From: Chloroflexota bacterium | GTDB lineage: Bacteria; Chloroflexota; UBA6077; FW602-bin22; JAMCYS01 | Length of the DNA stretch: 39,034 nucleotides | NCBI GenBank assembly: GCA_023473795.1 | Contig: JAMCYS010000129.1 | Span: 1 to 39,034 of the forward strand | Reading direction: 5' to 3' | Notes under the pieces: model-generated | Database searches by the model: none | What the model saw: the letters and a program-made list of their open reading frames with translations, nothing else | Told to the model about the DNA's origin: nothing | In this document: positions 1 through 39,034 of the stretch, in pieces | How positions within the stretch are numbered: the first letter of the stretch is position 1 | How the letters are laid out: each line of letters begins with the position of its first letter | Translations under genes and position numbers: made by a program

Positions 1-111
1 GCCTTGCAGGACACCGTAGCGGACTGGGACGAGCATCCAACTCCCTTCCTGTGGGGCCGAGAACCCAAACCAAGGCGGGTTCTCAAGCGTGTCTATGTAT
101 ATCGGATTTGA
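1..111 (+). pseudogene. C-terminal end of an IS630-family-like transposase (cut by window edge)
   Basis: The first 36 codons read open from the window edge to a TGA at 109-111. The peptide contains WDEHPTPFLWG followed by a basic tail (KPRRVLKRVY), which resembles the W-N-x-H-P-x-P-F-x-W motif near the C terminus of IS630-family transposases. The catalytic DDE residues would lie outside the window, so I cannot tell whether the gene is whole. It converges with, and overlaps by 29 bp, the minus-strand gene ending at 83, so the insertion may have altered that gene's C terminus. The family call rests on one short motif. Confidence 0.5.
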
Positions 112-619
112 GGAATGACGCACTAAGTGTCTCTTGAATGACCTCGGTGGCTGACCGTACAGCATCTTGCGGCCATCCATCGGAGAACAAAGACTGCCAC
201 TCAAAATACAGCGCGTCCAGATGCCCGGCCACATTCGTCTCGTCCCGGCCATGACTTGACTTGAACACGGTGTAACCTCCTATCTCGTCATCCGCTGGCC
301 ATATGCCAATGGCGTCGGCGGTCAATAGTTGGATCCCATCGCCCCTGCGGTAGGCTTCGTCGTGCGGCCCCACCCAAACTAGTCGCAACCCCTCCTGTGT
401 AGTCTCAAACAGGAGGCGAATGGATCTGTTTACGCGACACGTCCACCTATCCTCGGCTCCTCGCACTCTTTCGCAATGCATTCCGAAGCGCCGGTCGCCA
501 GGCGATAGGTGATTGACCGCTCGGTCAATCGCACGCTGAATTCCAGTAGGTTGGCGCTTGTATTCACGTTCGAACAGTCCTGACCGGTCGACCGCAGTGC
601 GCACCTGCAACACACTCAA
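83..619 (-). CDS. RelE/ParE-superfamily-like protein (putative toxin or helicase-associated domain)
   Basis: About 178 aa. I place the start at a TTG (619-617) because AGAAGGAG lies 7 nt upstream; the GTG at 667 has no usable ribosome site. Residues ~15-95 look like a RelE-type fold: a helical FEREYKR...IQRAIDRAV stretch, then W-x-C-R-V-N-x-x-I-R-L-L-F and L-V-W-V-G-P-H-D-E-A-Y-R-R. The RVN...HDEAY pattern is common in RelE/ParE-like domains, both stand-alone and fused ahead of UvrD-like helicases. The last ~80 residues (W- and D/E-rich) match nothing I recognise. No antitoxin gene is visible beside it. The neighbours are a transposase tail and a methylase remnant, so it probably belongs to a decayed defence or mobile region. 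Activity is unproven. Confidence 0.55.
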   Translation of the reverse strand: MSVLQVRTAVDRSGLFEREYKRQPTGIQRAIDRAVNHLSPGDRRFGMHCERVRGAEDRWTCRVNRSIRLLFETTQEGLRLVWVGPHDEAYRRGDGIQLLTADAIGIWPADDEIGGYTVFKSSHGRDETNVAGHLDALYFEWQSLFSDGWPQDAVRSATEVIQETLSASFLKSDIHRHA

Positions 620-626
620 TGTCCAT

Positions 627-634
627 CTCCTTCT
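627..634 (-). promoter_or_regulatory. Ribosome binding site that fixes a TTG start
   Basis: On the minus strand this reads AGAAGGAG, 7 nt before the TTG at 619. It supports the shorter TTG start of the RelE-like gene over the GTG at 667. Confidence 0.6.
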
Positions 635-728
635 CGACCGCAAACCGGCCACCAGAGTAGCGGACACCCCTTGATCCCATACGCCATCGCCGATCGGCGG
701 GTGCGCTGATTGCCCCTAATTCGTACTC

Positions 729-1178
729 CTACTTCGCCTCGTACCTGCCGTCCCGGTTGCGCGGCGCCAGGCCGAGGCGGTCCCAGGCTTCCAGCACCAG
801 GCGGCGGGTGCGATACTCGCCGTACGTCTTGATCTCCTTCTCCTTCAGCGCGCGGAAGGTCTCGCCCGGGAAGTCGGGGCCGTAGACATCGGCCGGGTCC
901 AGTATGTAGCGTAGGTCGTCGCGGGTGAGACCGTAGAGGGCGGCGTAATAGGCGTCCAGCTCCGCCCGCAGCAGTGCCCGTCGCTCCCCGTCCCAGGGGA
1001 AGGGCCGCCCGTCGTATCCCATGTCGTGGACGAAGGGGCGCAGATCCCGGGCGGTGTATGTTAGTTCCAGCACGCGGGGAACAATGAAGTCAACATCACC
1101 GCTGGCTATTATTCTAGGCGGTAGCACCGGCAACTTGGCAATGCCGATGCTTTTACAGGAACATAGGGACTTGACCAA
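729..1178 (-). pseudogene. 3' remnant of a large Eco57I/type IIG-like DNA methylase-restriction protein
   Basis: The open frame is about 150 codons. From roughly residue 32 it reads IVPRVLELTYTARDL, then PFPWDGERRALLRAELDAYY, LTRDDLRYILDP, and GETFRALKEKEIKTYGEYRTRRLVLEAWDRL. In my knowledge these segments form the extreme C terminus of very large (>1000 aa) N6-adenine DNA methylase proteins of Eco57I/type IIG or BREX-like restriction systems. The methylase (NPPY) and nuclease parts are missing, and the upstream 30 residues look unrelated. The TTG at 1178 has no convincing ribosome site. I read it as a dead fragment. A stand-alone small protein is possible but less likely. Confidence 0.65.
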
Positions 1179-1360
1179 CTTTGCCCGGGGACACCCTACT
1201 TCTTCCCCCAGTGGGACCAGGCACCGAGACCCTCACCCCAGCCCCTTCCAAACGGAGAGGGAGCAGTCTGATGTCCGTGGCCGATGGCGCAACCAAGAGC
1301 GCCGACCAAGCGTCATGATATACGGGCCTGGAATCGCCTGTCGGGCGAGGGAGGTGCGGC
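1179..1360. other. Intergenic stretch between the methylase remnant and the secreted repeat protein
   Basis: I see no gene here. It contains the CCCTCACCCC...GGAGAGGG repeat (1230-1261). The only other signal is the ribosome site GAGGGAGG at about 1347-1354, serving the GTG at 1361. No clear promoter hexamers stand out. Confidence 0.5.
1230..1261. repeat. CCCTCACCCC-type imperfect palindromic repeat
   Basis: The sequence begins CCCTCACCCCAGCCCC and ends CGGAGAGGG, giving a C-rich arm and a complementary G-rich arm. A similar CCTCACCCC...GGGGAAGAGGG arrangement occurs at 8557-8621. Both lie between genes, as expected for a dispersed repeat. Confidence 0.45.
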
Positions 1361-2822
1361 GTGGACCTAACGACGGCGCAGTCACGGGGTTCATTTCGCC
1401 GCTGGTGGCGCCCGCTGGGCGCGCTCGTACTCACCCTTGGGCTGGCGCTGAGCGGCGGGGCAAGCGGCGCGGCAGAGGAGCAATCACCCCACAAGGTGAC
1501 CGAGTTCGCCGTACGCGCGGCCACGGGCCTGCAGTGGCAACCAGAGGTCTCCGGCAGATTCGCCGTCTGGAAGGATGACGGCCTTGGCTTCAAGGCGGTC
1601 GCCGGGCGCAATCTGGAAACGGGCCTCGATTTCGTGGTCAACACCCAGGGGACGGTCGTCTGGCCGGTGACGGCGAGCGGCGACCTGCTGGTGACGCTGG
1701 AGACTCGTCCCGACAACGAGTTCGGCATCTTCGGCTACCGGCTGCCCGAGGGGCCCCGTTTCGAGATCGCCACCTTCCGTGGCGGAGGGGGCTACTTCCG
1801 TGCCCAGCCCAAGGCCAGTGGCAACCTGGTGGTCTGGGCCGAGGGCACGGGCAACGCCAGCGACATCTACGCCTACGACCTGACCGCGCAGCGGACGTTC
1901 GCCATCTCCACCAATCCAGCGCAACAAACCTCCCCCGCCGCCGGCGGCAACTACGTGGTCTGGCTGGACCAGCGCCACACCTCCGCGAACGACTACCGGC
2001 GCCCCCAGCGCCGTCGATGCCAAGATAGAGATCGTCTGGCCACACGGCGGGGCGCCGGTCACGGAGGCCGACAAAGCCAACGTCGACGTGATGCTCTTCC
2101 AACAGGGCTCCCTAGCGTCGGTGCCTTGCACCTGGAGTCCGCGTGTATCCCTCTGGAAAGCCCTGAACGACGGGACGGCGCAGTTGGTGGCCAGCGCGAC
2201 CAAGACCGCGCGTAGCGTGGGCGCCTATCAGGTGCCGGTCTGGGAGTTCAACGATCTGGACGTTTCCGCGGCCCGCGACCCCAACAACCGGCTGTACCTC
2301 TTCGCCACGGTCGACGGCGTGCCCACCCGCCACAACGTCTGGGCCCACGCCGCCGACGCGCGCACCTTCTTCCCCAAGCAGGACGTGCCGGCAGCGCTGG
2401 CTCCGGTGCAGGGGACGGTGGCGGCGAAGATCGAGATCGTCTATCCCCACGACGGCGCGCCGGTGAGCCAGGCTAGGCTCGCCAACGTGGGCGCGCTGCT
2501 TTTCTCGCCCGGCACGCTGCTCGCCGCGCCCTTGGCTTGGAGCCCCACGGTCCGCCTGTACCGCTCCCTCAACAACGGTCTGGCCGAGGAGGTGGCGGTA
2601 GGCAGCAAGTGGCCGATCGTCACGCCGGCCCTGACCTACCCCAGCTGGCAGTTCAACAACGTCGACGTGAGCGCGGCGAACGATCTGGCCAACAAGTACT
2701 ACTTCACCCTAGCCGTAGATGGGCAAACGACCAACAGCAACGTCTGGTCGCACGGCGCCGACGCCCGCACCAACTTCCCGCAAATGGACCAGCCCAGCGG
2801 CTGCTGTGTGCTACCACGGTGA
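1361..2822 (+). pseudogene. Secreted beta-propeller plus tandem-repeat protein, disrupted by a frameshift near 1997
   Basis: A GTG at 1361 follows GAGGGAGG. Residues 1-40 are a signal peptide (twin Arg, a hydrophobic LGALVLTLGLAL stretch, small residues). Residues ~45-210 contain TolB-like propeller blades (FAVWKDDG, LVVWAEG...DIYAYDL, YVVWLDQRH). At about 1990-2000 the sensible frame moves +1; the original frame turns Arg-rich (RRPQRRR). The new frame carries two tandem ~125-aa repeats, each starting K-I-E-I-V-[WY]-P-H-x-G-A-P-V and ending W-x-H-x-A-D-A-R-T. The first spans about 2022-2414 and the second 2427-2804. The blade at the junction is cut short, so part of the propeller may be deleted. 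This could be a real mutation or a sequencing error in the C-run at 2002-2006. The function of the repeats is unknown. Confidence 0.6.
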
Positions 2823-2888
2823 ACGGCTTGGCGTCGATGCCCAGCAGGCCGCACCTTTTCCCTTACCCAGGGATGGGTAATGCACAGC

Positions 2889-2956
2889 GGTCGGCAGAAG
2901 CCGACCTGTTTCGTAGGGGCGGGGCATGCCCCGCCCGTCTGGGCCCCGCAGGGCCC
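2889..2956. repeat. Cluster of three GC-rich palindromes (REP-like)
   Basis: Three dyads follow one another. The first is GGTCGGC-AGAA-GCCGACC at 2889-2906. The second is a perfect 20-bp palindrome at 2917-2936, centred on CATG with GGGCGGGG arms. The third is GGGCCC-CGCA-GGGCCC at 2941-2956. The middle unit, preceded by GTAG, has the look of a dispersed repetitive extragenic palindrome; a related dyad sits at 27982-27996. There is no T-run, so termination is not the obvious role, though it may protect the 3' end of the upstream transcript. Confidence 0.65.
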
Positions 2957-2993
2957 ACTACTATGCTTGGGGTGGATTTCCCGCGATCGCTGG

Positions 2994-3022
2994 TTGACAG
3001 TCTCCGGCCGGCACCCTAGCAT
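2994..3022 (+). promoter_or_regulatory. Sigma70-type promoter for the hydroxyacid dehydrogenase gene
   Basis: TTGACA (2994-2999), 17-bp spacer, TAGCAT (3017-3022). Predicted start near 3029, about 40 nt before the ATG at 3069. Confidence 0.65.
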
Positions 3023-3068
3023 GCCGGCAACGCCGATTTCCTGGCGCCCGCCGGAGGAGCCGTACCCT

Positions 3069-4091
3069 ATGCCTGAAATCCACGTTCTGCTCAGCGGCAA
3101 CTTCACCGCCCAGCAGGTAGCCGCCATCACGGCCGCCCACCCTTCCCTGGTCATCCACGGCGGGGAGGGTGGCATCGCCTTCTTCCCGCCTGAAGGGCTG
3201 GACCAGTCCGAGATCACCTTCCCCCGCTACTACCCCGACCTAGACCCGCGGCCGGTCCTGGACCTGGTGGAAGTCATCGTCGCCTCGCGCCTGCCCGCCG
3301 ACATCGCGGCCAGGGCCCCGCGCCTCAAGTGGGTGCAGGCCCTGGGCGCCGGAGTCGACCACTTGATGCCGGCGGAGGCGCTGCGCCGGACCAGTTTCAT
3401 AGTCACGAACGTCAAAGGCGTCCACGCCATCCCCATGGCCGAGACCGTGCTCTCCATGTTGCTCAACTTCGTCAAGGACTGGCCGGGGCTCTGGGAGAAC
3501 AAGCGCCATCACCGTTGGCAGAGACGCATACCCGGCGAGCTCTACGGCAAGACTCTGGGCTTGGTCGGCCTGGGCAAGATCGGCCGTGAGGTGGCGCGCG
3601 TGGGCAAGTCGCTGGGCCTGCTTGTCATCGGCGTGCGGCGCACGGGAGCCGGCGAGCCTGTGGCCAACGTGGACCTCGTGCTGCCGCCCGGCGAGCTGCT
3701 AGAGATGCTCGCGCGGAGCGACTTCGTGGTTTGTTGCCTGCCGAACACGCCGGAGACTTATCACCTGATCGGCGAGCCGGAGTTCCGGGCGATGCGACCC
3801 ACGGCATACTTCGTCAACGTCGGGCGCGGGCAGGTGGTGGACGAGGCCGCGCTGGCGCGGGCCCTGCGGGAGGGCAGCATAGCGGGAGCCGGCCTGGACG
3901 TCTTCGAGGAAGAGCCGCTGCCCGAGACGAGCCCGCCCTGGGGCCTGGAGAACGTGCTCATTATGCCGCACATCGGCGGCGACTCCGGTCGCTTCATGGA
4001 GCGCTGCGCCGAGATAGTCCGCGAGAACCTCCAGCGGTATGCCACCCGCCAGCCCCTGCTGAACCTGGTGGACGTGAGGCGGGGGTACTGA
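3069..4091 (+). CDS. D-isomer-specific 2-hydroxyacid dehydrogenase, NAD-dependent
   Basis: 340 aa. The ATG at 3069 is preceded by GGAGGAG with 9-nt spacing. The C-terminal half is a Rossmann nucleotide-binding domain with GLVGLGKIGREVARVGKSLG. The catalytic residues of the family are recognisable: Arg in VNVGRGQVVDEAAL, Glu in the EEEPLPETSPPW region, His in MPHIGGDS. The N-terminal part (MPEIHVLLSGNF) is the usual flavodoxin-like substrate domain. Family members reduce 2-oxoacids (glyoxylate, hydroxypyruvate, phosphoglycerate branch) in the cytoplasm; the substrate cannot be read from the sequence. The gene has its own promoter and lies just upstream of an FCD regulator and transport locus, so a role in carboxylate metabolism is plausible. 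The family call is firm. Confidence 0.85.
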   Translation: MPEIHVLLSGNFTAQQVAAITAAHPSLVIHGGEGGIAFFPPEGLDQSEITFPRYYPDLDPRPVLDLVEVIVASRLPADIAARAPRLKWVQALGAGVDHLMPAEALRRTSFIVTNVKGVHAIPMAETVLSMLLNFVKDWPGLWENKRHHRWQRRIPGELYGKTLGLVGLGKIGREVARVGKSLGLLVIGVRRTGAGEPVANVDLVLPPGELLEMLARSDFVVCCLPNTPETYHLIGEPEFRAMRPTAYFVNVGRGQVVDEAALARALREGSIAGAGLDVFEEEPLPETSPPWGLENVLIMPHIGGDSGRFMERCAEIVRENLQRYATRQPLLNLVDVRRGY

Positions 4092-4132
4092 GGCCGCGGA
4101 CCGCGCCTTCCGCCCAAACGCAATCTTGGCTA

Positions 4133-4161
4133 TTGACAAACCAAAGGCCAAGCCATACAAT
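4133..4161 (+). promoter_or_regulatory. Strong sigma70 promoter upstream of the FCD regulator
   Basis: TTGACA (4133-4138), 17-bp spacer, TACAAT (4156-4161): a perfect -35 and a 5/6 -10. Predicted start near 4168, directly before the dyad at 4170-4190. Confidence 0.75.
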
Positions 4162-4169
4162 TCAGCCCG

Positions 4170-4190
4170 TCGATCACCCTTGATGATCGA
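4170..4190. promoter_or_regulatory. Candidate operator dyad at +1 of the regulator promoter
   Basis: Perfect inverted repeat TCGATCA-N7-TGATCGA, starting about 2 bp after the predicted transcription start. Its position suits repression, possibly autoregulation by the adjacent FCD regulator. No second copy was seen in front of the transporter genes. A weaker GACTC...GAGTC pairing follows at about 4195-4215. Confidence 0.5.
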
Positions 4191-4231
4191 GCACGACTCT
4201 CGACGGTCCCGAGTCCGGGGGTAGGCAGCCG

Positions 4232-5005
4232 TTGATTATGGCACCTGATCGGAGCATACCGGTCACACGTTCCCACGAACGGGTTATTCAGATGGCGCTG
4301 GCGGAGTTGGCGGCAAATGACGAAGCTCTGGGCTGCTCGCGTCTCGCCGCCGCCATCAGTGCCGCCGGCTTCCCCATCAGCGAGCCGACTGCCGGCCGGC
4401 TGCTGCGCGACCTCGACCGGCAAGGACTAGTTGAGCGCGTGCGCGGCAAGAACGGCCGCGTCATAACGGCCAAAGGTCGAGAGATGCTGGCCGCGCTTGA
4501 GGCCGACCGGCAGAACCAAGAGCAAAACGCCGAGTTTCTGCGGGCAATCACCGCCCGGTCCATTCAGGACGTGATTGACCTCCTCCACATTCGTCGTGCC
4601 GTAGAAGCCGAGATCGCGCGTATGGCCGCGCTGCGCGCGACGGAAGACGACCTCCACGACATCGAGCTGGCCACGGAGACGTACGTCCAGGTGATGCGAC
4701 AGGGCGCCAATGGTCGCGAGGAGCACCGTGCCGTGCATCGAGCAATCGCCAACGCGGCGAAAAGCCGGACGTCTGCCGCCGTCGTAGAGTTGATCCTCCG
4801 CGATCCGCAGCTGTACGAGACGATGAGGAGGATCCAGGACTCGGTGGGCTTGGTCGCGCCAGAGGATCATCGGCGCGTCGCGGCAGCCATTAGGGCCAGA
4901 CGGCCCGCTGAGGCGGCGGAGGCGATGCATGCCCATTTGGCTCGGATGGTCGCCGTCGCTGAGCGGTTCGCCCGGACGAAGGCCAGCGGCGGAGCGGCCA
5001 GATAG
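4232..5005 (+). CDS. Transcriptional regulator, winged helix plus FCD ligand-binding domain
   Basis: 257 aa from TTG 4232; ATG 4238, two codons later, is equally possible and neither has a strong ribosome site. Residues ~10-80 form a winged helix (SRLAAAISAAGFPIS...AGRLLRDLDRQGLVERV...GRVITAKGREML). It is closer to NrpR-like/phage-type wing domains than to the canonical GntR helix-turn-helix. Residues ~90-250 are an all-helical FCD domain: RSIQDVIDLLHIRRAVEAEIARMAA, then EEHRAVHRAIANAA, EDHRRVAAAIRARRP and MHAHLARM, with the acidic/His positions FCD proteins use to bind metal and carboxylate ligands. FCD regulators usually repress catabolic or uptake genes and are released by an organic acid. 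It probably controls its own promoter and the downstream hydrolase, 44 bp away. The unusual wing makes DNA-site prediction uncertain. Confidence 0.75.
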   Translation: MIMAPDRSIPVTRSHERVIQMALAELAANDEALGCSRLAAAISAAGFPISEPTAGRLLRDLDRQGLVERVRGKNGRVITAKGREMLAALEADRQNQEQNAEFLRAITARSIQDVIDLLHIRRAVEAEIARMAALRATEDDLHDIELATETYVQVMRQGANGREEHRAVHRAIANAAKSRTSAAVVELILRDPQLYETMRRIQDSVGLVAPEDHRRVAAAIRARRPAEAAEAMHAHLARMVAVAERFARTKASGGAAR

Positions 5006-5049
5006 TCGCGACCTTGCGCAACTAACCAACACACAAGGAGAGTCTGACC

Positions 5050-6978
5050 ATGACGACGGCACCGAAGAAGGCGATGGTATTGGGAATCGACGCGCCGATC
5101 GTGCCCAGAGTGGTAAAGTGGGCGCGTGAAGGTAGATTGCCAACCATTAAGTCGCTCCTGGACAAGGGCGTATTCGCCCCGAACTGTCTAGTTCCTTTTC
5201 CCACAATCACGCCGCCTGGCTGGACCAGCATCGCCACCGGCGCCTGGCCGGGCACGCACGGCATAACCGATTTCGACAACCATATCCCCGGCACGCCGCT
5301 CGACTTGACCCACAAGGCGTTCGATTCGCGAGAGGTACTGGCCGAGCCCATCTGGGTGGCCACCGAACGGGCCGGCAAGCGTAGCATAGTGATGAACTAC
5401 CCGACTTCCTGGCCCAGCCATCTGAAGGATGGCTGGCTGGTGGGCGGCGTGGGCACAATGGTCAACGACTGGCGGCTCGAAGTGTCGATGGACACCTTCA
5501 GCCTCAGCAACCTGGCCCCCGATATCCTGCTGGCGACGGAGTCCTATCCCTTTGCCACCGAGATCGCCTTCCAGACCGCCCAGGGCTGGGCGGGCGTCGA
5601 GCACGGGCCCAAGGCTCTGGAGGCGAAGGCGACCGTGGTTCCCCGCCGCCCTTTGCACAAGCTCGAGCCCATCACCTGGTACGTCCTCGTGGACCAGTCG
5701 GCGGGCAAGGGCTTCGACACGGTCACCGTGGCCAGGGGGAAAAGCAAACAGGATATCATCGCTCGCCTCAAAGTGGGGGAGTGGTCATCGAACATCTACG
5801 ACTCCTTCCCGACCGAAAAGGGCCCGCGCAAGGCCGTGTTCCGGATGAAGTTGGTCGAGCTCTCGCCCGACGCCGCGCGCTTCCGCCTCTACGTTCCTGG
5901 TCTGTGCGCGCTCGAGGGCTGGGCAGCACCGCAGGCGCTGGAAGAGGAGATCAAGAGCGAGGACGGTCTCCCGACCGCTCGTGCCGGCTGGGAGTCGTTC
6001 CTGATGGAGTGGATTGACTCCGAGACGCTGGTAGAGACGATCGACTTCCACCACAACTGGTTGGCCGACGCCAGCACGTACTTGCTCAAGAACAAGCCCT
6101 GGGATCTCTATTTCCTGCACGTACACACGCCGGACTGGATGTATCACACTTTCTCCAAAGATTTGGACCCGCTCACCTCGCGCAGCGCCCAGGTGGCCGC
6201 GGGCTTCGAGAAGCTGGAGCTGGCCCTATACCAGGGGGTCGACCGCTGTCTAGGGCGGATCATGGCCGCGGGAGCCGACGACGATACGCTCATCGTGGTG
6301 ACCTCCGACCACGGCGCCAAAGCCCTGACCGCGGGATTCCACGTGGAGGATGTGCTGGAGGAGGCCGGGCTGACCGTGTACAAGGCTGGCGGCGACGGCC
6401 ACCAGAAGGCGGTCGACTGGAGCCAGACCAAGGCCGTCGGCCAGCGCTACGTCCACATTTACGTCAATACGAAGGGACGAGACCCGGACGGCATCGTGGA
6501 ACAGGACGAGGAATACGAAAGGGTACGTGACCAGATCATCAAGGCGCTGCACGAGTACGTCGATCCCAAGACGGGGATGAAGCCCATCACGCTGGCGCTC
6601 AGGCGCGAGGATGCCCGCATCTACGGCTTGTACGGGGACAGAGTAGGAGACGTGATCTACGCGCTCGACCCTCGCTTCGGCAAGGAGCACGGCAACTTCC
6701 TGCCCACCGCTAAGTACGGCATCGGCGGCATGAACGGTCTGTTCATCATAGCCGGTCCGGGGGTCAAGCAAGGTCAAACGATCGAGCGCACGGTGCACCT
6801 GACAGACATCGTGCCGACCATGTGCCACCTGATGGAGCTGCCGATACCAGAACAGTGCGAAGGGAGCATCCTCTACCAGGCGCTGGAGGACCCCAACGCC
6901 AAAGACAAGGAGCTGCAGGCGCTGCGTCGCAATGTCGAGCGTCTGAAGCGAATGGTCGAACGTCCACCTATGTGCTAG
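5050..6978 (+). CDS. Alkaline phosphatase superfamily hydrolase (type I phosphodiesterase/nucleotide pyrophosphatase-like)
   Basis: 642 aa; ATG at 5050 behind AAGGAG. Two-metal motifs of the superfamily are visible in order: Asp14 in VLGIDAP, the nucleophile segment ITPPGWTSIATGAWPGTHG (likely Thr54), D-x-x-x-H in HTPDWMYHTF, SDHG in VTSDHGAK, and a late His in EHGNFLP followed by GLFIIAGPGV. The fold hydrolyses phosphate mono- or diesters, phosphonates or sulfate esters; the sequence does not say which. There is no signal peptide, so it should act in the cytoplasm. At 642 aa it is longer than the ~450-500 aa minimal enzymes, with a large insert between the nucleophile and the D-x-x-x-H motif. 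It follows the FCD regulator by 44 bp and probably shares its transcript. Confidence 0.8.
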   Translation: MTTAPKKAMVLGIDAPIVPRVVKWAREGRLPTIKSLLDKGVFAPNCLVPFPTITPPGWTSIATGAWPGTHGITDFDNHIPGTPLDLTHKAFDSREVLAEPIWVATERAGKRSIVMNYPTSWPSHLKDGWLVGGVGTMVNDWRLEVSMDTFSLSNLAPDILLATESYPFATEIAFQTAQGWAGVEHGPKALEAKATVVPRRPLHKLEPITWYVLVDQSAGKGFDTVTVARGKSKQDIIARLKVGEWSSNIYDSFPTEKGPRKAVFRMKLVELSPDAARFRLYVPGLCALEGWAAPQALEEEIKSEDGLPTARAGWESFLMEWIDSETLVETIDFHHNWLADASTYLLKNKPWDLYFLHVHTPDWMYHTFSKDLDPLTSRSAQVAAGFEKLELALYQGVDRCLGRIMAAGADDDTLIVVTSDHGAKALTAGFHVEDVLEEAGLTVYKAGGDGHQKAVDWSQTKAVGQRYVHIYVNTKGRDPDGIVEQDEEYERVRDQIIKALHEYVDPKTGMKPITLALRREDARIYGLYGDRVGDVIYALDPRFGKEHGNFLPTAKYGIGGMNGLFIIAGPGVKQGQTIERTVHLTDIVPTMCHLMELPIPEQCEGSILYQALEDPNAKDKELQALRRNVERLKRMVERPPMC

Positions 6979-7067
6979 TCGGCCAAACCGACCGCGCCGC
7001 CGGCGGGGCAGGGCCGTGAGTCCTGCTCAGCCACGCCGCGCCGGTCGGCAAGACCAGGTCTCTGCGC

Positions 7068-7094
7068 GGGTAGCGGCTGACTAGTCCGCTACCC
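7068..7094. terminator. Perfect 9-bp hairpin, possible factor-dependent terminator or operator
   Basis: GGGTAGCGG-N9-CCGCTACCC. There is no T-run after it on either strand, so classical intrinsic termination is doubtful. It lies 66 bp upstream of the transporter promoter's -35. Confidence 0.35.
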
Positions 7095-7159
7095 TGGTAC
7101 CTTGTCGGGGAGACGCCGGGGCCAGGATCAAAAGGGGGCCTTGGCTCAACCCAACTGGC

Positions 7160-7188
7160 TTGCGGTAAGGTCGGGCAGGTCGTAGAAT
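7160..7188 (+). promoter_or_regulatory. Predicted promoter of the ABC transporter operon
   Basis: TTGCGG (7160-7165), 17-bp spacer, TAGAAT (7183-7188). The -10 is good and the -35 weak, which suits an activated promoter. Leader about 53 nt. Confidence 0.45.
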
Positions 7189-7247
7189 GACCCACTACCA
7201 AACGGCGATTGTATGCTAACTAGGCACAAACCGGAGGAAGGGGAACC

Positions 7248-8468
7248 ATGGCACAGAAAGGCAAGCTAGAGAGCGCACTCAGTCAGAGAATCAGCCGGCG
7301 CGGCGCGCTGAGCGCGCTGGCCGCCACCGCTGCCGCGGGCCTGCTGGCCGCATGCGCCCAGCCGGCGGCGGCACCGACGGCCAAGCCGACCGCACCGCCC
7401 GCACCCGCGGCGACCACCGCGCCCGCGCCGGCTGCCACCAGCGCGTCCGCGGCCGGTGGCACAGCTGCTCCCGCGGCCACCCAGGCCCCAGCGGCCAAGA
7501 AGCTGGCTCCCATCACTATCGCCGCCGGCCCGGCCATCGACCATGTGTCCGTCTTCGCCGGTGTTGACAAGGGCGTGTTCGCTAGGTACGGCCTCGACGT
7601 CAAGGTCAAGCTCTACCCGACCGGCGTGGAAGAGCTCAACGCCATCCAGGCCAACGAATGCCAGTTCGGCGTCCTCGGCAGCGTGCCGCTGCTGACCAGC
7701 GTGGATAAGGGCATCCCCGTCGTGTTGGTTGCCTGCAATCACGGCGACGCCACCAAGAAGGTCTACAACGACAATCAGGGCATAATCGCAAGCAAGGCGT
7801 CGGGCATCCGTGCGGGCAAAGTGGAGGACTTGAAGGGCAAGAAGGTCGGTCTGCCACTCGGATCCGGCGCCGAGCCTTACATGCGAAGCCTTCTCAAGCT
7901 GGTTGGGGTAGCCGACAAAGACGTCACGGTGCAGAATATGCAGCCCGCCGACATGATCACAGCCCTAAAGCAAAACCAAGTCGATGCTATCTGCGTTTGG
8001 GAGCCCTGGCAGGCCACCGCCCTCAAGCAGATAGAGGGTTCAGTGGAAGTGCAGCGCGGCGGCTCGCCTTCATGGTTCGACCCGGGCACGACCCTGGCGA
8101 TGCGCGACTACATCGCCAAGGAACCGGATACCACGGTGGCCTTCCTCACTGCCCACGCCGAATTGCACCAATGGGTGCGCAAGAACTTCGATGAGGCGGC
8201 CCAGGTGGACATGCGCTGGATCACCGGCCTCGACGCGGATGTCGCCAAGGTAGCGATCAGGCATTCCGTGTACGACGTGCGCATTTCCAAGCTCACCTAC
8301 GAGGGGCTCAACACGGCGACGATACCGTTCCTTGTGGAACAGCAGAAGATCAAGTCGTTCGACGCCACTAAGGCGGTCGACCACAAGTACATCGTCCAAG
8401 TTGAGAAGGAGCACCCCGAGTTCTTCACTGACGTGCCACCTATCCCTGCAGACGCGAAGCTGGCATAG
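7248..8468 (+). CDS. ABC transporter substrate-binding lipoprotein, SsuA/TauA/NMT1-like
   Basis: 406 aa; ATG 7248 behind GGAGGAAGG. The N terminus has SRRGALSALA followed by a lipobox (GLLAAC, Cys36), so it is exported and lipid-anchored. The RR motif hints at Tat export but is not a full consensus. Residues ~37-85 are an Ala/Pro/Thr-rich spacer. The rest is a periplasmic binding domain of the sulfonate/taurine/nitrate/thiamine-precursor class: APITIAAGPAIDHVSVFAGVDKGVFARYGLDVKVKLYPTG, DLKGKKVGLPLGSGAEPYMRSLL, and DAICVWEPWQATAL. The ligand cannot be assigned. It heads the transporter genes. The ~180 bp behind its stop is repeat-rich, so transcription may be reduced after this gene, as expected for an abundant binding protein. 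Confidence 0.85.
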   Translation: MAQKGKLESALSQRISRRGALSALAATAAAGLLAACAQPAAAPTAKPTAPPAPAATTAPAPAATSASAAGGTAAPAATQAPAAKKLAPITIAAGPAIDHVSVFAGVDKGVFARYGLDVKVKLYPTGVEELNAIQANECQFGVLGSVPLLTSVDKGIPVVLVACNHGDATKKVYNDNQGIIASKASGIRAGKVEDLKGKKVGLPLGSGAEPYMRSLLKLVGVADKDVTVQNMQPADMITALKQNQVDAICVWEPWQATALKQIEGSVEVQRGGSPSWFDPGTTLAMRDYIAKEPDTTVAFLTAHAELHQWVRKNFDEAAQVDMRWITGLDADVAKVAIRHSVYDVRISKLTYEGLNTATIPFLVEQQKIKSFDATKAVDHKYIVQVEKEHPEFFTDVPPIPADAKLA

Positions 8469-8478
8469 CCATTTCCCC

Positions 8479-8493
8479 CTCCCCGGCGGGGAG
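8479..8493. terminator. Small GC hairpin after the binding-protein gene
   Basis: CTCCCC-GGC-GGGGAG, starting 11 nt after the stop codon. There is no T-run. It may stabilise the 3' end of the binding-protein mRNA or attenuate read-through. Confidence 0.35.
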
Positions 8494-8556
8494 CGGGCGA
8501 GGGCGAGGATCCATCCTGGTGCCAGTGGGCTAGGCCCGCGCCAGGGTAGGGTATAA

Positions 8557-8621
8557 CCTCACCCCAAGGGCCTGCGGCCTCATCGGCCGTAGGCCGAACC
8601 CTCTACTTGAGGGGAAGAGGG
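8557..8621. repeat. CCTCACCCC...GGGGAAGAGGG repeat with an internal 11-bp hairpin
   Basis: The outer arms resemble the element at 1230-1261. Inside, 8569-8595 folds into an 11-bp stem (GGCCTGCGGCC with GGCCGTAGGCC, one G-U pair) with a 5-nt loop. It sits between the binding-protein gene and the small-protein gene and accounts for most of the 180-bp gap. Confidence 0.5.
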
Positions 8622-8648
8622 CATCGTTGAATCCGAGGCAATCGCCCA

Positions 8649-8984
8649 ATGCACACTCTGGCCGCCCTGCCACGACGCACGCTCTACACCACGGTGCTGC
8701 TCCTCGCCTTTCTGCTCGGCTGGCAAGTGTGGACTGCCGTGGCCGCCGAGGGCAAGCTGCCGCCTAACGTCCGACAGGCCCTCGCCGATCATGGGCAAGC
8801 CAATGTGGCCGTGCGGTTAGGCTTCGAGCCTGAGAAGTTCCACATGACCTACTTTCAGGAGAAGGCGCGGGTCGTGGGTGTCAAAGGCGAGTGGATCTAC
8901 CTGGAGAATGCCGATGCTGCTGCCCTGGACGATATCGCCCGCCAATACTGGGTGGAGGATATCCAGCTAGTTCGTTCACCCTAG
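8649..8984 (+). CDS. Uncharacterised 111-aa membrane-anchored or secreted protein in the ABC operon
   Basis: ATG 8649; the nearest purine-rich site (GAGG) is about 13 nt upstream, so the start is less certain. Residues ~10-33 are hydrophobic (LYTTVLLLAFLLGWQVWTAVAA), either a signal peptide or a single membrane anchor. The remaining ~78 residues are a small soluble domain (LPPNVRQALADHG, VRLGFEPEKFHMTYFQEKARVVGVKGEWIYLENADAAALDDIARQYWVEDIQLV) with no Cys and no motif I recognise. It lies between the binding-protein and ATPase genes, 28 bp before the latter, so it is probably co-expressed with the transporter and acts at the outer face of the membrane. I do not know its function. Confidence 0.65.
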   Translation: MHTLAALPRRTLYTTVLLLAFLLGWQVWTAVAAEGKLPPNVRQALADHGQANVAVRLGFEPEKFHMTYFQEKARVVGVKGEWIYLENADAAALDDIARQYWVEDIQLVRSP

Positions 8985-9012
8985 CTCTACCTATGCACCC
9001 CAAGGAGGGCCC

Positions 9013-9834
9013 ATGCCGACCACCACCGCCACCGCGACGAAGATAGCCGTGCGTGACCTCGTCCACCGATACTACGACGTGCAATCGCACGCCACCACGC
9101 TGGCCATCCAGGGGCTGGACCTGAACGTGCAGGATGGCGAGTTCTTGAGCGTGCTCGGGCCCTCGGGATGTGGCAAGTCGACCCTGCTGTACATTATTGC
9201 CGGGCTGATCAAGCCAACGTCCGGCCAGATCCTGGTAGATGGCCAAGTGGTGAGCAAGCCGGGGCCGGACCGTGGCATGGTCTTTCAGGAGTACGCCCTC
9301 CTGCCCTGGAAGGACGTACGCGAGAACGTGGGCTTGGGCCTCAAGTTGCGCGGCCTCAACCAAACTCAGCGCACGCCCATCGTCGACCGCTTCATCGAGA
9401 TGGTCGGCCTGCGCGGCTTCGAAGAGAAGTATCCGCACGAACTCTCAGGCGGCATGAAGCAGCGCGCTGCCGTGGCTCGCACGTTGGCCAGCGACCCCAA
9501 GGTAATGTTGATGGACGAACCGTTCGCCGCCGTGGACGCGCAAACCCGCATCACCATGCAGGAAGAGCTGGTCCGCATCTGGCAGGAGACCCGCAAGACG
9601 ATCCTTTTCGTCACTCACAGCGTTGAGGAAGCTGCCTTCCTGGCCGACCGGGTGGCCGTGCTCAAGGCCCGGCCCTCGCGGGTCAAAGAGATAGTGACGA
9701 TAACCACACCACGCACCAATCGTCGGCAGGCCGACAAGGACCCTGAGTTCGGCGCCGTGCAGGCACGCCTCTTCGATCTGGTGCGGGCGGAAGTGAAGGA
9801 GAGCGGTGATAGCGCAACCGGCTCGCGGCACTAG
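9013..9834 (+). CDS. ABC transporter ATP-binding protein, SsuB/TauB/NrtD-like
   Basis: 273 aa; ATG 9013 behind AAGGAGGG. All nucleotide-binding motifs are intact: Walker A GPSGCGKST (49-57), Q-loop MVFQEYALLPW, signature LSGGMKQR (144-151), Walker B VMLMDEP (Asp168, Glu169), switch His202 in FVTHS. The ALLPW after the Q-loop and the KARPSRVKEI tail are typical of the taurine/sulfonate/nitrate importer class. Its 3' end overlaps the start of the first permease gene by 29 bp, indicating translational coupling. Confidence 0.9.
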   Translation: MPTTTATATKIAVRDLVHRYYDVQSHATTLAIQGLDLNVQDGEFLSVLGPSGCGKSTLLYIIAGLIKPTSGQILVDGQVVSKPGPDRGMVFQEYALLPWKDVRENVGLGLKLRGLNQTQRTPIVDRFIEMVGLRGFEEKYPHELSGGMKQRAAVARTLASDPKVMLMDEPFAAVDAQTRITMQEELVRIWQETRKTILFVTHSVEEAAFLADRVAVLKARPSRVKEIVTITTPRTNRRQADKDPEFGAVQARLFDLVRAEVKESGDSATGSRH

Positions 9835-10639
9835 TCTGAGACAATCCCCCGGCCTGGCGGCCGCCGCCGACCGAGCGCGCACCGTCTTCAGGGTCACGCT
9901 GCCCTTCATCTGCCTTCTCGTCGTGTGGCAAGTGGGGGTGATCCTCAGCGGGCTGCCTGAATACTTCTTCCCCTCGCCGGCCACCGTCGCCGGCAGCACT
10001 GTGCTGCTCGTGGAGAGGGGCATTCTGCCGTCCTACATCGCCGATAGCATGGCTCGCTTTGCCCTGGGCGTGTTCCTGGGCGTCGCTCTTGCCGTGCCCA
10101 CCGGCGTGGCGATGACCCTCAGCCGCCGCCTCTCGGAGGCGCTGATGCCCATCGTCAACTTCTTTCACTCGATCGTGGAGATGGCCTGGATCCCGCTCTT
10201 CGTGCTCTGGTTCGGCTACGGCTTTAAGACCATCCTGCTGAGCATCACCTACGTGGTCTTCTTTCCCGTTCTCTACAACACGCTGCTAGGCGTGCGCACC
10301 ATCCCCAAGGCCACGATCAACGCCGTGCTAGTGCTCGGCGCCAAACCCAAGGACGTTATCCTGGAGGTGCTGCTGCCGGGTGCCCTGCCCAACATCGCCA
10401 CGGGCGTGCGCCTGGGCGCTGGCTACGCCTTCCGGGCGCTTATCGCCGCCGAAATGATCGCCGCCCAGAGCGGGCTCGGCTTCATGATCTTCGAGGCCCG
10501 GCAGAACCAGCTGACCCACCGCACCATCGTCGGCATGATCGTGATGGGCATCCTCTGGCTGGCAATCGAACGTCTCTATCTGCGTCCGCTTGAACGAGTG
10601 ACCATCGAACGCTGGGGCATGCTCCGGCGGGCCGAATAG
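9806..10639 (+). CDS. ABC transporter permease 1, SsuC/TauC-like
   Basis: 277 aa; GTG 9806 with AAGGAGAG just upstream, inside the end of the ATPase gene. About six membrane segments. The cytoplasmic coupling loop with the permease signature is present (ALVLGAKPKDVILEVLLPGALPNIATGVRLGAGYAFRALIAAEM). It is paralogous to the next gene, so the importer may be a heterodimer in the membrane, whereas most systems of this class use a single permease gene. Confidence 0.85.
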   Translation: MIAQPARGTSLRQSPGLAAAADRARTVFRVTLPFICLLVVWQVGVILSGLPEYFFPSPATVAGSTVLLVERGILPSYIADSMARFALGVFLGVALAVPTGVAMTLSRRLSEALMPIVNFFHSIVEMAWIPLFVLWFGYGFKTILLSITYVVFFPVLYNTLLGVRTIPKATINAVLVLGAKPKDVILEVLLPGALPNIATGVRLGAGYAFRALIAAEMIAAQSGLGFMIFEARQNQLTHRTIVGMIVMGILWLAIERLYLRPLERVTIERWGMLRRAE

Positions 10640-10652
10640 GGAGGGCACCTAC

Positions 10653-11471
10653 GTGGACTCATCTCTCGCCCGGGCCCGCACCGATGGGGTGCTCTCCCGC
10701 TTCGCGCACGAGCGGCTGCGCTTGTGGATGATCCCCGTGTCCCTCGCCCTTGCCGCCTGGCTGGTGGCGCCCAACGTGGTGGATGTGCCTGCCTACAAGT
10801 TGCCCAGCATGGCGATGGTCTGGGAGGAGTTCGCCAGGATGGCGAGCGATGGCACGCTGCTCGCCGGCATCGCCGGCAGCCTGTGGCGGCTCGCCATCAG
10901 CTTCTGCATCGGCGTGGGATTAGCCATCCCTCTAGGGGTCGGCATTGCGCTCAACAGACACGTGGCCGGCTTCTTCGAGCCGCTAGTCATCTTCTTTCAA
11001 TCGATCGCCGGCGTGGCCTGGGTGCCGCTGGCCATTATCTGGTTCGGCTTTGGCCAAGGCGCCGTCGTCTTCGTCGTGGCCAACGCCGTTTTCTTCATCG
11101 TCCTCTTCAACACCATCACGGGTGTGCAAAGCATCCAACCCACGCTCAAGCAGGCAGTGCTGACTCTGGGTGGCAGCAACTGGGACGTGCTGCGGGAGGT
11201 AGTGTTGCCGGGCGCGATGGTCAACATCCTCTCCGGGCTGCGCACCGGGCTGGCCTTCGGCTGGCGCGCCTTGGTTGCCGCCGAAATGATCGCCGGCAAC
11301 ATCGGTCTGGGATACATGACGCTGGAGGCGGCCCAGTGGTACAAGAGCGGTGTTATCGTCGCCGGCATCATAGTCATCGGCTGCCTCTGGCTACTGATGG
11401 ATCGCCTGCTGCTCAGACCGTTGGAAATGCGGACCGTCGAGCGCTGGGGCCTGCTGCGCCAGGATGACTAG
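10653..11471 (+). CDS. ABC transporter permease 2, SsuC/TauC-like
   Basis: 272 aa; GTG 10653 preceded by AGGGAGGG. It has the same layout as the preceding permease (AVLTLGGSNWDVLREVVLPGAMVNILSGLRTGLAFGWRALVAAEM), and the C-terminal LRPLEMRTVERWGLLRQ matches the LRPLERVTIERWGMLRR of its neighbour. The pair probably arose by duplication. It is the last gene of the transport operon; no terminator with a T-run is visible after it. Confidence 0.85.
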   Translation: MDSSLARARTDGVLSRFAHERLRLWMIPVSLALAAWLVAPNVVDVPAYKLPSMAMVWEEFARMASDGTLLAGIAGSLWRLAISFCIGVGLAIPLGVGIALNRHVAGFFEPLVIFFQSIAGVAWVPLAIIWFGFGQGAVVFVVANAVFFIVLFNTITGVQSIQPTLKQAVLTLGGSNWDVLREVVLPGAMVNILSGLRTGLAFGWRALVAAEMIAGNIGLGYMTLEAAQWYKSGVIVAGIIVIGCLWLLMDRLLLRPLEMRTVERWGLLRQDD

Positions 11472-11572
11472 CGCCAGCTAACAGTACGCGGCCGGCACTT
11501 CCCTTCTATCCGTCTTGCAGCACAGTCCCATACGAGCCCCTCGCTGGGTTCTGAGGCGCCGGCCGTTCCCAA

Positions 11573-11601
11573 TTGACGCGGGCAATCTACTGGGGGATAA
11601 T
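11573..11601 (+). promoter_or_regulatory. Sigma70 promoter of the kimA-like gene
   Basis: TTGACG (11573-11578), 17-bp spacer, GATAAT (11596-11601). The predicted start is about 11608, exactly where the leader hairpin begins. Confidence 0.65.
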
Positions 11602-11607
11602 CCGGAC

Positions 11608-11650
11608 GATCCCGCCGCCTGTGGTAGGCAGGCGGGCACTCGGCGGGATC
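11608..11650 (+). promoter_or_regulatory. Leader hairpin at the 5' end of the kimA-like transcript
   Basis: Perfect 10-bp stem GATCCCGCCG / CGGCGGGATC (11608-11617 with 11641-11650). It encloses a second small hairpin (CCTG...CAGG). The predicted transcript begins at the first stem base. B. subtilis kimA is under a c-di-AMP riboswitch, but this ~70-nt leader is too short for that fold and lacks its conserved core. It could protect the 5' end or bind a regulator. Confidence 0.4.
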
Positions 11651-11679
11651 CGTCAGCAGCGTTCACGGCAGGGTAGGGA

Positions 11680-13746
11680 TTGAGCAGCGAGGCAAACGGC
11701 CGCCATCCCACGGGCAACCCCGGTGAGTCGCCTAGGAGGGAGGTCCAACCCGACCTGGTGCGGCGCGAGGAGGTGCGCGGGCGCCATCCGGGCGACCGCG
11801 TCGTACGCATTCCCCGTCATCCTCTCTTCCGCCAGGTCGCGCCCGGCACGCTCCTGCCAAGACGCAGGGCAGTAGAGCCCCAGGGCGGCTGGGGTCGCCT
11901 CACGTGGCGTGCCAAGCGCTTCCTGATCGGCGAGCCCATCTCCACCGACCGCGAGGTTTTCGAGCGCCTGACGAAATTGAAGGCCCTGGCCGTACTGTCG
12001 TCCGACGCCCTCTCGTCCGTCGCCTACAGCGTCGAGGCGACCATGCGCATTCTGATCGCCGCCGGGGTGGGCGCCCTCACCCTGACCCTGCCGCTCACGC
12101 TGGTGATCGTCCTTCTGCTTGTCATCGTCGCCACCAGCTACCAGCAGACCATCCGTGCCTATCCCTCGGGCGGGGGCTCCTACATCGTGGCTCACGAGAA
12201 CCTGGGGGTGATGCCCGGCCTGGCTGCCGGCGGCGCGCTGTTGGTGGGCTACGTGCTGACGGCGGCGGTGTCCATCGCCGCCGGCGTCGACGCGCTCATC
12301 TCAGCCTTCCCCGAACTAGAAAGCGCCGACCTGGCCCTGGCGGCGGGCGCCATCTTCCTAATGACCCTGATGAACATGCGCGGCGTGCGCGAATCGGGCA
12401 CTATCTTCGCCGCTCCCACCTACGTCTTCCTGGTTTCCATATTCGGCATGCTGGGGCTGGGCCTTTGGCGCGTGCACGCCGGAGGAGGGATAGACTACGT
12501 GCCGGTGGACGCTCCCCGCTTCCCGGCGCAGGAGCCGCTGGCCTGGTTCCTGATCCTGTCGGCTTTCTCCAAGGGCTGCTCGGCGATGACCGGCACCGAG
12601 GCCATCTCCAACGCCGTGCCCGCCTTCCGGCCACCCGAGTCGCGCAACGCGCGCATCACGCTGATGGTCATGGCCGGCTTGCTGGGCACGATGGTGATCG
12701 GCATAGCCTACCTCACCAGCCAGATCGGCATCCTGCCGGACCCGGACGAACACGTTACGGTGTTGAGCGAGCTGACACGGTTGGTCGTCGGCGACGGCTG
12801 GTACTTCTATCTCGTCCAGTTCGCGACGGCCTTGATTCTCTTTTTGGCGGCCAACACCAGCTACACGGGCTTCCCCTGGCTGCTCAACGTTATGGCGCGC
12901 GACCGCTACGTGCCACACTGGTTCGGCCTGCGGGGCGACAGGCTCGCCTTCTCCTTCGGCATCGTCACGCTCAGCCTGTTCTCGATTGCCCTCATCGTCG
13001 CTTTTAGCGGCCGTACCGAGAGCCTGCTCTCGCTCTACGCCATCGGCGTCTTCGCGGCCTTCACGCTGAGCCAATCCGGCATGACCGTGCATTGGCTGCG
13101 CGGACGGGAAAAGGGTTGGCGTCGCAGCATTGCCGTCAATGGGCTGGGGGCGGTCTCCACCGGACTGGCCACGGTGGTCATCGGCATCACGAAGTTCGGA
13201 GAGGGCGCCTGGTTGGTCATCATGGTGGTGCCGGCCCTGATGGGGATTTTCATCTTGGTGCACCGCCACTACGCGGCCGTGTCCCGGCAGATGGAAGAGT
13301 ACGTTTCGCCGGTGAGCAGCGCGGAACGCCCCTTGGCGCTGGTGACCGTTGCCGCCGCGAACCCCGTGACGCGGGAGGCGTTGCGTTTTGCCAAGGCCAT
13401 CGGCGCCGAGGTTATCGCCGTGCACGTGGCAACCGACGCCCCCGACGCGGGGAGGATCAAGCAGCGCTGGGCCGAAGTGGGCGAGGAAGTCCCCCTGGTG
13501 ACGATCGAGTCTCCTTACCGGCTGCTGATACCGCCACTCGTCGCCTACGTGAGCGCCCTGCGCGAGATGGCACCGGATCGACCGTTGCTGGTAGTGCTGC
13601 CGGAACTCGTGCCCCGCCACTGGTGGGAGCAGCTGCTGCACAACCAGACGGCGCTGCGGCTGAAAGCGGCCTTGCTCTTCCAGAAAGGCGTGATGGTCGT
13701 CAACATGCCCTATCACCTCGTGGGGCAGGCCAAGAAGGGGGCCTGA
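11680..13746 (+). CDS. kimA: KimA-like high-affinity potassium importer (APC superfamily)
   Basis: 688 aa from TTG 11680. The ribosome site is poor and the first ~75 residues are hydrophilic and Arg-rich, so the true start may be later. From residue ~77 it follows B. subtilis KimA (YdaO) closely by memory: KRFLIGEPI, LTKLKALAVLSSDALSSVAY, AYPSGGGSYIVAHENLG, FSKGCSAMTGTEAISNAVPAF, LAANTSYTGFPWLLNVMARDRYVP, GDRLAFSFGIV, YAIGVFAAFTLSQSGM. About 12 membrane helices are followed by a ~150-aa cytosolic domain (ALRFAKAIGAEVIAVHVATD ... PHWWEQLLHNQTALRLKAALL), equivalent to the KimA C-terminal domain that responds to c-di-AMP. KimA is a proton-coupled K+ importer. It stands alone with its own promoter. 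Some relatives are annotated simply as amino-acid permeases. Confidence 0.75.
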   Translation: MSSEANGRHPTGNPGESPRREVQPDLVRREEVRGRHPGDRVVRIPRHPLFRQVAPGTLLPRRRAVEPQGGWGRLTWRAKRFLIGEPISTDREVFERLTKLKALAVLSSDALSSVAYSVEATMRILIAAGVGALTLTLPLTLVIVLLLVIVATSYQQTIRAYPSGGGSYIVAHENLGVMPGLAAGGALLVGYVLTAAVSIAAGVDALISAFPELESADLALAAGAIFLMTLMNMRGVRESGTIFAAPTYVFLVSIFGMLGLGLWRVHAGGGIDYVPVDAPRFPAQEPLAWFLILSAFSKGCSAMTGTEAISNAVPAFRPPESRNARITLMVMAGLLGTMVIGIAYLTSQIGILPDPDEHVTVLSELTRLVVGDGWYFYLVQFATALILFLAANTSYTGFPWLLNVMARDRYVPHWFGLRGDRLAFSFGIVTLSLFSIALIVAFSGRTESLLSLYAIGVFAAFTLSQSGMTVHWLRGREKGWRRSIAVNGLGAVSTGLATVVIGITKFGEGAWLVIMVVPALMGIFILVHRHYAAVSRQMEEYVSPVSSAERPLALVTVAAANPVTREALRFAKAIGAEVIAVHVATDAPDAGRIKQRWAEVGEEVPLVTIESPYRLLIPPLVAYVSALREMAPDRPLLVVLPELVPRHWWEQLLHNQTALRLKAALLFQKGVMVVNMPYHLVGQAKKGA

Positions 13747-13799
13747 GGCGGCCGCCGGCGGGCTCGGAGTGGTCACAGCCCGAGGCCATCCTCTACACT

Positions 13800-13823
13800 C
13801 CCGGGCTCGCGAGAAAGCCCGGG
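13800..13823. terminator. Hairpin between convergent kimA-like and acyl-CoA dehydrogenase genes
   Basis: CCCGGGCT-N8-AGCCCGGG lies between the two convergent stop codons and could terminate both. T-runs are weak on either side. Confidence 0.5.
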
Positions 13824-13846
13824 GCAGCCAGATTTCGGACAGGTCC

Positions 13847-15049
13847 CTACTCCTCCTCCTCCACGCCGTACGGCGGCAGAGTGCAGCGAGGGCTCTTGTA
13901 CGCTCGGTAGCCGAGCGCGAAGTCGGCCTGCAGGAGCTTGTGAATCTGGCTAGTGCCCTCGTAGAGCGTGGTGGCGCGAGCGTTGCGGTAGAAGCGCTCC
14001 ACGGGATACTCGTTCGAGTAGCCGTAGCCGCCGTGCACCTGGATGGCCAGGTCGGCGGCGCGCACGGCACCCTCCGTGGCAAACCACTTGGCCAGCGAGG
14101 TCTCGCGCGTGTTGGGCTGCCCCTGGTTCTTCATCCAGCCGGCCCGCCACCAGAGCAGCCGCGCCGCTTCCAGCAAAGAAACCTGCTCGGCCAGCATCTC
14201 CTTCACCAGCTGCAGCTGGCCGATGGGGGCGCCGAAGGCCTGGCGGCTCTGGGCGTAGGCCACGCTGGCGTCGTGGGCGGCGGCGATGAGACCGGTGGCG
14301 CCGGCGGCCAGACCGAAGCGGCCGTTGTCGAGGGCCGACATGGCGATGACGAAGCCCTCCCCCTCCTCGCCCAGGCGGTTGGCGACCGGCACCGGCGTGT
14401 CGCTCAAAGCGACGCTGCCGGCGCAGCTGCCGCGCAAGCCCATCTTGCCGTGGATCTCCGCGACACTGAGACCGGGCGCGCCCTTCTCGACTACGAAGGC
14501 CGACAAACCTCGCGCCCGCTTCTCCCTGTCGGTATAGGCGAAGACGAGGAAGTGATCGGCCACCGGCGCCAGCGAGATCCACATCTTCTCGCCGTTGAGG
14601 ACGTAGTATTCGCCCACCCTGCGGGCGGTGGCCTGCATGCCCAAGACGTCGGAGCCGGCGTTGGGCTCGGTGAGGCCGAAACAGCCGATCTTTCGCCCCT
14701 GGGCCTGAGGCACCAGGAAGCGCTCCTTCTGTTCCTCCGTGCCCCAGATGAGCAGGGTCAGACTATTGAGGCCGACGTGCACCGAGACGACGGTGCGGGC
14801 GCTGGAATCGGCGTACTCCAGAGCCTCGCAGACCAGGCCCAGGGAAACGTAGTCCATGCCGGCGCCGCCGTATCTCTCCGGAATGCAGACGCCCAGCAGG
14901 CCGAGGTCGGCCATCTTGGGCAGCAGGTCGGCGTCGAAGTGCTGCCGCTCGTCGTTCTCGCGCGCCTGAGGCGCTACCTCCTTGGCGGCGAACTCTCGCG
15001 CCATATCCTGCAGCAGACGCTGCTCTTCGTCGAGCCGGAAATCCAGCAT
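13847..15049 (-). CDS. Short-chain acyl-CoA dehydrogenase (butyryl-CoA dehydrogenase-like)
   Basis: 400 aa; ATG 15049 behind GGGGAGAAG. This FAD enzyme interconverts acyl-CoA and enoyl-CoA using electron-transfer flavoprotein. Family features: N-terminal helices (FRLDEEQRLLQDMAREFA), the flavin-binding CFGLTEPNAGSD and WISLAPVADHF region, RQAFGAPIGQLQLVKEMLA, and the HGGYGYSNEYPVERFYRNARATTLYEGTSQIHK end block with the catalytic base Glu364. It is the last gene of the hbd-crotonase-thiolase-acd operon. No etfAB genes are in the window, so the electron partner must be encoded elsewhere. Bcd-like butyryl-CoA specificity is inferred from the neighbours. Acyl-CoA dehydrogenases acting on other chain lengths look similar. 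Confidence 0.85.
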   Translation of the reverse strand: MLDFRLDEEQRLLQDMAREFAAKEVAPQARENDERQHFDADLLPKMADLGLLGVCIPERYGGAGMDYVSLGLVCEALEYADSSARTVVSVHVGLNSLTLLIWGTEEQKERFLVPQAQGRKIGCFGLTEPNAGSDVLGMQATARRVGEYYVLNGEKMWISLAPVADHFLVFAYTDREKRARGLSAFVVEKGAPGLSVAEIHGKMGLRGSCAGSVALSDTPVPVANRLGEEGEGFVIAMSALDNGRFGLAAGATGLIAAAHDASVAYAQSRQAFGAPIGQLQLVKEMLAEQVSLLEAARLLWWRAGWMKNQGQPNTRETSLAKWFATEGAVRAADLAIQVHGGYGYSNEYPVERFYRNARATTLYEGTSQIHKLLQADFALGYRAYKSPRCTLPPYGVEEEE

Positions 15050-15072
15050 TCACTCTTCTCCCCAGAGGGCGG

Positions 15073-15107
15073 CGAGCCACCCGCGGAACCACCCAGGGGG
15101 TGGCTCG
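15073..15107. repeat. Hairpin between thiolase and acyl-CoA dehydrogenase genes
   Basis: CGAGCCACCC / GGGTGGCTCG, a perfect 10-bp stem in the 79-bp gap inside the operon. It may cause partial termination or mRNA processing before the last gene. The CGAGCCA/TGGCTCG arms recur in the dyad at 27982-27996. Confidence 0.45.
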
Positions 15108-15128
15108 TGGCCCAGCGTCGCCCGCAGA

Positions 15129-16223
15129 TTACTCGGCCAGTTCGAGCACGACGGCGCCGCCGTGACCGCCGTTGCCGCAGATGGTGGCCAGACCCCAGCG
15201 ACCGCCCCGCTCCCGCAGGGCGTAGACCAGATGCAGCACGATGCGCGCGCCTGACATGCCCGTGGGATGGCCCAGGGCGATCGCCCCGCCGTGGACGTTC
15301 ACCTTGTCGCGCGGCAGATCGAGGTCGCGCATCACCGCCAGCGTCTGGGCGGCGAAGGCCTCGTTGATTTCGACCAGGTCCATGCCCTTGACTGTCTTGC
15401 CCAGCCGCTGGAGCGCCTTGAGACTGGCCGGCACGGGCGCGATGCCGAAGTCGGCCGGGTCCACGGCCGCCGTGGCGTAGCCGCGCACGTAGGCCGAGGG
15501 CTTGATCCCCAGGCGATCGGCCACGTCCTTGCCGGCCACCACGAGGGCGCAGGCGCCGTCGGTGATGCCGGAGGCGTTGCCGGCCGTGATCGTGCCCTCC
15601 TTGCCGAAGGCCGGAGGCAATTTGGCCAGCTTCTCCGCCGTGCTATCGGGACGGGGATGCTCGTCGTCGACGAAGAGCGCCGCCGGTCCCTTGGCGTGGC
15701 AGATCTCCAGCGGCGCGATCAGCTTAGCCGTGAAACCATCAGCCGCCGCCCGGGCGGCCCGCTGCTGGCTTTCGGCGGCATACTGGTCCTGCTCCTGGCG
15801 CGAAATGCCGTAGCGCCGGGCCAGAGCGTCGGTCATCTCGCCCATGTGCTTGCCCGTGATGGCGCAGATATAGCCGTCCTTGTACATAGCGTCGAGGAGC
15901 CGCGCGTCGCCCAGGCGGCTGCCCCAGCGCTGGTCCACCGCCAGGAAGGGAATGCTGCTCATGTGCTCCATGCCACCGGCCAGCACTAGGTCGGCGTCGC
16001 CCAGGGCGAGGCGCTGCGCCGCCAACATCACCGCCTGCATGCCGGAAACGCAAGCCTGTTGCAGCGTGAGGGCAGGCGCGGTGACAGGCAGGCCGGAGCG
16101 GGCCAGCGCCGCGCGGGCGGCGACGGCGCACATCTGCACCGCGCTTAGTTCTCGGGTTACGCCGCCGAAGCGCCCGATGGCTGTGCGGGCGCCGTCGAGG
16201 ATCACGACTTCACGAGTGGCCAT
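15129..16223 (-). CDS. Thiolase (acetyl-CoA C-acetyltransferase-like) with an internal ~30-residue deletion
   Basis: 364 aa; ATG 16223 with GGGAGGAG 7 nt upstream. Thiolases condense two acetyl-CoA or cleave 3-ketoacyl-CoA. The N-terminal [18 protein letters not shown], nucleophile Cys58 in [31 protein letters not shown] (His) and the second Cys in ICGNGGHGG are all present. In typical ~390-aa members the nucleophile is near residue 88-90. Here LARSG runs almost directly into LPVTAPALT, so the usual segment of form D-V-D-E-V-I-x-G-x-V-L-Q-A-G-x-G-Q-N-P-A-R-Q is missing without a frame change. The missing strand and dimer-loop region may affect folding or tetramer assembly, so activity is uncertain. 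The gene remains in frame and in its operon. Confidence 0.8.
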
Positions 16224-16322
16224 GCGGGTTCTCCTCCCTGCCGATTCACCTACACGGAGACCCGGACCCTTCCTCTGACCCTGTCGTTCGTCGAGCGGAG
16301 GGACAGAGCCTAGATCGGTCTG

Positions 16323-17108
16323 CTACTTGCCCTTCCAGACCGGCGGGCGTTTGGCGAAGAAGGCGGAGACGCCCTCGGCTTTGTCTTCGCTGCCGGCGCA
16401 GATGGCGAAAAGCCGGTTCTCCAACTCCAGAGCAGCCGGCAGGTCGATCTCCAGGCCGAGCACGACCGCGTCCTTGGCGGCCCGCAGCGCCAGCGGCGGC
16501 TTGGAGGCCAACTTCCGGCCGAGGTCCTTGGCAGCCTCCAGCGCCTGGCCCTCGGGCACGATCTTGTTGGCCAGGCCGATGCGGTAGGCCTCCGGGGCGT
16601 CTATGGGCTCTCCCGTCAGTATCAGCTCCAGGGCGCGCCCTTTGCCGATCAGACGCGCCAGGCGCTGGGTGCCACCCAGCCCCGGAATGATGCCCAGGTT
16701 GATCTCGGGTTGGCCGAACTTGGCGTTCTCGGCCGCCACCCGAAGGGTACAGGCGCAGGCTAGTTCGCAACCGCCACCCAGCGCCCAGCCGTTAACCGCC
16801 GCGATGGTGGGCTTGGTCAGGTTCTCCAGACGGGTGGCCACGCCGCGCCGTTGGCGCGACACGGGGCCCAACTCGGTGAGGGTGTCGCGGGCCTGCAGCT
16901 CGCGCAGGTCGGCCCCGGCGACGAAGGCCTTATCCCCCGCCCCGGTGAGGATGACAACCCTGACCCGCGGGTCGTCCTCGGCCTCCCGCAGGGCCTGTTC
17001 GAGCTCCAGCATCACCGCCCGGTTGAGGGCATTGCGCACCTCGGGGCGGTTGATCGTGACGATGGTCAGATCGCCCTCGACGGCATAGATCAGATGATCG
17101 TAGGCCAT
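16323..17108 (-). CDS. Enoyl-CoA hydratase/crotonase
   Basis: 261 aa; ATG 17108 with GGAGG upstream. It hydrates crotonyl-CoA to 3-hydroxybutyryl-CoA or runs in reverse. Crotonase-fold signatures are complete: oxyanion-hole loops FVAGADLRELQ and NGWALGGGCELA, with the two catalytic Glu in GGGCELAC and FGQPEINLGIIPGLGGTQRL. The C-terminal FFAKRPPVWKGK is typical of short-chain crotonases. It starts 11 bp after the hbd stop, so the two are co-transcribed. A 99-bp gap follows before the thiolase gene. Confidence 0.88.
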   Translation of the reverse strand: MAYDHLIYAVEGDLTIVTINRPEVRNALNRAVMLELEQALREAEDDPRVRVVILTGAGDKAFVAGADLRELQARDTLTELGPVSRQRRGVATRLENLTKPTIAAVNGWALGGGCELACACTLRVAAENAKFGQPEINLGIIPGLGGTQRLARLIGKGRALELILTGEPIDAPEAYRIGLANKIVPEGQALEAAKDLGRKLASKPPLALRAAKDAVVLGLEIDLPAALELENRLFAICAGSEDKAEGVSAFFAKRPPVWKGK

Positions 17109-17119
17109 CTTCGCCTCCC

Positions 17120-17980
17120 CTACTGCCGGTCGCCGTAGTTGTAGAAACCTCGGCCGCTCTTACGCCCGAGCAGCCCGGCCCGCACCATCTTGCGCAGCAG
17201 CGGGTTGGGGCGATACTTGGGATTGCCCAGCTCGCGCGCCAGGCTGTCGGAGTTGGTGACGTGGATGTCCAGGCCGATGAGGTCGATGAGCTCGAAGGGA
17301 CCCATGGGAAAGCCGGCGCCGAGCTTCATCGCCGTGTCGATGTCCTCTTTAGTGGCCACGCCCTCGGCCAGCAGATCGACGGCCTCGTTGCGCATGGCGA
17401 TGAGAATGCGACTGACGATGCCGCCCGGCGATTCCTGCGCGACGACCGGCGTCTTGCCCAGGCTTCTGCAGAACGCCTCCGCGGCCGCGACGGTCTCGGG
17501 CGCGGTCAACAGACCGGGGGTTACCTCGACCAGCTTCATTGCCGGCGCCGGGTTGAAGAAGTGCATCCCCAGAGTGCGCCCGGGGGACTTGGTGGCGGCG
17601 CCGATCTCGGTGGGCGAGAGAATCGAGGTGTTCGTGGCCAGGATGGCCTCAGGGCGGCAGATGCCCTCCAGGGCGGCAAAGAGCGGTTTCTTGACCGCCA
17701 TGTCCTCGAAGGCAGCCTCGATCACGAGGTCCGCGGGCGCCAGGTCGGCCAGGCGCGTCGTGGTCGCCAGGCGGGCAAACACGCCCTCCACGTCCGCCGC
17801 CGTCATCCGTCCCTTCGCCACCTGGCCGTCCAGGTTCTTGCGCGCCCGAGCCAGCGCCCTGGCGATGATCTCCTCCGACAGGTCCCGCAGAGTCACCGAG
17901 TAGCCGGACTGGGCGCAGATCTGAGCAATGCCCAGCCCCATGGTGCCCGCACCCACCACGCCGACCTGCCGGATCCCCAT
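17120..17980 (-). CDS. hbd: 3-hydroxybutyryl-CoA dehydrogenase
   Basis: 286 aa, the usual length of stand-alone Hbd; ATG 17980 with GGGGAGG upstream. It reduces acetoacetyl-CoA to 3-hydroxybutyryl-CoA with NAD(P)H. The Rossmann motif is VGVVGAGTMGLGIAQ (residues ~7-20) with Asp at the end of the second strand (LRDLS, suggesting NADH). The catalytic His is in GMHFFNPAPAMKLVEV; the C-terminal helical domain contains GAGFPMGPFELIDLIGLD. In the SPG[FG]xVxR motif it has SPGGIVSRIL instead of the more usual SPGFVVNR. It is the first gene of the minus-strand operon, 69 bp from the predicted -10. Confidence 0.88.
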   Translation of the reverse strand: MGIRQVGVVGAGTMGLGIAQICAQSGYSVTLRDLSEEIIARALARARKNLDGQVAKGRMTAADVEGVFARLATTTRLADLAPADLVIEAAFEDMAVKKPLFAALEGICRPEAILATNTSILSPTEIGAATKSPGRTLGMHFFNPAPAMKLVEVTPGLLTAPETVAAAEAFCRSLGKTPVVAQESPGGIVSRILIAMRNEAVDLLAEGVATKEDIDTAMKLGAGFPMGPFELIDLIGLDIHVTNSDSLARELGNPKYRPNPLLRKMVRAGLLGRKSGRGFYNYGDRQ

Positions 17981-18048
17981 GGCAATCGCCTCCCCGCCAG
18001 GACCGAATCGCTACTCCACAGCTGCTGATGGCCCGCGCCGTTCGGACG

Positions 18049-18077
18049 AGCATACAACGCACCCGGCGGGCGGTCAA
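18049..18077 (-). promoter_or_regulatory. Promoter of the hbd-crotonase-thiolase-acd operon
   Basis: On the minus strand: TTGACC (18077-18072), 17-bp spacer, TATGCT (18054-18049). It is back-to-back with the + strand promoter at 18173-18201, with about 95 bp between the two -35 boxes, leaving room for shared regulation. Confidence 0.6.
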
Positions 18078-18128
18078 GACGCCAAGCTGCCGGTGTCTTC
18101 GTCACCAGGCGGAGGCGACCGCAGACGT

Positions 18129-18156
18129 GGGCCTCTCGCGGCAGCGAGCGAGGCCC
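18129..18156. promoter_or_regulatory. Hairpin between the divergent acyl-CoA promoters
   Basis: GGGCCT-CTCGC, GGCA loop, GCGAG-CG-AGGCCC: a stem with a 2-nt bulge. It sits between the two -35 boxes and could be a shared operator. No Rex-like TTGTGA-N6-TCACAA site was found in this gap. Confidence 0.3.
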
Positions 18157-18172
18157 GCCGAGGCCGCTCAGA

Positions 18173-18201
18173 TTGGCCGTCCCTCGGGCGCGTGCTATAA
18201 T
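18173..18201 (+). promoter_or_regulatory. Extended -10 promoter of the ptb-like gene
   Basis: TTGGCC (18173-18178), 17-bp spacer, TGC-TATAAT (-10 at 18196-18201). The 13-mer TGCTATAATGCGA is identical to the promoter at 28725-28737. Leader about 70 nt. Confidence 0.7.
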
Positions 18202-18277
18202 GCGAACGAGGCGGCAAGCGTGAAGCCGGCCAGAGCCGTAGCCCGGCTGCCACAAGACAGAGAGGAGCACGAGCCCG

Positions 18278-19195
18278 ATGCCTGAGCAACCACTGCGCGA
18301 CTTCGCTTCCCTGATCGAGGAGGCGCGAAGATTCGGCCCGAAGAGGATGTCGGTGGCCGTGGCGCAGGAGCGCGAGATCATCAGGGCCGTGAAAGAGGGC
18401 CAGGACTTGGGGTTGGTCCAGGCCGTACTGGTCGGCGACGGGCAAGAGATCGCGGAGCTGGCGGCTGAAGAGGGCCTGAGCCTGGCGCCCGGGATGGTCA
18501 TAGACGAACCCGATTGGCTGCTGGCCACGCGCAAATCGGTGGAGTTGGCGGCCCGGGGCGAGGTCGATCTGATTATGAAGGGCAAGGCCAATACTGCCGA
18601 CCTCATTCGCGCGGTGCTGGACCGAGAGATAGGCCTGCGCACGGGTCGCCAACTTAGCGGCACCATCGTCTTCGAGGTGCCCACGTTCGAGCGGCTGATG
18701 GTCCTGAGCGACGCCTCGATCAACATCGCCCCGACCCTGCTGCAGAAGGCGGAGATGATCCAGAACGCCGTAGCCACGGCGCGGGCCGTGGGCATCCGCC
18801 GGCCGAAGGTGGCGGCGCTCACCGCCTTCGAGTTCATCAACCCCGAGATGCCGGCGACCATCGACGCCGCCAACCTCACCTTGATGGCCCGCCGCGGTCA
18901 GATCAAGGACTGCATCGTCGAGGGCCCGATTGCCCTGGACCTGGCGCTCAGCCAAGTGGCGGCGGAGCAGAAGGGCTTTCAGAGCCCCGTCACCGGGCAG
19001 GCCGACGTCTTCCTCTGCCCCGATATCGAGGCGGCCAACATTATGTTGCGCTGCATCATCTATTTGGCCAACGGCAAGGTGGGCGGGGTGATCCAGGGCG
19101 CCAAGGTGCCGATCATCCTCATCTCGCGCGCGGAGCCAGCCGAGACCAAGGTCAACTCGATGGCGCTCGCGCTGTTGGCCAGCCTGCCGGGATAA
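18278..19195 (+). CDS. ptb: Phosphate butyryltransferase (phosphotransbutyrylase) family
   Basis: 305 aa, the Ptb length (~300); ATG 18278 with AGAGAGGAG upstream. It converts acyl-CoA plus phosphate to acyl phosphate plus CoA. The PTA/PTB fold is recognisable by MSVAVAQEREIIRAV, AVLVGDG, GEVDLIMKGKANTADLIRAVLD, DASINIAPTLLQKAEMIQNAV, VAALTAFEFINPEMPATIDA and a C-terminal GKVGGVIQGAKVPIILISRAEPAETKVNSMALAL. The closing block resembles Ptb and the bifunctional enoyl-CoA hydratase/phosphate acetyltransferase group rather than classic Pta. With the kinase downstream it would turn butyryl-CoA (or another short acyl-CoA) into ATP and acid, completing the pathway of the divergent operon. Substrate range is inferred. 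Confidence 0.82.
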   Translation: MPEQPLRDFASLIEEARRFGPKRMSVAVAQEREIIRAVKEGQDLGLVQAVLVGDGQEIAELAAEEGLSLAPGMVIDEPDWLLATRKSVELAARGEVDLIMKGKANTADLIRAVLDREIGLRTGRQLSGTIVFEVPTFERLMVLSDASINIAPTLLQKAEMIQNAVATARAVGIRRPKVAALTAFEFINPEMPATIDAANLTLMARRGQIKDCIVEGPIALDLALSQVAAEQKGFQSPVTGQADVFLCPDIEAANIMLRCIIYLANGKVGGVIQGAKVPIILISRAEPAETKVNSMALALLASLPG

Positions 19196-19207
19196 GCGGG
19201 GTCGAGT

Positions 19208-19396
19208 AACCGCGGAGGACACAGAGAGCGTAGAGCCGGAGATGATTCGTGACCGGGCGCACGCGTCCGGCTGCCACAGCGAAGACGCCCCGGCGCTGTC
19301 ATTCTGACTGAGGCCGCCGGCAACAGCTGAGCGACGCGAGTTGGCTGATGGCAGCTACGTTAGCTGCCTCTGAGCCCTCAGCGTCCTCCGTGGTTT
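19208..19396. repeat. MITE-like element with inverted AACCxCGGAGGAC ends between ptb and the acyl kinase
   Basis: The left end AACCGCGGAGGAC (19208-19220) and right end GTCCTCCGTGGTT (19384-19396) are inverted repeats matching at 12 of 13 positions. They enclose ~160 bp with no gene. Inside is a perfect 8-bp hairpin, GGCAGCTA-CGT-TAGCTGCC (19350-19368). It fills nearly all of the 225-bp ptb-kinase gap, looks like a small non-autonomous element or dispersed repeat, and may change transcription into the kinase gene. The ribosome site at 19408-19412 lies outside it. Confidence 0.5.
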
Positions 19397-19420
19397 CAAC
19401 CCCTATTGGAGGCTGGGACA

Positions 19421-20620
19421 ATGCGGATACTACTCTCCAACGTCGGCAGCACGTCGCTGAAGTACCGCCTGCTTGAGATGGACGGCGAGGCAACGCTCGC
19501 CCAGGGCCGCGTCGAGCGAGTGGGTAGCCAGAAGGGCAGCCTTAACCACCAGGCAGCGGGCAAACCGGGCGTGGAACGCGAGCTGCACGTACCCGACTAT
19601 GCCGCGGCGGTGAAGCTGGCCATCGACCTGCTGCGCGACCCCGAGGTGGGGGCGGTCGCTGATCTGGACGACATCGCCGCGGTCGGCTTCAAGGTGGTGC
19701 ACGGCGGGCCGGTGAGCGGCTCGGCACTGCTGGACGAGAAGGTGCTGCAGGCGCTGGCGGATTTCACTCCCATCGCCCCGGCGCACAACCCACCTTACAT
19801 CCAGGCCATTCGCATCTTCCAGCGCCTCTTGCCGGGCAAACCGTTGGTCGGGGTTTTCGAGACCGCCTTCCATCGCACCTTGCCGGAGGAGGCGTTCCTG
19901 TATTCTGTGCCCTATGAGTGGTACGAGCGGTACGGCGTGCGGCGCTACGGCTTCCATGGCGCCTCCCACCGCTACGTGGCCGAGCGCACGGCAGCCATTC
20001 TCGCTCGGCCGCTAGAGGAGTTGAAGATCGTCACCTGTCATCTGGGGGGCAGCTCGTCGCTTTGCGCCGTCAAGGGCGGTCACTCGATCGACACGAGCAT
20101 GGGGTTCTCCTTGCAGGCAGGCGTGCCGATGACCAACCGGCACGGCGATATCGACGCCTGGATAGTGCCCTACATGGTCGAGAAAGCCGGCCTGACTCTG
20201 GAGGAGGTCAAGCAGGCTCTGGCCAAGGGCTCGGGGCTGTTGGGGCTCTCCGGTCTCAGCGGCGACGTGCGGGACCTGGAGGAAGCAGCGGCAGCCGGCC
20301 ACAAGCGGGCGGCGCTGGCCCTGAACGTCTTCGCCTACCAGGTGAAGAAGTACATTGGCGCCTACGCGGCCGCGCTGGGCGGGCTGGATGCCGTGGCTTT
20401 CGCCGGGGGCATCGGCGAGCGGGGCGTGGCGATGCGGCGGCGCATCTGCCAGGGGCTGGATTTTCTAGGGATAGCCCTCGACCCGAGTCGCGACGAAGCG
20501 CAAGGCCAGGAGGCGATAGTTTCACCGCCAGGCGCCTGGGTAGCCGTCCTGGTCGTGCCCACGAACGAAGAAATAGTAGTAGCCAGGGAGACCGTAAAGG
20601 TCATTGGAGGAAATGCGTGA
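19421..20620 (+). CDS. Acetate kinase-family acyl kinase (acetate/propionate/butyrate)
   Basis: 399 aa. ATG 19421 is chosen over TTG 19406 because GGAGG (19408-19412) lies 8 nt upstream. It transfers phosphate from acyl phosphate to ADP. The length and motifs are those of AckA: ILLSNVGSTSLKYRLLEM, VGFKVVHGG, FETAFHRTLPEEA, RYGFHGASHRYV, CHLGGSSSLCAV, DTSMGFSLQAGVPM, SGLLGLSGLSGDVRDL, FAGGIGERG, VVPTNEEIVVARE. It is not the shorter Buk type. Departures at the nucleotide and substrate loops (HLGGSSS for HLGGGSS, TNRHGDIDAW for GTRSGDIDP) suggest an altered acyl preference. Pairing with ptb points to butyrate or propionate. The stop overlaps the next start by 4 bp (GTGA). Confidence 0.85.
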   Translation: MRILLSNVGSTSLKYRLLEMDGEATLAQGRVERVGSQKGSLNHQAAGKPGVERELHVPDYAAAVKLAIDLLRDPEVGAVADLDDIAAVGFKVVHGGPVSGSALLDEKVLQALADFTPIAPAHNPPYIQAIRIFQRLLPGKPLVGVFETAFHRTLPEEAFLYSVPYEWYERYGVRRYGFHGASHRYVAERTAAILARPLEELKIVTCHLGGSSSLCAVKGGHSIDTSMGFSLQAGVPMTNRHGDIDAWIVPYMVEKAGLTLEEVKQALAKGSGLLGLSGLSGDVRDLEEAAAAGHKRAALALNVFAYQVKKYIGAYAAALGGLDAVAFAGGIGERGVAMRRRICQGLDFLGIALDPSRDEAQGQEAIVSPPGAWVAVLVVPTNEEIVVARETVKVIGGNA

Positions 20621-21504
20621 GCGCCAAACCCACGGGCGGTAAGCCGCCCCGCGATGACAGACCGTCTAGGCCCCGTGGGGGTCGAGACGACGCCGGAGGC
20701 GAGCGCAGGGGCTCGCCGCGTTTTGGTGATGGACCGCCGCGGGGTCGCGGTGGCCCGCCGCGCCGGGAAGGGGGCGGCCCGCCGCGGCGAGAGGGCCGCC
20801 CGCCCTGGCAGCGCGACGACCGCCCGCAAGGCAGGCGTGAGGACTCGGACGAGCGCCCGCCGCGACGCGACTACGGCGACCGGCCACCCCGGCGAGAGTA
20901 TGACGACCGGCCACCAAGACGTGACTTCGACGATCGGCCGCCGAGGCGGGAGTATGATGATCGGCCGCCGAGACGTGATTTCGACGACCGCCCGCCAAGG
21001 CGCGAACCGCCGGCGGAGGGAGGTCGCCGTGAGACCTACTTCGAACCCACCGAGCGACCGCGCCGTCCCAGCTACCGGGCCGACGTGGCCGGTCCAGAGG
21101 TCGTACCGCCCGCGGAGTACAAACCGGAGGACTTGGCCAAAACCGCGGAGAAGGTGGCCGCCGCCTGCCTGGAGGTACACCGCCAGCTGGGGTCCGCGCT
21201 GGACGTGACGACCTACCAGCGAGCGCTGGCGCTGGAGATGCAGTCGCGGTCGATGATCTTCGAGCGCGAGGAACGGGTGCCGGTTGCCTACAAGGGCAGG
21301 CAGATCGACACGCGCAAGACCGATTTCATCGTCGAGGGCTGCCTGGTGGAGATCCGCTCGCAAGTCGCCCTGGCGCCGGAGGAGGTCGCGCGGGCGGGCA
21401 ACTACCTCAAAGCCTCCGGCTACCGTTGCACGGTGCTGGTCAACTTCGGCCCGCCCAAGGTCGAGGTGCGCACGATCACCCAGCAGGCGCCCAAAGAGGA
21501 GTAG
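20617..21504 (+). CDS. Arg/Asp-rich repeat protein with C-terminal GxxExxY (PD-(D/E)XK-like) domain
   Basis: 295 aa from GTG 20617, which overlaps the kinase stop; GGAGG at 20606-20610 is its ribosome site. Residues 1-~165 are disordered and highly charged: RGG-like segments (RGGRDDAGGERRG, PPRGRGGPPRREGGG), then a nonapeptide repeat DDRPPRR[EY/DF] encoded by 27-bp units. Residues ~168-285 match the GxxExxY family (YKPEDLAKTAEKVAAACLEVHRQLGSAL...Y.RALALEM, TRKTDFIVEGCLVEIRSQV, GYRCTVLVNFG). The usual E of G-x-x-E-x-x-Y is replaced and the E-x-K core reads EIR, so nuclease activity is probably lost or changed. The tail may bind nucleic acid, as Arg-rich RGG-type tails do. Translational coupling to an acyl kinase has no obvious rationale. 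Function unknown. Confidence 0.75.
   Translation: MSAKPTGGKPPRDDRPSRPRGGRDDAGGERRGSPRFGDGPPRGRGGPPRREGGGPPRREGRPPWQRDDRPQGRREDSDERPPRRDYGDRPPRREYDDRPPRRDFDDRPPRREYDDRPPRRDFDDRPPRREPPAEGGRRETYFEPTERPRRPSYRADVAGPEVVPPAEYKPEDLAKTAEKVAAACLEVHRQLGSALDVTTYQRALALEMQSRSMIFEREERVPVAYKGRQIDTRKTDFIVEGCLVEIRSQVALAPEEVARAGNYLKASGYRCTVLVNFGPPKVEVRTITQQAPKEE
20851..21003 (+). repeat. 27-bp in-frame tandem repeat encoding DRPPRRxx units
   Basis: Five full 27-bp units start at 20851, 20878, 20905, 20932 and 20959, with a partial sixth from 20986. Units alternate between EY and DF endings, so the higher-order period is 54 bp (units 2/4 and 3/5 are most alike). Silent differences (GAC/GAT, CCA/CCG, AGA/CGG) show the array is not brand new. 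Confidence 0.85.
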
Positions 21505-21633
21505 GGCGGCAGGGGTCTACACAGCGAGAACAGTTGAAGAGAGCAGAGGCGGCCGGCCGCCCGCCCCCGCCCGTTTTGCGGATCCCACTGCGCTTGCAGT
21601 TCGCCGATCCGGAGACTACGTTCGGCCATCCGC

Positions 21634-21653
21634 CGGCTGCCTCGTGGCAGCCG
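21634..21653 (+). terminator. Hairpin terminator between convergent GxxExxY and GH99 genes
   Basis: CGGCTGCC-TCGT-GGCAGCCG, followed on the + strand by a pyrimidine/T-rich CGCCCATTTCTTGTT. The rest of the 193-bp gap (21505-21697) has a 14-bp palindrome GGCGGCCGGCCGCC at 21548-21561 and a small ACTGC-GCTT-GCAGT hairpin at 21587-21600, with no gene. Confidence 0.55.
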
Positions 21654-21697
21654 CGCCCATTTCTTGTTGGCCCTGGGTCTGTAGACCTCCGAGCGAG

Positions 21698-23353
21698 CTA
21701 AGGCGTCTCCGGCGCCAGGACGTCGGCATTGAAGGCGCCGGCCTGGGCGGCGACGTCGCCCCCGTTAGCGATGGTGGCCTGGCCCGCGTGCGCCCAGGGG
21801 CAGTCCACTTTCCATTGCTGAATCACCGCCCGCTGCAGGCGGATGGCGTAGTGGTCGCCATTGTCCACCACCGGCGAGGTTGGGAGGCCAAAGAGCGCCA
21901 GCGAATTGGGCACGGAGTTGTACACCTGCCGGATGGCCGGGTTGGCGTCGAGCAGCGCCAGCCTGGCGGCAACGACGTCGGGCCAGGGCTTGCCGGCATC
22001 GTAGCTGCCCGCGTCCAGCGGCCGGGGCGTGGCCTTCTGACTGGCCAACCACTCGTCCTTGCCCATCAGCGAGAGCTGGTCGAAGACGTTGATGTAGTCC
22101 ACCCGCCCCTCGGCCGGCTTCCATTGAAACACGGCTTTCTGGAAGACCTGGGTGACCAAACCATCCCAGGTGAAGCGCCGGCTGAGCGGATAGCCCACCA
22201 CCTGCGGCCCGCCCAGGCGCTGGAACTCGCTCCAGAAAGGCACTCCCTCGTTGTCGGTCACGCTGTAGCCGCGCCCGTCGCCGGGGCCCGTCTCGCGGAA
22301 GAAATGGCCGCCGGCAACGGCGAACTCGGGCTGAGCCGGCGCGGGGGCGGGAGCGGCGGCGGGCGCCGGGGGAGGCGCCGCCGCGTAGCTCTTGTAGCGA
22401 CCGGCAAAGCCACGCGCCAGGTCGAGGTACTTGTTGCCGTAGGTAACGCTGGGCTCGATCATCGTCCCCTCGCACCACTCGTTGAACGAGTTGACGATGA
22501 TGGCCCAGTCCGGTTGCGAGGCCAGAGCTCCCTCGAAGGTGCGGGCGAAGAAAGCACCGTCCTCCCGTGAGCGGGCGAAGGCGTCGCCCCGACCAGTGCG
22601 CAGGTCGTCGTAGCCTGGCTGGATCACCGGCACCCAGAGCTTCGGCTCGCCGAGCTGGGCGGCCTTGGCGCGCGTGCGCTGCCCGTACAGCGAGAGCGTG
22701 CCGGCAGGGTCATCCGACCAGGCAACGCTGTAGGGATGGATGCCGTCGAAGGCCGCCAGGTAGGAGAAGTCGTCCCCCTCACCGATCCAGATGGTCGAAT
22801 GGTTGGGATCAACCTCCTGGCGCAGGGACCGCCAGGTATCGACGGCCGACTCGCCGCCCGCCCGGGCCACGGCCGCCGGCCGCCAGAAGAAGATGACCGG
22901 CTTGCCGCCCTTGCGCACCCAGTTAGGATGGTTGGTAAAGTCCATCGCTCGTCGCAGGGCGTCACGCACGGCGTCACGGCTGGTCAGGAAGGGCGAGGTC
23001 GTCTCGAAGTAGAGGCTGACCAAGAAATCGGAGCCCGAAACGACCGAGAGCAACGTGTTCAGGTTGGCGTCGGTGGGATTGTTGGGCCCCAGCCAGGCCA
23101 GAATGAGGCCATCCAGCCCCGCTTGCTTCGCCTGAGCGACATGGCGCTCGATCGTGGGGCGTTCGTAGGAGTTATAGCGCTGGGCCGGTTGATCGGCCAC
23201 GATCCCCGAAGTCCAGGAGTTCTGGTCGTACCAGGCGTAGTAGAAGGCCAGCGTGGGTCTGGCCGGTTCGGGCGCCGCCGCCACCGGCCCGGCGGGCACG
23301 ACGAGGGCGGCGATGATCACGACGAGGGCAAGTAGCAGGCGAGTAGTCCGCAC
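21698..23353 (-). CDS. Secreted glycoside hydrolase family 99-like protein with C-terminal Chloroflexota-type domain
   Basis: 551 aa; GTG 23353 with AGGAGG upstream. Residues 1-27 are a signal peptide (LLLALVVIIAALVVPAGPVAAA). Residues ~30-330 resemble the GH99-like (endo-alpha-mannosidase fold) domain: LAFYYAWYDQNSW, HVAQAKQAGLDGLILAWLG, KPVIFFWRP, and the hallmark VNSFNEWCEGTMIEPSVTYGNKYLDL. A Pro/Ala linker (~331-350) leads to a ~200-aa module with the pattern FRETG...FWSEFQRLGGPQVVGYPLSRRFTWDGLVTQVFQKAVFQW, which I associate with secreted proteins of Chloroflexota. It probably acts on an external polysaccharide. True GH99 activity is not certain for this 'GH99-like' group. Confidence 0.75.
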   Translation of the reverse strand: MRTTRLLLALVVIIAALVVPAGPVAAAPEPARPTLAFYYAWYDQNSWTSGIVADQPAQRYNSYERPTIERHVAQAKQAGLDGLILAWLGPNNPTDANLNTLLSVVSGSDFLVSLYFETTSPFLTSRDAVRDALRRAMDFTNHPNWVRKGGKPVIFFWRPAAVARAGGESAVDTWRSLRQEVDPNHSTIWIGEGDDFSYLAAFDGIHPYSVAWSDDPAGTLSLYGQRTRAKAAQLGEPKLWVPVIQPGYDDLRTGRGDAFARSREDGAFFARTFEGALASQPDWAIIVNSFNEWCEGTMIEPSVTYGNKYLDLARGFAGRYKSYAAAPPPAPAAAPAPAPAQPEFAVAGGHFFRETGPGDGRGYSVTDNEGVPFWSEFQRLGGPQVVGYPLSRRFTWDGLVTQVFQKAVFQWKPAEGRVDYINVFDQLSLMGKDEWLASQKATPRPLDAGSYDAGKPWPDVVAARLALLDANPAIRQVYNSVPNSLALFGLPTSPVVDNGDHYAIRLQRAVIQQWKVDCPWAHAGQATIANGGDVAAQAGAFNADVLAPETP

Positions 23354-23397
23354 GGATGGTCCTCCTGGCTAGGGTGAGATGCCGCCTATCCCTGCTG

Positions 23398-23427
23398 CAT
23401 ATACCGTCTCTCCCGTCGCTCGGTCAA
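23398..23427 (-). promoter_or_regulatory. Promoter of the GH99-like gene
   Basis: On the minus strand: TTGACC (23427-23422), 18-bp spacer, TATATG (23403-23398). It lies 45 bp upstream of the GTG start. Confidence 0.55.
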
Positions 23428-23495
23428 TAGCCCGTTTGGGCCAGAGAAGGACCTCCTGTCCTTAACCATGCCAACCCCTCGGCGGCGACCGCGGC

Positions 23496-23524
23496 TGGAC
23501 TGCCGCTCTGTCGTTGGCTATACT
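23496..23524 (+). promoter_or_regulatory. Promoter of the D-threonine aldolase-like gene
   Basis: TGGACT (23496-23501), 17-bp spacer, TATACT (23519-23524). Predicted start near 23531, giving a short leader with the ribosome site GAGGTGA before ATG 23553. Confidence 0.5.
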
Positions 23525-23552
23525 GACGCAAATACGTACTGAGGTGACGGAG

Positions 23553-24656
23553 ATGTCGGGCTACGAGTGGGCTATCGGCTGCGCCCAAGAGGACATAGAG
23601 ACACCGGCTTTGCTGATCGACCTGCCGGCGATGGAGCGCAACATCGCACGCATGGCGGCCTTCTTCGCCGACAAGCCTGCCAAACTGCGTCCCCACGCCA
23701 AGACCCACAAGTCGCCGGTCATCGCCCAGAAGCAGCTGGCCGCGGGCAACGCCGTGGGCATCACCTGCGCCAAGCTGGGCGAGGCCGAGGTGATGGTCGA
23801 GGGGGGCATCCACAACGTGCTGATCGCCAACCAGATCGTGGGCCGGCAGAAGATCGCTCGTCTGGCAGCCCTGGCTCGCCAGGCCGAAATAATGGTTGCC
23901 GTGGACGACGCCGCCAACGTGGCCGACCTCGCCGCCGCCGCACGTGCCGCCGGTTCGAGCATCGGGGTCCTGGTGGAGGTCAACATCGGCATGAACCGCT
24001 GCGGCGTGGAACCGGGTGACCCCGCGCTGGCGCTGGCGCGCGTCGTGGCCGAGAGCAAGGGCCTGCGCTTCTTGGGACTGCAGGGCTACGAGGGGCATCT
24101 GGTGATGCTGCCGAACCCGGAGGAACGCCGGCAGAAGGCGCTGGCCGCCATGCAGACCATGGTGGACAGCCGCCGCTTGATCGAGAGCTCGGGCCTCGAG
24201 GTCAAGATCGTCAGTGGCGTCGGCACCGGCACCTACGACGTCAGCGGCACCGTGCCGGGGGTGGACGAGGTACAGGCCGGCTCCTACGTGTTCATGGATA
24301 CCAAGTACCGCTCGGTCGGCATCGACTTCGAGTACGCCCTGACGGTGCTGGCAACCGTCATCAGCCGGCCCCGGCCCGACGTGGCCATCACCGATGCCGG
24401 CGCCAAGGTTCTGTCCTACGAGTTCGGCCTGCCGCAGGTCAAGGACCTGCCGGGCGCCACGCTGAAGAAATTGTCGGAGGAACACGGTACGATCGTCTTC
24501 GACTCCCCCAACCGCGAGCTGAAAGTGGGTGACAAGGTCGAACTGATCGTCAGCCACGGCTGCACGACGATCAACCTGCACGACCGCTACTTCGCCCTGC
24601 GTGACGGCCGGCTGGAGGCCGTTTGGCCGGTAGCGGCCCGCGGCAAGTCGCAGTAG
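23553..24656 (+). CDS. DSD1-family PLP enzyme, D-threonine aldolase / D-serine dehydratase-like
   Basis: 367 aa; ATG 23553 behind GAGGTGACGGAG, preferred to upstream starts because homologues begin near DIETPALLIDL. The fold-type III (alanine racemase-like) barrel carries the PLP lysine in KLRPHAKTHKSP (~residue 50). VLVEVNIGMNRCGVEPG, GLQGYEGHL and the SGVGTGTYDV phosphate loop follow. The C-terminal domain has the metal-binding pattern of the family, SHGCTTINLHDRYF (His and Cys). Members cleave D-threonine and other D-3-hydroxy amino acids, or dehydrate D-serine. It is followed 10 bp later by a creatininase-family gene, so both probably act in one amino-acid or amide breakdown route. The substrate cannot be fixed from sequence. 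Confidence 0.82.
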   Translation: MSGYEWAIGCAQEDIETPALLIDLPAMERNIARMAAFFADKPAKLRPHAKTHKSPVIAQKQLAAGNAVGITCAKLGEAEVMVEGGIHNVLIANQIVGRQKIARLAALARQAEIMVAVDDAANVADLAAAARAAGSSIGVLVEVNIGMNRCGVEPGDPALALARVVAESKGLRFLGLQGYEGHLVMLPNPEERRQKALAAMQTMVDSRRLIESSGLEVKIVSGVGTGTYDVSGTVPGVDEVQAGSYVFMDTKYRSVGIDFEYALTVLATVISRPRPDVAITDAGAKVLSYEFGLPQVKDLPGATLKKLSEEHGTIVFDSPNRELKVGDKVELIVSHGCTTINLHDRYFALRDGRLEAVWPVAARGKSQ

Positions 24657-24666
24657 GGGCAGCGCA

Positions 24667-25443
24667 ATGGAACGCAAGGTTCTCTGGGGCGAGATGCGCC
24701 GCGACGAGGTCGCGGAGGCGGCGCGGGCCAAAGCCGTGGTGATCGTGCCCGTGGGCTCCATCGAGCAGCACGGTCGCCACCTGCCGCTAGACACGGATAC
24801 CAGCTCCGTCTACGAGGTTGCCGTGCGTACGGCCAGGGCCACTGCCGAGCCCTGGACGTTGGTCACGCCGGTGATCCCGTTTGGCCTTTCGCCGCACCAT
24901 CTGGATTTCCCGGGCGTGATCACGCTGCGCTTCGACACCCTGGTAGCCGTGCTGTGCGACGTCTGCCGCAGCGTGCACCATCACGGCTTCCGCAAGATAC
25001 TGATTCTGAACGGGCACGGCGGCAACGAGGCGCTGGTGGGCGGGGTGGCCCAAAAGCTGGTGGAGGAGAAGATCTACGTGGCCGCTGCAACCTACTTCCG
25101 GACGCTGGCGGCCGAGATGAAGGAGATCGGCCGCAGCCCGATCGGCGGCATGGGTCACGCCTGCGAGTTGGAAACCTCGCTTATGCTGGCCCTGCGGCCG
25201 CAACTGGTTGATATGTCGCTGGCCGAGGATGCGCCGGGCTTCGGCTGGACCAGCTTCTTTAGCCGCGATTTTCGCGCCACGGGACCCGTGGCCTACCCGC
25301 TGGTCTTCCCTCAGGACTCGCCCAGCGGCGTGCGCGGGATGCCTTCCTACGCCACGGCCGAGACGGGAGAGAAATTCCTGGCCGCCGCGGCGGCCAAGCT
25401 AGGGCAATTCCTCAAGGAATTCGCGGGCATACCGGAACGATAA
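24667..25443 (+). CDS. Creatininase-family metal-dependent amidohydrolase
   Basis: 258 aa; ATG 24667, weak ribosome site, 10 bp after the preceding stop and so probably co-translated. The metal-binding and catalytic motifs of the family are in place: VPVGSIEQHGRHLPLDTDT (Glu, His, Asp), FGLSPHHLDFPGVITL, LILNGHGGN (His), and GHACELETSLML (Glu). Family members open cyclic amides such as creatinine, or act on formamido-pyrimidine and related substrates. The exact reaction is unknown. It is the last gene of the two-gene operon. Confidence 0.82.
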   Translation: MERKVLWGEMRRDEVAEAARAKAVVIVPVGSIEQHGRHLPLDTDTSSVYEVAVRTARATAEPWTLVTPVIPFGLSPHHLDFPGVITLRFDTLVAVLCDVCRSVHHHGFRKILILNGHGGNEALVGGVAQKLVEEKIYVAAATYFRTLAAEMKEIGRSPIGGMGHACELETSLMLALRPQLVDMSLAEDAPGFGWTSFFSRDFRATGPVAYPLVFPQDSPSGVRGMPSYATAETGEKFLAAAAAKLGQFLKEFAGIPER

Positions 25444-25479
25444 CGCAGAGAGACAACGCTACCCGAGTCGGGCAAACCC

Positions 25480-25884
25480 GTCATTCCGAGTCCCGTCGAC
25501 GCGGGACTCGGAATCTGCCGTGGGCAAGTCAGCTGCAGGCGAGGTTAGATGCGCGCAACCGTTGGGTTCCCGTGAGCGGCAAGGAATACTACGTCTACGT
25601 CGCTAGCAACGAGGCCCGCACCCTGTACACGGGCGTCACTTGTGACCTCTTGAGGCGGATGTGGCAGCACAAGCACAAGGCGCTCGTGGGGTTCATTAGC
25701 AGGTATGGCATCTAAAAGCTCGTCTACTTCGAGGTCACGAACGACGTGAGGGCCGCCATCGAACGCGAGAAGCAAATCAAAGGCTGGCGGCGGGAGAAGA
25801 AGGTGGCCCTCATCGCATCGCAGAACCCTGACTGGCTAGATCTGAGCTAGGGCCTGCCAGATTCCTCGCCGCGGTCGGAATGAC
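25480..25884. mobile_element. Inverted-repeat-flanked GIY-YIG cassette (probable small mobile unit)
   Basis: Perfect 10-bp inverted repeats GTCATTCCGA (25480-25489) and TCGGAATGAC (25875-25884) bracket the decayed GIY-YIG gene. The left end extends into a perfect 13-bp hairpin, ATTCCGAGTCCCG / CGGGACTCGGAAT (25483-25514). The right end has the related GATTCC...GGAATGAC arrangement. This architecture, a nuclease gene inside REP-like palindromes, resembles REP elements mobilised by a resident nuclease. Mobility itself is inferred. Confidence 0.55.
25572..25850 (+). pseudogene. GIY-YIG endonuclease (YhbQ-like), inactivated by an in-frame TAA
   Basis: Reading from GTG 25572 gives MSGKEYYVYVASN, LYTGVTCDLLRRMWQHK (the GIY-YIG core with YVYV...YTGVT and the catalytic Arg), then RYGI-stop-KLVYFEVTNDVRAAIEREKQIKGWRREKKVALI and a stop at 25848-25850. 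The TAA at 25713-25715 falls where relatives have a codon joining Y-G-I/V to K-L-V-Y-[FY]-E, and the frame is otherwise conserved. A nonsense mutation is therefore likely (one base change from AAA, CAA or GAA). The catalytic Glu lies after the stop (AIEREKQIK). Full length would be 92 aa, normal for the family. Confidence 0.85.
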
Positions 25885-25893
25885 AGTTACGGA

Positions 25894-25923
25894 AAGCCCC
25901 CGGGGCGGGCGCCCCGGGGGCTT
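25894..25923. terminator. Strong 13-bp hairpin terminator downstream of the CO dehydrogenase gene
   Basis: AAGCCCCCGGGGC-GGGC-GCCCCGGGGGCTT, a perfect 13-bp stem 27 bp past the cooS stop (minus strand). A short T-rich CTTTCC follows on the minus strand. It also separates the converging GIY-YIG unit. Confidence 0.8.
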
Positions 25924-25950
25924 GGTGATTGCTCAGGAACGGTTGGCTGC

Positions 25951-27894
25951 CTAGGCGTTCTGCGCGGCCAGGACGCGGGCGTCGCCGGACTGGCCAAACC
26001 GCTCGGGCTTGTAGGGCTCGAGCTTGAGCGCGGCACGCTTGGCGTCGATGTGGGCGATGGCCTTCTCCACGATCTTCATCGGGTCGGGCTCGAACTCCAG
26101 GCTACCGCCCACCAGCTCTTCCCAGCCCTCGCTGATGACTCTAGTTGCCTCCATGCTGCCAGCGACCGGCGAGTCAACACCGAAGATCACCTTGACGCCA
26201 GAAGCGACGAAGTAGGTACCGATGGAGAGGGCCTTCTCCGACATCCACTCGGGGGCGATGCCGATGGCCGGTAGGTCGGAGATGTCCTCGCCCAAACCGC
26301 CCTCCGTCGCCGCCTGGGTAAGCACGGTGAGGATGCGGCTGTTGTCCACGCAGGAGCCCATGTGGAGCACCGGCGGGATGCCGATGGCCTCGCAGACCTC
26401 GCGCAAGCCGGGGCCGGCGAGATTCATGGCCTCGGGCGTCAGCAGCCCGAACTTGCCAGAAGTGATGGCCGAACAACCAGTCTGCACCACGAGAACGTCG
26501 TTCTTGATCAGCTCGCGCACGATCTGGAAGTGGGCCGAGTCGTGCGTACAGCGGGGGTTGTTGCAGCCAACCACGCCGGCGGCGCCACGAATGCGCCCAG
26601 CGATGACCGCCTCGTTGAAGGGGCGGAAAGACTGCCGGTAGACGCCGCCCTGCATGTAATTCAAGTACTCGTGCGAGAAGCCGGCGATCAGCTCGTTGGT
26701 GACGTCCGGAACGCGACCTTCCTTGCCCTTGCGATTCGGGTAGTTGTCGATGGTCGTCTTAACGATATTACGGGCGATCTCAAGAGCGTGATGCTCGTCG
26801 AACTCGATGTGCATGGCGCCCTGGATCCGAGCCTTGGGCGAGGTAGTGATCAGCTTGGTGTGGTACTGGTCGCTCGCGTTGACCAGGCCCTCCATGATGC
26901 ACTGCACGTCCACGATCATCCCGTCGACGACGCCGGTGGCTATGGCCAGCTCCTGCTGGAGGAAGTTACCGGCAGGGGGCACGCCCTGGCGCATCAGAAT
27001 CTCGTTGGCGGTGCAGCAGATGCCGGCCAGGTTGATGCCGGCGGCCCCCTTGGACTTGGCATACTCGATCATCGCCGGCTCGCTGGCGGCGGCGACGATC
27101 ATCTCGGACAGCACGGGCTCGTGGCCGTGGACGAGCAGGTTGACTTGGTCCTCCTGCAGGACGCCCAGGTTGACGCGCGACTGCACGGGCGTCGGTGTGC
27201 CGAAGAGGATATCGGTGATGTCGGTGGCGAGCATCGAGCCGCCCCAACCGTCGGAGAGCGCCGTGCGCATAGCGTGCTTGAGCAGGTTGGTGGCATCCTG
27301 GTCCACGCCGATGTGGGTGCGGTGCAGCGTCTCCACGACTTCGCGGTCGATGCCCCGCGGCGCGATGTTGAGCTTGCGCCAGAGCTCCTGCCGCTTCTTG
27401 GGCGCGCGCTTGAGGTAGGCCAACTCGCCCTCTTGCTGGCCGAAGGAGGCGAGAGCCTTCTCGCCCACGGCCGTGGCAACCTCTTGCACCGACTTGCCGG
27501 CAGTGGGAACGCCCAGCAGGCCGGCGACGGCGTAGAGCTTGCGCTCGTCGCGAATCTCATAGCCCTTGGCCTCGCCCTTGCCGACGGCGCGCAACGTCAA
27601 AGCCAGGTCGCGGCCGTGGTCGGAGTGCGCAGCGGCGCCGGCGGCGATAGCCCGCGCCAGGTTGCGGGCGGCGATGGTGCCCAGCGTCGCGCCGCAGACG
27701 CCGCGCATCTGCTCGGCGTTCTTGCCGGTAAAGCGGCAGGGGCCCATAAAACAATTCCGGCAGCAGGCCCCGCCCTTACCGATAGGGCAGGGCTTCATCT
27801 CATCGGCCCGCGAGAAGGCTGTGGAGATTCTGTCGCCTTCGGTGATCTCCAGCATGGCCAGCGCCGCGGGGTCGATGCTCTTACGGCTCGTCAT
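25951..27894 (-). CDS. cooS: Ni-Fe-S carbon monoxide dehydrogenase catalytic subunit (monofunctional, CooS type)
   Basis: 647 aa; ATG 27894 with AGGTGAGGA about 10 nt upstream. It oxidises CO to CO2, passing electrons to ferredoxin. The cysteines for the D- and B-clusters are all present: Cys36 and Cys44 (D), Cys45, 48, 53 and 67 (B), in CPIGKGGACCRNCFMGPC. C-cluster ligands are recognisable: His258 (VHGHEP), Cys294 (GICCTANE), Cys332 (DVQCIME), Cys444 (VGCNNPR), Cys474 (TGCSAITSGKFG) and Cys515 (MGSCVDNSR). His93 of the proton relay lies in HSDHGRD. The length is that of stand-alone CooS, not the longer acetyl-CoA-synthase-linked subunit. No cooC, cooF or acetyl-CoA synthase gene is adjacent. 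It is transcribed alone, divergent from the small-protein/Nfn genes. Confidence 0.95.
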   Translation of the reverse strand: MTSRKSIDPAALAMLEITEGDRISTAFSRADEMKPCPIGKGGACCRNCFMGPCRFTGKNAEQMRGVCGATLGTIAARNLARAIAAGAAAHSDHGRDLALTLRAVGKGEAKGYEIRDERKLYAVAGLLGVPTAGKSVQEVATAVGEKALASFGQQEGELAYLKRAPKKRQELWRKLNIAPRGIDREVVETLHRTHIGVDQDATNLLKHAMRTALSDGWGGSMLATDITDILFGTPTPVQSRVNLGVLQEDQVNLLVHGHEPVLSEMIVAAASEPAMIEYAKSKGAAGINLAGICCTANEILMRQGVPPAGNFLQQELAIATGVVDGMIVDVQCIMEGLVNASDQYHTKLITTSPKARIQGAMHIEFDEHHALEIARNIVKTTIDNYPNRKGKEGRVPDVTNELIAGFSHEYLNYMQGGVYRQSFRPFNEAVIAGRIRGAAGVVGCNNPRCTHDSAHFQIVRELIKNDVLVVQTGCSAITSGKFGLLTPEAMNLAGPGLREVCEAIGIPPVLHMGSCVDNSRILTVLTQAATEGGLGEDISDLPAIGIAPEWMSEKALSIGTYFVASGVKVIFGVDSPVAGSMEATRVISEGWEELVGGSLEFEPDPMKIVEKAIAHIDAKRAALKLEPYKPERFGQSGDARVLAAQNA

Positions 27895-27981
27895 CGCTTG
27901 CGATCCTCACCTTTCTGCTTCTGGTAGCCGTGGCATATCGCCACCGTCAGCCACCACGTGGGGCGGCGGCCTGTGTAAGGA

Positions 27982-27996
27982 CGAGCCAGTGGCTCG
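27982..27996. repeat. REP-like dyad CGAGCCA-G-TGGCTCG in the cooS leader
   Basis: Perfect 7-bp arms around one base, in the context GTAAGG-A-dyad-CGCC. This parallels the GTAGGG-G-palindrome-CGTC context of the repeat at 2917-2936, so the two may be diverged copies. A regulator-binding site is an alternative. Confidence 0.4.
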
Positions 27997-28094
27997 CGCC
28001 CTATTTCCAAACATTCAGCGGGAAACCGCACGCCCGCGGAGAGCCAACAACCATTCACCCTCAGCGCGCGCACCCTTTCCGCCCCTGAGCCAGA

Positions 28095-28123
28095 AGTCTA
28101 TTCCAACGGGTAGGGGGTGTCAA
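28095..28123 (-). promoter_or_regulatory. Promoter of cooS
   Basis: On the minus strand: TTGACA (28123-28118), 17-bp spacer, TAGACT (28100-28095). Predicted leader about 195 nt. Confidence 0.6.
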
Positions 28124-28310
28124 GAGCGGCACGGCCAAGCAGCAGCTACGGGCAGCTGCGGCTGCTCGTCGGCGGCGCCGTCCCGACGGCGCGCCGAAGG
28201 AGGAGACGGCCGGACGGCCGAAAAACGGCCCGCCGCGGGCGGTTCCGCGCGCCGGGTGGTATGTTTCCTGCCTATTATTCAGGCAGAACGCGGAAACGGG
28301 AGGAAAGACC

Positions 28311-28589
28311 ATGGGGCTATTCGATGTTCCTCCAGGCCCGAAGCAGACCGATGCTGAGCAGGGACAGGAAATTGAGATGCCGAAGCTGCGATCGTACAAT
28401 GCCTTGCAATCGATGTTCCTCTCACGGCTCGTGCGGCTGCTGCGTCAGCGGCGAGACTACGCCAATGTGCTGGCGGCCAACGACTGGCGGATGAAACTGC
28501 TGAACAAGGCGATCTACTCTACTTTCTGCGACTGTCTCGAGCTCGGGGTGGCCGACGAGGCGCGCACCCTCTTCGCGCAGCGCAAGTAA
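28311..28589 (+). CDS. Uncharacterised 92-aa protein divergent from cooS
   Basis: ATG 28311 behind GGGAGGAAAG. No signal peptide. The first ~25 residues are polar (FDVPPGPKQTDAEQGQEIE). The rest is predicted helical and basic (LQSMFLSRLVRLLRQRRDYANVLAANDWRMKLLNKAIYSTFCDCLELGVADEARTLFAQRK). Two Cys form a C-x-C, too few for a metal site alone. It has a strong ribosome site and its own T-run terminator, so it is very likely a real, well-expressed gene. I do not recognise the family. Its position suggests, without proving, a link to CO or redox metabolism. Confidence 0.7.
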   Translation: MGLFDVPPGPKQTDAEQGQEIEMPKLRSYNALQSMFLSRLVRLLRQRRDYANVLAANDWRMKLLNKAIYSTFCDCLELGVADEARTLFAQRK

Positions 28590-28655
28590 GCCACTCGCGC
28601 GGGCGTCCCGACAGCCTGCTTTCCGCTCTCTCCGGCAACGCTAGACGGCAAACCG

Positions 28656-28703
28656 CCGGGCGCAGCGCTCACAGCGTGGTGGGCAGCGCCCGGTTTCTTT
28701 ATT
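28656..28703 (+). terminator. Intrinsic terminator after the 92-aa protein gene
   Basis: CCGGGCGC ... GCGCCCGG (8-bp stem, long structured loop), followed directly by TTTCTTTATT. Confidence 0.8.
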
Positions 28704-28724
28704 CTCCACTTTCTCATCCCCATC

Positions 28725-28733
28725 TGCTATAAT
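28725..28733 (+). promoter_or_regulatory. Extended -10 promoter of the FmdB/Nfn genes
   Basis: TGC-TATAAT (-10 at 28728-28733); the -35 region (TCCACT, 28705-28710) is weak. The 13-mer TGCTATAATGCGA also occurs in the ptb promoter. Confidence 0.65.
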
Positions 28734-28767
28734 GCGACACGACCCCAAGATAGACAGGTGACAGTCT

Positions 28768-29148
28768 GTGCCGATCTACGAATACCGCTGTGCCGCTTGT
28801 GGCACGCGACAGAGCGTGTTTTTCCGCAGCTATTCGGCCGTCGCCAGCGAGGTGAAGTGCCGTCGCTGCGGGGCGACCGAGATGCGCAAGCTCGTTTCCG
28901 CCTTCTACGCCGCCAAGTCAGAGGATGCCCATTTGGACAGCCTCGCCGACCCGGCCAACTTCGGGGACGTGGACGAGAACGACCCGCGTAGCGTGGCGAA
29001 GTGGGCGCGCCGGATGGCTAGAGAGACCGGCGAGGACCTGGGTTCCGAGTTCGACGAGATGGTCGACCGCATGGAATCTGGCGAGATGCCCGAAGAGGGT
29101 GAGGAGGGCGTCGCGGCTCCCGACGGCGGCGAGGACTTCCTAGACTGA
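28768..29148 (+). CDS. FmdB-family zinc-ribbon protein
   Basis: 126 aa; GTG 28768 with AGGTGA upstream. The N terminus is the FmdB signature MPIYEYRCAACG. The zinc ribbon is formed by Cys8, Cys11, Cys31 and Cys34 (CAAC...CRRC). Residues ~50-126 are acidic and low in complexity (WARRMARETGEDLGSEFDEMVDRMESGEMPEEGEE), ending in DFLD, a common extension of FmdB proteins. FmdB is a putative regulatory protein; its molecular role is not established. It lies 75 bp upstream of the Nfn-like pair and probably shares its transcript. Confidence 0.85.
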   Translation: MPIYEYRCAACGTRQSVFFRSYSAVASEVKCRRCGATEMRKLVSAFYAAKSEDAHLDSLADPANFGDVDENDPRSVAKWARRMARETGEDLGSEFDEMVDRMESGEMPEEGEEGVAAPDGGEDFLD

Positions 29149-29223
29149 CGGCCGCGCGCGACCGTTTCACAGCGGCGAAGGTAGCCGCTTCATCTGGCCC
29201 TTGGCGGGCCTGGGAGGTAGTTG

Positions 29224-30063
29224 GTGTACGAGATCGTCTACCGCGAGGACATAGCGGCGAAGATCCACTTGTTCCGCATCGCCGCCCCGGCGGTGGCCAG
29301 AAAGGCCCAGCCGGGGCAGTTCGTGATGGTGCGCGCCAGTGACCACTCGGAGCGCATCCCTCTCACAGTGGCTGACTTCGACCGCGAGGCAGGGACCGTC
29401 ACGGTCGTGTTCATGGAGGTCGGCCACACGACGACAGAGATGGCGGCGCTGCGGCAGGGTGACTACGTCCAGAACTTCGTCGGCCCGCTGGGCAACCCCA
29501 CTGAGATAGAGAAGTTCGGCACCGTGATGGTCGTCGGCGGCGGCTTCGGCACGGCGACCCTCCTGCCGGTGGTGCGCGGCATGCGCGAAGCCGGCAACCG
29601 CGTGATCACGGTCATCGGCTTCCGCACCAAGGACCTGATCTTCTACGAGGACAAGCTGCGAGCGGCCAGCGACGAGCTGATCGTCTCCACCGACGACGGC
29701 TCCTACGGCTACAAGGGCGTCGTCACGCTTCCGATCAAAGAGATGCTGGAGTCGGGGCGGAAGATCGACCGCGTCATTGCCGTGGGCCCGGCCATCATGA
29801 TGAAGTTCGTCTCCAAGACCACTGAGCCCTTTGGCGTACCGACCATCGTCAGCCTCAACCCGATCATGGTTGACGGCACCGGCATGTGCGGCGGCTGCCG
29901 CGTGACCGTGGGCGGCCAGACCAAGTTCGTTTGCGTCGATGGCCCCGAGTTCGAGGGCCATCTGGTGGACTGGGACATCCTCTTCGCGCGCCAGCGTCTC
30001 TACCTAGAGGAAGAGAAGCACGCGCTAGAGGAGCACGAGTGCCGCCTGGCGAAGGTCAAGTAG
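29224..30063 (+). CDS. nfnA: NfnA/SudB-type ferredoxin-NADP+ reductase subunit (FAD, 2Fe-2S)
   Basis: 279 aa. I start at GTG 29224 rather than TTG 29221 because GGGAGG is 6 nt upstream and homologues begin M-[YF]-x-I. FAD-binding RIPLTVADF (~44-52), NAD-binding VMVVGGGFGTATLLPVVRGM, then the C-terminal 2Fe-2S loop DGTGMCGGCRVTVGGQTKFVC with Cys222, Cys225, Cys237 and Asp217 nearby; an Asp plus three Cys is the arrangement I recall for NfnA. With the next gene it forms either electron-bifurcating NADH-dependent reduced ferredoxin:NADP oxidoreductase or sulfide dehydrogenase (SudB); sequence alone does not separate these. The 16-bp gap to the next gene supports one operon. Confidence 0.85.
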   Translation: MYEIVYREDIAAKIHLFRIAAPAVARKAQPGQFVMVRASDHSERIPLTVADFDREAGTVTVVFMEVGHTTTEMAALRQGDYVQNFVGPLGNPTEIEKFGTVMVVGGGFGTATLLPVVRGMREAGNRVITVIGFRTKDLIFYEDKLRAASDELIVSTDDGSYGYKGVVTLPIKEMLESGRKIDRVIAVGPAIMMKFVSKTTEPFGVPTIVSLNPIMVDGTGMCGGCRVTVGGQTKFVCVDGPEFEGHLVDWDILFARQRLYLEEEKHALEEHECRLAKVK

Positions 30064-30079
30064 GGGGCCATAACTAGAG

Positions 30080-31468
30080 ATGCCTAAGCTGAATCTGAAC
30101 GTAATCGCTATGCCGGAGCAGGACCCCAAGGTCCGGGCTCACAATTTCGAGGAAGTAGCGCTCGGCTACACGCTAGAGATGGCGCAGGCCGAGGCCAAGC
30201 GCTGCCTCCAGTGCAAGAACCGGCCCTGCGTGGACGGCTGCCCGGTAGGCGTCGAAATTCCCGACTTCATCCGCGTCTTCGCCGAGGAGGGAGACCCGGC
30301 CGAGGCGGCACGCATCCTCAAGCGCAAGAACAACCTGCCGGCCATCTGCGGCCGGGTTTGCCCGCAAGAGACGCAGTGCCAGGCGACTTGCCTCCTGAAC
30401 AAGCGTGGTGTGCCGTTGCAGATCGGCCGGCTCGAGCGCTTCGCCGCCGACTGGTCCCTGACCCACGGCGAGGAGGATCCAGAGCTGGCGCCCAGCACCG
30501 GCAAGAAAGTGGCCGTGGTCGGCGCCGGTCCGGCCGGCATCACCGCGGCGGCCGACCTGGCCCGCTTTGGGCATAAGGTCACCATCTTCGAGGCCCTGCA
30601 CAACCCCGGCGGCGTGCTCACCTACGGCATCCCAGCCTTCCGCCTGCCGCGCCACATCCTGGGCTCCGAGGTGCGGTACGTGCAGCGCCTGGGCGTCGAC
30701 ATCCAGTTCGACTGGATCATCGGCCGCACGGCCACCCTGGACGAGCTTCTGGCCGACTACCACGCCGTTTTCCTGGGCACGGGCGCGGGCCTGCCCCAAT
30801 TCTTGAATATCCCCGGCGAGAACTTGAGCGGCGTCTATTCCGCCAACGAGTTTCTGACCCGGGCCAATCTGATGTTCGCCTACCGCTTCGGCGAGTACGA
30901 CACGCCGATCAAGGTGGGTAAGCGCGTGGGCGTCGTCGGCTCGGGCAACGTGGCGATGGACGCCAGCCGCGTCGCCCTGCGACTGGGCGCGGACAAGGTA
31001 CACATCATCTACCGTCGCTCGCGGGCCGAGATGCCGGCCAGGGGCGAGGAGATCCACCACGCTGAACAGGAAGGTATCGAGTTCCGCCTGCTCACCAACC
31101 CGGTGCGGGTGGTCGACGACGGCAAGGGCCGCGTCGCGGGCGTGGAGTGCCTGGAGATGGAATTGGGCGAGCCCGATGCCAGCGGCCGGCGGCGGCCTGT
31201 GGCCAAGGAGGGCTCGAACTTCGTCATCGATCTCGACGTGCTGATCATTGCCATCGGCACCAGCCCCAACCCGCTGCTCGTGCGGACCACCCCGCAAATC
31301 CAGGTGGGCAAGCACGGCACTCTGCTGGTCGATCCGGTGACGATGGCCACCACCATGAAGGGCGTCTGGGCCGGCGGCGACGCCGTCACTGGCGCGGCCA
31401 CGGTGATCACGGCCATGGGCGCGGGCAAGACTGCCGCCAAGTACATGGACGAGTATCTGCGCGGCTAG
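30080..31468 (+). CDS. nfnB: NfnB/SudA-type (GltD-like) NADPH-dependent Fe-S flavoprotein
   Basis: 462 aa; ATG 30080. The N-terminal domain binds two 4Fe-4S clusters: CLQCKNRPCVDGCP (Cys42, 45, 50, 54) and CGRVCPQETQCQATC (Cys90, 94, 100, 104). FAD binding: VVGAGPAGITAAADL (~147-161). NADPH binding: VVGSGNVAMDASRVALRLG, then YRRSRAEMPARGEE. The FAD-closing motif is TMKGVWAGGDAVTGAATVITAMGAGKTAA. This architecture is shared by glutamate synthase small subunit, NfnB and SudA. Because nfnA precedes it and there is no gltB, the Nfn/Sud assignment is preferred. The complex would link ferredoxin (for instance reduced by CO dehydrogenase) with NADH and NADPH pools. A strong terminator follows 17 bp after the stop. 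Confidence 0.88.
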   Translation: MPKLNLNVIAMPEQDPKVRAHNFEEVALGYTLEMAQAEAKRCLQCKNRPCVDGCPVGVEIPDFIRVFAEEGDPAEAARILKRKNNLPAICGRVCPQETQCQATCLLNKRGVPLQIGRLERFAADWSLTHGEEDPELAPSTGKKVAVVGAGPAGITAAADLARFGHKVTIFEALHNPGGVLTYGIPAFRLPRHILGSEVRYVQRLGVDIQFDWIIGRTATLDELLADYHAVFLGTGAGLPQFLNIPGENLSGVYSANEFLTRANLMFAYRFGEYDTPIKVGKRVGVVGSGNVAMDASRVALRLGADKVHIIYRRSRAEMPARGEEIHHAEQEGIEFRLLTNPVRVVDDGKGRVAGVECLEMELGEPDASGRRRPVAKEGSNFVIDLDVLIIAIGTSPNPLLVRTTPQIQVGKHGTLLVDPVTMATTMKGVWAGGDAVTGAATVITAMGAGKTAAKYMDEYLRG

Positions 31469-31485
31469 CTTAGTCGCATTTGCCG

Positions 31486-31517
31486 AAGGGGGACGCGAAC
31501 GTCGCGTCCCCCTTTTC
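31486..31517 (+). terminator. Intrinsic terminator of the FmdB-Nfn operon
   Basis: GGGGGACGCG-AACGT-CGCGTCCCCC, a perfect 10-bp stem, followed by TTTTCC. Confidence 0.9.
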
Positions 31518-31625
31518 CTTACCACCTCTCCTCAGCTTGCCCGTACATCCAGCCCCGACTCCGCGACTACATGGGCAGACAAGTCGTTGACGAGCGCCCA
31601 CGAGGCGCGGAGGAGGAAGCAAGCG

Positions 31626-32201
31626 ATGCACCTCAGATTCGGACTGTCGCGCGGTGTCTTGACTCGTCGTCTGGCCATCGGCTCGGCAGCGGCCCTGCTG
31701 GTCGCGGCCTCGTTCCTGGGCCCGGTTACCGCCCTGGCTGCCCCGCCCGAGCCAACCGTCACGGCCCAACAGGCGAACCCCGAGACGGCGAAACAGGCGG
31801 TCGTGGCGCGTCTGGAGCGAGTCTACCAGCGCGAGATCAAGGTTCTGGAAGGGGAGCAGACTCGTCTGGACAAGGCCGCCAACCTGGCGACCAAGATGCG
31901 GCAGGTTATAGACAAGCGTAAGGCGGCCAGCAAGGACACCAAGCCGCTGGAGAAGGCACTGGACCAGTTCACGAAGGACGTCGCCAGCGCGCAGGGCCTG
32001 CACAACGACGCCCAGTCCATCCTTGGTACCCACGCGGGCTTCGACGCCAGCGGCAAGGTGACCGACGTAGAGCAAGCGCGCAAGACTCTGCGCGACGCCG
32101 GCCGGGCCGAACTTCAGTTTCACCGCCAGGCGCTGCTGGCCGTGCTCCACCTGCGCGCGGCTCTCCTCGACTGGCGCATCCAAGTACTGAGTAGCAAGTA
32201 G
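31626..32201 (+). CDS. Secreted helical protein of unknown function (191 aa)
   Basis: ATG 31626 is chosen over an upstream in-frame start because GGAGGAAG precedes it. Residues 1-~40 form a signal peptide with a basic start (RFGLSRGVLTRRLAIGS), hydrophobic core (AAALLVAASFLGPVTALA) and an APP cleavage region. The mature part is almost entirely predicted helix with coiled-coil-like charge patterns (VVARLERVYQREIKVLEGEQTRLDKAANLATKMRQVIDKRKA ... KALDQFTKDVASAQGLHNDAQSILG). No Cys, no catalytic motif. It could be an extracytoplasmic scaffold or stress protein. I do not recognise a family. Confidence 0.65.
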   Translation: MHLRFGLSRGVLTRRLAIGSAAALLVAASFLGPVTALAAPPEPTVTAQQANPETAKQAVVARLERVYQREIKVLEGEQTRLDKAANLATKMRQVIDKRKAASKDTKPLEKALDQFTKDVASAQGLHNDAQSILGTHAGFDASGKVTDVEQARKTLRDAGRAELQFHRQALLAVLHLRAALLDWRIQVLSSK

Positions 32202-32315
32202 CGGCCGGGGGTCAGCGGCATCTCCGCTCTCGCCCCTCCGTTCGAGCGGCGGGCACGCATTTTGCTCGCCTCTCGTGACCGTCGCAATCGCGCAATCTTG
32301 GGGAGGTGGCGAGGA

Positions 32316-32507
32316 ATGGAGCGCGGAAGCAGAGTAGCCCCATACCTGCAGGGCCTGGATTTCCCGGCGACGCGGGACCGGATGATCGGCTACGCCATCG
32401 GGCGCAACGCGCCGGAGGACGTGGTGGAGATCCTCCAGAAGCTGCCGGACAGGCAGTTCAACAGCCTGAACAACGTCTGGGACACGCTCGAACAGGACAT
32501 GGGCTAG
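32316..32507 (+). CDS. DUF2795-like small protein
   Basis: 63 aa; ATG 32316 with GGGAGGTGG upstream. The pattern VAPYLQGLDFPATRDRMIGYAIGRNAPEDVVEILQKLPDRQFNSLNNVWDTL is that of DUF2795: a Y-L-x-G-[IL]-D-[FY]-P-A start, an L-P-D-R-x-[FY] turn, and a V-W/L end. The function is unknown. It lies 114 bp after the secreted helical protein, possibly on the same transcript, and is followed by a very strong terminator. Confidence 0.75.
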   Translation: MERGSRVAPYLQGLDFPATRDRMIGYAIGRNAPEDVVEILQKLPDRQFNSLNNVWDTLEQDMG

Positions 32508-32528
32508 GATAGATCAGTAGCAGTACCG

Positions 32529-32576
32529 AAGCAGCAGCGGCAACCGGCCCTGGAGCGCCGGTTGCCGCTGCTGCTT
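32529..32576. terminator. Perfect 20-bp stem, bidirectional terminator
   Basis: AAGCAGCAGCGGCAACCGGC pairs without mismatch with 32557-32576 around an 8-nt loop. It sits between the convergent DUF2795 and TPP-enzyme genes. Confidence 0.85.
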
Positions 32577-32596
32577 GTGAGCGATATGGCCGCCAG

Positions 32597-34285
32597 TTAG
32601 AACGTGCCGGGGGCTTTGTCGGGCCGTGGTTGTGGCTCCAGTCGCTTGGTCACGAACTCCACCAGCGCTGGGGCCCCGTCCTCCGTCACCGCGATGGCGC
32701 GCTGCAGCGCCGGCACAATCTGGTCGGGCGTTTCCACCCTCTCGGCGTGCCCCCCCACGGCCTTGGCGATAGCTACGTAGTCGCCGCCCAGATCGACCAT
32801 CGTGAAGCGGTCGCCGAAGCCTGAGCGCTGAATATCCATCACGATGCCCATGGCGCTGTTATTGTAGAGCAGCGTGAGAATGGGGATGCGATGGCGCACG
32901 GCGGTCTCGAAGTCGAGCCCCACCATACCAAACGAGCCGTCGCCGATGATGTGGGCCACCAGTTTGTCGGGATGGGCCAGCTTCATGCCCATGGCCGCGC
33001 CCAGCGACCAGCCCATCTCGCTCTGCGTGCCCCAGCCGACGAAACCATTGGGGATAATCGCCTCGTAGTGATGGCAGCTGTGCCCGCGCACCCCGCCGGC
33101 GTCGTGCGTGAGAATGGTCCGCTGGCGATCGACCAAGTGCATGAAATCCCAGGTGATCCGGAAGGGATTGAGCGGCACCTCGTCGGCGGTCAGTTTGGGC
33201 TGCCAGGCGGCGAGCCACTCTGCCTTGGCCTTGGCGATGGCCGCGGCCACCTCCGGCTTGACGCCCCCTTGGCGCTTGGGCAAACGGTCCTCGACGGCGG
33301 CGATCAGATCTGCCAGCGCCAGTTTGGCGTCGCCGACCAGGCCAACGTCGGCAGGGTACTGCTGGTTGATGCGCCCGTAATCGGAGTTGATGTGGATCAG
33401 TTTGACCCCTTGGGGCCACTTCTGCACGCGGGTGGCCTGGTCGCCGAACGAGTTGCCGATAGCCAATAGGCAGTCAGTCGCTTTGCTGAACTGCAGCGAC
33501 TGCGGCGTGCCCAACTGCGCCACGGGGAAGCCACCCAGGCCCAGCGACAGCGGGTGGTTCTCGGGAAAGCCGCTCTTGCCGGGCAGGGTGCTCATCACGG
33601 GAATGCTCAGCAGCTCCGCCAACCGGAGCAGCTCGGGCGAGGCGCCGGCCTTGAGGACGCCCGCGCCGGCATAGATCAACGGCCGTTCGGCGTTCACCAG
33701 CAGTTCGGCCGCGGCCTCGGTGGCCGCCGCCTCGGGGCGGTAGCGGACCCGCGGCACGGGCTGGTAGGAGAAGAGATTGTCGTCGAACTGCTCCAGCATC
33801 ACGTCCGAGGGCAGCTCCAGCATCACCGGGCCGGGAGGGCCGTTGCGCAGCTGGCTGAAGGCGCGCCGCATCACCTCTGGCACCCGCCGCGGCAAGTTGA
33901 CCGCGGCTTCCCACTTGGTGATCGTGCGGAAGGCCTCCTGCAGGCGCATCTCCTGGGGAGCTCCCGCGCCCAGGCGGGCGCGCGTGGTTTGACCCAACAG
34001 GGCCAGCACCGGCACGGAATCGGCGAAGGACTGCGCCGTGCTGGCAAAGATGTGCGAGGCGCCCGGCCCCATAACGGCCAGGCAGACGCCCGGCTCGCCG
34101 CTAACACGGGCGTAGCCGTCGGCCATGTCGCCGGCCACGCGCTCGTGACGGGTGAGGATAGTCTTGATTTCCGGGGCCGCCAGCAGGGCGTCCGAGATCT
34201 CCATAGTGGAACCGGAGGTAATGCCGGCCACGAACCGGACCCCCTCCGCCTGCAAGCACTTGACTAGCGCATCCGCGCCTCTCAT
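32597..34285 (-). CDS. Thiamine-pyrophosphate-dependent enzyme, acetolactate synthase-like
   Basis: 562 aa; ATG 34285 with GAGAGGAGG upstream. Three domains: PYR (1-~165) with the TPP-activating Glu48 in LTRHERVAGDMADGYAR and MGPGASH; a central domain (~190-330, RPLIYAGAGVLKAGA); and PP (~380-540) with the TPP motif GDGSFGM (448-454) to NN (475-476). The family decarboxylates 2-oxoacids or joins aldehydes (acetolactate synthase, glyoxylate carboligase, benzoylformate decarboxylase, sulfoacetaldehyde acetyltransferase, oxalyl-CoA decarboxylase). Residues do not point to one. No small regulatory IlvN subunit is nearby. It follows an aminotransferase gene in the same direction (33-bp gap), so it may act on the oxoacid or aldehyde that enzyme produces. 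Confidence 0.85.
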   Translation of the reverse strand: MRGADALVKCLQAEGVRFVAGITSGSTMEISDALLAAPEIKTILTRHERVAGDMADGYARVSGEPGVCLAVMGPGASHIFASTAQSFADSVPVLALLGQTTRARLGAGAPQEMRLQEAFRTITKWEAAVNLPRRVPEVMRRAFSQLRNGPPGPVMLELPSDVMLEQFDDNLFSYQPVPRVRYRPEAAATEAAAELLVNAERPLIYAGAGVLKAGASPELLRLAELLSIPVMSTLPGKSGFPENHPLSLGLGGFPVAQLGTPQSLQFSKATDCLLAIGNSFGDQATRVQKWPQGVKLIHINSDYGRINQQYPADVGLVGDAKLALADLIAAVEDRLPKRQGGVKPEVAAAIAKAKAEWLAAWQPKLTADEVPLNPFRITWDFMHLVDRQRTILTHDAGGVRGHSCHHYEAIIPNGFVGWGTQSEMGWSLGAAMGMKLAHPDKLVAHIIGDGSFGMVGLDFETAVRHRIPILTLLYNNSAMGIVMDIQRSGFGDRFTMVDLGGDYVAIAKAVGGHAERVETPDQIVPALQRAIAVTEDGAPALVEFVTKRLEPQPRPDKAPGTF

Positions 34286-34318
34286 GAAAGGCCTCCTCTC
34301 AGTAGCGACGTAGTCGAC

Positions 34319-35686
34319 TCAGCGTTGCCCCTGTACGGCCTGTACGGCTTCGCCCAGGGTGCCGACGATCTGGTCGATTTCCTCTGATTTGACGATCAAA
34401 GGCGGGGCGAAGGTGAGCACGTTCTCCAGCCGAGGCACAGTGGAGCTGTTCTTACCGGCCAGCACGCCCCGCTTCTGCAGCTCGGCCAGCACCTGGTTGA
34501 CCTTGGCCGCCGGCAGAGGCTCCAGGCCGCCCGGCAGCACGAGCTCCACCCCCCACATCAGGCCCTTGCCACGCACGTCGCCGATCAACGGGAACTTGTC
34601 CCGCAGAGCCCGCAAGCCGGCGCCGAAGAGCGCGCCCATTTGGGCGGCGTTATCCACCAGGTTCAGTTCCGCCAGCAGGCGCAGATTCTCCAAGCCGGCA
34701 GCGCAGGCCACGGGATGGCCGCCGAAGGTGCTTATCTGGGCATACTCCACGCCGTCGGCCGGCTGGCCCTTGAAGGCATCGAAGACCGCGTCGCTGGCGG
34801 CCATCGCGGCGAGCGGCATGTAGCCCGAGCTAAGGCCCTTGGCCATGGTCATGATGTCTGGCGTCACGCCCCAGTTCTGGCCGCCGAACCACGTGCCGGT
34901 GCGCCCGAAGCCGGTGATGACCTCGTCGAAGATGAGCAGGATGTCGTACCTGTCGCACAGCTGGCGCACGCGCGGCCAGTAGTCGTCGGGCGGCACGATC
35001 ACACCGCCGCCGCCGATGATCGGCTCGCCGATCATGGCGGCTATGGTGCTGGGGCCCTCGAACTCGATGGTTTGCTCCAGCTCCGCCAGTAGCCGGTCCG
35101 TAGCTTCGCTGGGCGAGAGGCCGGCAAAGAGCCGGAAGGTGTCGGGTGGGCTGATGTGCACGTAACCCGGCAGCAGCGGCTCCACCCGTTCCTTGCGGCC
35201 CACCTGGCCCGTGGCGCCCAGCGCGCCCAGCGTCCAGCCATGGTAGCCGCGATAGCGGGCGATGACCTTGGAGCGATTCTCCCGAGGGTGACGCTGCCGC
35301 TGGGCCTGACGAGCGACCCGCAGAGCATCCTCCACGGCCTCAGAGCCGGAGTTGAGGAACTGCACGTGTCTGAGGCCGGCGGGCAAGAGGCCAACCAGCC
35401 TCTCCGCCAGCCGCAGTGCTGGCGGTGAGGGACGGGTGAGTGGGGTATAAGGTAGGCGGAGCATCTGCTCCGCCGCCGCCCTGACGATCCGTTCCTCGCC
35501 GTAACCGACGTTGACGCACCAAATGCCGGCCATGGCGTCGATGTACTCCCTGCCTGCGGAGTCGACGACACGTACGCCTTTGCCGGAAACAATGACGAGG
35601 GGACGTTGCTGACTAGCGTGCTGGGTAAGAGGTCGCCAAAGGACGTCCAGGTCCCAATCGGGACGGACCATATTGCCGGACAACAC
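34319..35686 (-). CDS. Class III (omega) PLP-dependent aminotransferase
   Basis: 455 aa; GTG 35686 with GGAGG upstream. Fold-type I motifs: NSGSEAVEDALRVAR, RYRGYHGWTLGALGATG, the PLP Asp-Glu in LLIFDEVITGFGRTGTWFG (Asp254), and PLP Lys283 in MTMAKGLSSGYMPL. The C-terminal part (GDVRGKGLMWGVELV) is normal for the class. It transfers an amino group from an omega-amino acid or amine (beta-alanine, taurine, 4-aminobutyrate, polyamine) to pyruvate or 2-oxoglutarate. Co-transcription with a TPP enzyme recalls taurine catabolism, but the partner lacks hallmarks I would expect for sulfoacetaldehyde acetyltransferase, so I leave the substrate open. Confidence 0.85.
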   Translation of the reverse strand: MLSGNMVRPDWDLDVLWRPLTQHASQQRPLVIVSGKGVRVVDSAGREYIDAMAGIWCVNVGYGEERIVRAAAEQMLRLPYTPLTRPSPPALRLAERLVGLLPAGLRHVQFLNSGSEAVEDALRVARQAQRQRHPRENRSKVIARYRGYHGWTLGALGATGQVGRKERVEPLLPGYVHISPPDTFRLFAGLSPSEATDRLLAELEQTIEFEGPSTIAAMIGEPIIGGGGVIVPPDDYWPRVRQLCDRYDILLIFDEVITGFGRTGTWFGGQNWGVTPDIMTMAKGLSSGYMPLAAMAASDAVFDAFKGQPADGVEYAQISTFGGHPVACAAGLENLRLLAELNLVDNAAQMGALFGAGLRALRDKFPLIGDVRGKGLMWGVELVLPGGLEPLPAAKVNQVLAELQKRGVLAGKNSSTVPRLENVLTFAPPLIVKSEEIDQIVGTLGEAVQAVQGQR

Positions 35687-35737
35687 GGTTCCTCCACAAT
35701 AGGCGGCCGGTGGCCGCCAAACAAGTGCCTGTCGGGC

Positions 35738-35766
35738 AGTGTAACATCCCTGCGGGGCCGCTGCAA
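35738..35766 (-). promoter_or_regulatory. Possible promoter of the aminotransferase-TPP enzyme operon
   Basis: On the minus strand: TTGCAG (35766-35761), 17-bp spacer, TACACT (35743-35738). Both boxes are moderate. A GGCGGCC-GGT-GGCCGCC hairpin (35702-35718) lies in the leader. Confidence 0.35.
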
Positions 35767-35819
35767 CGGCAGCAAGCCGGCTGTCGAGTCGGTGCGCCCT
35801 CTCCGGCGCCCGTCGTTCG

Positions 35820-35828
35820 TGCTAGAAT
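35820..35828 (+). promoter_or_regulatory. Extended -10 promoter of mutS, giving a near-leaderless mRNA
   Basis: TGC-TAGAAT (-10 at 35823-35828) with no clear -35. The mutS ATG at 35840 is only 11 nt after the -10, so the predicted start is within ~5 nt of the ATG. No Shine-Dalgarno sequence is present. Confidence 0.5.
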
Positions 35829-35839
35829 AGCCGCTACCG

Positions 35840-38599
35840 ATGAGCAAGGTTAGACAGCAGTACCTGCAACTCAAGAAGCGCTACCCCAACGCCATCCTGT
35901 TCTTCCAGTTGGGCGACTTTTACGAGACGTTCGAAGAGGACGCCAGGGTCGTGTCCGCGGTGTGTGGCATCGCCCTCACCGGGCGAGAAATGGGCCACGG
36001 GCATCGCTGGGCGCTGGCCGGCGTGCCCGTGCACGCGGCCGACAACTACGTGGCGAAGCTGCTCCGCGCCGGCCATCGGGTCGCGATGTGCCAGCAGATC
36101 GAGGCCGGTGAGGCCGAGGTGCGTCAGATCACCACGGAGCAGGGTATCGCCGCCCGCGCGGTGATGCGGGTAGTGACGCCGGGCACGGTTGTCGAGCCGA
36201 ATCTCCTCGAGGACCGCGCCAACAACTACCTCGCCGCCGTGGCCGCCGATCGCCAACGAGTGGGCCTGGCGTATGCCGACATCACCACCGGCGAGTTCGC
36301 GGTCACCCAGTTGGGCGATGGCGCCTGGCAGCAAACGTTGCGGGCAGAACTGGAGCGCCTGCGCCCGGCCGAGGTGTTACTGCCCACCACCACGCGCCGG
36401 CCCGGCGGGCGGGAGCCCTCTGCGGTCGAGATGGCGTTGGCCGAGCAATTGGCAGGCCACAACGCGATGCCCTTTGAGGACTGGCACTTTGCCGCGGATA
36501 CCGCGCGGGAGGCCCTCGTCGGCCACTTCGGGGTCAGCTCACTGGAAGGCTTCGGCTGTGCCGGCCAGCCGGCGGCCATCCGGGCGGCCGGGGCGCTCCT
36601 CCAGTATCTACAGGAGACGCAGCGGTCCGCCCTGACCCGTCTGGCCGAACTGCGCACTTACAGCACCGGCGCTTACATGGCGCTCGACGGCGCCACTCGC
36701 CGCAACCTGGAGATCACGCAGGCCGGACGCGCGGGTGGCACCCAGGGCTCGTTGCTGGCGGTGCTTGACCTGACCGCGACCCCCTTGGGGGGGCGTCTAC
36801 TGCGCCGCTGGCTGGGCCAGCCGCTGCTGGAGCTGCGGCGCCTGCAGGCGCGGCAGGACGCCATCGAGGAGCTGGCGGCGGACTCCGTCCTGCGGGGCCG
36901 GTTAGTGGCGGCGTTGCGGGGAGTGGGCGATCTGGAACGGCTGCTGGGGCGGGTGGCCCAGCATCTGGCAGGACCGCGAGAACTGGTGGGGCTGCGCCGC
37001 GGCCTCGGCGGCGTGGCGGCCTTGCAGGCGCTGCTGGCTAGTGGCGCCCGGGAGGGCGGCAGAATCGCCCTCCTCGCCAGCCAACTGGACGAGTTCGCCG
37101 ACGTCGGCGCGCTGGTGGACCAGGCCATCGTGCCCGAGCCACCGGCCAACTTAAGCGACGGCGGGGTGATCGCCCCGGGTTTCGCGGCCGAGCTGGACGC
37201 TCTGCACGCGGCCACGGCCGACGCCCGCCGCTGGGTGGCGGAACTGGAGGGCGTGGAGCGGGAACGCACCGGCGTCCGGACGCTGAAGGTCGGCTACAAC
37301 AAAGTATTTGGCTACTATATCGAGATCACCAAGGCGAACGTGGAGGCTGGGCTGAGCGAGCAGCTGCGCCGAGAGCTGGAGCAGCGACTGCAGGCGGAGC
37401 CGGCGCTCGCCCAGCGATCGCAACCGCGTACCACGCAGGAGTACCTCGAAACCTACCGCGGCTTCGTCCGCAAGCAGACGCTGGTCAACGGCGAACGCTA
37501 CGTCACGGAGGAGCTGAAGGACAGGGAACGACTCATCCTTAGCGCCCAGGATAGGATGCAGGAGATCGAGACCCAGGTCTTCCGCGAGGTCTGCGACCAG
37601 GTAGCGGCGCAGGGCGAGCGCATCGGCCGGGCGGCGCAGGCCGTGGCGCGTCTGGACGTCTTCGCCGCCCTGGCCGAAGTCGCCAGCCGCCACGGCTACG
37701 TCAGGCCCGAGTTGGACGAGGGTCAGGATGTCGAGATCGAGGCGGGCCGCCATCCCAGCGTAGAGCTGGCCTTGCCGACGGGGGCCTTCGTGCCTAACAA
37801 TTGCCATCTCAGCAACGAGGGGGCGCAGCTGGTCATCCTCACCGGCCCGAACATGGCCGGCAAATCGACCTACTTGCGCCAGGTGGCCCTGATCGTCCTG
37901 CTGGCCCAGATCGGCAGCTTCGTGCCGGCGCGGCGGGCAAAGATAGGCCTGGTGGACCGCATCTTCACGCGCGTGGGGGCGCAGGATGACATCGCCACGG
38001 GCCAGAGCACGTTCTTGGTTGAGATGGCGGAGACGGCCACCATACTTAATCACGCCACGTCGCGCAGTCTGGTGGTGTTGGACGAGGTAGGACGCGGCAC
38101 CAGTACCTTCGACGGCATGGCCATCGCGCGGGCGGTGGCCGAATACATCCACAACCACCCTCGCCTGGGCTGCAAGACCCTTTTTGCCACTCACTACCAC
38201 GAACTGACGGAACTGGAGAAGTACCTGCCTCGAGTGCGCAACTGGCGCCTGGACGTGCTTGAGGAAGGGGGGCAAGTGACCTTTCTGCACCGGGTCGTGC
38301 CCGGGGCGGCCGACCGCAGCTACGGCATTTATGTCGCCAAGTTGGCCGGCATACCGAAAGCCGTCACCCGCCGGGCCGAGGAGTTGCTGCGCGAGCTAGA
38401 GAACGGCGACCGCCGACCGGGCCAGCGCGAGTCCCGCCGTCCCCCCGGCCTGGCCGAGGGCGCCGGCCAGCTGCAGCTCTTTGGCGAGCCGCACCCGGCG
38501 CTGCTGGAATTGCAGGGACTGGACGTGTTAGCCCTCAGCCCACTGGAAGCGCTGACTCGTCTCTTCGAGCTGCAGCAGAAGGCAAAGGAGCAGAGCTGA
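35840..38599 (+). CDS. mutS: DNA mismatch repair protein MutS
   Basis: 919 aa; ATG 35840, where homologues start (QQYLQLKKRYPNAILFFQLGDFYETFEEDA). The mismatch-reading Phe-x-Glu is in GDFYETF (residues ~29-35), the connector and lever domains fill the middle, and the clamp is near GYNKVFGYYIEITKANVE. The ATPase has Walker A GPNMAGKST (669-677), Walker B VVLDEVGRGTSTFDG and THYHELTELE. The C-terminal tail (FGEPHPALLELQGLDVLALSPLEALTRLFELQQKAK) is the helix-turn-helix dimer region. It recognises mismatches and recruits MutL. The stop overlaps the mutL start by one base (TGATG), giving coupled translation. Confidence 0.97.
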   Translation: MSKVRQQYLQLKKRYPNAILFFQLGDFYETFEEDARVVSAVCGIALTGREMGHGHRWALAGVPVHAADNYVAKLLRAGHRVAMCQQIEAGEAEVRQITTEQGIAARAVMRVVTPGTVVEPNLLEDRANNYLAAVAADRQRVGLAYADITTGEFAVTQLGDGAWQQTLRAELERLRPAEVLLPTTTRRPGGREPSAVEMALAEQLAGHNAMPFEDWHFAADTAREALVGHFGVSSLEGFGCAGQPAAIRAAGALLQYLQETQRSALTRLAELRTYSTGAYMALDGATRRNLEITQAGRAGGTQGSLLAVLDLTATPLGGRLLRRWLGQPLLELRRLQARQDAIEELAADSVLRGRLVAALRGVGDLERLLGRVAQHLAGPRELVGLRRGLGGVAALQALLASGAREGGRIALLASQLDEFADVGALVDQAIVPEPPANLSDGGVIAPGFAAELDALHAATADARRWVAELEGVERERTGVRTLKVGYNKVFGYYIEITKANVEAGLSEQLRRELEQRLQAEPALAQRSQPRTTQEYLETYRGFVRKQTLVNGERYVTEELKDRERLILSAQDRMQEIETQVFREVCDQVAAQGERIGRAAQAVARLDVFAALAEVASRHGYVRPELDEGQDVEIEAGRHPSVELALPTGAFVPNNCHLSNEGAQLVILTGPNMAGKSTYLRQVALIVLLAQIGSFVPARRAKIGLVDRIFTRVGAQDDIATGQSTFLVEMAETATILNHATSRSLVVLDEVGRGTSTFDGMAIARAVAEYIHNHPRLGCKTLFATHYHELTELEKYLPRVRNWRLDVLEEGGQVTFLHRVVPGAADRSYGIYVAKLAGIPKAVTRRAEELLRELENGDRRPGQRESRRPPGLAEGAGQLQLFGEPHPALLELQGLDVLALSPLEALTRLFELQQKAKEQS

Positions 38600-39034
38600 T
38601 GTCGATCCGCCTGCTGGCGCCCGATGTCGCCGCGCTCATCGCGGCCGGCGAGGTGATTGGCCGGCCCGCCGACGCCGTCAAGGAGCTGGTGGAGAACGCC
38701 ATCGACGCCATTTTCGCCCGCCCCGGCACGGGGCTGCCGCTCGGCCGGGTCCAGGTGGAAGTGCGCGAGGGCGGAGCGCTGCTGATCAGAGTGACCGACG
38801 ACGGCTGCGGCATCGCGGGCGACGAGCTGGCGCTGGCGGTGCAGCGGCACGCCACCAGCAAGATCGAGAGCGCGCGGGACTTGGCCGCCGTGGGCACGCT
38901 GGGCTTCCGGGGAGAGGCCCTGGCCAGCATCGCTCAGGTGGCGCACTTGAACGTCGTCAGCAAGCGCGCGGACGAGCCAGCAGGGTCGTTCATCGCCCTG
39001 GCGGGGGGAGCGATCACCAGCCAAGGGCACCGCG
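38599..39034 (+). CDS. mutL: DNA mismatch repair protein MutL, N-terminal part (runs off the window)
   Basis: 145 codons visible from ATG 38599, coupled to the mutS stop. The GHKL ATPase motifs are clear: IAAGEVIGRPADAVKELVENAIDA (motif I, Glu and Asn), TDDGCGIAGDELALAVQRHATSKI (motif II) and AVGTLGFRGEALASIAQV (motif III). A short insertion (IFARPGTGLPLGRV) sits between ELVENAIDA and the following strand. The endonuclease or dimer domain lies beyond the edge. AGGAG precedes the start inside mutS. Confidence 0.95.
   Translation, partial: MSIRLLAPDVAALIAAGEVIGRPADAVKELVENAIDAIFARPGTGLPLGRVQVEVREGGALLIRVTDDGCGIAGDELALAVQRHATSKIESARDLAAVGTLGFRGEALASIAQVAHLNVVSKRADEPAGSFIALAGGAITSQGHR

Follow-up and report, generated by a model that had tools for sequence, protein, structure and literature searches.

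Proteins of the GxxExxY family (TIGR04256; PDDEXK_3, PF13366) occur in many phyla, typically as a stand-alone domain of about 125 residues, and have almost no literature; no paper on their function was found with partial coverage of the literature. Two better described systems resemble what is reported below. The 23S rRNA intervening sequences with an S23p ORF (PF05635) carry a small ORF inside an element, and that of Coxiella is reported to contain heptamers, terminal inverted repeats and a 28-bp terminal stem (PMC4990558). In the REPIN/RAYT system, the abundance of a dispersed palindromic repeat tracks a single-gene protein family (PMC3116915, PMC2817692).

Here, a GxxExxY gene is described from a 39,034-nucleotide stretch of a Chloroflexota genome (contig JAMCYS010000129.1, positions 1–39,034), referred to as the window. 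Because its product has 295 residues and carries a 155-residue N-terminal tail, it is classed as a divergent relative rather than a typical member of the family. A first-pass annotation, made from the letters of the window, had proposed a disordered tail fused to a degenerate domain, with a binding role and a link to an acyl kinase. This interpretation is partly supported: the degenerate domain and the tail stand and the kinase link does not, while the element context of the family was not visible to its author.

Gene organization

The gene and its two upstream neighbours lie on the forward strand.

18278–19195, forward strand: phosphate butyryltransferase-family gene, upstream of the kinase gene (profile matches)
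19421–20620, forward strand: acetate/butyrate-kinase-family gene (PF00871, TIGR00016), with a 4-nt overlap with the start of the next gene
20606–20610, forward strand: Shine-Dalgarno sequence GGAGG, 6 nt 5' of the GTG (read from the sequence)
20617–21504, forward strand: gene for the tailed GxxExxY protein, GTG at 20617 to TAG at 21504, 295 residues

As previously annotated, the gene indeed overlaps the stop codon of the kinase in a GTGA. The G+C content at third codon positions is 0.90 in the domain, as in the neighbouring genes. A gene for a GH99/WbsX-like protein adjoins the 3' side on the opposite strand (21698–23353).

The overlap had been taken to imply matched expression with the kinase, and the comparison of loci does not support such a functional link. 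Within the order, the closest relative of the kinase (G003, 61% identity) precedes an ABC substrate-binding protein, and a GxxExxY domain was found near none of the ten kinase loci fetched from other genomes. The linkage is thus unconserved and, as judged from gene order, the coupling of the tailed gene to the kinase is local.

Structure and motifs of the GxxExxY domain

The domain and its three altered motifs are located as follows.

21145–21474, forward strand: GxxExxY/PDDEXK_3 domain, residues about 177–286 (PF13366, TIGR04256, structure model, Foldseek)
21196–21216, forward strand: degenerate name motif A194-x-x-V197-x-x-Y200, in place of G-x-x-E-x-x-Y (alignment)
21322–21357, forward strand: core D236...E245-I-R247, with the catalytic Lys replaced by Arg (alignment)
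21391–21405, forward strand: broken QxxxY motif, R259-x-x-x-Y263 (alignment)

The profile matches, which cover residues 176–287, are well above the curated cut-offs for both PF13366 (E 1.3e-23) and TIGR04256 (E 2.4e-24), the two bit scores being 85.9 versus 35 and 84 versus 22. A search of the PDB by sequence found no relative. The AlphaFold model of the domain is confident (pLDDT 91, pTM 0.82), and its best Foldseek matches in the PDB are Cas4 SSO0001, lambda exonuclease, LHK-Exo and RecE (E about 1e-3, probability 0.91–1.00), with partial overlap and a TM-score to the query of 0.34–0.48. All of these are RecB-like PD-(D/E)XK nucleases, and the model has the helix, beta sheet and core topology of that fold, to which the family had been likened in the first-pass annotation.

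Alignment with homologues likewise bears out the earlier reading of the motifs, in which the Glu of the name motif is replaced (E197V) and the core is E-I-R (K247R). In about 70 aligned homologues from many phyla, the name motif has its Glu and the core its Lys wherever these sites are covered, and the window copy alone departs at both. A third near-invariant site, missed in the first-pass annotation, is also changed: the Gln of QxxxY is replaced by Arg259. The D...(D/E)-x-K active site that characterizes PD-(D/E)XK nucleases is thus absent from the window copy. All 13 alignment-invariant columns are retained, as are the YK, YLKxSG and NF features, so the losses are concentrated in the would-be active site.

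The N-terminal tail and its repeat

20617–21081, forward strand: disordered N-terminal tail, 155 residues (43 Arg, 32 Pro, 33 Asp+Glu; low-confidence model)
20848–21009, forward strand: 27-bp repeat encoding six nonapeptides, consensus DDRPPRR-[DE]-[YF] (periods 27 and 54)

In a model of the full protein, the tail has a pLDDT of about 44–65 and no secondary structure, and the domain is confident. Together with the profiles and the alignment, this confirms the annotated fusion of a long disordered tail to a degenerate PD-(D/E)XK domain. The tandem array (20848–21002/21009) encodes DDRPPRR nonapeptides and has a 54-bp higher order, in agreement with the first description. The label 'RGG-like' is loose, as the tail is Arg-rich (43 of 155 residues) but contains just two RGG triplets; it is better characterized by its Arg, Pro and Asp+Glu content and by the Tyr or Phe present in most repeats. 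A search of the literature on bacterial RGG tails found nothing useful.

Differences between the repeat units fall mostly at codon position 3, which holds 89 of the 118 pairwise differences and 16 of the 21 minimal changes (binomial p = 7e-5); all nine third positions are variable columns, versus two of nine at each of positions 1 and 2. This bias indicates that the repeat is coding in the 20617 frame and constrained as protein, and speaks for a tail that is translated from that frame and maintained by selection.

Relatives in other genomes

With the query used, an orthologue of the gene was detected neither among 400 genomes from the phylum nor among 84,980 species genomes; the best identities are about 35–42%. 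A tailed homologue was likewise not found in the 400 phylum genomes, 23 loci of the species collection, plasmids, phages or viral contigs, and none of the aligned homologues has the same motif losses. The proposed search for other tailed GxxExxY proteins yielded intact, tailless relatives, and the tail, being unique among all relatives found, is a local innovation. Two candidate tail matches (on C89 and in G050) were rejected as unrelated repeats. The branch of the window copy is among the longest in the tree and falls close to relatives of its own phylum, although its exact place is unsure. Two other relatives (L009 and L018) form a small subgroup on a long branch, with an H-C-M-E-V-D-Y motif, an E-T-K core and undetected brackets (see below), and possibly represent another lineage that left its element.

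Inverted repeats around the GxxExxY family

Ordinary GxxExxY genes sit within elements of roughly 0.5–0.7 kb, with brackets of inverted repeats whose units measure about 9 bp. The flanks were tested for repeats because several relatives have upstream frames that look like short repeats in translation. A first scan for strict period 9 over 36 bp gave no matches, and was replaced by a motif-based test and then by a motif-free one. Within 400 bp of GxxExxY domains, the motif CAC[AG][ACG]A-N3-CAC[AG][ACG]A reaches 10.6 occurrences per 10 kb, versus 0.47 further out. As this motif was picked after some loci had been viewed, the motif-free test carries the weight.

The motif-free test scored inverted repeats between two 200-bp flanks against shuffles. 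The median score was 15 versus 7 in shuffles, and 40 of 69 loci (58%) beat every shuffle, compared to one of 143 random chunks (0.7%) and none of nine kinase loci (Fisher p = 1.6e-23 for the enrichment, window gene left out). The arms are mostly made of 9-bp units (19 of 30) and are separated from the domain by tens of bases. Bracketed examples are spread across phyla (L039, at about 1440–1950; L043, L069, L013 and L060). On this sequence evidence, the GxxExxY family is usually bracketed by inverted repeats, an association for which no paper was found in the part of the literature covered.

The repeats are also abundant in the genomes concerned. In a set of 400 genomes, 43 of the 57 with a GxxExxY gene contain a strict triple-repeat pattern, as do 41 of the 343 without one (odds ratio 22.6, p = 2e-22), and at least 10 copies are present in 25 genomes with and 5 without; both comparisons ignore relatedness and count the brackets themselves. 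Six species of one genus share an intergenic site at which the repeats and the ORF differ as a block between flanks that are 92–96% identical, and two types of element occupy the site (L014 and L056 versus L047, L051, L052 and L055).

The window gene has no such brackets. Its arm score is 7 with 200-bp flanks and 10 with 600-bp flanks, which is at the null level, versus the family median of 15. Some intact relatives also have no detectable brackets (L009, L018 and L037). A second GxxExxY gene in the same genome (C30) is bracketed and tailless, with an intact motif; its initial 'full-length' match to the window protein reflected a long open frame only. A solo pair of the repeat, lacking an ORF, lies in the transferase–kinase gap, about 1.2 kb upstream of the tailed gene.

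19209–19394, no strand: solo inverted pair of the 9-bp-type repeat, no ORF (arms about 19209–19226 and 19368–19394)

This pair initially appeared to be the best in the genome, a ranking that was discarded since the first pattern had been designed from the window. A looser pattern has 89 matches in the genome versus 30 in a control and gives about ten convergent pairs, among them the one in the window, which this pattern places at 19211–19392.

Proposed origin and alternatives

The window protein is probably, though by no means securely, a domesticated GxxExxY protein, most likely devoid of catalytic activity, that departed from its element, acquired a tail and became a non-cutting nucleic-acid binder. 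Its ancestor would have been a small PD-(D/E)XK nuclease-like protein encoded in a short inverted-repeat element, from which the window copy would have departed, hence the missing brackets. The helix Glu and the catalytic Lys would have been lost, and Arg stands at the usual Gln of QxxxY, with the fold and the other invariant residues retained, and the disordered tail of Arg, Asp, Pro and aromatic residues would have been acquired under protein-level selection. The gene would be translated from a ribosome-binding site of its own, with coupling to the stop codon of the kinase, and the kinase neighbour would provide transcription rather than a common pathway. The retained fold and the Arg-rich tail may bind RNA, or DNA such as repeat hairpins, without cutting. 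The previously suggested role in binding rather than cutting is plausible in view of the degenerate domain and the tail, from which we infer both the binding and the loss of cutting.

Some observations temper the proposed domestication. The Lys to Arg change is conservative and weighs against it, and since brackets are also undetected in some intact relatives, their absence alone is insufficient proof. The length of its branch fits domestication, but the position of the window copy in the tree depends on that long branch. It is unlikely that the protein is still an active nuclease, with Arg serving for Lys, a different residue taking over from the helix Glu, and a tail that only adds affinity for nucleic acids. 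Both acidic residues of the core (D236 and E245) are intact, and PD-(D/E)XK enzymes in general tolerate migration of active-site residues; however, neither the Glu nor the Lys is replaced in any other aligned homologue, and the window copy has also lost the usual Gln of QxxxY. The PDB entry 3sm4, one of the structural matches and by its title the K131A mutant of lambda exonuclease with a DNA duplex, would fit a Lys needed for cutting and not for binding. That the gene is recently decaying, with a still unbroken frame transcribed by read-through from the kinase, is distinctly improbable. The long branch agrees with it, as does the lack, in the genomes searched, of an orthologue against which selection on the domain could be gauged; yet the frame is intact, the ribosome-binding site is strong, third-position G+C is high, the repeat units differ mostly at third positions and the fold-defining residues are kept.

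The four-base overlap, and the family-type solo repeat in a gap of the same operon, could instead point to a partner of the kinase and phosphotransferase in a butyrate-type pathway, such as a regulator or scaffold. We consider this very unlikely, as the G003 kinase is followed by a different gene and the other kinase loci fetched have no GxxExxY gene beside them. Finally, almost no weight can be given to an untranslated tail, arising from a wrong start or an assembly artefact: no homologue has the tail, but GGAGG precedes the GTG at a spacing of 6 nt and the codon-position bias of the repeat is in exactly the 20617 frame.

Returning to domestication, ordinary GxxExxY members may act on their repeats, and the window copy may have been taken over by the host. 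The inverted-repeat setting and the repeat-rich genomes give the family a testable function, namely acting on those repeats. If this is true, the window gene would be an element protein turned to host use, and a naturally inactivated nuclease, newly tailed, that is useful as a control. A broader version is speculative and rather doubtful: GxxExxY nucleases would drive widespread miniature elements on their own repeats of about 9-bp units, much as RAYTs do with REPINs, spreading full elements and ORF-less hairpins, and the window protein would be a nuclease-dead, tailed descendant exapted as a regulator that binds repeats or RNA, perhaps with the solo pair of its own operon as a target.

Comparison with known systems

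The window protein shares with the GxxExxY family a full-length domain match, the predicted fold and the invariant YK, YLKxSG and NF features; it differs in the replaced active-site Glu and Lys, the absent Gln of QxxxY, the 155-residue tail, the lack of an inverted-repeat bracket and the operon-like setting. RecB-like nucleases (Cas4/SSO0001, lambda exonuclease, RecE) provide the nearest solved folds and share the D...ExK...QxxxY layout of the family, whereas the window copy has a short domain, low TM-scores and lost motif residues.

At the level of the element, the 23S rRNA intervening sequences likewise have a small ORF, inverted repeats at their termini and tandem arrays of short units. In the phylum of the window, PF05635 ORFs (L114–L143), which encode the S23p/IVP four-helix bundle, are often bracketed, mostly by 7-bp units, in agreement with the heptamers and terminal inverted repeats of Coxiella (PMC4990558). 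The two differ in that the folds are unrelated and the GxxExxY elements have units of about 9 bp and are intergenic in the cases read. With regard to REPIN/RAYT, RAYTs are tyrosine transposases, whereas mobilisation by GxxExxY proteins is putative; the likeness lies in a dispersed palindromic repeat whose abundance is linked to a single-gene protein family.
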